Below, in pieces: positions 1 through 36,309 of a stretch of 36,309 nucleotides of DNA (its first letter is position 1; each line of letters begins with the position of its first letter). The DNA is taken from positions 1 through 36,309 of the IMG/VR virus record IMGVR_UViG_3300041409_000113. The stretch is one strand, 5' to 3'. Origin of the DNA: a virus. Below the pieces are notes generated by a model. It worked only from the letters and a program-made list of their open reading frames with translations, searched no databases and was not told where the DNA came from. The translations under genes and the position numbers were made by a program.

Positions 1-12
1 GAGGCGGGTCAT
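1..12 (-). CDS. Start of a leftward gene, cut by the window edge
   Basis: Only the first four codons (M-T-R-L) are inside the window, read leftward from an ATG at 12-10. A good Shine-Dalgarno (GGAGGAG on the minus strand, within 13-23) lies just upstream, so the start is credible. It follows the repressor gene in the same direction with a 30-base gap and is probably co-transcribed with it. In temperate phages this position often holds an integrase or another lysogeny gene, but nothing in four codons shows which. Confidence 0.55.
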
Positions 13-42
13 GGATCTCCTCCGGGACTTCGGTGTCCGTTG

Positions 43-363
43 TTACCGATCAGTATCCCGACCTGTCTCCCGGCTGTTATCGGCGCCCCCACCCACATTC
101 CGCGGCGGCGCGTCCAGCTCATCTGACATGGGCAGCAAGTCCCCGAGCGGCCGATCCAGCCACTCGGCTAGCGCGTAGAGCTCGTGCGGGAAGAAAGGCC
201 GCCGGCCGGTCAGCTTTTTGCTGACCGCCGACTGCTCGATGCCGAGGAGTTCGGCGAGTTGGGTCTGGGTGCGACGCGTGTCCCCCGCGTACTTCATGTA
301 CCACGCGACACGCCCACCGATGGCCCTGTTGAGGGTCGTGACGTCGTCACGGTTCGTGTCCAT
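43..363 (-). CDS. XRE-family HTH repressor-like protein
   Basis: A 106-residue protein with a Cro/C1-type helix-turn-helix at about residues 32-53 (TQTQLAELLG then IEQSAVSKKLTG) and a short hydrophobic region after it (ELYALAEWLDRPLGDLLP). The C-terminal 25 residues are polar and look disordered. It is divergent from the regulator at 451 across an 87-base intergenic region with inverted repeats, the classic layout of a phage immunity switch, so it is the best candidate for the lysogeny repressor. A -10-like TAGATT ends 6 bases before the ATG and no Shine-Dalgarno is seen, so the mRNA is probably leaderless. The fold is clear; the repressor role is inferred from position. It lacks the cleavage domain of LexA-like repressors. 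Confidence 0.85.
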   Translation of the reverse strand: MDTNRDDVTTLNRAIGGRVAWYMKYAGDTRRTQTQLAELLGIEQSAVSKKLTGRRPFFPHELYALAEWLDRPLGDLLPMSDELDAPPRNVGGGADNSRETGRDTDR

Positions 364-369
364 GAGGCC

Positions 370-399
370 AATCTAGGACATACCGGACAGATGCGTCCA
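370..399 (-). promoter_or_regulatory. Leftward repressor promoter (predicted, leaderless)
   Basis: Read leftward, TGGACG (394-399) and TAGATT (370-375) are separated by 18 bases and match the sigma-70-type -35 and -10 consensus at 4 of 6 positions each. The -10 ends 6 bases before the ATG at 363, so transcription should start at or next to the A of the start codon. Confidence 0.5.
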
Positions 400-440
400 C
401 ACGGCGTGTCGTGGTTGACGGTTTAGTCCGCTCCGTCCTA
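374..440. promoter_or_regulatory. Paired inverted operator-like repeats of the immunity switch
   Basis: TAGGAC-N4-CGGAC occurs at 374-388 on the plus strand and again, inverted, at 426-440. Each copy overlaps or touches the -10 of one divergent promoter. Between them lie GGAC-AGATGC-GTCC (385-398) and the 11-base palindrome ACACGGCGTGT (399-409). The symmetry suggests binding sites for the repressor and/or the protein at 451, so one regulator could shut both promoters. Confidence 0.5.
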
Positions 441-444
441 CGTT
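415..444 (+). promoter_or_regulatory. Rightward early promoter (predicted, leaderless)
   Basis: TTGACG (415-420) and TACGTT (439-444) are 18 bases apart. The -35 matches TTGACA at 5 of 6 positions. The -10 ends 6 bases before the ATG at 451 and no Shine-Dalgarno precedes that ATG, so the first gene of the rightward transcript is probably translated from a leaderless mRNA. Confidence 0.55.
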
Positions 445-450
445 CCCTTC

Positions 451-642
451 ATGACGCAGCGGACTACTCCTCCCGCACCGGACTACCTCACTCCGGGCCA
501 GGCGGCGGCCATCGCGCACGTCACCGTCCGGACGATCCATCGCTACGGCACCAGCGGACTACTCGCGTTCGTGACGCTCCCGTCCGGCCACCGCCGCTAC
601 GTCCGCGATGACGTCGAAGCCCTCCTGAACACCGCCGCCTGA
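451..642 (+). CDS. MerR/excisionase-like HTH protein
   Basis: A 63-residue protein that is almost entirely one winged-helix DNA-binding domain of the MerR/Xis superfamily. The recognition region LTPGQAAAIAHVTVRTIHRY spans residues 13-32, and the wing-like GHRRY (46-50) is followed by VRDDVEALL. Such single-domain proteins act as phage excisionases or as Cro-like early regulators. Its position, divergent from the repressor and first in the rightward transcript, fits either. Excisionase versus Cro role cannot be decided from this sequence. Confidence 0.85.
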   Translation: MTQRTTPPAPDYLTPGQAAAIAHVTVRTIHRYGTSGLLAFVTLPSGHRRYVRDDVEALLNTAA

Positions 643-645
643 CGC

Positions 646-740
646 CCGGCGGCGACTGCTCAGACCAGCCGCCGCCGGTGCAAGACCCCAGCACCACACG
701 CCGAAGGCCGCCCCATCCCTGCCAGGAACTACGGGCGGCC
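646..740 (+). terminator. Two strong hairpins before the early operon (possible attenuator)
   Basis: This 119-base gap holds two perfect inverted repeats: CCGGCGGCG (646-654) with CGCCGCCGG (670-678), loop 15; and GGCCGCCC (706-713) with GGGCGGCC (733-740), loop 19. Neither has a T-run. The second ends 21 bases before the ATG of the clamp gene. They could end or attenuate transcripts from the early promoter, or be targets of an antiterminator; the function is inferred from structure only. Confidence 0.5.
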
Positions 741-761
741 CTCAACAAGAAGGAGTATCAC

Positions 762-1421
762 ATGTCGACCACCTGGACAGCCGCCCCTCAGGACGTCGAG
801 CGGCTGATCTCTGCCGTGACGCCGCACGTGGAGTCCGACGGGTATTACCCGGCGCTCAACTGCGTGCATGTCGAGCTGACTGCCGACACGTTCCTTGCGG
901 TGGCCACCGACCGCTACACGCTCGGCATCTCCTGGTCCGCTCTGGAGGAGTGGAACAAGGAGGCCGAGTCGGTCGAACCGCTGTCGGCCAACATCCACGC
1001 CCGCGACCTGCGTCGCCTGTTCACCTTCCTCAAGCCGCACAAGAAGCTCGCGGCGACCTGGACCCTCACCGAGGAAGCGCTCACCGTGACTGCTGGCGGC
1101 GAGTCCCTGTCGGTGCGGCCCGTCATCGTCGACTTCGTCAAGTGGCGCGGTCTGCTTCCGAAGCTGATTGACAGGGCCAACGCTGCCGTGCCCGCGATGG
1201 CCTTCGACCCGATCCGCGTGGGCGCGTTCAACCAGTCGGCCAAGGCCCTCGGTGAGCGGCTGATGTCCTGGCAGTTCGGTGGAGCGGCCACCGACGCTCC
1301 AGTCGTCCGTATCGGCGAGAACTTCGTGGGCGTCCTCATGCCCGTCCGAATCCCGGACGAGCTTCCCACTCTGGACCTCTCCGCCATCGGCATCGAGGGT
1401 CCCTCGGCGGTGGCGGCATGA
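762..1421 (+). CDS. Short DnaN-like sliding clamp
   Basis: A 219-residue protein resembling the beta sliding clamp. The stretch LTADTFLAVATDRYTLG (about 43-59) matches the DnaN strand-turn around the 'ATDGxRL' motif, and VGVLMPVRI near the C-terminus matches the terminal MPMRL-type strand of DnaN. At about 220 residues it is much shorter than the roughly 365-residue three-domain bacterial clamp. A clamp of this size would need a different oligomer to encircle DNA, or may act as a decoy or modifier of the host clamp. The start is fixed by AAGGAG 7 bases before the ATG. First gene of the early operon. Confidence 0.7.
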   Translation: MSTTWTAAPQDVERLISAVTPHVESDGYYPALNCVHVELTADTFLAVATDRYTLGISWSALEEWNKEAESVEPLSANIHARDLRRLFTFLKPHKKLAATWTLTEEALTVTAGGESLSVRPVIVDFVKWRGLLPKLIDRANAAVPAMAFDPIRVGAFNQSAKALGERLMSWQFGGAATDAPVVRIGENFVGVLMPVRIPDELPTLDLSAIGIEGPSAVAA

Positions 1422-1660
1422 ACGCCGACACCCGCGAACTCCACCTGCTGGACCTGTACCCCTCGGTCCCGACCCGCTACGAGCGCCCGAACCGTCTGCG
1501 TCGTCTCGCCCGCCGGGTCCTCAACTCCCCCGCCGCCGGCCACCTGCGGGCCGCTACCGGTGCCGCGTTCTGGCCCGCGGTCTGTGCGTCCGGTGTCGTC
1601 CTCGCCTTCGTGGTCCTCGCGTCGCTGCAGGCCCTGACTCCCGTCACGGCGATCCGATGA
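1418..1660 (+). CDS. Small membrane protein, unknown function
   Basis: An 80-residue protein with a basic N-terminal half (many Arg, residues 20-45) and one hydrophobic segment near residues 50-71 that should cross the membrane, leaving a very short tail. Its ATG overlaps the clamp stop by 4 bases. No recognised family. Confidence 0.65.
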   Translation: MNADTRELHLLDLYPSVPTRYERPNRLRRLARRVLNSPAAGHLRAATGAAFWPAVCASGVVLAFVVLASLQALTPVTAIR

Positions 1661-1977
1661 GCCGCGTCGTCTGGACCCGGTCCATGTGCGACACCCGACC
1701 GCGAATCCACCGAGTGGACGCGCCCAGGCTCCGCCCGGCCAACGTCGACGAGCAGCTGCTGTACGGCTTCGTCCCGGAAGGCGAGCAGCGGACCGAGGTC
1801 GCCACGACGACCTGTGGCATCGCGATCACGATCTGGCTGGAGGAGCCCGACCCCAGTGGCCGCTGGTACCGGTCGGTGCGTTACGAGGACCTCGGCGTCA
1901 GCCTGCTCGTCCGCCACGCGGACGCGATCGGTGGCCGCCGCTGCAAGAAGTGCTGGCCCGTGGACGGTGCGCAGTGA
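1657..1977 (+). CDS. Hypothetical protein with a C-terminal CxxC
   Basis: 106 residues, starting at an ATG that overlaps the preceding stop. The C-terminal CKKCW and an earlier Cys in TTTCG could make a small metal site. The central part reads like a mixed alpha/beta domain (CGIAITIWLEEP, YRSVRYEDLG). No family recognised. Confidence 0.6.
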   Translation: MSRVVWTRSMCDTRPRIHRVDAPRLRPANVDEQLLYGFVPEGEQRTEVATTTCGIAITIWLEEPDPSGRWYRSVRYEDLGVSLLVRHADAIGGRRCKKCWPVDGAQ

Positions 1978-2123
1978 TGGCCCTCGCGCTGGCCTTCTTC
2001 TGGCTGGCTGCCGCTGTCTCGGTCGGTGTGCTCATCGGCCGCGGGATCCGTCTGGCGGATGAGCGCGAGGTCCGCCCGGAACAGCCCCTGCCCGCGTACG
2101 TCCCCTTCGAGGAGTCCGCATGA
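1977..2123 (+). CDS. Small single-pass membrane protein
   Basis: 48 residues starting at ATG 1977, which overlaps the upstream TGA by one base. Residues 2-23 (ALALAFFWLAAAVSVGVLIG) form one transmembrane helix, followed by an acidic, proline-containing tail. It is the second tiny membrane protein within 700 bases. Function unknown. Confidence 0.6.
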   Translation: MALALAFFWLAAAVSVGVLIGRGIRLADEREVRPEQPLPAYVPFEESA

Positions 2124-2686
2124 GCGCCCTATTGGTCTACAAGAACGACCGCCCCGAGGTCATGGCCTGGTCGGTCGACATCCGAGCCCGAGAGAAGGCC
2201 GTCACCGCCGCGCGGTTCGAGTGGATGAACGCGATCTACAACGCGCACGGCGTGCCTGACCCCGAGCCGTACGACAAGCACGTCCGCAGCGCCTGGGTCC
2301 GCAACGGCGGCGCGTTCATCGGACTGTCGTGGCCACGCGAGCTCGACGGCAACCTGCCCGACGGCTGGTTTCGGCCGGTCAAGGAGCAGCACCTGGTGCG
2401 TCCGCGCGGCGACTCGCGCGGCAAGAAGATCATCGCGGAGATGCGGCAGTTCGACCGCCCCGACGCCCGGCGTGAGCTGGAGAAGCGGTTCGGGATGCAC
2501 GGCCGAACCTTCGCCAGGGCGGGCCTCTACTCGTGCGGGATCAGCTACCAGGACGACGGCGTCTGGGTGACGTGGGCCAGCACTGACGTGGCCAAGGAAC
2601 CGTGGACCGAGAAGCTCGCCGACCACGGCTGGGTCCGCGTCCCACTGGTCGAGTACATCGAGCGCTTCGGCGAGGACGCGCTGTGA
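2120..2686 (+). CDS. Hypothetical phage protein
   Basis: 188 residues, soluble, with many aromatic residues (GGAFIGLSWPREL, DGVWVTWASTDV). ATGA overlap with the gene before. It looks like a real folded domain, but no family was recognised and no catalytic motif is evident. Confidence 0.65.
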   Translation: MSALLVYKNDRPEVMAWSVDIRAREKAVTAARFEWMNAIYNAHGVPDPEPYDKHVRSAWVRNGGAFIGLSWPRELDGNLPDGWFRPVKEQHLVRPRGDSRGKKIIAEMRQFDRPDARRELEKRFGMHGRTFARAGLYSCGISYQDDGVWVTWASTDVAKEPWTEKLADHGWVRVPLVEYIERFGEDAL

Positions 2687-2838
2687 CCGCCAACCCGGCC
2701 CCCGGTTCCACCTGCGGTCGCCACTGTGCGGCCTGCGCACACCCCGAGGGCTTGACCCCGCAACGGGCCGTCGCCCACTGGCGCGTCGAGCACCAGCGGC
2801 AGTCCCTCCCCCACTGCACCCATGGAGGCACGTCATGA
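2683..2838 (+). CDS. Small Cys/His-rich protein
   Basis: 51 residues from a GTG that overlaps the previous stop (GTGA). CGRHCAAC, followed by two His in a helix (VAHWRVEH) and a later CTHGG, suggests a zinc finger. One of several short zinc-binding-like proteins in this operon. Confidence 0.55.
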   Translation: MTANPAPGSTCGRHCAACAHPEGLTPQRAVAHWRVEHQRQSLPHCTHGGTS

Positions 2839-3293
2839 GCGCCGCCTACGAAATCGCCGCTAGGCGCGTACTGGAGCGATCGATCATCGACCCGTCCTCC
2901 GGATGCGTCCGATACGGCGGGTCCATCGACGGCGGCGGTTACGGCTGCATCACGGTCCCGGGTCTCGGCACCAAGGGCGCGCACCGGGTCACCTTCATCG
3001 CTGCGACCGGGCAGCCCATTCCCGAGGGGCTGGCGCTGGACCACCTCTGTCACACGAACTGCGACTGTCCCGGCGACGCGAGCTGCCCTCACCGACTGTG
3101 CGTCAACCCGAGTCATCTGGAGCCGGTCACTCCACAGGAGAACGTGCGCCGTCAGTGGAGATCCCGCAAGACGCACTGCGTCCACGGCCATCCGTTCGAC
3201 GAGGACAACACCTACATCGGACCCAACGGCCGACGTGGCTGCCGTGCCTGCATCCGGCGGCGGGTCGCGCAGTACAAGAGGAGGACGGCATGA
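2835..3293 (+). CDS. HNH endonuclease
   Basis: 152 residues. The HNH core is LALDHLCH at about 66-73, then a Cys-rich insert (C72, C76, C78, C84, C89) and CVNPSHLEPVTPQEN (89-103), the typical ending of this HNH subfamily. A second CxxC-like pair near the C-terminus (C114 region and CRACIRRR) suggests an extra DNA-binding zinc element. Such genes in phage early operons are usually mobile homing-type nucleases. It is set neatly into the operon with ATGA overlaps at both ends rather than interrupting another gene. Confidence 0.85.
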   Translation: MSAAYEIAARRVLERSIIDPSSGCVRYGGSIDGGGYGCITVPGLGTKGAHRVTFIAATGQPIPEGLALDHLCHTNCDCPGDASCPHRLCVNPSHLEPVTPQENVRRQWRSRKTHCVHGHPFDEDNTYIGPNGRRGCRACIRRRVAQYKRRTA

Positions 3294-3730
3294 GCATCAC
3301 CCGAGACGACGTCGCGGACCTGCGCGAAGGCGACGTCGTGGAGTTGACGAGCACGACCTGGCCTGACGGAGCGGTCCGCGGCCGGTTGCGGAACGACGGG
3401 CTGTACAAGTCGCTCGTCCTCAAGTCGCCCTGCGGTGAAGAGTCCTACGTGATCCGCAACGCGCAGGGGGACCCGTCGTGTGCGGATCAGCGCAGCCTCA
3501 CCGTCGTCTCCCGCGCCCCGCGCCCGCTGTACGTCAACCACCCGCGCACCGAGCCGAGTTGCGGGGACGTGTTCCAGCCCGAGTTCAGTCAGTGGCCGAT
3601 CTGGGTCGCGGGGCATGACCGCATCGCCGAGCACAAGTCGGCCGAAAGCTGCCGCTGGATCGGCCCGGGGAGCCTCCCCGCCCACCTCCGCCTCCTGGTC
3701 GACGGCGAGACCGGGCAGGTCGTCCCGTGA
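3290..3730 (+). CDS. Hypothetical protein
   Basis: 146 residues from ATG 3290. The N-terminal half (EGDVVELTS, RGRLRND, KSLVLKSPCG) looks like a small beta-barrel. The rest is proline-rich with scattered Cys (C61, C69, C92). No family recognised. Confidence 0.6.
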   Translation: MSITRDDVADLREGDVVELTSTTWPDGAVRGRLRNDGLYKSLVLKSPCGEESYVIRNAQGDPSCADQRSLTVVSRAPRPLYVNHPRTEPSCGDVFQPEFSQWPIWVAGHDRIAEHKSAESCRWIGPGSLPAHLRLLVDGETGQVVP

Positions 3731-3900
3731 CCCGCTCCCTGACCGTCGCCCTCACCGGTGCCGTCATCCGCGAGGTCTCCCACGCCCTGCACAAGCTGGC
3801 GGACGCGATGGACCCGGCCGGGAACGTGGGCCAGGCGTGGGGACCGCGGCCGACGATCGTCCCGGATCACGTGCCGGACGCCTGGTCGGTGAAGTGGTGA
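3727..3900 (+). CDS. Short hypothetical protein
   Basis: 57 residues from GTG 3727 (GTGA overlap) to TGA 3898-3900. The N-terminal 25 residues form a likely amphipathic helix (VIREVSHALHKLADAMD); the rest is polar and proline-rich. Support is reading-frame fit and overlap with both neighbours. Confidence 0.5.
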   Translation: MTRSLTVALTGAVIREVSHALHKLADAMDPAGNVGQAWGPRPTIVPDHVPDAWSVKW

Positions 3901-4208
3901 GCGGCAAGTGCTTTTGCGGCCACCCCGGGCTGACGTACGAGGGGCCATTGGTCGACTGTGACGTTCACGGGCTCCCGTCAGCCGCGTTCGAAGCTGGCCG
4001 TCGCCTCGGTGCGCAGGAGGAGCGCGACCAGCAGCGGATCCGCGGCGACCTGTGTCGCTGGTGTCATCGGCAACCACAGCCGCAGCTTGGCGAGCGGCAC
4101 GCCGTCCCGCAGTCGCTCTGGGATGGCGACGTGGGCGAGCTGGTCTGCCTCAACGAGGCCGGGCGGCGACTCGCGCACGGCTATGCCGACCAGCCGGAGC
4201 CGTTCTGA
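3897..4208 (+). CDS. Hypothetical Cys-containing protein
   Basis: 103 residues from GTG 3897. CFCGHPG near the N-terminus, then CDVHG and later CRWCH (about 53-57), give the spacing of a treble-clef-like metal site. A GTG one codon earlier (3894) is also possible. No family recognised. Confidence 0.55.
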   Translation: MSGKCFCGHPGLTYEGPLVDCDVHGLPSAAFEAGRRLGAQEERDQQRIRGDLCRWCHRQPQPQLGERHAVPQSLWDGDVGELVCLNEAGRRLAHGYADQPEPF

Positions 4209-4390
4209 TGACCCCGGACGCCCTGGGTCCGCTGCTGGCCATGGCCTACGCCACCACCGTCGCCGACGCACACGACCTCGCCGCAGCCGCCGTCATGGCC
4301 GGTGCGACCGGTGCCGAAGCGAAGGCCGCCGTCGACGAGTGGCAGCAGATGCAGGCACGCGCCGTCCAGATCGTGAGGTCAGCCGCGTGA
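4208..4390 (+). CDS. Short alanine-rich helical protein
   Basis: 60 residues, ATG overlapping the previous TGA by one base. Almost entirely helical and Ala-rich (AHDLAAAAVMAGATGAEAKA). Function unknown. Confidence 0.5.
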   Translation: MTPDALGPLLAMAYATTVADAHDLAAAAVMAGATGAEAKAAVDEWQQMQARAVQIVRSAA

Positions 4391-4614
4391 GCGACACCGA
4401 GCGCGTCGAGATCCCCCGCTGCACCTGCTCGCACTCCCACGTCAACCACACCCGCGGCACCGGCAAGTGCTGGTCCGCCGTGTGCGCCTGCGCCGGATAC
4501 CGCGACCCCGTGGAGGCCGCCGTGCAGCGGCATCCCGCCGGCAAGGCGATCCCCGAGCACCTGGACACCAGTGACATCCAGGACTACCTCCGCCAGAAAG
4601 GCGAAATCCAGTGA
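4387..4614 (+). CDS. Small putative zinc-binding protein
   Basis: 75 residues from a GTGA overlap. The N-terminal part holds CTCSHSHVNH, then CWSAVCACAGY, a compact Cys/His cluster that could bind zinc. The C-terminal part is helical (SDIQDYLRQKG). Confidence 0.55.
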   Translation: MSDTERVEIPRCTCSHSHVNHTRGTGKCWSAVCACAGYRDPVEAAVQRHPAGKAIPEHLDTSDIQDYLRQKGEIQ

Positions 4615-4802
4615 GCAACGACCCCGACCTGATCGACCGACCCTGCTCCCGCTGCGAGGGCTGCGGCCAGATCGCCAACAGCGACGAAGGCGAGCCGTGG
4701 ACGTTCTGGATGAACCTGCCGCTCAAGTCGGCGCTGGCCGTCACGCTCGGACTTGTCAAGCCGGTCACCTGCCCTCAGTGCGACGGCGAGGGGCAGCAGT
4801 GA
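4611..4802 (+). CDS. Small zinc-ribbon-like protein
   Basis: 63 residues from GTG 4611. Two CxxC knuckles (CSRCEGCG at about 12-19 and CPQCDGEG at the end) bracket a hydrophobic middle, the pattern of a DnaJ-type zinc ribbon. It lies directly before the recombination exonuclease, overlapping its GTG. Confidence 0.6.
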   Translation: MSNDPDLIDRPCSRCEGCGQIANSDEGEPWTFWMNLPLKSALAVTLGLVKPVTCPQCDGEGQQ

Positions 4803-5683
4803 CCGACATCAAGCCCGGCATCTACGACGACCTCGACGAGAACGAGTACCACCGCGACCCGGCCCTGTCGGCTTCCGGTGCGAAGCGGCTCCTGCCCCCC
4901 AACTGCCCCGCCCTGTTCAAGCACGACCGGGACAACGGCGGCCGACCCAACAAGCGCGCGTTCGACGTGGGTCACGCAGCCCACGCCGCGGTCCTCGGTG
5001 TGGGCCTCGAAGTGGTCATCGTCCAGAAGGTCACCAAAGACAAGCAGCGGGTCGACGCCGAGGACTACGCGACCAAGAGCGCGCAGGAGCACCGCGACGC
5101 GATCTACGCCGAGGGCAAGTGCCCGATCCTCGCCAAGGAAAAGGTCGCGGTCGACGCGATGGCCTTGGAGATCCGTCGCCACCCGATCGCGTCCAAGCTG
5201 CTCGACCCTGAGCACGGGCGACCAGAGGTGTCCGCGTTCTGGCACGACGAGCAGCGCGGCATCGACCGTCGCTCCCGCTTCGACTGGCTGCCCCACACCG
5301 ACGGCGGCCAGCTCATCGTGCCGGACTACAAGACGACGGCCAGCGCCGAACCCCACGCGTTCGCCAAGTCGGTCTTCAAGTTCGGCTACGACATTCAGGA
5401 CGTCTTCTACACGGACGCCGTGCGCGCCGCTGAGATCGCCGAGGACGTCGCCTTCCGGTTCATCGCGCAGGAGACCACCGCGCCGTACCTCATCACCATC
5501 CACGAGCTCGACGACGTAGCTCTCGCTCTTGGCCGGGCGCGTGTGGACGAGGCGTGCTCCGTCTTCCGCGAGTGCACCGAGACGGACACCTGGCCCGGCT
5601 ACTCGGACGGCATCGAACTCATCGGCCCGCCGTCATGGCTGGCAGAGCAATACGGACTCGACGACATGGAAATGGTGGCCTGA
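4799..5683 (+). CDS. RecE-like PD-(D/E)XK exonuclease
   Basis: 294 residues from GTG 4799. It resembles the C-terminal exonuclease domain of RecE and related phage recombination nucleases. An N-terminal helical region ALSASGAKRLL is followed by the conserved GHAAHAAVLG (58-67). Acidic active-site candidates are E143, D162 (RFDWL) and D176/K178 in VPDYKTT. A helical C-terminal part (residues 190-240) includes a QDVFYTDAV segment like the Q-containing helix of RecB-family nucleases. These enzymes resect double-stranded ends to give 3' tails for phage-encoded annealing. The next sizeable gene (5878) is a likely partner. Confidence 0.85.
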   Translation: MTDIKPGIYDDLDENEYHRDPALSASGAKRLLPPNCPALFKHDRDNGGRPNKRAFDVGHAAHAAVLGVGLEVVIVQKVTKDKQRVDAEDYATKSAQEHRDAIYAEGKCPILAKEKVAVDAMALEIRRHPIASKLLDPEHGRPEVSAFWHDEQRGIDRRSRFDWLPHTDGGQLIVPDYKTTASAEPHAFAKSVFKFGYDIQDVFYTDAVRAAEIAEDVAFRFIAQETTAPYLITIHELDDVALALGRARVDEACSVFRECTETDTWPGYSDGIELIGPPSWLAEQYGLDDMEMVA

Positions 5684-5684
5684 G

Positions 5685-5876
5685 ATGAAGCTGACCCACT
5701 GCCCCGAAGCGTGGCACGCCGGGCTGTACGCCGGGCTACTGCACGAGTGCCGGTTCGAAGCCGGGCATCGCGGATGGCATCGAGACGAATCCGGTGACCT
5801 GTCATGGGGCGGCAAGCTGACCGCCGCCGAGCGCAAGCTCGCTGCCGAGCTCCGGTCGCAGACGGCGGCGATCTGA
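5685..5876 (+). CDS. Short hypothetical protein
   Basis: 63 residues from ATG 5685, two bases after the exonuclease stop. It is His/Trp-rich in the first half (CPEAWHAGLYAG, GHRGWHRDESG), with a helical C-terminus. Conserved-looking but not recognised. Confidence 0.55.
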   Translation: MKLTHCPEAWHAGLYAGLLHECRFEAGHRGWHRDESGDLSWGGKLTAAERKLAAELRSQTAAI

Positions 5877-5877
5877 C

Positions 5878-6495
5878 ATGGACCTGACCGACACGATCAT
5901 CCCGAAGTCCGACCAGCTCAACGCCGAGGATCTCCTCACCGGCCCGCGCACCGTCACCATCACCGAGGTTCGCCGGGGTAGTGACGAGCAGCCCGTGAAC
6001 ATCCACCTCGCGGAGACTCCCGGCCGCCCCTTCCGACCGAGCAAGACGGTCCTCCGCATCCTCGTCGCCGCCTGGGGCAAGGACAGCGACGCCTACGTGG
6101 GCCGACGCCTCACCATCTACCGCGATCCCGAGGTGCGCTTCGCAGGACTCGACGTTGGCGGCATCCGCGTCTCGGCCATGAGCCACATCGCGAAGCCGCT
6201 CAAGCTTGCGCTGACGGTCTCCAAGGGCAAGAAGGCCCCCTACGTCATCCAGCCCCTCGCCGACGAGCCACCCGCGACCGCCGGCATCACCGACCGGCAG
6301 ATCGAGCAGCTTGCCGCAGCGTTCCGGGCCGCAAACATCACCGACCGCGACGCAGGACTGGCGTACCTCTCGCAGACCGCCGGCCGCGAGGTGGCGTCAT
6401 CCAAGGAGCTCACCGAACCCGAGGCGTCTGCGGTCCTCAAGGCCCTCGCCGACAGCCAGCCCGCCGAGCCGACACTGCCGGACGGTGCGGCGTGA
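5878..6495 (+). CDS. Phage recombination-associated protein (RecE partner, putative)
   Basis: 205 residues. Residues 1-120 form a beta-rich domain (TVTITEVRRGSDEQPVNIHL, LTIYRDPEVRFAGLDVGGIR). Residues 138-195 are a helical module with ITDRQIEQLAAAF, AGLAYLSQTAGR and SSKELTEPEASAVL. That module recalls the C-terminal helical domain often found on phage RecT/ERF-type proteins and their neighbours. Position directly after the exonuclease supports a role in recombination or single-strand DNA handling, but the N-terminal domain is not recognisably RecT, ERF or SSB. Role inferred from context. Confidence 0.6.
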   Translation: MDLTDTIIPKSDQLNAEDLLTGPRTVTITEVRRGSDEQPVNIHLAETPGRPFRPSKTVLRILVAAWGKDSDAYVGRRLTIYRDPEVRFAGLDVGGIRVSAMSHIAKPLKLALTVSKGKKAPYVIQPLADEPPATAGITDRQIEQLAAAFRAANITDRDAGLAYLSQTAGREVASSKELTEPEASAVLKALADSQPAEPTLPDGAA

Positions 6496-6716
6496 GTGAG
6501 TCCTGGACCACCACCCACGGTGACCGAGTGTCCGTGTTCCCCCGTCGCCTCCTGACGCGCCTCACGGGCCGACTGCGGGGCACGTCGTGGCACTGGAACG
6601 TCACAGCCGCCAACGGGGAGATCGTCGAGTGGGGTGAGGCGTACCAGCGGCGCATCGACGCCGTCACCGCCGCCGAGCGCCACCACCCGCGGGTCGAGAT
6701 CGGTGAGCAGTCGTGA
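6492..6716 (+). CDS. DUF1508/YegP-like small protein
   Basis: 74 residues from GTG 6492. The motif WHWNVTAANGEIVEWGEAY followed by a helix with paired basic residues (QRRIDAVTAAERHH) fits the short YegP/DUF1508 fold, which pairs a W/F-x-W strand with an NGE turn. Function of the family is unclear. Confidence 0.5.
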   Translation: MSESWTTTHGDRVSVFPRRLLTRLTGRLRGTSWHWNVTAANGEIVEWGEAYQRRIDAVTAAERHHPRVEIGEQS

Positions 6717-7225
6717 CCCTCACCGTCATCGGCGTCGACCCGTCGATCTCCGCAACCGGGCTCGCCCTCTCCGACGGATCACTCATCACCGTCGGCGGCA
6801 AGGCAGACCGCGGTGACGAACGGCTCCTCGACATCGCCTGCCTCCTGGCCACCGCCATTAGCCGCGCAGACCTCGTCGTCATGGAAGACCTGCCCACCCA
6901 CGCCCACGGTGCCGGGATCACAGGCATGGTCCAGGGCGTCGTCCGGCTCATGTGCCTCCGGGCGTCCGTGCCCTACGTGCTCATCCCGCCCGCGACGCTC
7001 AAGAAGTTCGCCACCGGACGCGGCAACGCCACCAAGCCCGACATGCGCATGGAGCTGTTCCAGCGCACCGGCGTGGACGTCCGCGACGACAACCAGTGCG
7101 ACGCCTGGTGGCTCCGGGCGGCCGGGCTCCAGCACCTCGGGCAGCCCGTCGTCGAGATGCCAGCCGCGCACGTCAAGGCGCTCAGTGCGGTCACATGGCC
7201 GACCCTGCCGGCGGTGGCGGCATGA
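6713..7225 (+). CDS. RuvC-like Holliday junction resolvase
   Basis: 170 residues from GTG 6713. RNase H-fold resolvase of the RuvC type. The first catalytic Asp is D9 in VIGVDPSISATGLAL, E58 sits at the end of the second strand pair (LVVMEDLP), and C-terminal acids D126 and D130 occur in VRDDNQCDAWWL. ATLKKFATGRGNATKP matches the conserved basic DNA-contacting stretch. It would resolve four-way junctions and branched concatemers before packaging, working with the exonuclease module upstream. Confidence 0.88.
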   Translation: MTLTVIGVDPSISATGLALSDGSLITVGGKADRGDERLLDIACLLATAISRADLVVMEDLPTHAHGAGITGMVQGVVRLMCLRASVPYVLIPPATLKKFATGRGNATKPDMRMELFQRTGVDVRDDNQCDAWWLRAAGLQHLGQPVVEMPAAHVKALSAVTWPTLPAVAA

Positions 7226-7398
7226 CCGAGCCCGAAAGGTTGCCCATCGCGGGCTGCTGCGTCGACATCGACGGGGGCGCCTGGCACGACGTAGCCGACT
7301 GCCCCAACCAGCCCGGCAGCGACTGGTACGAGCTGCTGCGCGACATCGAACACACCCGCCGCACCGGCGAGGTTCACCGGCCGGGTGGCCTCACGTGA
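7222..7398 (+). CDS. Short hypothetical protein
   Basis: 58 residues between the resolvase and the methyltransferase, with ATGA/GTGA overlaps at both ends. Contains CCVDIDGGAWHDVADCP, a possible metal or disulfide cluster. No family recognised. Confidence 0.5.
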   Translation: MTEPERLPIAGCCVDIDGGAWHDVADCPNQPGSDWYELLRDIEHTRRTGEVHRPGGLT

Positions 7399-8060
7399 GC
7401 CGGCTGCTCGATCTATTCTGCGGGGCAGGCGGCTGCTCAGTCGGGTACGCCCGCGCCGGCTTCGACGTCGTCGGCGTGGACATCGAGCCGCACGAGGACT
7501 ACCCGTTCGAGCTCATCGTCGGCGACGCGGTAGCCGTGGCGAAAGGTCTCGCCGGTATCGACCTAAACGACTTCGACGTCGTCCATGCGTCGCCCCCGTG
7601 CCCGCGGTTCAGCCGAGCTACCCCGGAAGCGACACGACACAAGCATCCCGACTTGCTGACGCCCGTCCAGGCAGCTCTTCGGCGATGGGGCGGCACCTAC
7701 GTCATCGAGAACGTCCCCGGCGCACCACTCGACCACCCGGTCGTGTTGTGCGGCTCAGCGTTCGGGCTCCGGGTTCGCCGGCACCGGCTGTTCGAGTCCA
7801 ACGCCTTCCTGATGTCGCCCGGCTGCTGGCATGACGGACAGCAGGTCGTCGGGGTCTACGGCGACCACGCCGACCAGCGGCAGCACTTCCGTCCCGACGG
7901 CACGGCCCGCGGCACCAAGGCCACGTCGGTCGCTGACGCGCAGGACGCCATGGGCATCGACTGGATGACACGTTGGGAAGACCTGGCCGATGCGATCCCG
8001 CCGGCCATGACCGAGCACATCGGCGGCCTCCTTCTCGAGCAGTTCGAGGCAGCCGCATGA
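7395..8060 (+). CDS. C5-cytosine DNA methyltransferase
   Basis: 221 residues from GTG 7395. Motif I DLFCGAGG (6-13) binds SAM; motif IV SPPC has the catalytic Cys at 69; motif VI ENV is at 105-107; motif VIII RVRRHRLFE at 126-134. A motif IX/X-like ending is WEDLADAIPPAMTEHIGG. The target-recognition region between VIII and IX is only about 50 residues, so the enzyme is compact. It is an orphan: no restriction enzyme is seen. Likely roles are protecting phage DNA from host restriction or epigenetic control. Confidence 0.92.
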   Translation: MSRLLDLFCGAGGCSVGYARAGFDVVGVDIEPHEDYPFELIVGDAVAVAKGLAGIDLNDFDVVHASPPCPRFSRATPEATRHKHPDLLTPVQAALRRWGGTYVIENVPGAPLDHPVVLCGSAFGLRVRRHRLFESNAFLMSPGCWHDGQQVVGVYGDHADQRQHFRPDGTARGTKATSVADAQDAMGIDWMTRWEDLADAIPPAMTEHIGGLLLEQFEAAA

Positions 8061-8338
8061 CCCCCACCCGGCCTTGGCGACCTCCCACCCTCGCCAGCGG
8101 CAACCCCGTCACCTCCATCACCGAAAGGCAGGCCGACGTCCTCGCGGGCATCTGCCACGGCCATTCCAACAGCGAGATCGGGTCCCGGCTCCGCATCACC
8201 GAGGACACCGTCAAGTCTCACGTGAAGGCAATTCTGCGGGCTCTGGCCGCCCGCGATCGGGCGAACGCCGCAGCCCTCGCGTCATCGGGTCAGATCACCG
8301 TCCACGTCCGGGACACCAGTGCATGGAGGGCCGCGTGA
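8057..8338 (+). CDS. LuxR-type HTH regulator
   Basis: 93 residues that are essentially one GerE/LuxR-type DNA-binding domain. ITERQADVLAGICHGHSNSEI, GSRLRITEDTVKSHV and KAILRALAARDRANA follow the four-helix consensus. There is no receiver or ligand domain. It sits between a methyltransferase and a WhiB homologue, a small regulatory cluster. Confidence 0.85.
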   Translation: MTPTRPWRPPTLASGNPVTSITERQADVLAGICHGHSNSEIGSRLRITEDTVKSHVKAILRALAARDRANAAALASSGQITVHVRDTSAWRAA

Positions 8339-8652
8339 CGATCATCTCGCTGTTGTTGGTCGATGACACCGTGCACTGCCGGAAGCCCAACGTGGATCCG
8401 GAGGTGTTCTTTCCTGCCAAAGGCGCTAATGCGTCCACGGTCGCGGAGGCGAAGCGACTGTGCAACGGGTGGCCCACATCGTCCCCGTGTCCGCTTCGTG
8501 ACGCGTGCCGCGAGTACGGGGTGAGGAATCAGGTCCACGGCATCTGGGGTGGCTGGGCGGACGACGAGCGTAAGGCGGCACGGAAGCTTCGGCGCATTGT
8601 TCCGGCGCCATTGTCGACGGGCGCTGCGTACCCGGTTAGGACCGCGTCGTGA
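8335..8652 (+). CDS. WhiB-family iron-sulfur regulator
   Basis: 105 residues from GTG 8335. Cysteines at 15, 43, 52 and 58 and the GIWGG turn (69-73) followed by a basic helix identify a WhiB-like protein, an actinobacteria-specific [4Fe-4S] transcription factor that binds the primary sigma factor. The second and third cysteines are eight residues apart (C43-x8-C52) rather than the usual CxxC, with NGWPTSSP between them. Cluster binding would therefore be altered, or use the variant loop seen in some phage Wbl proteins. Phage WhiB proteins can interfere with host WhiB-controlled septation and gene expression. Confidence 0.85.
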   Translation: MTIISLLLVDDTVHCRKPNVDPEVFFPAKGANASTVAEAKRLCNGWPTSSPCPLRDACREYGVRNQVHGIWGGWADDERKAARKLRRIVPAPLSTGAAYPVRTAS

Positions 8653-8759
8653 CCTGGCTGCTCTCCCACCTTCTCGCCGCTGTGGACGCCGCCGTTGAGG
8701 CCGTGATCGACGCGGTCCTCGACGTCGTGTGCGCGGCCTGGGTCGAGGAGGAGGCATGA
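8649..8759 (+). CDS. Tiny hydrophobic/amphipathic peptide
   Basis: 36 residues from GTG 8649 (GTGA overlap) to the TGA overlapping the next ATG. It is almost all Ala/Val/Leu with regularly spaced Asp and Glu (AVDAAVEAVIDAVLDVV), so likely an amphipathic helix. Supported by precise overlaps with both neighbours only. Confidence 0.4.
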   Translation: MTWLLSHLLAAVDAAVEAVIDAVLDVVCAAWVEEEA

Positions 8760-8944
8760 GCGGGCGACTGTGGGGCGACTGCCCGATCTGTGGACGGCCG
8801 TTCCGGGTCAAGAAGGACGGATCTCTCTGGTCGCACACCAACGGCGACAGTAGGACGACACACCTACCATTCTCGTCCCACTGCAGCGGGTCTGGCAGGA
8901 AACCCCGGCGCACATTCATGTGGCCGCCGGAGCGCAACCCATGA
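8756..8944 (+). CDS. Small zinc-finger-like protein
   Basis: 62 residues from ATG 8756. CPICGRPFRVKKDGSLWSH is a classic zinc-knuckle start, and HCSGSG supplies a later His/Cys pair. The C-terminus is basic. Possibly nucleic-acid binding. Confidence 0.55.
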   Translation: MSGRLWGDCPICGRPFRVKKDGSLWSHTNGDSRTTHLPFSSHCSGSGRKPRRTFMWPPERNP

Positions 8945-9357
8945 CCCCCGACCAGGCCGCCGGCCTCATCTCCCTCGCCGCCGAACTCGTGGGCACGGTG
9001 CGCGACTTCGGTCCGGACGACGTCGCTGCTGTCCTGGCCCGTGTTCCTGACGGTCGCCATGACGCTCTCGCGGTGGTGTTGGCGGCGATGGTGGACCCGG
9101 ATGCGACACCGACGGAACTGCTGGCGTGGACGACGGCGGGTCCGGTGAAGTCGCGGGAGTACATCCCCCGGCATCTGTTCCTGGCCAGCCTTCCCGCGGA
9201 GGCGTTGGGGCGGCATCCGGAACGGCGCGAGGAGGTTCGCCGGTTGACGGCTGCGGGTGTTTCGGCGCAGGACATTGCGGCCCGGTTGCGCATTACTACG
9301 CGGGCTGTGACCCGGCACCGGGCTGCCATTCTTGCGGAAGCTGCGGTGGCGTCGTGA
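8941..9357 (+). CDS. HTH-containing hypothetical protein
   Basis: 138 residues from ATG 8941. The C-terminal 45 residues look like a helix-turn-helix (REEVRRLTAAGVSAQDIAAR, LRITTRAVTRHRAAI). The N-terminal part is helical. Such proteins are common in actinophage early regions as regulators or replication accessories. End of the first tightly overlapping gene block. Confidence 0.65.
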   Translation: MTPDQAAGLISLAAELVGTVRDFGPDDVAAVLARVPDGRHDALAVVLAAMVDPDATPTELLAWTTAGPVKSREYIPRHLFLASLPAEALGRHPERREEVRRLTAAGVSAQDIAARLRITTRAVTRHRAAILAEAAVAS

Positions 9358-9419
9358 ACGGCGGGAATCGCTCTGTCGGCCCCAGCGGGAAAGGGGCGGA
9401 ATGTGAGATGATAAACGGC

Positions 9420-9453
9420 GAGGCCGCAAGGTGCGCTAACACCTCACGGCCTC
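9420..9453 (+). promoter_or_regulatory. Intergenic two-step hairpin
   Basis: GAGGCCG (9420-9426) pairs with CGGCCTC (9447-9453), and inside it AGGTG (9429-9433) pairs with CACCT (9440-9444) around a 6-base loop containing CTAA; the two stems are separated by symmetric CA/CA bulges. It is preceded by an AT-rich stretch (GAGATGATAAAC, 9405-9416) that could be a -10 region, and followed 37 bases later by a gene with a strong Shine-Dalgarno. The T-less end argues against a simple terminator; a structured 5' leader or processing element is more likely. Confidence 0.55.
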
Positions 9454-9490
9454 TGACCCGCCCGTCGTCTCTACCGAAGGGAGGGCTCTG

Positions 9491-9703
9491 GTGAGCATCA
9501 TGCCCCAGGACCCCGACAGCAAGCTAGACCCGCCTACGTGCAACGCAGAAGGTGCACGGATCGGGGTCCCGCCAGACATCACCCAGATCCGATGCCAGCT
9601 CGCCACGGGTCACGCCACTCGCCACTACGGCCGGTCCGGCATGTGGTGGGAGACGTGGGGCTCCGGGGCGGACGCCGAGCCGTGGTGGCTGGTGAACCAC
9701 TGA
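9491..9703 (+). CDS. Hypothetical protein
   Basis: 70 residues. The start is GTG 9491, set by AAGGGAGGG 5 bases upstream, one of few strong ribosome sites in the early operon, which suggests a new transcription or translation unit. C17 and C35 with RCQLATGHATRHYG may be a small metal site. The C-terminal part is Trp-rich (MWWETWGS, EPWWLVNH). No family recognised. Confidence 0.6.
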   Translation: MSIMPQDPDSKLDPPTCNAEGARIGVPPDITQIRCQLATGHATRHYGRSGMWWETWGSGADAEPWWLVNH

Positions 9704-10107
9704 TGGCCGATGACCGGACGTACATCCGCGTACACAAGCTGCGCGCGCACCAGCGCGGGCCACTGCTCATCACGGCGGCGGCCGTGGCCGTAGAGCCTGG
9801 ACAGTCCTCGATGTACCGCCTCAAGAACTGGTCGGCCCTCCTCTACGTCGGAGCATCCCAGCACCCGTGGCGGCGACTTCAGCAGCACGCCAACGACAAG
9901 CCGTGGTGGTGGGAAGTCACCGAAGTCGAGCAGGTCGTCACGCCATCGCACGGCGTTGCCTTGCAACTGGAGGACGAGGCGATCCACACCGAACGGCCGC
10001 TCTACAACCGAACCGGACCTTGGGCGTTGCAGCGCAAGGCGGTCCAGCGTCGCGGCCTCCCTGCCGTCGTTGAGGAACTGGTCGCGAGCATGGAGATGCC
10101 CGCATGA
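9703..10107 (+). CDS. GIY-YIG nuclease-domain protein
   Basis: 134 residues from ATG 9703. The GIY-YIG core is visible as SMYRL (36-40, the 'GIY' strand) and ALLYVGAS (45-52, the 'YIG' strand), with the catalytic-type Arg in HPWRRLQQH (54-62) and the conserved Glu E97 in HTERPLYN. WWWEVTEVEQV supplies the central strand. This compact form is common in actinophages. It may be a homing-type or structure-specific nuclease. Confidence 0.8.
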   Translation: MADDRTYIRVHKLRAHQRGPLLITAAAVAVEPGQSSMYRLKNWSALLYVGASQHPWRRLQQHANDKPWWWEVTEVEQVVTPSHGVALQLEDEAIHTERPLYNRTGPWALQRKAVQRRGLPAVVEELVASMEMPA

Positions 10108-10487
10108 GCGGCCTCCCGTGGATCCGGTTCGACACTTCCCTCCCGGACAACCCGAAGATCCTGCTGCTCTGCTCCGTCAAGGACGGACACCGAGCGGCGT
10201 TCGTCTACTGCTGCTCCCTCGCCTACGCGGGCAAGCACGGCACTGACGGGTTCATCCCCCGCGAGGCCCTGACCCGCATCAACGGCCGCACGGCCGACGC
10301 GGATCGCCTGGTCGACGTCGATCTATGGAAGCCCCACCCGGGCGGCTGGGACATCAACGGCTGGTCGGACAAGCAGGAGTCGACCGACGAGACCAAGGCC
10401 CGGTCGGAGCGCGCGAAGGCGGCTGCGGCGAAGCGCTGGTCACAGGAGAAGGCGGCCGAGGGTGGCCCGCAGATGAGGCTCGCATGA
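10104..10487 (+). CDS. Replisome organizer-like N-terminal domain protein
   Basis: 127 residues. LPWIRFDTSLPDNPKILLLC, then TDGFIPREALTRI and VDVDLWKPHPGGWDINGW resemble the winged-helix N-terminal domain of phage replisome organizers (DnaD/O-type). The last 30 residues are charged and Ala-rich (SERAKAAAAKRW). Immediately downstream lie phased 13-bp repeats and a locally AT-richer stretch, as expected if it recognises an origin next to its own gene. The helicase-loader C-terminal domain of full-length initiators is absent. Function inferred. Confidence 0.6.
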   Translation: MSGLPWIRFDTSLPDNPKILLLCSVKDGHRAAFVYCCSLAYAGKHGTDGFIPREALTRINGRTADADRLVDVDLWKPHPGGWDINGWSDKQESTDETKARSERAKAAAAKRWSQEKAAEGGPQMRLA

Positions 10488-10672
10488 GCGGCCGGGTGAT
10501 GCCGCTGGCATATGCGACCGGCATATGCGGGACGCATGTGCGCGGCGCTGATGCACGTACGAACGAACGAACTGACGCAGATAACTACTCAACCTGCGAG
10601 GACATCTTGCTGCTGAGTAACGCGGGCGCGACCAAACCAATCTCTCTCGGCAGATGGGCGGCAAACCAGTGA
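10484..10672 (+). CDS. Short ORF over the putative origin (doubtful)
   Basis: 62 residues from ATG 10484, overlapping neighbours by 4 bases at both ends. Composition is unlike the surrounding genes: more AT, several Asn/Thr/Ile, and a low-complexity ARTNERTDADN stretch encoded by CGAA repeats. It could be a real gene, a C-terminal tail of the preceding initiator-like protein moved out of frame, or chance coding over origin DNA. Confidence 0.35.
   Translation: MSGRVMPLAYATGICGTHVRGADARTNERTDADNYSTCEDILLLSNAGATKPISLGRWAANQ
10507..10542 (+). repeat. 13-bp phased iteron-like repeats (candidate origin)
   Basis: GGCATATGCG at 10507-10516 and 10520-10529, and the related CGCATGTGCG at 10533-10542, recur with an exact 13-base period. 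Each has a near-palindromic GCATATGC/GCATGTGC core. They are followed by CGAA tandem repeats (10560-10571) and an AT-richer run to about 10650. Iterons plus an AT-rich side next to an initiator-like gene resemble lambda-type origins. Confidence 0.5.
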
Positions 10673-10884
10673 GCTACGACAAGGACACCGGCAAGGGTGT
10701 CACCGAGGGCGAGTGGCAGAACCGTCGCCTCGACAGCGAGATCGCCGCGCTCGGACGACCGGGCATGACGGCGGCCGAGTTGGCGCCGCTGCTGTCGGAA
10801 GACCTGCGCTCCCTGTACTGGCGCCGAAAGCTCGACGTGTACTTCGCGCAGGAACTCGGTGTCGATGCCGGGGATGCGTCATGA
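10669..10884 (+). CDS. Small hypothetical protein, paralogue of 11029 gene
   Basis: 71 residues from GTG 10669 (ATG 10654 is an alternative). The C-terminal half, TAAELAPLLSEDLRSLYWRR and then KLDVYFAQELGVD, matches the protein at 11029-11223 in spacing and key residues (YW-x-RK, a Y before the helix end, G-x-D). Helical; function unknown. Confidence 0.6.
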   Translation: MSYDKDTGKGVTEGEWQNRRLDSEIAALGRPGMTAAELAPLLSEDLRSLYWRRKLDVYFAQELGVDAGDAS

Positions 10885-10982
10885 ACGACTGCGACCTGTG
10901 CGGCGGTCCGGTCCCGTGCGACGAGCAGTGCGAGCAGTGCGCCTTCGTCCGGCACACGACCTGCTGCGAGGCCGCCCGATGA
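10881..10982 (+). CDS. Tiny zinc-ribbon-like protein
   Basis: 33 residues from ATG 10881 with seven cysteines in CDLCGG, PCDEQCEQC and TCCEA. Cys density strongly suggests metal binding. Overlaps both neighbours by 4 bases. Confidence 0.5.
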   Translation: MNDCDLCGGPVPCDEQCEQCAFVRHTTCCEAAR

Positions 10983-11032
10983 CCTCCCGCCGCTGCACCG
11001 CTTGCCACCCACTCGCCTTGGAGGCGTCGTGA
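10979..11032 (+). CDS. 17-codon mini-ORF linking two genes (doubtful)
   Basis: ATG 10979 overlaps the preceding TGA, and its own TGA overlaps GTG 11029. The 17-residue product (with CTAC) may be a remnant of a zinc-binding protein, or simply keep ribosomes coupled between neighbours. Confidence 0.25.
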   Translation: MTSRRCTACHPLALEAS

Positions 11033-11223
11033 CCACGGGACCGTTCCGCGACCGAGAGCACATGCTCGACTGCCTTCTCGACGAACTGCTCAAGACCCGA
11101 CGGCCAGGCGAGACGGCGGGCCAGTTCGCAGCACGGCTCAACCCGCGCGAGCTAGAGCCCATCTACTGGGCCCGCAAGATCCGCGAGTACGCCGACGCCA
11201 ATGGCATGGACCCGGACGCATGA
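11029..11223 (+). CDS. Small hypothetical protein, paralogue of 10669 gene
   Basis: 64 residues from GTG 11029, preceded by TTGGAGG, a usable Shine-Dalgarno. TAGQFAARLNPRELEPIYWA, then RKIREYADANGMD, aligns with the C-terminal half of the protein at 10669-10884. The two probably arose by local duplication and are now separated only by two mini-genes. Confidence 0.6.
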   Translation: MTTGPFRDREHMLDCLLDELLKTRRPGETAGQFAARLNPRELEPIYWARKIREYADANGMDPDA

Positions 11224-11405
11224 CCCGCCGCCCGCACCTCGCCAAGCGCGACCCCCTGCCGCGCATGGCCGTCGTCGGCTGGCTCCGCTACCCCTGCCCC
11301 TGCCACGGGGAGCTACCCACCCAGAAGTCCCTCATCCACATGACCCCCGACGTGGCGCACTGCAACGGATGCGCCGCCGACCGACTGGCTGGAGAGACCG
11401 CGTGA
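11220..11405 (+). CDS. Small Cys-containing protein
   Basis: 61 residues from ATG 11220. CPCHGE and HCNGCAAD form a four-ligand arrangement typical of a small zinc domain; the N-terminus is basic. No family recognised. Confidence 0.55.
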   Translation: MTRRPHLAKRDPLPRMAVVGWLRYPCPCHGELPTQKSLIHMTPDVAHCNGCAADRLAGETA

Positions 11406-11698
11406 GTGACGATCACGACGGACGGGCGCCTCAAGAAGTCATCGACCGACTCATAGCCGCCGCCCCCGATCTCGCGCCGGAACTGATGACCCAACTGCTC
11501 GCTGCCCTCCGAGACAAGGAGCGGCTCGGCGAGGCCATCACCGACCTGTGCTGGAAGGCCACGCCTTACGGCGGGGGTGAGTCGGTGTCGGCGTACGTAC
11601 TTCCCGCCGGGACCGTGCATCGACTAATCGGCGCTGCGCAGGGGGCTGGCATCCCCGCCGCGTTCCGAGCCTTTTCGGGCGTGGACGGCGACCAGTGA
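11402..11698 (+). CDS. Hypothetical protein
   Basis: 98 residues from GTG 11402. The N-terminal two thirds are helical (EVIDRLIAAAPDLAPELMTQ). A glycine-containing loop (YGGGESVSAYVLPAG) precedes a C-terminal helix. No family recognised. Confidence 0.55.
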   Translation: MSDDHDGRAPQEVIDRLIAAAPDLAPELMTQLLAALRDKERLGEAITDLCWKATPYGGGESVSAYVLPAGTVHRLIGAAQGAGIPAAFRAFSGVDGDQ

Positions 11699-11979
11699 CC
11701 GCCGACCAGACGGCCGTGAACCACGCCGCCCTCATCGCAGCAGCCGCCCGACTCGAAGGCGCGGGTTACGACGGGGACTCGTACCGCTTCGTAGAAGGGC
11801 TCGTCGTCTCCGTCCTCGCAGACGGCTACTGGCGCCTCGAACCGGTGCCCGCACCCCGCGGACCAGGAGCCAGCCGGCAAGCCATCGAGGACGCCAAGCA
11901 AGCAGCCAAGGCCGCAGTACGAGCCAGCAAGGACCGACGGCAGACCACCCGCAACGCACGACACGAGGAGACGAAGTGA
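11695..11979 (+). CDS. Hypothetical protein with basic helical tail
   Basis: 94 residues from GTG 11695. A small mixed domain (VNHAALIAAAARLEGAGYDG, LVVSVLADGYWRL) is followed by a charged helical tail rich in Lys, Ala and Arg. Possibly nucleic-acid binding; not recognised. Confidence 0.55.
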   Translation: MTADQTAVNHAALIAAAARLEGAGYDGDSYRFVEGLVVSVLADGYWRLEPVPAPRGPGASRQAIEDAKQAAKAAVRASKDRRQTTRNARHEETK

Positions 11980-12158
11980 GCCACACCCGAGAGGAACTTC
12001 TCGCCGAGCGGCAGGCCGACCTTGACGCACAGCGCATCGTCGTCGACCGGCTCGAGGATCTGGCAGCGGCGGCGCGGTTCACGCTCCGCACCAAGCAGGC
12101 GCAGATGTCAGTGCTCACGGACCACCTCGCGCGCGTTGACGCCGAGGCCTCCCGATGA
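11976..12158 (+). CDS. Short coiled-coil protein
   Basis: 60 residues, predicted helical throughout, with heptad-like Leu/Ile/Val spacing (LLAERQADLDAQRIVVDRLE). GTGA overlap at the start and ATGA at the end. Confidence 0.55.
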   Translation: MSHTREELLAERQADLDAQRIVVDRLEDLAAAARFTLRTKQAQMSVLTDHLARVDAEASR

Positions 12159-12694
12159 CCGCCGCCACCGACCGGGCCGGCGTACCTGCCGAGCACTGCG
12201 CCGACTGCGGCGTCCCGCTGGCTCAACCTGACGAACTGGTCAGCGGCCTGTGCCTATACCACCTCAACCTGCCATCTTTCGCCGCCGATGACGCCGGCAC
12301 CGGCTACAGGGTTGAGCTGGGTGGCCAGACGTACACGCAGGCGCAGTGGGAAGCCCTCCAGCCCTACATCGACGGCTGTGCCTATGCCGACTCGGAGGAC
12401 GCCGCGACGTGGACCGCCGGCACCGACCGGACCGGCGCAACCGACGCCGAGTTCCGCAACAGGATCGCCGCGTTCGAGGGTGCGGACGCCGCTCCCGAAT
12501 CGTTCGACGCCATCGCGGCACTGCGGCGGGTGGAAGCACTCCTCGTCGAAGTCGAGCGGATCCGAGAGCACAACCTGCGCACGTTCGGTGTCAGTTCCAC
12601 CGTCGCTCGCGTCGGAGTCGCTGACGTCCGCGCCGCTCTCGCCGCCCCGCAGACCGGGCAGCACGCCACCGACGGGGAGGCCCAGCAGGCATGA
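12155..12694 (+). CDS. Hypothetical protein with N-terminal zinc knuckle
   Basis: 179 residues from ATG 12155. HCADCGVPL with SGLCLYH gives a likely zinc finger in the first 40 residues. The centre is acidic. A helical segment (ALRRVEALLVEVERIREHNL) lies toward the C-terminus. No family recognised. Confidence 0.6.
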   Translation: MTAATDRAGVPAEHCADCGVPLAQPDELVSGLCLYHLNLPSFAADDAGTGYRVELGGQTYTQAQWEALQPYIDGCAYADSEDAATWTAGTDRTGATDAEFRNRIAAFEGADAAPESFDAIAALRRVEALLVEVERIREHNLRTFGVSSTVARVGVADVRAALAAPQTGQHATDGEAQQA

Positions 12695-12858
12695 GCATCC
12701 ACCACGAGGTCACGGTGCACTGCGACACGTGCGGCGAGTGGGAGCGCGTCGACGGAGAGCCCGCTCGCAAGCGCCGCCGCCGTGGCTGGCGCATGTGGAA
12801 GGACGAGTACGGGAGCTGGCGGCACTCCTGCCCGAAGTGCACCAAGGCTGCCCGGTGA
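12691..12858 (+). CDS. Small zinc-ribbon protein
   Basis: 55 residues from ATG 12691. CDTCGEW (11-17) and CPKCTKA (47-53) bracket a strongly basic middle (KRRRRGWRMWK), the layout of a nucleic-acid-binding zinc ribbon. Confidence 0.6.
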   Translation: MSIHHEVTVHCDTCGEWERVDGEPARKRRRRGWRMWKDEYGSWRHSCPKCTKAAR

Positions 12859-13442
12859 CCGCCGCCGTGCCCGATCCCCGCGAGGACATCGACTGGACGA
12901 AGCACCGGGGGTCCTGCCGGGTCTTCTACGCCGAGCGCCGCTGCACCTGTGGCGCCGTGCCCGGTCCCCGTTTCCGCGACCAGCTCGCCGAGGACAACCC
13001 GCTGCTGACCGAGGCGCTGCGCTACTACGCCGAGCGTCGAGCGATGGACAACCCGAAGGGTTGGGCGCACGTCCTGCGCGTGCTCGACCACGCCATCGAC
13101 GCGGGTGCCTTTGTCGTCCGAGGAACGCCGGTCTCGGAGGCGCAAGTCGACGAGGCCCGCATCGTGCTCACGCACTTGGCCGAGGTGGAGGCCCGTGTCC
13201 AGGCCGCTGCCAACCAGCGGGCGGCGGAGGTGCTGCTGGCAGCGGCTCAGTGGCTGAACGCCGACCCCGACGAGGGTGGCGCCCCGTACATCACCAACGA
13301 CCACACGGTGCTGTTCCCGGACAAGCTGGAGATCGCACAGGTCGTCTCGTGGGCCTGCGCGTCACTCCGGGATCGCGCTGCCGCTCTCGCCTCTCCCGCG
13401 CCCACCTCGCACGTCACGGCAGACGGCGAGGCGGGGCAGTGA
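12855..13442 (+). CDS. Hypothetical protein
   Basis: 195 residues from GTG 12855. An N-terminal Cys group (SCRVFYAERRCTCG) is followed by a long helical region (residues 45-130) and an ITNDHTVLFPDKLEIA segment. No family recognised; a solid reading frame with overlaps on both sides. Confidence 0.6.
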   Translation: MTAAVPDPREDIDWTKHRGSCRVFYAERRCTCGAVPGPRFRDQLAEDNPLLTEALRYYAERRAMDNPKGWAHVLRVLDHAIDAGAFVVRGTPVSEAQVDEARIVLTHLAEVEARVQAAANQRAAEVLLAAAQWLNADPDEGGAPYITNDHTVLFPDKLEIAQVVSWACASLRDRAAALASPAPTSHVTADGEAGQ

Positions 13443-13594
13443 CCCCGCCCGGGTCTGCAGGGACCGTCGGCCGCAACTCACGCACCGAGCCGGCGCCGCA
13501 CCCGTGGGAAGCCCGCCCCACCGATCCGGGCGAACGTCAGCGATGCCAGCACTGCCCCCAGCCACGACACGAGCACGGGAAGGCGACGAGATGA
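13439..13594 (+). CDS. Small CxxC protein
   Basis: 51 residues from GTG 13439. Proline- and Arg-rich, with CQHCPQPRHEHG near the C-terminus, a likely zinc knuckle. Overlaps the next ATG by 4 bases. Confidence 0.45.
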   Translation: MTPPGSAGTVGRNSRTEPAPHPWEARPTDPGERQRCQHCPQPRHEHGKATR

Positions 13595-13920
13595 GCGAGG
13601 CAATGGGAGAACTGGTGAGCGAAAGCCCTGAGCCCTGGGAATGGGACGCCCTCCGCGCGCAAGCGGAAGACTTCCGGGCCGCCTGGCGCACCGCATCCGA
13701 ATCCGCAGACCGTTTCCGGGACGTCCTCGCCGAGTCACTCGGCCACCCCGACGGGAGCCCCGGTGACGATGTCCTGATCGCGGAACTTCGTGAACATTTC
13801 GGAAAGACCGGGCCTGAACCGACCCGCTGGCGAGACTTCATCATCGGAGCCCGCGCCCGGTTGGACCAGATCGAAGCCATGCCTGACCCGATCCGCCGCG
13901 CTCTCGGTGGCCCGTCGTGA
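13591..13920 (+). CDS. Hypothetical acidic protein
   Basis: 109 residues from ATG 13591. Helical, acidic, with ALRAQAEDFRAAWRTASESA in the middle and a C-terminal helix (RWRDFIIGARARLDQIEAMP). No family recognised. Confidence 0.55.
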   Translation: MSEAMGELVSESPEPWEWDALRAQAEDFRAAWRTASESADRFRDVLAESLGHPDGSPGDDVLIAELREHFGKTGPEPTRWRDFIIGARARLDQIEAMPDPIRRALGGPS

Positions 13921-14039
13921 CCACACGCGACGTTGACGGGGCGATGCGGGGGCTGAGCTTCGATCTGCGGGGCTCGGAGGGCATGGCCAGTACCGGTGGA
14001 CCCCTGGAACGTCCTGGGGCCAATGAGGGGGTCGAGTGA
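13917..14039 (+). CDS. Very short hypothetical protein
   Basis: 40 residues from GTG 13917 to TGA 14037-14039, glycine-rich, no motif. Kept because it fills the gap between two overlapping genes exactly, with GTGA junctions at both ends. Confidence 0.35.
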   Translation: MTTRDVDGAMRGLSFDLRGSEGMASTGGPLERPGANEGVE

Positions 14040-14437
14040 CCGCCGCCCAAGGCACTGACTGGGCCATCGACCGGATCGTGTCCGTCACCGACGGGGACAC
14101 CGTTCGACTGATGCGATCCCGCATCCTCGGCGTCAGCGACGGACTCGAAACCTTGCAGCGCGACACCGATCCAAAGGGCGTTGCGATCCGGCTCGTCAAC
14201 CTCGACACCCCAGAGCGTGGAGAGGCGGGCTACGAGCTAGCGCGGTCGGATCTATTCCGGTGGCTCTACACGCAAGATGCCTTCCACTCCGGCGGCAACC
14301 TCCGCGTCATCACATACCCGGGCGGCGGATTCGACCGACTCCTCGGCGACATCTACGTCAACGGCGACATCGGCAGCACCGCTAGTCAGCACATGCTCCG
14401 AAACAAGAACTGGCCGCCTTACGTACGGGGGAAATGA
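14036..14437 (+). CDS. Staphylococcal nuclease-like (thermonuclease) protein
   Basis: 133 residues from GTG 14036. The SNase fold is recognisable from VSVTDGDTVRL (15-25), IRLVNLDTPERGE (51-63) and FDRLLGDIYVNG (99-110). Catalytic-type residues are present: D19/D21, R52, D57-T58, E60 and R101 correspond to the Asp/Arg/Asp-Thr/Glu/Arg set of staphylococcal nuclease. There is no signal peptide, so it should act in the cytoplasm, perhaps on host DNA or RNA. An insertion after strand one (residues 27-48) is longer than in the secreted enzymes. Confidence 0.82.
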   Translation: MTAAQGTDWAIDRIVSVTDGDTVRLMRSRILGVSDGLETLQRDTDPKGVAIRLVNLDTPERGEAGYELARSDLFRWLYTQDAFHSGGNLRVITYPGGGFDRLLGDIYVNGDIGSTASQHMLRNKNWPPYVRGK

Positions 14438-15238
14438 ATGACCGCCGCCACTTGCCCTGTCTGTCTCGCCCAGCAGGACGCCGGATTGTTGTGTAGCTCC
14501 TGCTGCGATCGTCTTGAGCGGGAACTCGGCGACGTGGCCGCCATCGTCGGCGAACTCGACGTGACCTTGAGCAAGCAGGCGCGCATCGGCACACCCGGGA
14601 AGTCCGGGCTGGCACGGGAACGCATCCCGATAAACGTCGGGGCCATGCAGGCCGCCGACAACCTCGGCAACGTCCTCACGACGTGGGCGCGGGATGTGGG
14701 CACCGAGTGGTGGTCATTCAGGCGCCCTGCTGCGCGGTCGGTCATCGCGGCGGGCTACCTGCTTGGAGAGATCAACGCCATCCGCCGGCACCCTGCCGTG
14801 GTCGAACTGGTGGACGAGATCACCGACGCCGTTGCGCAGGCACGACGGGCAGTGGACCGGCCAGCGGATCGCGTGTTCGTCGGACCGTGCATGAGCGAGC
14901 AGCCCGACGACGAAGGACGGCTCGTCACCTGCCTCGAAGACCTGTACGCAAGGGAGGGCGCTGGCACCGTCCGATGCAAGGTGTGCACCTGGGAACATGA
15001 CGTGGCCGAGAGGCGGCAGTGGTTGCTCGACCGGGCAGCCGACCGCCTGTTCACAGTCCGGGAAGCAGCGCAGATGATGGGCGACGTCGGCGGGATCCGG
15101 GTCACCGAGTCGTCGATTCGGGGCTACATCCACCGAGCGAGCAACCCGCTCAACTACCGAGCAGGAACCAAGCTCATCCGGTTGGGCGACCTGCTCACCG
15201 TGGTGCTGGACGAGAGCGAGAGGAAGGGCGCGGCGTGA
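14438..15238 (+). CDS. Zinc-finger/HTH DNA-binding protein
   Basis: 266 residues from ATG 14438, directly after the nuclease stop. An N-terminal CPVC and CSSCC pair (6-23) suggests zinc; a long helical middle follows; a second Cys pair lies in CKVCTW. The C-terminal 60 residues contain LFTVREAAQMM, then VTESSIRGYIHRA and GTKLIRLGDLL, an excisionase/MerR-like helix-turn-helix. Proteins of this plan occur near the end of actinophage early regions as regulators, and its position just before the terminator and late genes fits a late activator. Role inferred. Confidence 0.65.
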   Translation: MTAATCPVCLAQQDAGLLCSSCCDRLERELGDVAAIVGELDVTLSKQARIGTPGKSGLARERIPINVGAMQAADNLGNVLTTWARDVGTEWWSFRRPAARSVIAAGYLLGEINAIRRHPAVVELVDEITDAVAQARRAVDRPADRVFVGPCMSEQPDDEGRLVTCLEDLYAREGAGTVRCKVCTWEHDVAERRQWLLDRAADRLFTVREAAQMMGDVGGIRVTESSIRGYIHRASNPLNYRAGTKLIRLGDLLTVVLDESERKGAA

Positions 15239-15378
15239 GTGAGGAGATTGACCAAGTGGTCATACAGCGGACCGTTCGAGATGCCGACTGCATTCGTAGG
15301 TTCGGAGAGGCGGCGATGGAAACGGCGCAAGCCATGCGTGACTTCGCCGATGCGTGGAGGCGCGTCAGCTTGCGCTGA
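15235..15378 (+). CDS. Short hypothetical protein
   Basis: 47 residues from GTG 15235, helical, charged (FGEAAMETAQAMRDFADAWR). Last gene of the early operon, followed 50 bases later by a strong terminator. Confidence 0.5.
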   Translation: MSEEIDQVVIQRTVRDADCIRRFGEAAMETAQAMRDFADAWRRVSLR

Positions 15379-15408
15379 CCGCAGCGTTGTGCGAACGTAA
15401 GCGCCAAT

Positions 15409-15421
15409 AGGTCTTAGACCT
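15409..15421. repeat. 13-base palindrome AGGTCTTAGACCT
   Basis: A perfect 6-bp inverted repeat around a central T. Its left part, AGGTCTTAG, recurs at 15577-15585. It lies just before the early terminator and may be a regulator binding site. Confidence 0.35.
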
Positions 15422-15427
15422 GTCTCC

Positions 15428-15460
15428 AAAGCCCGCCGAGTCCCGCGACCGGCGGGCTTT
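15428..15460. terminator. Strong hairpin terminator ending the early operon
   Basis: AAAGCCCGCCG (15428-15438) pairs perfectly with CGGCGGGCTTT (15450-15460), 11 base pairs around an 11-base loop. The A/T ends give a short T-run after the stem on both strands. It separates the early genes from the late region. Confidence 0.8.
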
Positions 15461-15630
15461 GCTGCGTTCAGACCACAGCCCGCACCTTGGCTGGACCCCT
15501 GGTGGGCGCGTGATGGTGCGAGGACTTGCGCCCCTCAGTCAAGGCGCTCTAAACCTGAATGAAGCGACGGCGGGTCAGGTCTTAGGCCGCAAACCTGAAC
15601 CCGTGGCGGGCACATCTTCCGGGAGCCGTC
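15461..15630. other. Non-coding early/late junction with short repeats
   Basis: No convincing gene in this stretch. AAACCTGAA occurs at 15551-15559 and 15591-15599; ACCTGA/TCAGGT half-sites lie at 15553, 15575 and 15593; AGGTCTTAG is at 15577-15585. A late promoter or activator site is expected here because the structural genes start immediately after, but I see no convincing -35/-10 pair (weak TTGCGC at 15527 with TAAACC at 15551). Confidence 0.4.
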
Positions 15631-15756
15631 ATGGTCGACCGCATCCCGTGGGCCTACGTCGAAGCCGGGCGATTCATCGCTGGCTGCATCGCAACAGGCG
15701 CCGTACTCGGCGTGGCTGGTGTCCTCTGGCAGATGTGGGGAGAGCGACGTGGGTGA
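15631..15756 (+). CDS. Small single-pass membrane protein
   Basis: 41 residues from ATG 15631, with GGGAG 6 bases upstream. Residues 14-36 (FIAGCIATGAVLGVAGVLWQ) form one transmembrane helix ending in a basic tail (ERRG). First gene of the late region; overlaps the next start by 8 bases. Function unknown. Confidence 0.6.
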   Translation: MVDRIPWAYVEAGRFIAGCIATGAVLGVAGVLWQMWGERRG

Positions 15757-15994
15757 AGACGAAGACGTCACGCGCGAAGCCCTCGTCGAGAAGCTGCGCG
15801 AACACGTGGCCGCATCCGCCGACGGCGCCTACCTGACCGACTTCATCATCATCGCCGCCGCCGCCTCACTGTCGGACGCCGACGCCACGACGTACGTCAC
15901 CGAGACCAGTGACGGACCCGTGCACCACCGCCTCGGCCTGGTTCGCTACCTCACGCTCCGGTCCGACGGGCTACTGGACGACGACGATGACTAA
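15749..15994 (+). CDS. Hypothetical acidic protein
   Basis: 81 residues from GTG 15749, out of frame with and overlapping the membrane-protein stop. The middle holds a hydrophobic strand (LTDFIIIAAAASL) and the C-terminus ends in five Asp. No family recognised. Confidence 0.55.
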   Translation: MGEDEDVTREALVEKLREHVAASADGAYLTDFIIIAAAASLSDADATTYVTETSDGPVHHRLGLVRYLTLRSDGLLDDDDD

Positions 15995-16169
15995 GACCGT
16001 CCCGCCACTCGACGTGCTCGAGACTCAGATCGTCGACGCCCTTGCCGAGCTGCGAGGCGCACGGTTGGACCGCGACCACAGCCCCAACGCCGACACCGAA
16101 CGCACCGTCGAGTACGCCGAATACCGGCTCGACCTGCTGTTCGAACGCAGGGCCAAGGCTGGGGCTTAG
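15987..16169 (+). CDS. Short helical protein
   Basis: 60 residues from ATG 15987. Helical and charged (VLETQIVDALAELRGARL, VEYAEYRLDLLFERRAK). It ends at a TAG abutting the HNH start. Unknown. Confidence 0.5.
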   Translation: MTKTVPPLDVLETQIVDALAELRGARLDRDHSPNADTERTVEYAEYRLDLLFERRAKAGA

Positions 16170-16484
16170 GTGGTGGCACGGCGCGTCTGCTCGACGCCCG
16201 GTTGCCCGACGCTGGTTGAGCAAGGCCACTGCCGGGAGCACGCACGACCCAACGCACACCAGCGCGGGTACGACGGAAACCACAAGCGGACTCGAGCTGC
16301 ATGGGTTGAGCGAGTAGCAGCCGGCGTCGTCCGGTGTCGCCGCTGTCGTGAGCTGATCCGACCAGGCGAACCGTTCGACCTTGGACACGACGACGTTGAT
16401 CGGTCACTGCCTTCCGCCCCCGAGCACGTCACCTGTAACCGATCCGCAGCGGGCATCGCCTCGCAGGATCGTCACCGAAAGTGA
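16170..16484 (+). CDS. Packaging-type HNH endonuclease
   Basis: 104 residues starting at GTG 16170 or 16173. A zinc-knuckle N-terminus (CSTPGCPT, GHCREH) is followed by CRRC (56-59) and the HNH motif FDLGHDD (69-75), PEHVTCNRS (84-92). HNH proteins encoded directly beside the terminase genes in cos phages are needed, with TerL, for cutting at cos (shown for HK97-like phages), and this one sits 138 bases before the small terminase. Confidence 0.85.
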   Translation: MVARRVCSTPGCPTLVEQGHCREHARPNAHQRGYDGNHKRTRAAWVERVAAGVVRCRRCRELIRPGEPFDLGHDDVDRSLPSAPEHVTCNRSAAGIASQDRHRK

Positions 16485-16622
16485 CGACCATGGGGGGTCA
16501 CCCTCACCCCCACCCCTCCCTCCGCGACCGCCGGGAGGGGTCTCGGTGGTGCGGAGGGTTCAGACCTTCCGCCAGTCGGCCCCTGGGCCACGGAGAGTGA
16601 CGACCCTAGGTAGGTGATGGAC
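16485..16622. other. Candidate cos/packaging region
   Basis: 138 non-coding bases between HNH and TerS. It holds GGGGGT-CACCCTC-ACCCCC (16493-16511); a perfect 9-bp inverted repeat ACCCCTCCC (16512-16520) with GGGAGGGGT (16533-16541); and the quasi-palindrome 16551-16572 (GCGGAGGGTT with GACCTTCCGC). The block is bracketed by direct repeats AGTGACGACC (16480-16489 and 16596-16605). The exact cut site cannot be read from sequence alone. Confidence 0.45.
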
Positions 16623-17159
16623 ATGGCTCGCGGAGGCGCTAGGAACCGCTCTGGGCCTGCTCCTGACCCGTCCTCTGGCCGGTCGGATGCTCGCGGCTAC
16701 TCGCTCCAGGCTCTCCCTGCCCAGGGTTACGACGGACCCGTGCCGGAATTCCCCTTGCCGCGCCGGTCGGTCTTCTACACGACCTTCGAGGACAAGCGCC
16801 CCGTGCGAGTGTTCGACAAGGACGCCACCGAAATGGTGGCCGACCGCGAGCTCGAGCTATGGGCCTGGGCGTGGAGCACTCCCCAGGCTGCGGCTTGGTC
16901 GATGCCCTCGGAGCGCTGGCGCTGGTACACGGTCGGCATGTGGGTCCGCACTGCTGTGATCTGCGAGTCGTCGGACGCTACGGCGGCGGACAAGAACTCG
17001 CTCCACCGGTTCGCCGATCAGATCGGTATGACAACTGCCGGCCTCGCTGAGATGGGCTGGAGGGTGGCGGTGGACGAGTTGGCTACCCGTGCAGCCGCAC
17101 CGGCTCCTGAGCCCGCTCAGCCCCGTCAGCGGCGCCTGCGTGTGGCTGATGCACAGTGA
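16623..17159 (+). CDS. terS: Terminase small subunit
   Basis: 178 residues from ATG 16623 (GTG 16614 and ATG 16617 are alternatives; AGGTAGG at 16608-16614 best fits 16623). The N-terminal ARGGARNRSGPAPDP and the later LPRRSVFYTTFE, ELELWAWAWSTPQAAAW pattern are characteristic of actinophage small terminases. The central region is helical and the C-terminus is Pro/Arg-rich. It recognises the packaging site and recruits TerL. Confidence 0.8.
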   Translation: MARGGARNRSGPAPDPSSGRSDARGYSLQALPAQGYDGPVPEFPLPRRSVFYTTFEDKRPVRVFDKDATEMVADRELELWAWAWSTPQAAAWSMPSERWRWYTVGMWVRTAVICESSDATAADKNSLHRFADQIGMTTAGLAEMGWRVAVDELATRAAAPAPEPAQPRQRRLRVADAQ

Positions 17160-18225
17160 CTCGGTCGGCAAGGTCGACTTCCCGACCTTGGGTGACCTTC
17201 TAGACGCCTGGACCGAGCAGCACTGTCGTGTGCCGGACGGCTTCTCTCGAGGTGCGCCGTTCCGTAAGTACGACTGGCAGTTCTGGGTGACTGCAAATCA
17301 CTACCGCATCCGTGAGGACGCGAAGTGGATCCCGGAGCGCCCACTGCTGAACCAGGCGTTCACCTACCGCCGCTCACTGGTGGTCGGTCCGCAGAAGTCC
17401 GGCAAGGGCCCTGATGCGGCGACGGTCACTGCGGCCGAGGCTGTCGGTCCGACCATCTTCGGTGGCTGGGCGAAGGCAGGAGAGGTCTACGACTGTCAGC
17501 GCGACGGTGGCTGCCCGTGCGGGTGGACGTTCGACTACGAGTCGGGCGAGCCGAAGGGCATCCGTCAGCCGTCGCCGCTGATCCAGTTGACGGCGACGTC
17601 GCAGGAGCAGGTCGACAACGTGTACCGGCCGCTGGTGGCGATGATCCACCTGGGCCCGCTCAAGCACACGCTAAAGCCTCGCGAGAACTTCATCCGGATC
17701 GTCGGCAACAGTGACGACCCGGACATGGACCGCATCGACGCGGTCACGTCGTCGGCGCTGTCCCGCCTCGGTAACCCGATCAGCTTCGCATTGCAAGACG
17801 AGTCGGGCACCTACACGACGTCGAACAAGATGCGGAAGGTCGCTGAGACTCAGCGCCGCGGTGCGGCCGGCATGGGTGGCCGGACGATGGAGCACACGAA
17901 CCCGTGGGATCCGTCGGAGAACAGTGTCGCTCAGGCGACGTTCGAGGCGCAGACCGACGACGTCTTCAAGTTCTATCGGGTGCCGCCACCGAAGCTGCGG
18001 TTCATGGACAAGCGGGAGCGCCGCAAGATCCTCCAGTTCGTCTATGCCGGCTCCGATCACGTGAACGTCGACAGCATCGAGGCCGAGTGCTTCGAGCTGA
18101 TGCAGAAGGACCCGGCGCAGGCTGAGCGGTTCTTCGGTGGCCGCGTCGTCCAGGGCCACGGGAGCTGGCTGCCGGAGGGACTCTGGGAAGGCGCGTGGGC
18201 TCGTGCACTGGCTGCCGTCTCCTGA
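17149..18225 (+). CDS. terL: Terminase large subunit, ATPase part
   Basis: 358 residues from ATG 17149, overlapping terS by 11 bases. Walker A is GPQKSGKG (80-87), with a strong hydrophobic strand before it; Walker B is ISFALQDE (211-218). A Cys-rich insert (DCQRDGGCPCGW, 115-126) sits between them. The frame ends at TGA 18223-18225, just where the RNase H-like nuclease domain should begin. That domain is found directly downstream in the frame one base later. Either TerL is naturally split into two chains, or a single-base change or programmed +1 shift separates them. Confidence 0.88.
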   Translation: MHSDSVGKVDFPTLGDLLDAWTEQHCRVPDGFSRGAPFRKYDWQFWVTANHYRIREDAKWIPERPLLNQAFTYRRSLVVGPQKSGKGPDAATVTAAEAVGPTIFGGWAKAGEVYDCQRDGGCPCGWTFDYESGEPKGIRQPSPLIQLTATSQEQVDNVYRPLVAMIHLGPLKHTLKPRENFIRIVGNSDDPDMDRIDAVTSSALSRLGNPISFALQDESGTYTTSNKMRKVAETQRRGAAGMGGRTMEHTNPWDPSENSVAQATFEAQTDDVFKFYRVPPPKLRFMDKRERRKILQFVYAGSDHVNVDSIEAECFELMQKDPAQAERFFGGRVVQGHGSWLPEGLWEGAWARALAAVS

Positions 18226-18838
18226 GCCCGGCACGAGCGTCTGTGGCGGCTTCGACGGGTCAGAGAACGACGACTGGACCGCGATCCGCCTAGAGACGGC
18301 CACTGGCTTTCAGTTCACGCCACGCTGGCGGGCGACGGACGAGCCGATGGTGTGGAATCCCGCGCAGCACGGGAACCGGATCCCACGCCTCCAGGTGCAC
18401 GACGCCTGGGCTGAGCTCGCGATCACCTACAAGCTCGAGCGGATCTACTGCGACCCCGGGTTCAACGACCCGCACGACCCCACGTCGTGGATCTCGGAGA
18501 TCGAGATGTGGGACCGCGTGCACGGCCCGGAGACGTTCATTCCGTGGCAGATGGGCGGCCAGACCCGCACGCGCGCCGTCCACGCCGCCCTGGTCCGCTT
18601 CGAGGCTGATCTACGTAGTGGTGCTCTCACGCACGACGGCTGCCCGATCACGGCGGCCCACATCGGAAACGCCCGCAAGGTCCCGAAGCCCGGTGACCGC
18701 TTCCTTCTCGGCAAGCCGTCGCAGCACCAGAAGATCGACGCCGCAGTCACTTCCGCCCTATGCCACGAGGCCGCCGCAGATGCGCGCACCGCCGGCTGGG
18801 GCGCCCCGAAACCTTCCCGACGAATGGTGGTGCGCTAG
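18203..18838 (+). CDS. terL: Terminase large subunit, nuclease part
   Basis: 211 residues if read from GTG 18203, in the +1 frame relative to the ATPase and overlapping it by 23 bases. Nuclease acids are visible in CGGFDGSENDDW (first Asp), IYCDPGFND (second) and KIDAAVTSALCHEA (third), matching the RNase H-fold terminase nuclease. GGGAAGG (18185-18191) is a weak, distant ribosome site. The similarity continues upstream of the GTG for only a few residues, so the domain boundary coincides with the frame change. Confidence 0.8.
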   Translation: MHWLPSPEPGTSVCGGFDGSENDDWTAIRLETATGFQFTPRWRATDEPMVWNPAQHGNRIPRLQVHDAWAELAITYKLERIYCDPGFNDPHDPTSWISEIEMWDRVHGPETFIPWQMGGQTRTRAVHAALVRFEADLRSGALTHDGCPITAAHIGNARKVPKPGDRFLLGKPSQHQKIDAAVTSALCHEAAADARTAGWGAPKPSRRMVVR

Positions 18839-20223
18839 TGGCTGAGCCCGCCACCGAGATTGACCGCCTCTCCGGCCTCATGTCGGCGTGGGCTCCCCGG
18901 ATCCGGGCGTATGACGCCTACTACGAGGGCGAGCAGCCGATCCGGTTCCTCGCTCCGGCGATGCAGAAGGAGTTCGGGGACCGCATCACGGCACTGGTGA
19001 TCAACCTGCCGCGCCTTGGGGTCGACGCCTACGAGAACCGGCTCGACATCGAGGGTTTCCGCTTCAAGGGCGACGACTCCCGCGACGAGGACCTGCACGA
19101 CGCGTGGCAAGCCAACGACATGGACGAGCAGTCGCAGCAGGGGCACCTTGAGTCGCTGAGCCTGTCTCGCGGGTACGCGTGTGTGGGTGCTGGCGATGCG
19201 CCTGGCGATGCGCCGCTGATCACCATCGAGCACCCGTTGCAGGCGTTCGTGGATCGCGACCCCCGCACCCGCAAGGGTCGTGCGGGCATCAAGCGCGTGG
19301 ACGACCTGGATGGCACCCGCTGGGCGACGCTCTACCTGCCGAACTCGACTGGCACGTACCGGTGGACGAAGGACGGCTGGTCGCTCGACGGCACCCTCGA
19401 CGAGCACAACCTCGGCCGCCTGCCGATGGTGCCGCTGGTCAACCGGCCTCGCATCCTGCGTCCGGATGGCGTGTCCGAGTTCCACGACGTGCTGCCGATC
19501 GCAGACGCCTTGAACAAGATCGCCACGGACATGATGGTGTCGGCGGAGTACCACGCGATGCCGCGACGGTGGGCGATGGGCCTCAAGGAAGAGGACTTTG
19601 TCGACGCCGCCGGTAACCAGATTTCGCCGTGGAAGATGGCGGCCGGTCACATCTGGGCGAATGAGGACAAGGACGTCAAGGTCGGGCAGTTCCCGGAGTC
19701 GGATCTGGCGAACTTCCACAACACGATCAAGGTGTTGATCCAGGTCGCCACGATGACAATGGCGCTGCCCCCGCACTTCAACCCGTTCACGGGCGAGAAC
19801 CCGTCGTCGGCTGATGCGATCCGCTCGTCGGAGACGCAGCTGGTGAAGCGGGTGGAGCGGAAGCAGACGTTCCTTGGCGGCGCGTGGGAAGAGGTCATGC
19901 GCCTCGTCCTCCGTTTCCAGACGGGCACCTTCGAGGACCGGGCGCGGTCGCTGGAGACGATGTGGCGTGACCCGTCGACTCCGACGATCGCGCAGAAGGC
20001 GGACGCGGTGATGAAGCTTGCGACGCCGATCAACGGTGGTCCGGCGATCTTGCCGATCGACCAGGCCCGCGAGGATCTCGGCTACTCCCCAGAGCAGCGC
20101 CGCCGCATGGCGGAGATGGATGACCGGGCGGGCGTCGACCAGAACGTGGCGAGCATCGCGCGCACCTTCCAGGCCGGCGCGGCTACTCCGGTGACCAGTG
20201 CCCCCGCCGCAAGCAACGGCTGA
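18838..20223 (+). CDS. Portal protein
   Basis: 461 residues from GTG 18838, which shares a base with the terminase stop. SPP1 gp6-type portal: an N-terminal helical region YDAYYEGEQPIRFLAP, a wing with RLGVDAYENRLDIEGFRF, the stem/clip region LNKIATDMMVSAEYHAMPRR, and the conserved FTGENPSSADAIRSSE stretch before the crown helices. It forms the dodecameric ring at the unique vertex and docks the terminase. Confidence 0.9.
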   Translation: MAEPATEIDRLSGLMSAWAPRIRAYDAYYEGEQPIRFLAPAMQKEFGDRITALVINLPRLGVDAYENRLDIEGFRFKGDDSRDEDLHDAWQANDMDEQSQQGHLESLSLSRGYACVGAGDAPGDAPLITIEHPLQAFVDRDPRTRKGRAGIKRVDDLDGTRWATLYLPNSTGTYRWTKDGWSLDGTLDEHNLGRLPMVPLVNRPRILRPDGVSEFHDVLPIADALNKIATDMMVSAEYHAMPRRWAMGLKEEDFVDAAGNQISPWKMAAGHIWANEDKDVKVGQFPESDLANFHNTIKVLIQVATMTMALPPHFNPFTGENPSSADAIRSSETQLVKRVERKQTFLGGAWEEVMRLVLRFQTGTFEDRARSLETMWRDPSTPTIAQKADAVMKLATPINGGPAILPIDQAREDLGYSPEQRRRMAEMDDRAGVDQNVASIARTFQAGAATPVTSAPAASNG

Positions 20224-21148
20224 CCTCTACTCCACGCTGCAGCGGTACCAGTTGCTGCTGGCGTTCGGGGCCCGGCGGTTGTGGCGGGGTATGACGCCGG
20301 ACTTCGACCGCTCGTGGGCCGGCATCGCGCCGTCTCTCGAGGTGCTCACGTCGGGCGCACAGTTGGCCGCGGCTACCGCTGCGGTCGCCTATGTGCCCGA
20401 GGTGCTGGCGCAGCAGGGCATCGACATCGCCGCAGAAGCCCGCGTGCGGCCTCAGGCGTTCGCTGGGGTGGCATCGGATGGTCGCAGCCTCGCCGGGCTG
20501 CTAGAGGGCGCGGTGGTCAACGCGAAGCGTGCGGTGACTCGCGGCATGGACGGCGGCGACGCGCTGGCGCTCGGTCAGCGGTGGCTCGACATGGCGTTGC
20601 AGACTGCGGTGTCCGATGCGGCCCGTGACGCCACAGCGGTCTCGATCACCACCCGACCGGATGTCGGCTGGGTGCGCATGGTCAACCCGCCGTGCTGCTC
20701 CAGGTGTGCTGTGCTGGCTGGTCGGGTCTACAAGTGGAATGACGGCTTTCAGCGGCATCCTCGCTGCGACTGCCTGCACATCCCGACGACGCTCGCCAAC
20801 GCTGACTCGTTCCTGTCGGACCCGAACGAGCTCGTGCGTCGCGGGCTGATCACGGACCTGTCGAAGAACCAGCGTGATCGGCTCGCGGACGGCGACAACC
20901 TGGTCAAGGTGCTCAATGAGTCCCGTGATCGATGGCGTGAGCGCATGGTCGCTGACCGTCGCGCTGAGCGTCGCGCCAACTACACGCCGGCTCAGTTGAG
21001 GGCGGCCGACCAGCGGGCTGCCCGCCGGACCACCTGGGGCACCGACACGGCGCCTGTGGTGCCGCGATCCCCTGCCGAGTTCATGACGCACCTGACGACC
21101 CGCGTGGATGCGCTGAAGCAGATGCAGGCGGCCGGGATCGTCCAGTAG
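20198..21148 (+). CDS. MuF-like minor capsid protein
   Basis: 316 residues from GTG 20198, overlapping the portal by 26 bases. The N-terminal 190 residues are helical. NPPCCSRCAVLAGRVYKW followed by FQRHPRCDCLHIPT is the Cys/His signature of the Mu gpF-like minor head domain. The C-terminal part is basic and helical. It is an internal head protein made after the portal. The overlap suggests coupled translation. Confidence 0.85.
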   Translation: MPPPQATADLYSTLQRYQLLLAFGARRLWRGMTPDFDRSWAGIAPSLEVLTSGAQLAAATAAVAYVPEVLAQQGIDIAAEARVRPQAFAGVASDGRSLAGLLEGAVVNAKRAVTRGMDGGDALALGQRWLDMALQTAVSDAARDATAVSITTRPDVGWVRMVNPPCCSRCAVLAGRVYKWNDGFQRHPRCDCLHIPTTLANADSFLSDPNELVRRGLITDLSKNQRDRLADGDNLVKVLNESRDRWRERMVADRRAERRANYTPAQLRAADQRAARRTTWGTDTAPVVPRSPAEFMTHLTTRVDALKQMQAAGIVQ

Positions 21149-21161
21149 CGAGGAGCGAATC

Positions 21162-21446
21162 GTGGACACCAAGAAGATGCGGCATCAGCGCGGACGAGTC
21201 CGTCCGACCGCTCGGCCCGCTGAGGTGGCCGCCCACCCGGAGGACCGCTGGAGCTGGCGGCAGGAAGTCGTTGTACAGGGAACCCGGGCACACGTCATCT
21301 GCGCCCACTGCAGACGCGCCAAGCCATGCCCGACGGAGGAGTACCTCCACGGCCAGAGCGGGCACGACCTGGCGTTCTGTGGCGGCCCTTTCGGCTGCTA
21401 CGTCTTCGAAAACGCCCGCTACGCGCGGGAGCACGAAGTCGTCTAG
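21162..21446 (+). CDS. Small Cys-containing head-region protein
   Basis: 94 residues from GTG 21162 with GAGGAGCG upstream. It has CAHCRRAKPC and CGGPFGC, a probable zinc module; the N-terminus is basic. No recognised family. Confidence 0.6.
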   Translation: MDTKKMRHQRGRVRPTARPAEVAAHPEDRWSWRQEVVVQGTRAHVICAHCRRAKPCPTEEYLHGQSGHDLAFCGGPFGCYVFENARYAREHEVV

Positions 21447-21465
21447 CGGCTGCAGGGATCGTCGC

Positions 21466-21696
21466 CTAGTCGTCGGCGTGGAGGTCCCAGTGCGCAGGGT
21501 CGTCCGTCTCTTCCCAGACATGGCCGCACGGTGCGAGTGATCGACCCTGCTCGTCCACGGAGCACTCGGGCGGTCGGTGGTGCTCGCCGCACGGCCGACA
21601 CCAAGGTTGGCCGAGTTCCACGAAGAGGTAGCAGCCGCTTTCGCCGCAGCCGCACACCTCGGCAGCGCGGCGCACCCCTTCGATAGCGCGCGTCAT
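21466..21696 (-). CDS. Reverse-strand Cys-rich small protein (candidate moron)
   Basis: 76 residues read leftward from ATG 21696 to TAG 21468-21466. Cysteines in VCGCGESGCYLF, WCRPCGEHH, ECS and PCGHVW suggest one or two zinc sites. It opposes the direction of all head genes and lies between the 21162 gene and the scaffold gene. TAAGTT (21704-21709 read leftward) ends 7 bases before the ATG and no Shine-Dalgarno is visible, so a leaderless mRNA from its own promoter is likely. An unknown prophage-expressed function is inferred. Confidence 0.6.
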   Translation of the reverse strand: MTRAIEGVRRAAEVCGCGESGCYLFVELGQPWCRPCGEHHRPPECSVDEQGRSLAPCGHVWEETDDPAHWDLHADD

Positions 21697-21703
21697 AGGC
21701 GCC

Positions 21704-21709
21704 AACTTA
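21704..21709 (-). promoter_or_regulatory. -10 element of the reverse-strand gene
   Basis: Read leftward it is TAAGTT, 7 bases before the ATG at 21696. No clear -35 is present. The same spacing is seen before three other genes in this window. Confidence 0.4.
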
Positions 21710-21760
21710 GCCCCCCGGGACCGCAACGGACCCGGATTTCCCGCAACGGGAGTGCACTAC

Positions 21761-22300
21761 ATGTCTGAGCCAGTCCACACCTCCGAGACGCCCGCAACGG
21801 GAGTCACGGTTACCGCACCGGCAACGGTCACGATCCCCACCGACCCGCCTCCTGCGGATCCCCCTGCCGAACCGAAGCCGACCGAAACGGTCGACTACTG
21901 GAAGCAGATGTCCCGGAAGAACGAGGAGCGTGCTGCGGCCAACGCCAAAGCCGCCGAGCGTCTCAAGGAGATCGAGGACCGCGACCTCTCTGACCTGGAG
22001 AGGGAGCGGCGCGACCGCGAGGAACTCGCAGCGGAGAACACCCGGCTCAAGAGCGAGTCCGCCCGCAACCGGGTGGCGCTTGCCAAGGGCCTGCCACTGG
22101 AGATCGCGGAGACCCTCAACGGCGCGAACGAGGTGGAGTTGGCGGCTCACGCGGACCGGCTCATCGCATGGCGGGGCAACGTCCCGCCGACCACACCCCG
22201 ACCGGATCCCGGTCAGGGTCCGCGACCGTCGACACCCGAAGCCGAACAGCAGGCCGAATACCTGAAGTTCTTTCCGGACGAAGCGGCCAAGCAGCGCTAG
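21761..22300 (+). CDS. Capsid scaffolding protein
   Basis: 179 residues from ATG 21761, with GGGAG from the upstream repeat as ribosome site. A Pro/Thr-rich, disordered N-terminus (residues 1-45) precedes a charged coiled coil with LKEIEDRDLSDLERERRDR (about 68-86) and a helical region. This is the composition typical of phage scaffolding proteins placed just before decoration and capsid genes. It should guide procapsid assembly and be lost afterwards. Confidence 0.85.
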   Translation: MSEPVHTSETPATGVTVTAPATVTIPTDPPPADPPAEPKPTETVDYWKQMSRKNEERAAANAKAAERLKEIEDRDLSDLERERRDREELAAENTRLKSESARNRVALAKGLPLEIAETLNGANEVELAAHADRLIAWRGNVPPTTPRPDPGQGPRPSTPEAEQQAEYLKFFPDEAAKQR

Positions 22301-22310
22301 TGCGCTCCAC

Positions 22311-22342
22311 CGGACCCGCAACGGGTCCGTTCCCGCAACGGG
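22311..22342 (+). terminator. Tandem hairpins after the scaffold gene
   Basis: CGGACCCG-CAA-CGGGTCCG (22311-22329) is a perfect 8-bp stem with a 3-base loop, followed at once by a second hairpin from the CCCGCAACGGG copy at 22332-22342. There is no T-run. It may stabilise or attenuate mRNA between scaffold and capsid genes, which are needed in very different amounts. Confidence 0.45.
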
Positions 22343-22413
22343 AGAAACCGCAATGCCACAGATCACCCCCGCACGCCCTTGTCACGATCCGCTACTAGGA
22401 GAGAGGCCAACCA

Positions 22414-22806
22414 ATGGCCGAGTACCTGCCCATTTACAAGCCCGGTCAGAGCCTGACCCTCAAGGCCTCTGCCGCGATCACCGGCGGCCAGCTGGTGGCC
22501 GTCTCCGGGTCGGGAACGGTGGCCCCCGCGGGCGCTGCTGTCGCGAACTGGATCGGCGTCGCAGCGTTCGACGCTGCGACCAACGACAACGTCACGATCC
22601 ACTGCGACGGAGTGCAGTCGGTGACCGCCTCCGGGACGGTCACGGCCGGCGATCTGGTGATCTCGGCCGCCGCTGGTGCGGTCTCGACTGCCGCTGCGGT
22701 GACGACGCCGACCGCGGGCGACGTGAACACCACCCGTCAGATCGTCGGCGTGGCTCTCACAACCGCGACCACCGGCAACAAGGTGCGCATCAAGTTCACC
22801 CGCTGA
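22414..22806 (+). CDS. Head decoration protein
   Basis: 130 residues from ATG 22414 with GGAGAGAGG upstream. Small beta-rich protein with repeated Gly/Ala/Thr strands (GGQLVAVSGSGTVAPAGAAV, TVTAGDLVISAAAGAV), fitting the capsid-stabilising DUF2190-like decoration family that precedes the major capsid gene. It would trimerise on the capsid surface. Confidence 0.75.
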   Translation: MAEYLPIYKPGQSLTLKASAAITGGQLVAVSGSGTVAPAGAAVANWIGVAAFDAATNDNVTIHCDGVQSVTASGTVTAGDLVISAAAGAVSTAAAVTTPTAGDVNTTRQIVGVALTTATTGNKVRIKFTR

Positions 22807-22861
22807 CCCGAGCGGTTCTTCTTTCCCCTTCGTAGGAGATGGCGTGATCGCCTCTCCCCAA

Positions 22862-22877
22862 GATCATTGAGGTGATC
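22862..22877 (+). promoter_or_regulatory. Hairpin presenting the capsid Shine-Dalgarno
   Basis: GATCA (22862-22866) and TGATC (22873-22877) can pair with TTGAGG in the loop. GAGGTGATC (22869-22877) is nearly a full complement of the 16S rRNA 3' end and lies 4 bases before the capsid's ATC. A short ORF (GTG 22844 to TGA 22868-22870) ends exactly on this site, which could couple its translation to the capsid gene. Confidence 0.5.
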
Positions 22878-22881
22878 AGCC

Positions 22882-23805
22882 ATCGCTACCTTCCCCCCGG
22901 CTCCGGCGACTCTGTCGGACCCCAACGTCACCGCTTCACGGTTCCTGCAGAACCCCAACTTCGTCGCCCGCCGACTGCAGACCCTCGGCGACCTCCGTTA
23001 CATCGGCACGAGTCTGCTGACGGGTCGTCAGGAGACCTCCGGCGGTGCTGTCGGCTACGAGCAGGTGGAGGGCGTCTTCGCTGACGCTGCCCCCGAGATC
23101 GTCGCCCCCGGCGCCGAGTACACCCTGTCGGCCATCTCGGACGGTCCCGCCGGGCTCGCTCGGGTCGCCAAGTGGGGTAAGGACACCGAGGTCACCGACG
23201 AGGCGATCAAGCATCGGAACATGGACCCGGTCAACAAGGGCCTGCTGAAGCTGGTCAACTCTGCTGGTCTGGTCATCGACCAGGCCGTCGTCTCGGTCAT
23301 CGCTTCGGCAATCACCGCCACAGGCGCTGCGGCTGCACTGTGGACGGCGGCGACGCCGACGATTCTGCGGGACATCCTCAAGGCGAAGGCGGCCGTTCGG
23401 GCGCTGAACCTCGGCTACGAGCCGAACGCCCTGCTGGTCGACGACACCACGTGGGCCTACATGGCTTCGGACACAGTCATCTCCGCAGCGATGGCCCGAG
23501 AGAACGCCAACAACCCGGTCTACACGGGCCGGTTCGACATGATCGCTGGTCTCCAGATCATGCCGACCCCGGCCGCGAACCTGCCCGGTGGCGTCGGCAC
23601 CAACGCCTGGGTGCTGGACACCAATCAGCTGGGCTTCATCGCCACCGAGGACCTCGGCGGCGGCTACCAGCAGGCCGGCGAGCTCGTGCAGTCGAAGGTC
23701 ATGCGCGAGGACAAGACGGACTCGTGGCGTCTGCGGGCCCGTGCGAACTTCGTCCCCGTCGTCACCGACCCGGGGGCTGGCTTCCGCATCTCTGGCGTCG
23801 CCTGA
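22882..23805 (+). CDS. Major capsid protein, apparent ATC start
   Basis: 307 residues if initiated at ATC 22882. The frame has a stop at 22873-22875, and no ATG, GTG or TTG until GTG 23065, which would delete 61 conserved-looking residues. The expected N-terminus of this HK97-fold family reads (M)ATFPPAP, and here the first codon is ATC with a near-perfect Shine-Dalgarno in front. Later segments include GAEYTLSAISDGPAGLARVA, KWGKDTEVTDEAIK and the C-terminal SWRLRARANFVPVV. Either a genuine near-cognate start or a G-to-C change or sequencing error at 22884. Confidence 0.85.
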   Translation: MATFPPAPATLSDPNVTASRFLQNPNFVARRLQTLGDLRYIGTSLLTGRQETSGGAVGYEQVEGVFADAAPEIVAPGAEYTLSAISDGPAGLARVAKWGKDTEVTDEAIKHRNMDPVNKGLLKLVNSAGLVIDQAVVSVIASAITATGAAAALWTAATPTILRDILKAKAAVRALNLGYEPNALLVDDTTWAYMASDTVISAAMARENANNPVYTGRFDMIAGLQIMPTPAANLPGGVGTNAWVLDTNQLGFIATEDLGGGYQQAGELVQSKVMREDKTDSWRLRARANFVPVVTDPGAGFRISGVA

Positions 23806-24143
23806 TGAGCCTCAAGGTGACCGCGGCGATGGTGACCGCGCAGACCGAGAACGGCCGGATCGTCTACCTCTACTTCGGTGACGTGGTGCCCTCGGGCATC
23901 TCGAAGGCCTCGCTGGAGCACCTCAAGAGCCTCGGCTTCATCGTCGATGACGAGGCGCCCGTGCTGACGGTCATCGAGCAGCCCGAGGGCGAGGTCCAGC
24001 CGCCCGTTGTGGGCGGTGACGTGGGGAAGCCCGCTGGGAATGCCGGGCTCGACGACTGGACGGCGTACGCCCGCTCACAGGGCGCCACGGATGCAGACCT
24101 CGAGGGCCTGTCCCGTAACGACGTCCGCGACCTCTACAAGTAG
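23805..24143 (+). CDS. Head-region protein with C-terminal SAP/Rho-N-like motif
   Basis: 112 residues from ATG 23805, sharing one base with the capsid stop. A beta-like N-terminal domain (GRIVYLYFGDVVPSGISKA, LKSLGFIVDD), an acidic linker, and a C-terminal 30-residue helical motif (WTAYARSQGATDADLEGLSR). Common just after the capsid gene in actinophages; exact role unknown. Confidence 0.6.
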   Translation: MSLKVTAAMVTAQTENGRIVYLYFGDVVPSGISKASLEHLKSLGFIVDDEAPVLTVIEQPEGEVQPPVVGGDVGKPAGNAGLDDWTAYARSQGATDADLEGLSRNDVRDLYK

Positions 24144-24161
24144 CCGGAAGGGAGCGGAACC

Positions 24162-24602
24162 GTGCCTAACCCCGTGAACGTCTCGGATCTCGAGGCACGG
24201 TTCCACTCCTTCACCGCCGCGGAGGAGACCACCGCGCAGGCGTTGCTCGACGACGCTTGGGAGGAACTCCTCGCTCGCGTCCCTGATCTCGAACAGCGCA
24301 TGGCGGGCGGTCTCACTTCGGTGGGGCTGGTCATCCGTGTCGTCGCAGCGATGGCTGTCCGGGTGCTTCGGAACCCGGAAGCCGTCAAGTCGTGGTCGGT
24401 CGATGATGCCGCGTTCACCCGCGACAGCCTCGTCTCGGCCGGATTCCTTTTCGCGTCGGGTGACGAGATCGACCTTCTGACCGGCCGGGCTAGTTCCGCC
24501 CGGCGCGGCGCGTTTTCGGTTGCGCCAGCGCAGGAGCAGTCCCGCGCGCCGGGTAGCGAGGCCGAGTTCATCGACTATCTGCGCTACGGGCGACGCTGGT
24601 GA
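24162..24602 (+). CDS. Head-to-tail adaptor
   Basis: 146 residues from GTG 24162 with AAGGGAG upstream. Helical, with VSDLEARFHSFTAAEETTAQ, LLDDAWEELLARVPDLEQ and AMAVRVLRNPEAVKSWSVDD, the pattern of gp19/gp15-like connector adaptors that bind the portal ring. Position two genes after the capsid supports this. Confidence 0.75.
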   Translation: MPNPVNVSDLEARFHSFTAAEETTAQALLDDAWEELLARVPDLEQRMAGGLTSVGLVIRVVAAMAVRVLRNPEAVKSWSVDDAAFTRDSLVSAGFLFASGDEIDLLTGRASSARRGAFSVAPAQEQSRAPGSEAEFIDYLRYGRRW

Positions 24603-24997
24603 CTGCCTTTCTGGACATGAGGATGGCGCGCGCGGCTGCCGAGTCCCTGATGTCCTCCACCTGCACGATCCGCCAGCGCGGCACGGGGCCGGTGACGAAT
24701 CCGACGACGGGCGCGGTCACGTTCCCTGCCGGCGCCACCGTGTACTCCGGCCGGTGTCGGGTCCGCCCCTCTGGCACGCAGGGTTCGACGGCGGAGGCGG
24801 GCGGCGCGGAGCTGTTCGTCTTCGACTACCTGATCAGCGTGCCGTTCGCGGTGACCGGTGTCGCTGAGGGGCACCGCGTGACCATCGACGCATCACCCGA
24901 CCCGGCGCTTGTTGGTGCCGAGGTCGAGGTGCAGAAGGTGGACCGCGGCGAGCACATCACCGCCCGGCGACTGGCGTGCTCGGAGGTGGCGGGCTAG
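24599..24997 (+). CDS. Head-to-tail stopper
   Basis: 132 residues from GTG 24599. Beta-rich with CTIRQRGTGPVTNPTTGAV, AELFVFDYLISVPFAV and VTIDASPDPALVGAEVEV, fitting the head-closure (stopper) proteins of siphophages. Its TAG overlaps the stop of the reverse-strand gene as a shared CTAG. Confidence 0.7.
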   Translation: MTAFLDMRMARAAAESLMSSTCTIRQRGTGPVTNPTTGAVTFPAGATVYSGRCRVRPSGTQGSTAEAGGAELFVFDYLISVPFAVTGVAEGHRVTIDASPDPALVGAEVEVQKVDRGEHITARRLACSEVAG

Positions 24998-25185
24998 TCC
25001 CCCGTCCGATACAGGCGCGGCGCGGCTTCGCCCATGTCCTGCACTTCGACGAAACGGCCACCGTCCGCCTGTGCCTCGTCGGCCGTGTACCAACCGCGCA
25101 TCTCGGGGCCCATCGCTTCGGTGAGGGCCTTCTGAATGTCCTGCGGTAGCCACTGAAGAACGTCGGCGTGCGTCGGCAAGTCCAC
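24994..25185 (-). CDS. Reverse-strand small protein between connector genes (candidate moron)
   Basis: 63 residues from GTG 25185 leftward (GTG 25200 would add five). It has VLQWLPQDIQKALTEAMGPE, RGWYTADEAQADGGRFVEV, a plausible small globular protein. The stop is TAG at 24996-24994, using the same CTAG as the stopper gene's stop. GAGAAT (25191-25196 read leftward) ends 5 bases before GTG 25185 with no Shine-Dalgarno, so a leaderless mRNA is likely. Function unknown. Confidence 0.55.
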   Translation of the reverse strand: MDLPTHADVLQWLPQDIQKALTEAMGPEMRGWYTADEAQADGGRFVEVQDMGEAAPRLYRTGD

Positions 25186-25214
25186 GACCCATTCTCTCAC
25201 CCTGGAGGGCTGTT

Positions 25215-25595
25215 GTGGACACCCCAGAGACTCTCGCCGCCGCCCTATTGAGGGCCGCCGCGCAGGCGTCCGTGGAGGCCCGCGGCGTCATTCAGAAGGG
25301 CGCGCTGAACATCAAGAACGACGCGAGGAAGAACGTCGCGGAGTCGGCCCCCACCCGCAATGCCCACGCCCAGTACGCCATCACTTATGAGACGCACATG
25401 GGTGGTGCGACGCTCAGCCCCCGGGCTGAGATCGGCTACGACAAGGACAAGCCGGGCGGTGCGCTAGGCAACCTGCTGGAGTTCGGTGGCGGCAAGGATC
25501 ACTCTCCCCCACACCGTGACCTGGGGCGGGCGCTGGAGGCCGAGGAGCCGCGCTTCGAGGCTGCTATCTCCACGATCGCGAGTCGGCTGCTGTGA
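25215..25595 (+). CDS. HK97 gp10-like neck/tail protein
   Basis: 126 residues from GTG 25215 with TGGAGGG upstream. VIQKGALNIKNDARKNVAES, YEIGYDKD-like strands, LGNLLEFGGGKDHSPPHRDL and a C-terminal helix are hallmarks of HK97 gp10-like neck proteins (the LEFG..H.P.R pattern). Confidence 0.8.
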   Translation: MDTPETLAAALLRAAAQASVEARGVIQKGALNIKNDARKNVAESAPTRNAHAQYAITYETHMGGATLSPRAEIGYDKDKPGGALGNLLEFGGGKDHSPPHRDLGRALEAEEPRFEAAISTIASRLL

Positions 25596-25999
25596 CCGTC
25601 CCCGTGGTCGACGCTCAGCCGCTTGTTGCCGCCCTTACCGCGGCGATGGCTACGCAGGGCATCGCGTTCGCGGAGGGCAAGAAGCCCACGGTCACTGCGG
25701 GCGATCCGTACATCGTCGGCTGGTTCGACTCGGGTGTCATCGAGGACCGTTCGATGCGGTCGCGTGACGGCTGGTCGACCGCGGTCGTGCTCCAGTCCTA
25801 CGGGGCCAGCCCGGAGTCGGTGCGGATCGCTGTCCGCCAGGGTCGCGCCGCTGTGCTCAGTCTGAACGGTGTGGTCGTCGGTGGTCGGACCGTGCTGATG
25901 CCGTCGCACTCCGACCCGCCGCCGATGCAGCGTGACGACGACGCGGACCCGCCGATCTGGTGGCTGTCCGACGAGTGGCGGATTCGCACCTCCGCCTGA
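25592..25999 (+). CDS. Tail terminator
   Basis: 135 residues from GTG 25592. It has the tail-completion fold features: an N-terminal helix with LVAALTAAMATQGIAFA, then DPYIVGWFDSGVIEDRSM and a strand-rich rest. It sits in the canonical place between the gp10-like protein and the major tail protein. Confidence 0.7.
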   Translation: MTVPVVDAQPLVAALTAAMATQGIAFAEGKKPTVTAGDPYIVGWFDSGVIEDRSMRSRDGWSTAVVLQSYGASPESVRIAVRQGRAAVLSLNGVVVGGRTVLMPSHSDPPPMQRDDDADPPIWWLSDEWRIRTSA

Positions 26000-26022
26000 C
26001 CTTCACCCCCATTCTCCGCGCC

Positions 26023-26063
26023 CGGGCCCCGGTCGCGGCTGTTCCTATGCCGAAAGGGGCCCG
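26023..26063 (+). promoter_or_regulatory. Long-loop hairpin over a ribosome site
   Basis: CGGGCCCC (26023-26030) pairs perfectly with GGGGCCCG (26056-26063) around a 25-base loop. The right arm contains the GGGG that would serve as Shine-Dalgarno for GTG 26066, so folding would reduce its translation. Confidence 0.4.
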
Positions 26064-26065
26064 CC

Positions 26066-26239
26066 GTGGCCGACGACCTGACTGCCGAAGTGACCATCCA
26101 GTACCCACCCACCGGAGAGACGCGAACCGTCATGGCGGGCGCCGTCGCCGGTTTCACCGATGAGCACGGCTGGGTCGTCGTCGACGCCGCCGGGCGCCGC
26201 AAGGCCCAGCAGCCCACCACCCCCTCGAAGGAGATCTGA
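26066..26239 (+). CDS. Short hypothetical tail-region protein
   Basis: 57 residues from GTG 26066 to TGA 26237-26239. TAEVTIQYPPTGETRTVMAG then HGWVVVDAAGRRK looks like a small beta domain. Directly upstream of the major tail protein. No family recognised. Confidence 0.55.
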   Translation: MADDLTAEVTIQYPPTGETRTVMAGAVAGFTDEHGWVVVDAAGRRKAQQPTTPSKEI

Positions 26240-26241
26240 CC

Positions 26242-26736
26242 ATGGCCGACCTCGGCTTCGACGGCATGATCAAGGTGTCGTGGGTTACCACGATCGCCAG
26301 CATCGCCGCGCCCACCGTTGCGGAGCTCACCGCCGGCGTCTCCCTGGAGGGGCGCCTGCTGCCGGACGGTCTGACGATCAGTGCGGACACCGCTGAGGTG
26401 GACAACAGCAAGATGAACTCGATCGCGAACTCGGCGATCGTCGGCCGGGGCACGTGGACGCTGGGCATCAAGTACGTCCGCGGCGATGCCGCCGACACCA
26501 CGGCGACCGCGGTGGAGACGGCGATGGCGCCGAAGGCCAACGGCTATCTCGTGGTGCGCCGCGACATCGTGTCGACGACCGCCTTCATCGCCGCCCAGAA
26601 GGTCGAGGTGTACCCGGCTCAGATCGGCTACGCCAACCCCGACTCCCCGGCCGCCAACACCCTCCAGGCCGTCGAGGTTCCCATGAAGAACACGGCCGCT
26701 CCCCGCGACATCACGAACCGCGCCACGGTCGCCTGA
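26242..26736 (+). CDS. Major tail protein
   Basis: 164 residues from ATG 26242, with AAGGAG 7 bases upstream. A beta-sandwich tail-tube protein: LEGRLLPDGLTISADTAEVD, WTLGIKYVRGDAADTTAT and YLVVRRDIVSTTAFIA are typical. It is followed by a strong terminator, as expected for an abundantly expressed gene. Confidence 0.8.
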   Translation: MADLGFDGMIKVSWVTTIASIAAPTVAELTAGVSLEGRLLPDGLTISADTAEVDNSKMNSIANSAIVGRGTWTLGIKYVRGDAADTTATAVETAMAPKANGYLVVRRDIVSTTAFIAAQKVEVYPAQIGYANPDSPAANTLQAVEVPMKNTAAPRDITNRATVA

Positions 26737-26747
26737 CCCATCTAGGC

Positions 26748-26784
26748 GCGAGCCGGTCGCTGCCTGGCGGTGCGACCGGCTCGC
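26748..26784. terminator. Strong hairpin after the major tail protein
   Basis: GCGAGCCGGTCGC (26748-26760) pairs perfectly with GCGACCGGCTCGC (26772-26784), 13 base pairs around an 11-base loop, followed by TTCACA. Very stable, with no long T-run; probably a partial terminator that lowers expression of the genes after it. Confidence 0.75.
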
Positions 26785-26823
26785 TTCACATCCACCGCCA
26801 GGACAACCGCCAGGAGAAGAAGC

Positions 26824-27162
26824 ATGGACGGCACTCAAATCACCACCGACGACATCGGCAAGCCGGAACTCATGGCCTGGGCGGAGGCGAACGGCCTCAA
26901 CCCGCGCAGCATCACGATGCAGTCCGGCTGCCTACCCGAAGTTTGGGGAGACTGCATCTTCTACGGCTACGTGCCGCAGGACGAGGACGGCAAGGACCTG
27001 TACGACCAGTTCCACAGCCGACTTTTCGTCGTTCCGCGCACCAAGAAGGTGGCTCCGCTACCTGACGGCGTCGGTAGGGCGATCGAGAAGTGCGAGCAGA
27101 TCCCACCGCATGAGTGTCCGACCTGCGAGGCGGCGGAAACGTCCGAGAAGGTAGTCGTCTGA
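26824..27162 (+). CDS. Hypothetical tail-region protein
   Basis: 112 residues from ATG 26824, preceded by AGGAGAAG. It has MAWAEANGLNPRSITMQSGC, FYGYVPQDEDGKDLYD and a CPTCEA pair near the C-terminus. No family recognised; lies between the tail tube and chaperone genes. Confidence 0.6.
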   Translation: MDGTQITTDDIGKPELMAWAEANGLNPRSITMQSGCLPEVWGDCIFYGYVPQDEDGKDLYDQFHSRLFVVPRTKKVAPLPDGVGRAIEKCEQIPPHECPTCEAAETSEKVVV

Positions 27163-27674
27163 TGGGCGTCGCACTCAAGGATCTCAAGGGCAGGGTCAAG
27201 CGTCCCGTCCGGTCGGTCAGCATCTGCCTCGACGGCGAGTTGTGGGCTCAGCACGACGAGCTCACGGCAAAGCTGGACGAACTGAACCAGCAGAACCCCG
27301 GCAAGATGGGGCAGGCGTCCGGCGCGGTCGAGGTCGCAGCGGAACTGCGCACCGTCGAAGAGGCCATGAAGGCCTCCGAGGTGACGCTGGAGTTCCGCGG
27401 CATCTCCACGTACCAGCTGAACGAGATCCAGGCCAAGTACCCCGCCAAGGACGGCCGGTCAGGCTGGGACGTCAACGGCGGGGCTCATGCCCTGATCGCT
27501 GCCTGCGCGGTGGAGCCGACCACTGAGGCGGAGGCCAAGGAGTTCCTCGAAGAGGCGCACCAGGCCGTCGCCGACAAGCTGGTCAGCGTGGCGTGGCTCG
27601 CCACCACGGGGAGCAGTGACGTCCCTTTCTCCGCGCGCGCCTCCGAGTTGATTCGCGGTACCGGCTCGAACTAG
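27162..27674 (+). CDS. Tail assembly chaperone (upstream frame)
   Basis: 170 residues from ATG 27162. Helical protein (LTAKLDELNQQNPGKMGQ, VEEAMKASEVTLEFRGIS, EAKEFLEEAHQAVADKLV) equivalent to lambda gpG in position and role: a chaperone for tape-measure and tail-tube assembly. It carries a -1 slippery heptamer near its 3' end, so a fraction of ribosomes makes the longer fusion. Confidence 0.85.
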   Translation: MGVALKDLKGRVKRPVRSVSICLDGELWAQHDELTAKLDELNQQNPGKMGQASGAVEVAAELRTVEEAMKASEVTLEFRGISTYQLNEIQAKYPAKDGRSGWDVNGGAHALIAACAVEPTTEAEAKEFLEEAHQAVADKLVSVAWLATTGSSDVPFSARASELIRGTGSN

Positions 27675-28051
27675 AGCAGGCGCGCGCCTACGGGGTGCCG
27701 CACTCGGTGCTCACCGGGCGTCCTACTCCGCCGCCCGGTGAGCCCCTCTTCACCGAGGAGGACACGGCTGGGGCTATCGCCCTGGCCGAGGAGGAGCGGG
27801 ACACGTGCCCGTCCTGCGGCCACCTGAAGGTTTGGTGCCGGGACCAGGAAAACCGTTTCTCATTCGAGCCGCACCAAGAGTTCTGCTGGGCTTCGTACCG
27901 GCTGGCGGATCACCGCAAGGCGGAGATCGAGAAGATGAGCGACTCGCAGCGGGCGTCAGTCCAGGTGGCGGCCCGTTTCCGCGAAGGCCACGAGCCGGAC
28001 ATCGAGGCCGGGCTAGGCCTGCCCGATGACCAGCAGGACGACGGCGAGTAG
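27162..28051 (+). CDS. Tail assembly chaperone G-T fusion by -1 frameshift
   Basis: The heptamer C-CCT-TTC lies at 27623-27629 in the correct register (codons CCT TTC at 27624-27629). The -1 frame is open from 27620, after a stop at 27617-27619, to a stop at 28049-28051. A slip at this site gives 156 residues of the upstream protein plus 140 of the -1 frame (LRARLRVDSRYRLELEQARA at the join), 296 in all. The added part contains CPSCGHLKVWC and a later His/Cys pair, a likely zinc site. Confidence 0.85.
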
Positions 28052-28162
28052 CGCCGCCGCAGCAAACACCCATGCCAGCAGATTGATCTGCGACATCAGC
28101 GCGGTCTGCTTCCTGGCCTCCCGCAGAAGTTCTTGCTGGACGTCTACCCCCGGCTCAGCCAT
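28013..28162 (-). CDS. Reverse-strand small membrane protein (candidate moron)
   Basis: 49 residues read leftward from ATG 28162 to TAG 28015-28013. An N-terminal helix (VQQELLREARKQTALMSQI) is followed by one transmembrane helix (LLAWVFAAAALLAVVLLVIG) at the C-terminus. It overlaps the end of the chaperone -1 frame by 39 bases and points against the tail operon. TATGTT (28170-28175 read leftward) ends 7 bases before the ATG, with no Shine-Dalgarno, suggesting a leaderless mRNA from its own promoter. A single-pass membrane protein made in lysogens would fit superinfection exclusion; this is inference. Confidence 0.6.
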   Translation of the reverse strand: MAEPGVDVQQELLREARKQTALMSQINLLAWVFAAAALLAVVLLVIGQA

Positions 28163-28194
28163 GCCCGAGAACATACCGAGAGTGGAGGCGCTGC

Positions 28195-31100
28195 GTGGCG
28201 AATCGCACCGTCTCCGTGAACCTGGTCGCCAACATCGGCCAGTACGTCTCTGGCGTGAACGCCGCGGCTGGTGCGACCACCCGACTCGGCGCGTCGGCTA
28301 CGGAATCGACCCGCAGTGCGCGGTCGGGATTTGACCTTGCCAGCAAGGGCGCCGTGCTCATGGGCGCTGCTGTGGTCGGCGGTATGGCTTTGGCCATCGG
28401 CAAGTCGATGGAGTTCGAGAAGTCGATGTCCGCTGTCGGCGCGGCGACAATGGCCACCACGAGTGTTCTCGGGGACCTCCGAGAAGCTGCCATGAGGGCC
28501 GGCGCCGACACCCAGTATTCGGCGACTGAGGCCGCCAACGCGATCACGGAAATGGCCAAGGCTGGGGTGTCCGCGAAGGACATCATGGGTGGCGGCCTGT
28601 CCGGCGCCCTGGCGTTGGCTGCGGCCGGGCAGATCGACGTCGCCGAGGCCGCGGGAATCGCTTCTACGGCGATGACCCAGTTCAGCCTCACCGGCAAGGA
28701 TTTGCCGCACGTCGCCGATCTGCTCGCCGCCGGTGCCGGTAAGGCGATGGGTTCGGTCGACGACCTCGGCATGGCCCTGAATCAGGCGGGCCTGATTGCC
28801 TCTGCCGCGGGCATGTCGATCGAGGAGACCACCGGCACGCTCGCCGCCTTCGCCTCCGCGGGCCTGCTCGGTTCCGATGCGGGCACGTCGATGAAGACGA
28901 TGCTGCAGAAGCTCCAGGCGCCATCCAAGGAATCGGCCGAGACGATGTCGCAGCTCGGCATCAACGTATACGACGCCAACGGCAACATGCTGGGCATGGC
29001 AGGGATCGCCGGCCAGCTCCATACGCGCATGAGTGGCTTGACGCAGGAGCAGCGAAACGCCGCCCTCGCAACCATCTTCGGCTCGGACGCCGTGCGCGCC
29101 GCCAACGTTCTCTACAAAGAGGGCGCAAGGGGCATCGAAGAGTGGACCACCAAGGTCGACGACCAGGGGTACGCCGCCGAACAAGCCGCAAAGCTCAACG
29201 ACAACCTCGCGGGCGACCTCGAGCGGCTCGGTGGAGCTTTCGACACCCTGATGATCTCGATGGGTTCCGGCGCCCAGGGTCCGTTGCGGTTCCTGGTACA
29301 GGGCTTCACGAATCTGCTGGACGGGGTCAGCAGCTTGGGCGCCCCCCTGTCGTCGCTGGCCGGCTTCATCGGGGACAACAAGGAAGTTGCGATCGCGCTG
29401 GCGACCGTGCTTGCCGTCCAGTTGGCCGGCGGCATCGGCGCGGTGACGGTCGCCTTCAACAGCATGATCCTCACGCCGGTTGTGCTCGGCTTGTCTGCCG
29501 TGCTGGGCGGAGCTGGTGCGGTGGCGACGTTCTTGACGGGCGGCTTTAGCGCGGCGGTATCCGCTGCGAGCACTGCGCTCATGGGTTTGATGGCGACTGC
29601 CGCCCCTCTTGCCGCCGTCGCGTCCATCGCGTACGCGGTCGTGCAGACCATCGACTTCGCCACCGCGGCCGGAGATGCGCGCGACGAAATCCACGACATG
29701 TGGGGAGCGGTCGAAGACGCGCGCGGCGTAGAGCAGTTGGACGCGCTGTCGGGGGTTGTCGACCAGATTGAAAGCAAGATCCGCAGTCTCAACCAGGAGC
29801 TGCCAAAGACCGAGGGCGCCTTCCAGGGCCTCTTGGCGCCGCTGGGTGCACTCGAGAACGGCGGCACGCTCAACGCTCTGGACGAGTACGAGGCCGCCCT
29901 GCGACGCGCTAAGGAGCAGCAGGAACAGGCGTCCCATACCGCCGAGGTGCTGGGCAGGAAGTTCCATCTGACGGGCGACGAGGTCATTGACCTTGCAGGC
30001 AAGTACGACATCGACCTGACCGGTTCGCTTTCCGAGACGCGGGGGAAGTTCGAGGCCTTCTACACCGCCGAGTACGGCACCACGCCGATCGACGCAGCCA
30101 ACGCGACCGGCGCCGCGATGGTGTCCGCGAAGACGTTGACGGAGGAAGCGGGCAAGGCCCAGGAAGACTTCATCGCAGACGTCGCGGAGGCCATGGCGGG
30201 CTTCGTCGAGCCGCTCGCCGCCTACACGGGGCTGCTGGAGGAGAAGAAGACGGCAGACCGGGAGGCCGCAGAAGCCACCGCCGCGTCAACGGAGGACTCC
30301 TCCGACTCGTGGAAGGACTACATCACCACCGTCACCGTTTCCTTCGACGAGTACATGGCCCGGCTGGGAGAGCAGGTGCTCGCACAGGCCAACTGGCAGA
30401 CCAACATGCTTCAGTTGGCCGGCCGGGTGTCGCAGGGCACCTTGGACGAGCTGGCGCGGATGGGCCCCGAGGGTGCCCCGTTGGTCGCCGATCTGGTGAC
30501 CCGGTCGGATGCCGAGCTGGCCCACTTCAGTGAACTCGCCGCGCAGCGGTCCGATCAAGCGACCGGCGCGTGGGCCGCGAGGCTGACTGCAGCACAGCCG
30601 GTTCTTGCCGCGATCGCCAAGACGGCCGGGCAGGGTGTCGTCGACTCGCTGGCGGCGCAGTTGCAGGCCGGCACGACGACGGTGGCCCAGATTATGGCCC
30701 AGTACGGCCTCACTGCGGCAGGCGGCCTCAACCCGATCCTGAAGTCTCTCGGCCACACCGAGATCGCCTTCAAGAACGGAACCTTCAACGGCTTCAACAT
30801 GTACGAGGGCGGTTACACGGGCGACGGCGGCAAGTACGAGCCGAAGGGCATTGTCCACGGCGGCGAGTACGTGCTGACCAAGGATCAGACGTCGCGCCTC
30901 GGTATCGACCGCATCGAGGCGTTCGCCAACGGCTACGCGGGCGGCGGTTACGTCACCGCAGCCGACGTGCCCAAGCCCTACTCCACGGCGCCCTACCAAA
31001 TGCCGATCTCCACTGTTGGCGATGCCGTCATGCAGAAGGAGTACGACGTAACGACGGCGTGGGTCACTGCCAACGCTGGCGTCGCGGGCAGCGGGTCCGT

Positions 31101-31689
31101 CGGTGGCGGCTGGCAGTCCATCGCGAGCCTCGTGCAGGCCGCGATCCCGCAGGCCCGCATCAACTCCACTTTCCGTCCGGGCGACCCTGGTTACCACGGC
31201 CGTGGAAAAGCTGTGGACTTCGGATACGGGTCCGGTCCGGGTGGGGCGGGTTCCGCCGGGTTGGCGTCGATCAACCGGTTCCTACACGACGGGTACGGGA
31301 GCAGTCTCGCCGAGCTCATCTACGACGGCATCGGCGACGACCGGCCCGACCTGAAGAACGGGAAGCCGCTCACCTACTCCGCCAGTACCCAGGCTGAGCA
31401 CCGCAACCACGTTCACGCCGCCACGTATGACCAGGGCGGATGGCTGCAGCCGGGCTACACGATGGCCTACAACGGCACTGGTGGCCCCGAGCGGGTATTG
31501 ACCGGACGGGAGTTCTCGGGTGCGGGTGGCGGCGGTGGCGGAACCTCTCCGGCCGAAATCAGTCGCCTGGCAGCCGAGATCGCCCACATCCTGTCCAGCA
31601 AGCCGACGGTGGGCACGATCGTGACCCAGCGCAACGAAACCGGCCCCGAGCTGGCCGAGCGTCTTGCGTTCATGGCTAGGACCGCGTAG
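28195..31689 (+). CDS. Tape measure protein with C-terminal LAS-type peptidase
   Basis: 1164 residues from GTG 28195, with GGAGG 7 bases upstream. The N-terminal half has the tape-measure signature (MEFEKSMSAVGAATMATTSV, AANAITEMAKAGVSAKDIMG). Hydrophobic segments lie around residues 398-485, and a coiled, charged region follows. The C-terminal part, about 970-1085, holds HGRGKAVD (H1001-D1008, the HxxGxAxD motif) and EHRNHVH (H1069, H1072, H1074), the zinc ligands of LAS/M15-like metallopeptidases. It sets tail length; the peptidase could cut peptidoglycan cross-links during DNA entry. Confidence 0.92.
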   Translation: MANRTVSVNLVANIGQYVSGVNAAAGATTRLGASATESTRSARSGFDLASKGAVLMGAAVVGGMALAIGKSMEFEKSMSAVGAATMATTSVLGDLREAAMRAGADTQYSATEAANAITEMAKAGVSAKDIMGGGLSGALALAAAGQIDVAEAAGIASTAMTQFSLTGKDLPHVADLLAAGAGKAMGSVDDLGMALNQAGLIASAAGMSIEETTGTLAAFASAGLLGSDAGTSMKTMLQKLQAPSKESAETMSQLGINVYDANGNMLGMAGIAGQLHTRMSGLTQEQRNAALATIFGSDAVRAANVLYKEGARGIEEWTTKVDDQGYAAEQAAKLNDNLAGDLERLGGAFDTLMISMGSGAQGPLRFLVQGFTNLLDGVSSLGAPLSSLAGFIGDNKEVAIALATVLAVQLAGGIGAVTVAFNSMILTPVVLGLSAVLGGAGAVATFLTGGFSAAVSAASTALMGLMATAAPLAAVASIAYAVVQTIDFATAAGDARDEIHDMWGAVEDARGVEQLDALSGVVDQIESKIRSLNQELPKTEGAFQGLLAPLGALENGGTLNALDEYEAALRRAKEQQEQASHTAEVLGRKFHLTGDEVIDLAGKYDIDLTGSLSETRGKFEAFYTAEYGTTPIDAANATGAAMVSAKTLTEEAGKAQEDFIADVAEAMAGFVEPLAAYTGLLEEKKTADREAAEATAASTEDSSDSWKDYITTVTVSFDEYMARLGEQVLAQANWQTNMLQLAGRVSQGTLDELARMGPEGAPLVADLVTRSDAELAHFSELAAQRSDQATGAWAARLTAAQPVLAAIAKTAGQGVVDSLAAQLQAGTTTVAQIMAQYGLTAAGGLNPILKSLGHTEIAFKNGTFNGFNMYEGGYTGDGGKYEPKGIVHGGEYVLTKDQTSRLGIDRIEAFANGYAGGGYVTAADVPKPYSTAPYQMPISTVGDAVMQKEYDVTTAWVTANAGVAGSGSVGGGWQSIASLVQAAIPQARINSTFRPGDPGYHGRGKAVDFGYGSGPGGAGSAGLASINRFLHDGYGSSLAELIYDGIGDDRPDLKNGKPLTYSASTQAEHRNHVHAATYDQGGWLQPGYTMAYNGTGGPERVLTGREFSGAGGGGGGTSPAEISRLAAEIAHILSSKPTVGTIVTQRNETGPELAERLAFMARTA

Positions 31690-32528
31690 TGGCCGACACT
31701 GAAGTGACCTGGCGGGGGCTGAAACTCGGCGGGGACACCGGATACATCCTCAACGAGGTCACCGGTTGGGAAGACCGTCCCGCGGTTACTGACTACGACA
31801 CCCCCCGCTCCCGCGGGCATGGCGACCACATCGGTGACCTGTTCTCCCGTTCTCGGATCGTCACGGTGTCGGGGAAAATCGCCGACGCCTCTGGTCGGGA
31901 CGCCATGGCTTTGGCGCTACAGGGTGTTTCGACGGTCAGCAGCACGATCGAGGATCTGACGATCGACCTGCTGGGCCGTTCTCTGACGGCCGGCGGTCGC
32001 ATCATCCAGTCGTCGGTGGCAATCGGGATGAACTACTCGGTGGGCGAGATCCCGTTCGCCTTGCAGTGGAAGTGTCCGGATCCGCTGCGTTATGGCCCGG
32101 CTCAGGCTGCGGCATCGACGGGTTTGCCGACGTCGAGCGGCGGCATGGTGTTCCCGATGGTGTTCCCGATGGATCTCGGGACGTCGGGGGATTCGGGTCG
32201 GATTGTGCTGTCGAACAGCGGCACTGCTCCGGCGCCGATTCTGGCGACCATCACCGGCGGTCTGCCATTCGGATATGAGATCTCTTCGGGTGGCCAGCGG
32301 CTTCGGTATGAAACGGGGGTTCCGGCCGGGGAGACGCTGACGTTGGACACGGCGGAGGGCACGGTTCTGGCGCAGGGGACGGCGGATCGTCGGGCGAACC
32401 TGACGATCGCGGATTGGATTCAGGTTCCGCCGTTGTCGTCGATCACGTTGCAGTTCTCGTCGCTGGGTGGGGCGTATGACCCGGCGGCTCGGCTGACGGT
32501 GCCCGCATTCCGGCCCGCGTCGTGGTGA
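31689..32528 (+). CDS. Minor tail protein (distal tail-like)
   Basis: 279 residues from GTG 31689, sharing one base with the tape-measure stop. The N-terminal part (YILNEVTGWEDRPAVTDYDT, HGDHIGDLFSRSRIVTVSGK) matches the distal tail protein that follows the tape measure in siphophages; the C-terminal domain is a beta-sandwich. A 12-base tandem duplication at 32145-32168 gives a repeated MVFP. Confidence 0.75.
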   Translation: MADTEVTWRGLKLGGDTGYILNEVTGWEDRPAVTDYDTPRSRGHGDHIGDLFSRSRIVTVSGKIADASGRDAMALALQGVSTVSSTIEDLTIDLLGRSLTAGGRIIQSSVAIGMNYSVGEIPFALQWKCPDPLRYGPAQAAASTGLPTSSGGMVFPMVFPMDLGTSGDSGRIVLSNSGTAPAPILATITGGLPFGYEISSGGQRLRYETGVPAGETLTLDTAEGTVLAQGTADRRANLTIADWIQVPPLSSITLQFSSLGGAYDPAARLTVPAFRPASW

Positions 32529-32779
32529 CGGGCTACTTACTTGGGTTGGCCACGCTCCCTGTGGTTTTCGGAGCTGTGTTCCTCGCGGCAATCACTTTTG
32601 AGACCGGCACCGAGATCGAGTGCCGGGTCTGCCGCTACAACACGGGCCCGATGCGGAAGACCCGACGCATCACGTGCTGGACCCGTTGGCGCTGGCACAA
32701 ACTCACGACCGGTCACCACACGCGGCGGTGGATGCGTAGTCACATGCCCCAAGCATCCCGCCCAACGACGACGAGATGA
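32525..32779 (+). CDS. Small membrane protein with CxxC
   Basis: 84 residues from GTG 32525 (GTGA overlap; 32522 also possible). One transmembrane helix at residues 3-24 (GYLLGLATLPVVFGAVFLAA), then a CRVCRYNTG motif and a strongly basic tail. Membrane-associated role unknown; unusual between two tail genes. Confidence 0.55.
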   Translation: MTGYLLGLATLPVVFGAVFLAAITFETGTEIECRVCRYNTGPMRKTRRITCWTRWRWHKLTTGHHTRRWMRSHMPQASRPTTTR

Positions 32780-32791
32780 GGTGCTTTCCGA

Positions 32792-32977
32792 GTGGTCAGG
32801 TCACCCGCCATTCGCGCCGCCGCCGAGCGACGCGGTATCCGAACCGACGACGTCACGTTCACCAGCTACGAGTGGGCTGACCACAAGATCACCCTGCGCC
32901 ACAGTGACGGTGAGGTCTCCTCGTTCCACCTTGAGGACGCTGACCGACCGCCGCCGTGCCCGACCTGTGGCCGCTAG
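32792..32977 (+). CDS. Short hypothetical protein with C-terminal CxxC
   Basis: 61 residues from GTG 32792. SPAIRAAAERRGIRTDDVTF and SYEWADHKITLRHSDGEV form a small alpha/beta domain; ends with CPTCGR. Abuts the next ATG. No family recognised. Confidence 0.55.
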   Translation: MVRSPAIRAAAERRGIRTDDVTFTSYEWADHKITLRHSDGEVSSFHLEDADRPPPCPTCGR

Positions 32978-34096
32978 ATGGTGACCACGTCCCTGCTCAT
33001 CGGGGAAGTGATGACCGGGCGCATCACCGTCACGCTCGACGGTGGCGAAGTGCCCAAGGCGCTGCGGTGGACCGACACCCTCAACGCCGCCGGGGCCATC
33101 GACGGCGTCACCATCCCCGAGGCCGTCGTCCGCAAGTACGACCTGCGGCAGATGACCCACGGTGTCCGCTGCTTCATGGCCGTCGAACAGGACGGGCGCA
33201 TCAAGCAGGCCGGGCCAATCTGGTCCCGCACCTGGGACTGGGAGAAGGGCGAACTCACCCTCGGAGCTTCCGGGATCTGGTCGTGGCTGGACAAGCGCAT
33301 CATCCTGCCGCTGATCAGCTCCATCCCCATCCAGAAGACGACGCTGGAGATCTCCGGGAAGTCGTTGGGTGGCATCGCCCGCGGCCTGGTCGCTGACTGC
33401 ATCGGGCAGTACGGCTCCATGGTGCCGATCGTCCTGCCAGCCGACGAGGCCGGGGGCCACACGGAGACGTTCCGGCTGTGGTCGCTGCCCCGCTACGGGG
33501 AGCAGCTCAAGCAGATCACGCAGCGCGCCACGGATGCCCCGGACATCGCCTTCCGTGCCCGCCGCAAGACGGATCCACGGTTCATCGAGTGGGTAATGCA
33601 GGTCGGCACGGAGGCGTTCCCGAGTTTGAGCCAGGGCGGCCCCGACTGGGTGTTCGACGCCTCTTCCCCAAAGTCGCCGGTGCGCGGTATTTCCACCGAC
33701 GAGGACGCCAACGACATGGCCCAACTGGTGTGGGTCACCGGCAACGGGCAGGAGGAGGACATCCCGCTCACCAACGCCGTGGATCCGTCCCTGGTGAACC
33801 TCGGGTGGCCGCTGACGGAGGCCGACGAGTCCCGGTCCACAGTGGAAGACCAGGCCACCCTCAACGGGCACGCGGCCTCGCTGCTGGCCCGCTCCGCCCG
33901 CCCCATCGAGATCTACAAGGTGACTGTGTCCGCGGCTGCGGCCCGCGAGGTGGCGGCCGGCGACTACGCCCGGGTGATCACCAAGGGCGCCCCGTGGCTC
34001 GGTGACATGAACAAGACGATGCGCGTCCGGCAGGTGTCCGGCGGCCTGTCCGACGACTACGTACTGGAGATGTTCCCGATGCAGGCGAGTCTGTGA
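32978..34096 (+). CDS. Minor tail protein (tail-associated, gp37-like)
   Basis: 372 residues from ATG 32978. GRITVTLDGGEVPKALRWTD, WSRTWDWEKGELTLGASGIW and LLARSARPIEIYKVTVSAAA resemble the second baseplate-type protein (tail-hub/gp27-like role) that follows the distal tail protein in actinobacterial siphophages. It probably forms the tail-tip hub. Confidence 0.75.
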   Translation: MVTTSLLIGEVMTGRITVTLDGGEVPKALRWTDTLNAAGAIDGVTIPEAVVRKYDLRQMTHGVRCFMAVEQDGRIKQAGPIWSRTWDWEKGELTLGASGIWSWLDKRIILPLISSIPIQKTTLEISGKSLGGIARGLVADCIGQYGSMVPIVLPADEAGGHTETFRLWSLPRYGEQLKQITQRATDAPDIAFRARRKTDPRFIEWVMQVGTEAFPSLSQGGPDWVFDASSPKSPVRGISTDEDANDMAQLVWVTGNGQEEDIPLTNAVDPSLVNLGWPLTEADESRSTVEDQATLNGHAASLLARSARPIEIYKVTVSAAAAREVAAGDYARVITKGAPWLGDMNKTMRVRQVSGGLSDDYVLEMFPMQASL

Positions 34097-34839
34097 CGGA
34101 CAACGCGGGCGTCCCCCGCGACTTCTTGGGCGTCATTCAGAAGATGATCGAGGACGCGGTCGCGAAGCTCGCCCGCTCGGGGATGCTCCGCAACGCCTCG
34201 ATCACTGGTGGAACGCTCACCATCAAAGAGGGCGGCACCCTAAAAGCGCGGTACCCGGCGACCCTCGGCGGCGGAGTCGGCGTCTTCTTCGGCGATGTGA
34301 TCAATGCCGGGACGGGCGCTTACGTAGGGACGGGCCTGCTCATGCAGGCGCCCAACGGCTACGACATCGCCTCGTTCAGGTCCGATGTCACGACGGGTAC
34401 CAGCATCGCGGTTATCCGCGACGGCCAGCAGAACGCCGTGTTCTACACGGACACGGTGACGGGCCAGGGACTCGGTCGCCCCTATCTGCCGTTCACGTTC
34501 TACTCGGCCCGCTTCACCGACACCCCGTCGGTCACCATCTCGGCCACCTTCGAGACGCTGTGGACGGCGGACACGTACAAGCAGCTTGCGGGCATGTTCG
34601 TCGGCGCGGCCTCACTGGCGGACGCCGGTACTGCCGGTGAGGTGCGGGTGCTGGTCAACGGTGTCCAGTTGGGGACAACACAGGCGGTGTCCTCGGTGGC
34701 CGCAGCGCACTCGTTCGGCGCTGCGGCGGTTGCCGGCGCCCACATGGCTGCGCAGGGTGTGGAGATACAGGCCAGGGTGACCAGCGGCGCTGGCTCCCTG
34801 CGCGTCCTCCCCCAGGCGGGGTTCAGCCTGCCCGTCTAG
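34093..34839 (+). CDS. Minor tail protein
   Basis: 248 residues from GTG 34093. A helical N-terminus (VIQKMIEDAVAKLARSGML) that may trimerise, then a glycine-rich beta region (TLTIKEGGTLKARYPATLGG) and a beta-sandwich C-terminal domain. Likely a tail-tip fibre or receptor-contacting subunit. Its TAG shares CTAG with the opposing gene's stop. Confidence 0.7.
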   Translation: MTDNAGVPRDFLGVIQKMIEDAVAKLARSGMLRNASITGGTLTIKEGGTLKARYPATLGGGVGVFFGDVINAGTGAYVGTGLLMQAPNGYDIASFRSDVTTGTSIAVIRDGQQNAVFYTDTVTGQGLGRPYLPFTFYSARFTDTPSVTISATFETLWTADTYKQLAGMFVGAASLADAGTAGEVRVLVNGVQLGTTQAVSSVAAAHSFGAAAVAGAHMAAQGVEIQARVTSGAGSLRVLPQAGFSLPV

Positions 34840-35276
34840 TCGGCGGCGGGCGGAACGTAGCCGGGCTCACCCGGAATCTTGGGCGCGGGCGGCAGCGGTA
34901 GGTAGGGGACGCCGTTCGGCGCGGGCGCGGGCGTGTAGTTCCCGTCCGCTCCGGTGGTGCCGATGGACTCGGGGTCGACGATCTCGGGCTCTGCTGCGGG
35001 CGCGGGTTCGGTCACAGCAGCAACGGTAGCGGCCGGGACCTCCACAGCGGGGGGTGCGATCGGCACCTGCGTGGTCGTGGCGGGCACCTCAGTTACCGCG
35101 GCGGGCGCGTCGGTGGTGGTCGCCGCCGCCGTCTCGGTGGGCGCCACGTAAACGCTCTCGTCGGACGTCGGCTGCACCTGGCCGCCGATCGCGCCGGATG
35201 CGAGCGCGCCACCGATCCCCAGCGTCAGCACTGCACCGACGCCTGCGCCGATCACCGGCAGCGACTTCAACTTCAC
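34836..35276 (-). CDS. Reverse-strand secreted/surface protein (candidate moron)
   Basis: 146 residues read leftward from GTG 35276, with GGGGAG 5 bases upstream, so this gene has a leader. N-terminal KLKS plus a hydrophobic stretch (LPVIGAGVGAVLTLGIGGAL) is a signal peptide or anchor; the rest is Pro/Ala/Thr/Val-rich low complexity (TETAAATTTDAPAAVTEVPA), like cell-wall-spanning stalks. It opposes the tail genes, with CTAG-shared stops at its 3' end. A prophage-expressed surface protein altering adsorption is a reasonable but unproven idea. Confidence 0.7.
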   Translation of the reverse strand: MKLKSLPVIGAGVGAVLTLGIGGALASGAIGGQVQPTSDESVYVAPTETAAATTTDAPAAVTEVPATTTQVPIAPPAVEVPAATVAAVTEPAPAAEPEIVDPESIGTTGADGNYTPAPAPNGVPYLPLPPAPKIPGEPGYVPPAAD

Positions 35277-35365
35277 GACGACTCCCCTATGTAGCGGACT
35301 GCTCACCGTAGCGGTCCTAAAGCGTCCTGTAACTAGCTCGACACATCTAAGAGGAGCGCCGCCTG
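35277..35365. promoter_or_regulatory. Divergent intergenic region with AGGAC repeats
   Basis: This 89-base gap lies between the reverse-strand gene and the next tail gene. GTCCT occurs at 35314-35318 and 35324-35328, one helical turn apart, in the same AGGAC form as the immunity-region repeats but with different spacing. A promoter for the leftward gene is expected here; TACATA (35288-35293 read leftward) is a weak -10 candidate. Confidence 0.35.
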
Positions 35366-36309
35366 ATGTCAGATGCAAACGGCACCCCGGCAGTTGCCGG
35401 CGTCGGCGTCGTCGACGGCAAGGACTACCGCATCAACCAGGCCGGTCTGATCGCCCCGCAGACGTCCTCGCTGGCCGTCCGCACAGGCGTGATGATCGCG
35501 CCAGGGTCGACGGCGCTGGTCACCGGCACGGCTGCCACCGGCACCATGACTGTGTCGATCGCCGCGCACCACTGGGTGACCACCCGGGGCACCGCGGACG
35601 GCATCTACCTGGGGGCGAAGGAAGCGGCGGGCACGGTCAATATCGCCGCCGCGCCGGGTGCCAACTCGCGCATCGACGTCGTGTACGTCCGCCAGACGGA
35701 CGCCAGCAGCACCATCTCCCCGGACGCTGCCACCGCCGAGGAGTACGGGGTCGTGACCGGCACCGCCGCCGCCTCCCCGACGAAGCCTCCCCTGACGTCC
35801 GTGCCGGGCGCTGTCGAGCTGGCCACCGTCACCGTCGCCGTGGGCGCCACCGCCACCAACGGCGCCAACGTGACCATCAACAACACTGCGCTGCAGGTGT
35901 CCGCCCGAGGTGCCCGCGTCTGGGTGCACAACCAGGCCGAGCGGGACGCCCTCACCGCCTTCCCCGGCCTCGAGGTGTACCGCATCGACACCGGGGCCGT
36001 GGAGACCTACCCGATCTCGGGCAGCACCTGGGCGTCCGTAATCCCCGGTATCGCCCTCCCCCGGGCCCGGCAGACGTCCACCCTGACCGGCAAGGCATCG
36101 GCCACGCAGGTCGGGTTCGGTACCACCGCCGAGCTCACGACCACGGCCAACCGGTCGGGGTTCTTCACCGAGGTCGCCGACGGCATCCAGCTCACCCTGA
36201 CCGGTCTGTACGCGGTGAACGTGCTCACCCAGATCACCGGCACCACCTCGGCCGGCCCGTCGTCGCAGACCCTGTTCGGCGCCACCGACGCCACGGTGCT
36301 GGCCCGGCA
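35366..36309 (+). CDS. Minor tail/receptor-binding-region protein, 3' end outside window
   Basis: At least 314 residues from ATG 35366, with GAGGAGCG upstream; the frame is open to the window edge. The first 150 residues (YRINQAGLIAPQTSSLAVRT, SIAAHHWVTTRGTADGIYLG, NSRIDVVYVRQTD) resemble the N-terminal part of phage upper-baseplate or tail-fibre proteins that fold into beta layers. The remainder is Thr/Ala/Gly-rich with strand-forming segments (VWVHNQAERDALTAFPGLEV). Likely a host-recognition component. Confidence 0.75.
   Translation, partial: MSDANGTPAVAGVGVVDGKDYRINQAGLIAPQTSSLAVRTGVMIAPGSTALVTGTAATGTMTVSIAAHHWVTTRGTADGIYLGAKEAAGTVNIAAAPGANSRIDVVYVRQTDASSTISPDAATAEEYGVVTGTAAASPTKPPLTSVPGAVELATVTVAVGATATNGANVTINNTALQVSARGARVWVHNQAERDALTAFPGLEVYRIDTGAVETYPISGSTWASVIPGIALPRARQTSTLTGKASATQVGFGTTAELTTTANRSGFFTEVADGIQLTLTGLYAVNVLTQITGTTSAGPSSQTLFGATDATVLAR

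Follow-up and report, generated by a model that had tools for sequence, protein, structure and literature searches.

The window analysed here is a 36,309-nt viral contig from IMG/VR (IMGVR_UViG_3300041409_000113). Its plus strand carries at 22882..23805 a gene of 307 codons that begins with ATC, ends with a TGA stop at 23803-23805 and follows a head decoration/scaffold-like gene (22414..22806, plus strand; phrog_673). The 307-codon frame matched phrog_1650 with an E value of 2e-78, in an alignment that starts at residue 4 and spans positions 3-298 of the 300 in the profile, and the Pfam family Phage_capsid_4 (PF25209) with an E value of 7e-22. Structure comparison used an AF2 model with a pLDDT of 80.8, built from a 59-member family alignment from which rows from the phage collection were left out; the model matched the capsids of HK97 and of Haloferax tailed virus 1 (E values of 1e-11 to 1e-14). 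A first model from 17 close sequences was poor (pLDDT 40.8) and was set aside. No sequence relative was found in the PDB, and a BLASTN near search among phage records gave no match. With both the whole-protein match and the fold criteria met, the product is, as judged from profile matches and the predicted structure, an HK97-type major capsid protein (PHROG 1650).

The capsid operon contains other start-associated hairpins, which are small, have a CAA loop and occur in tandem at window positions 21716-21751 and 22307-22344, with counterparts in related contigs (L004 at 1867 and 2430-2458, L005 at 1959 and L023 at 1464). Their sequences are GGACCCG-CAA-CGGGTCC and TCCCG-CAA-CGGGA and they end in an SD-like GGGAG, placed about 8-9 bases ahead of two ATG codons, one that opens the scaffold gene and one that opens a short ORF preceding the decoration gene. 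For the scaffold ORF (21752-21764 region) the listed GTG at 21752 overlaps the SD, and the GGGAG and its spacing favour an ATG at about 21762. A long out-of-frame ORF (22353-22835) lies over the decoration gene and ends at the TAG of a TAGGAG motif upstream of the capsid gene, within the 5' arm of the long hairpin described below; it is probably a shadow frame, and its end is similar in most of the contigs with an ATC. Elsewhere in the window the large terminase (17089-18838) is read as two overlapping frames, 17089-18225 and 18137-18838, and in two relatives the second part lies within one 529-residue frame; a split gene and a frameshift are both possible for the window. A phage-encoded WhiB-like transcription factor is found at 8074-8649 (phrog_472, E value 3e-14).

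At the 5' end of the capsid gene the frame is closed by an in-frame TGA (22873..22875), 9 bases upstream of an ATC (22882..22884, plus strand) that occupies the place of the start codon. A Shine-Dalgarno (SD) sequence, GAGGTGATC (22869..22877, plus strand), is complementary over 9 nt to the 3' end of 16S rRNA and is separated from the ATC by the 4-base spacer AGCC (22878-22881). The codons that follow are GCT ACC TTC CCC CCG, which open the protein ATFPPAP, and the predicted N-terminal peptide read from the ATC is ATFPPAPATLSDPNVTASR. The first in-frame ATG, GTG or TTG after the ATC is GTG 23065, codon 62. The initial annotation had described the TGA, the ATC, the SD and this GTG, and what it said of the sequence was correct throughout when the sequence was re-read and translated. 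With a duplex energy of -16.4 kcal/mol the SD is the strongest among 27 starts tested in the window, a set of main ORF starts that we chose without a curated annotation. The sequence GAGGTGAT occurs only once in the window, at this SD.

An IMG/VR search with the protein, followed by alignments, placed ATC at the capsid start column in 10 distinct contigs, namely the window, L003, L004, L005, L023, L006, L009, L010, L011 and L013. The nine others come, by contig name, from eight metagenome samples, were independently assembled and encode capsids 75-88% identical to that of the window. ATG stands at the same column in sister phages (L007/L024, L025, L026, L027, L008/L028, L029, L030, L015/L040 and L099, the last a prophage in Aeromicrobium) with the same spacing from the SD as in the window, and the remaining family members read ATG and rarely GTG or TTG. 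The alignment with related phages that the initial annotation had proposed as a check returned a conserved ATC in ten contigs and ATG in their sisters. A protein tree built without the start codon requires three changes to explain ATC; a single ATC clade is not rejected (p-AU 0.18). The ATC contigs appear to be viruses of soil-type actinobacteria, with host evidence only from actinobacterial relatives, and the sample amounts to ten metagenome contigs of one clade. The TGA at -9 is shared by the window, L003, L004, L005 and L023, where no canonical start is possible. The other five (L006, L009, L010, L011 and L013) have at -9 an in-frame GTG that sits within the SD; SD energies there are -1.5 to -4.0 kcal/mol for this GTG versus -13.2 to -13.4 kcal/mol for the AUC.

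Codons 2-61 carry the signature of translated sequence, seen as an excess of changes at the third position. Among the five nearest contigs the differences per site at positions 1, 2 and 3 were 0.10, 0.09 and 0.36 in codons 2-61 and 0.08, 0.05 and 0.26 in codons 62-140. Residues L46, R49 and G55 do not vary across 59 family members with identities down to 33%. In the AF2 model residues 14-60 supply two main helices (14-23, 25-37) and two strands (48-51, 56-60), which correspond to the N-arm and the opening strands of the HK97-type fold and would be lost with a start at 23065. The first downstream canonical codons of the ten ATC contigs are codons 62, 11, 114, 41, 41, 32, 50, 26, 82 and 44, a scatter over codons 11-114 that leaves no other start common to all ten. 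When all window frames were compared with four related ATC contigs the capsid alone showed conservation extending well upstream of the first canonical codon, and no other ATC start was seen in the window by this comparison. The AUC at 22882 is thus very probably the capsid start codon, although initiation there is inferred, without protein or ribosome-profiling data. This had been the preferred reading of the initial annotation, and the conserved ATC, the coding constraint and the SD support it short of an experimental demonstration.

The start region is predicted to be part of a larger RNA structure. The mRNA segment 22832-22889 folds as a 20-bp hairpin with a 5' arm GUAG-GA-GAUGGC-G-UGAUCGCCUC (22832..22854), a loop that varies in sequence and length between aligned contigs (22855..22868) and a 3' arm (22869..22889) that contains the SD, the spacer, the AUC, a G and the CUAC of codons 2-3, as delimited by folding and a covariance model (all on the plus strand). 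The initial annotation had seen the start and its SD correctly but missed this hairpin context, as well as the competing hairpin described below. Compared with shuffled sequences the long hairpin had z scores of -4.92 in the window, -3.10 in L003, -3.58 in L004, -4.92 in L005 and -6.17 in L023; those of the remaining contigs were -2.66 (L006), -4.59 (L009), -2.40 (L010), -0.95 (L011) and -1.40 (L013), and the same fold test on the ATG sisters gave about -0.3 to -0.6. Across the five nearest phages no substitution in the 16-bp core breaks a pair, one of the changes being a double one from U-A to C-G, and the C of the ATC pairs with a conserved G. A covariance model built from four of these sequences, R1, recovered the one left out, L004, at 4e-21; every pair in this match is standard, among them the U-A that has become C-G. 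It also scored L009, L011, L010 and L006 at 26-33 bits, while L013 was not significant. Of 100 alignment cells 99% are paired, versus 19-59% with the partner slid, and in a simulation under our own substitution model the chance of six arm substitutions all keeping pairs was 0.0016. A column-shuffle test of covariation was not significant (90/500) and has little power with five related rows and one double change. An AUG put in place of the AUC in silico weakens the fold by about 3 kcal/mol, which indicates that the start codon belongs to the helix. The complementary strand folds 5-13 kcal/mol less stably, G-U pairs being lost, and this favours an RNA element over a DNA dyad. Model R1 did not find the element in the ATG sisters, a pattern search of the viral collection turned up no further contig that carries it, and Rfam gave no match at the gathering cut-off, with a local search returning only a chance-level hit.

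A second, local hairpin, GGAGA(U)GGCG-UGAU-CGCCUCUCC (22835..22857, plus strand), uses part of the same 5' arm and would leave the SD free, and the two folds are mutually exclusive. Both of its arms, GGAGAyGGC...GCCTCTCC, are kept in 10/10 ATC contigs. The GGA and UCC of this hairpin have also been conserved, even though the long form leaves them unpaired apart from one G of the GGA, which pairs with codons 2-3 in some contigs. Equilibrium folding on growing transcripts predicted that the local hairpin forms first and that the long form wins in 7/10 contigs once the SD and start have been transcribed. The exceptions are L010, L011 and L013, whose long pairing is weak and whose two folds have nearly equal energies. 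By energy alone, without kinetics, the leader meets the fold criterion of an MS2-type kinetic switch, clearly so in 7/10 contigs. As a whole explanation of these observations we regard a bistable translational switch with an AUC start as likely, though well short of established: the claim rests on comparative sequence data, and initiation at AUC, switching, IF3 dependence and timing are all inferred.

Several other explanations have to be weighed against this one. The initial annotation had offered a single-base error at 22884 as the plain alternative. Whether it arose in assembly or in sequencing, such an error would make ATG the true codon, and the window is indeed one metagenome contig whose sisters carry ATG. 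The same codon at the homologous position in nine other contigs from eight other samples refutes this idea, and the C of the ATC, which in the five nearest contigs is paired to a conserved G, also speaks against it; it is barely credible. Translation from GTG 23065, the first canonical codon in frame, is harder still to entertain. That codon is not conserved in position among the ten contigs, and the initial annotation's objection that such a start would cut off 61 residues of the family pattern was borne out by the constraint and the family-invariant residues found in codons 2-61, which rule this start out. The capsid frame could also be reached from upstream, by a frameshift, by termination-reinitiation after a leader ORF or, in the five contigs that have it, from the in-frame GTG at -9. 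A GTG or ATG does follow TAGGAG (or CAGGAG) in the 5' arm of all ten contigs, and the leader ends right before the AUC in five. In the window this leader is an 8-codon GTG ORF (22844..22870, plus strand) which, being present in only some of the ten and differing in its ends, is probably incidental. Leader frames, lengths and stops vary between contigs, and coupling or frameshifting from the leader ORF was rejected on the lack of conservation of its start, frame and stop; the GTG at -9 has no SD of its own, and the TGA closes the frame in the window and four others. We consider an upstream entry improbable.

Other readings accept the pairing or the start and dispute their function. The AUC might start the capsid while the hairpins have no switching role, serving stability or processing instead or merely reflecting base composition. 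Such an account gains from the weak long pairing at 3/10 loci and from the G+C-rich window, where 99 of the 7250 sixty-base segments match or exceed this stability. It has more difficulty with arms that are conserved around a variable loop and whose pairing survives six substitutions, with z scores down to -6.2 for a pairing that spans exactly the SD and start, and with the conservation of GGA and UCC in the local hairpin despite their lack of pairing in the long form. We see it as unlikely, yet as the most serious of the competitors. The inverted repeat could instead be a DNA site, an operator or a recombination site, that overlaps the start by chance, since 16-bp arms with a 12-14 bp spacer resemble a dyad. 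The G-U pairs that stabilise only the mRNA strand, the exact overlap with SD and start, the single copy and the absence of the element from the ATG sisters make this very improbable.

Under the preferred reading, the bistable switch, the capsid would be translated from AUC 22882 by ribosomes recruited through the unusually long SD, which may partly make up for the weakness of the codon; fMet-tRNA would presumably initiate there. The local hairpin, first to form on the nascent transcript, would open a time window for ribosomes, and the long hairpin would later bury the SD and AUC unless a factor holds the 5' arm or something removes it. IF3 excludes weak third-base pairs at the start codon (PMC10158994) and restrains non-canonical starts (PMC5472188), so that the AUC, with a disfavoured C at its third position, could act as a second restraint. 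As a trigger, kinetic release on new transcripts in the style of the MS2 maturation leader best fits the conserved local hairpin. The 5' arm might instead be lost in the manner of T4, but a scan of 22300-23000 detected no sigma-70-like promoter that would remove it, other promoter types being outside the scan. No tRNA genes, and thus no phage initiator tRNA for AUC, were found in the window, the capsid loci or longer contigs, and no phage-coded IF3 was detected by PF00707. Against the whole reading, a hidden SD and a weak start are unexpected for the most abundant virion protein.

Known systems share parts of this arrangement. The infC gene starts with ATT in E. coli and ATC in Streptomyces, and Streptomyces sigR starts with GTC (PMC5472188). 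As in these genes the capsid has a start other than ATG, GTG or TTG behind an SD, here assigned by sequence and conservation with initiation inferred, and such starts are systematically misannotated; sigR and Streptomyces infC also share its actinobacterial setting. It differs in being a phage structural gene, where those are low-level host regulatory genes, and in having its start codon inside a hairpin, with IF3 control inferred. In the leader of the MS2 maturation gene a transient short hairpin on nascent RNA permits translation and the equilibrium fold hides the SD (PMC6071253). The capsid leader likewise has two exclusive folds, the local one first and the long one hiding the SD; MS2, however, is an RNA phage and the gene a minor 5' one, whereas the capsid starts with AUC and its folding order comes from energies only, without kinetics. 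In T4 the ribosome-binding sites of several genes, I-TevI, soc and e among them, are concealed in hairpins until the use of late promoters removes the 5' arm (PMC2988022). T4 is also a dsDNA phage with the SD in a stem that has an upstream 5' arm, but the capsid leader differs in the lack of a promoter found in the arm, in its major capsid target, in its competing local hairpin and in its AUC start. The start-associated sequences of Cluster K mycobacteriophages (SAS/ESAS; PMC3203893) resemble it as inverted repeats that include AGGAG at actinophage gene start regions. They occur in many copies at several genes, a criterion that the capsid element does not meet: it differs in sequence and is single, with one significant plus-strand R1 match per contig. 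In the open-access literature searched we found no phage capsid gene reported to start at AUC, and this absence counts as weak evidence only.

Gene finders usually accept only ATG, GTG and TTG as starts. In half of the ATC phages such programs therefore have no way of calling the full-length capsid from its true start, and the protein would look N-truncated. To our knowledge almost no gene uses an AUC start codon, and the AUC, AUU and GUC starts that we know of belong to regulatory proteins made at low level under IF3 restraint. An AUC conserved at the head of a major structural gene raises the questions of how the phage reaches high output with a start that IF3 disfavours and of whether infection relaxes start-codon fidelity. 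It is tempting to speculate that a clade of actinobacterial phages makes its top virion protein from an AUC paired within a bistable mRNA switch, and that codon choice, SD and fold have co-evolved as one control of shell production; this remains tentative, and we would lean slightly against asserting it. The two hairpins offer a small RNA device that is open to testing, and they may explain the timing of capsid output.
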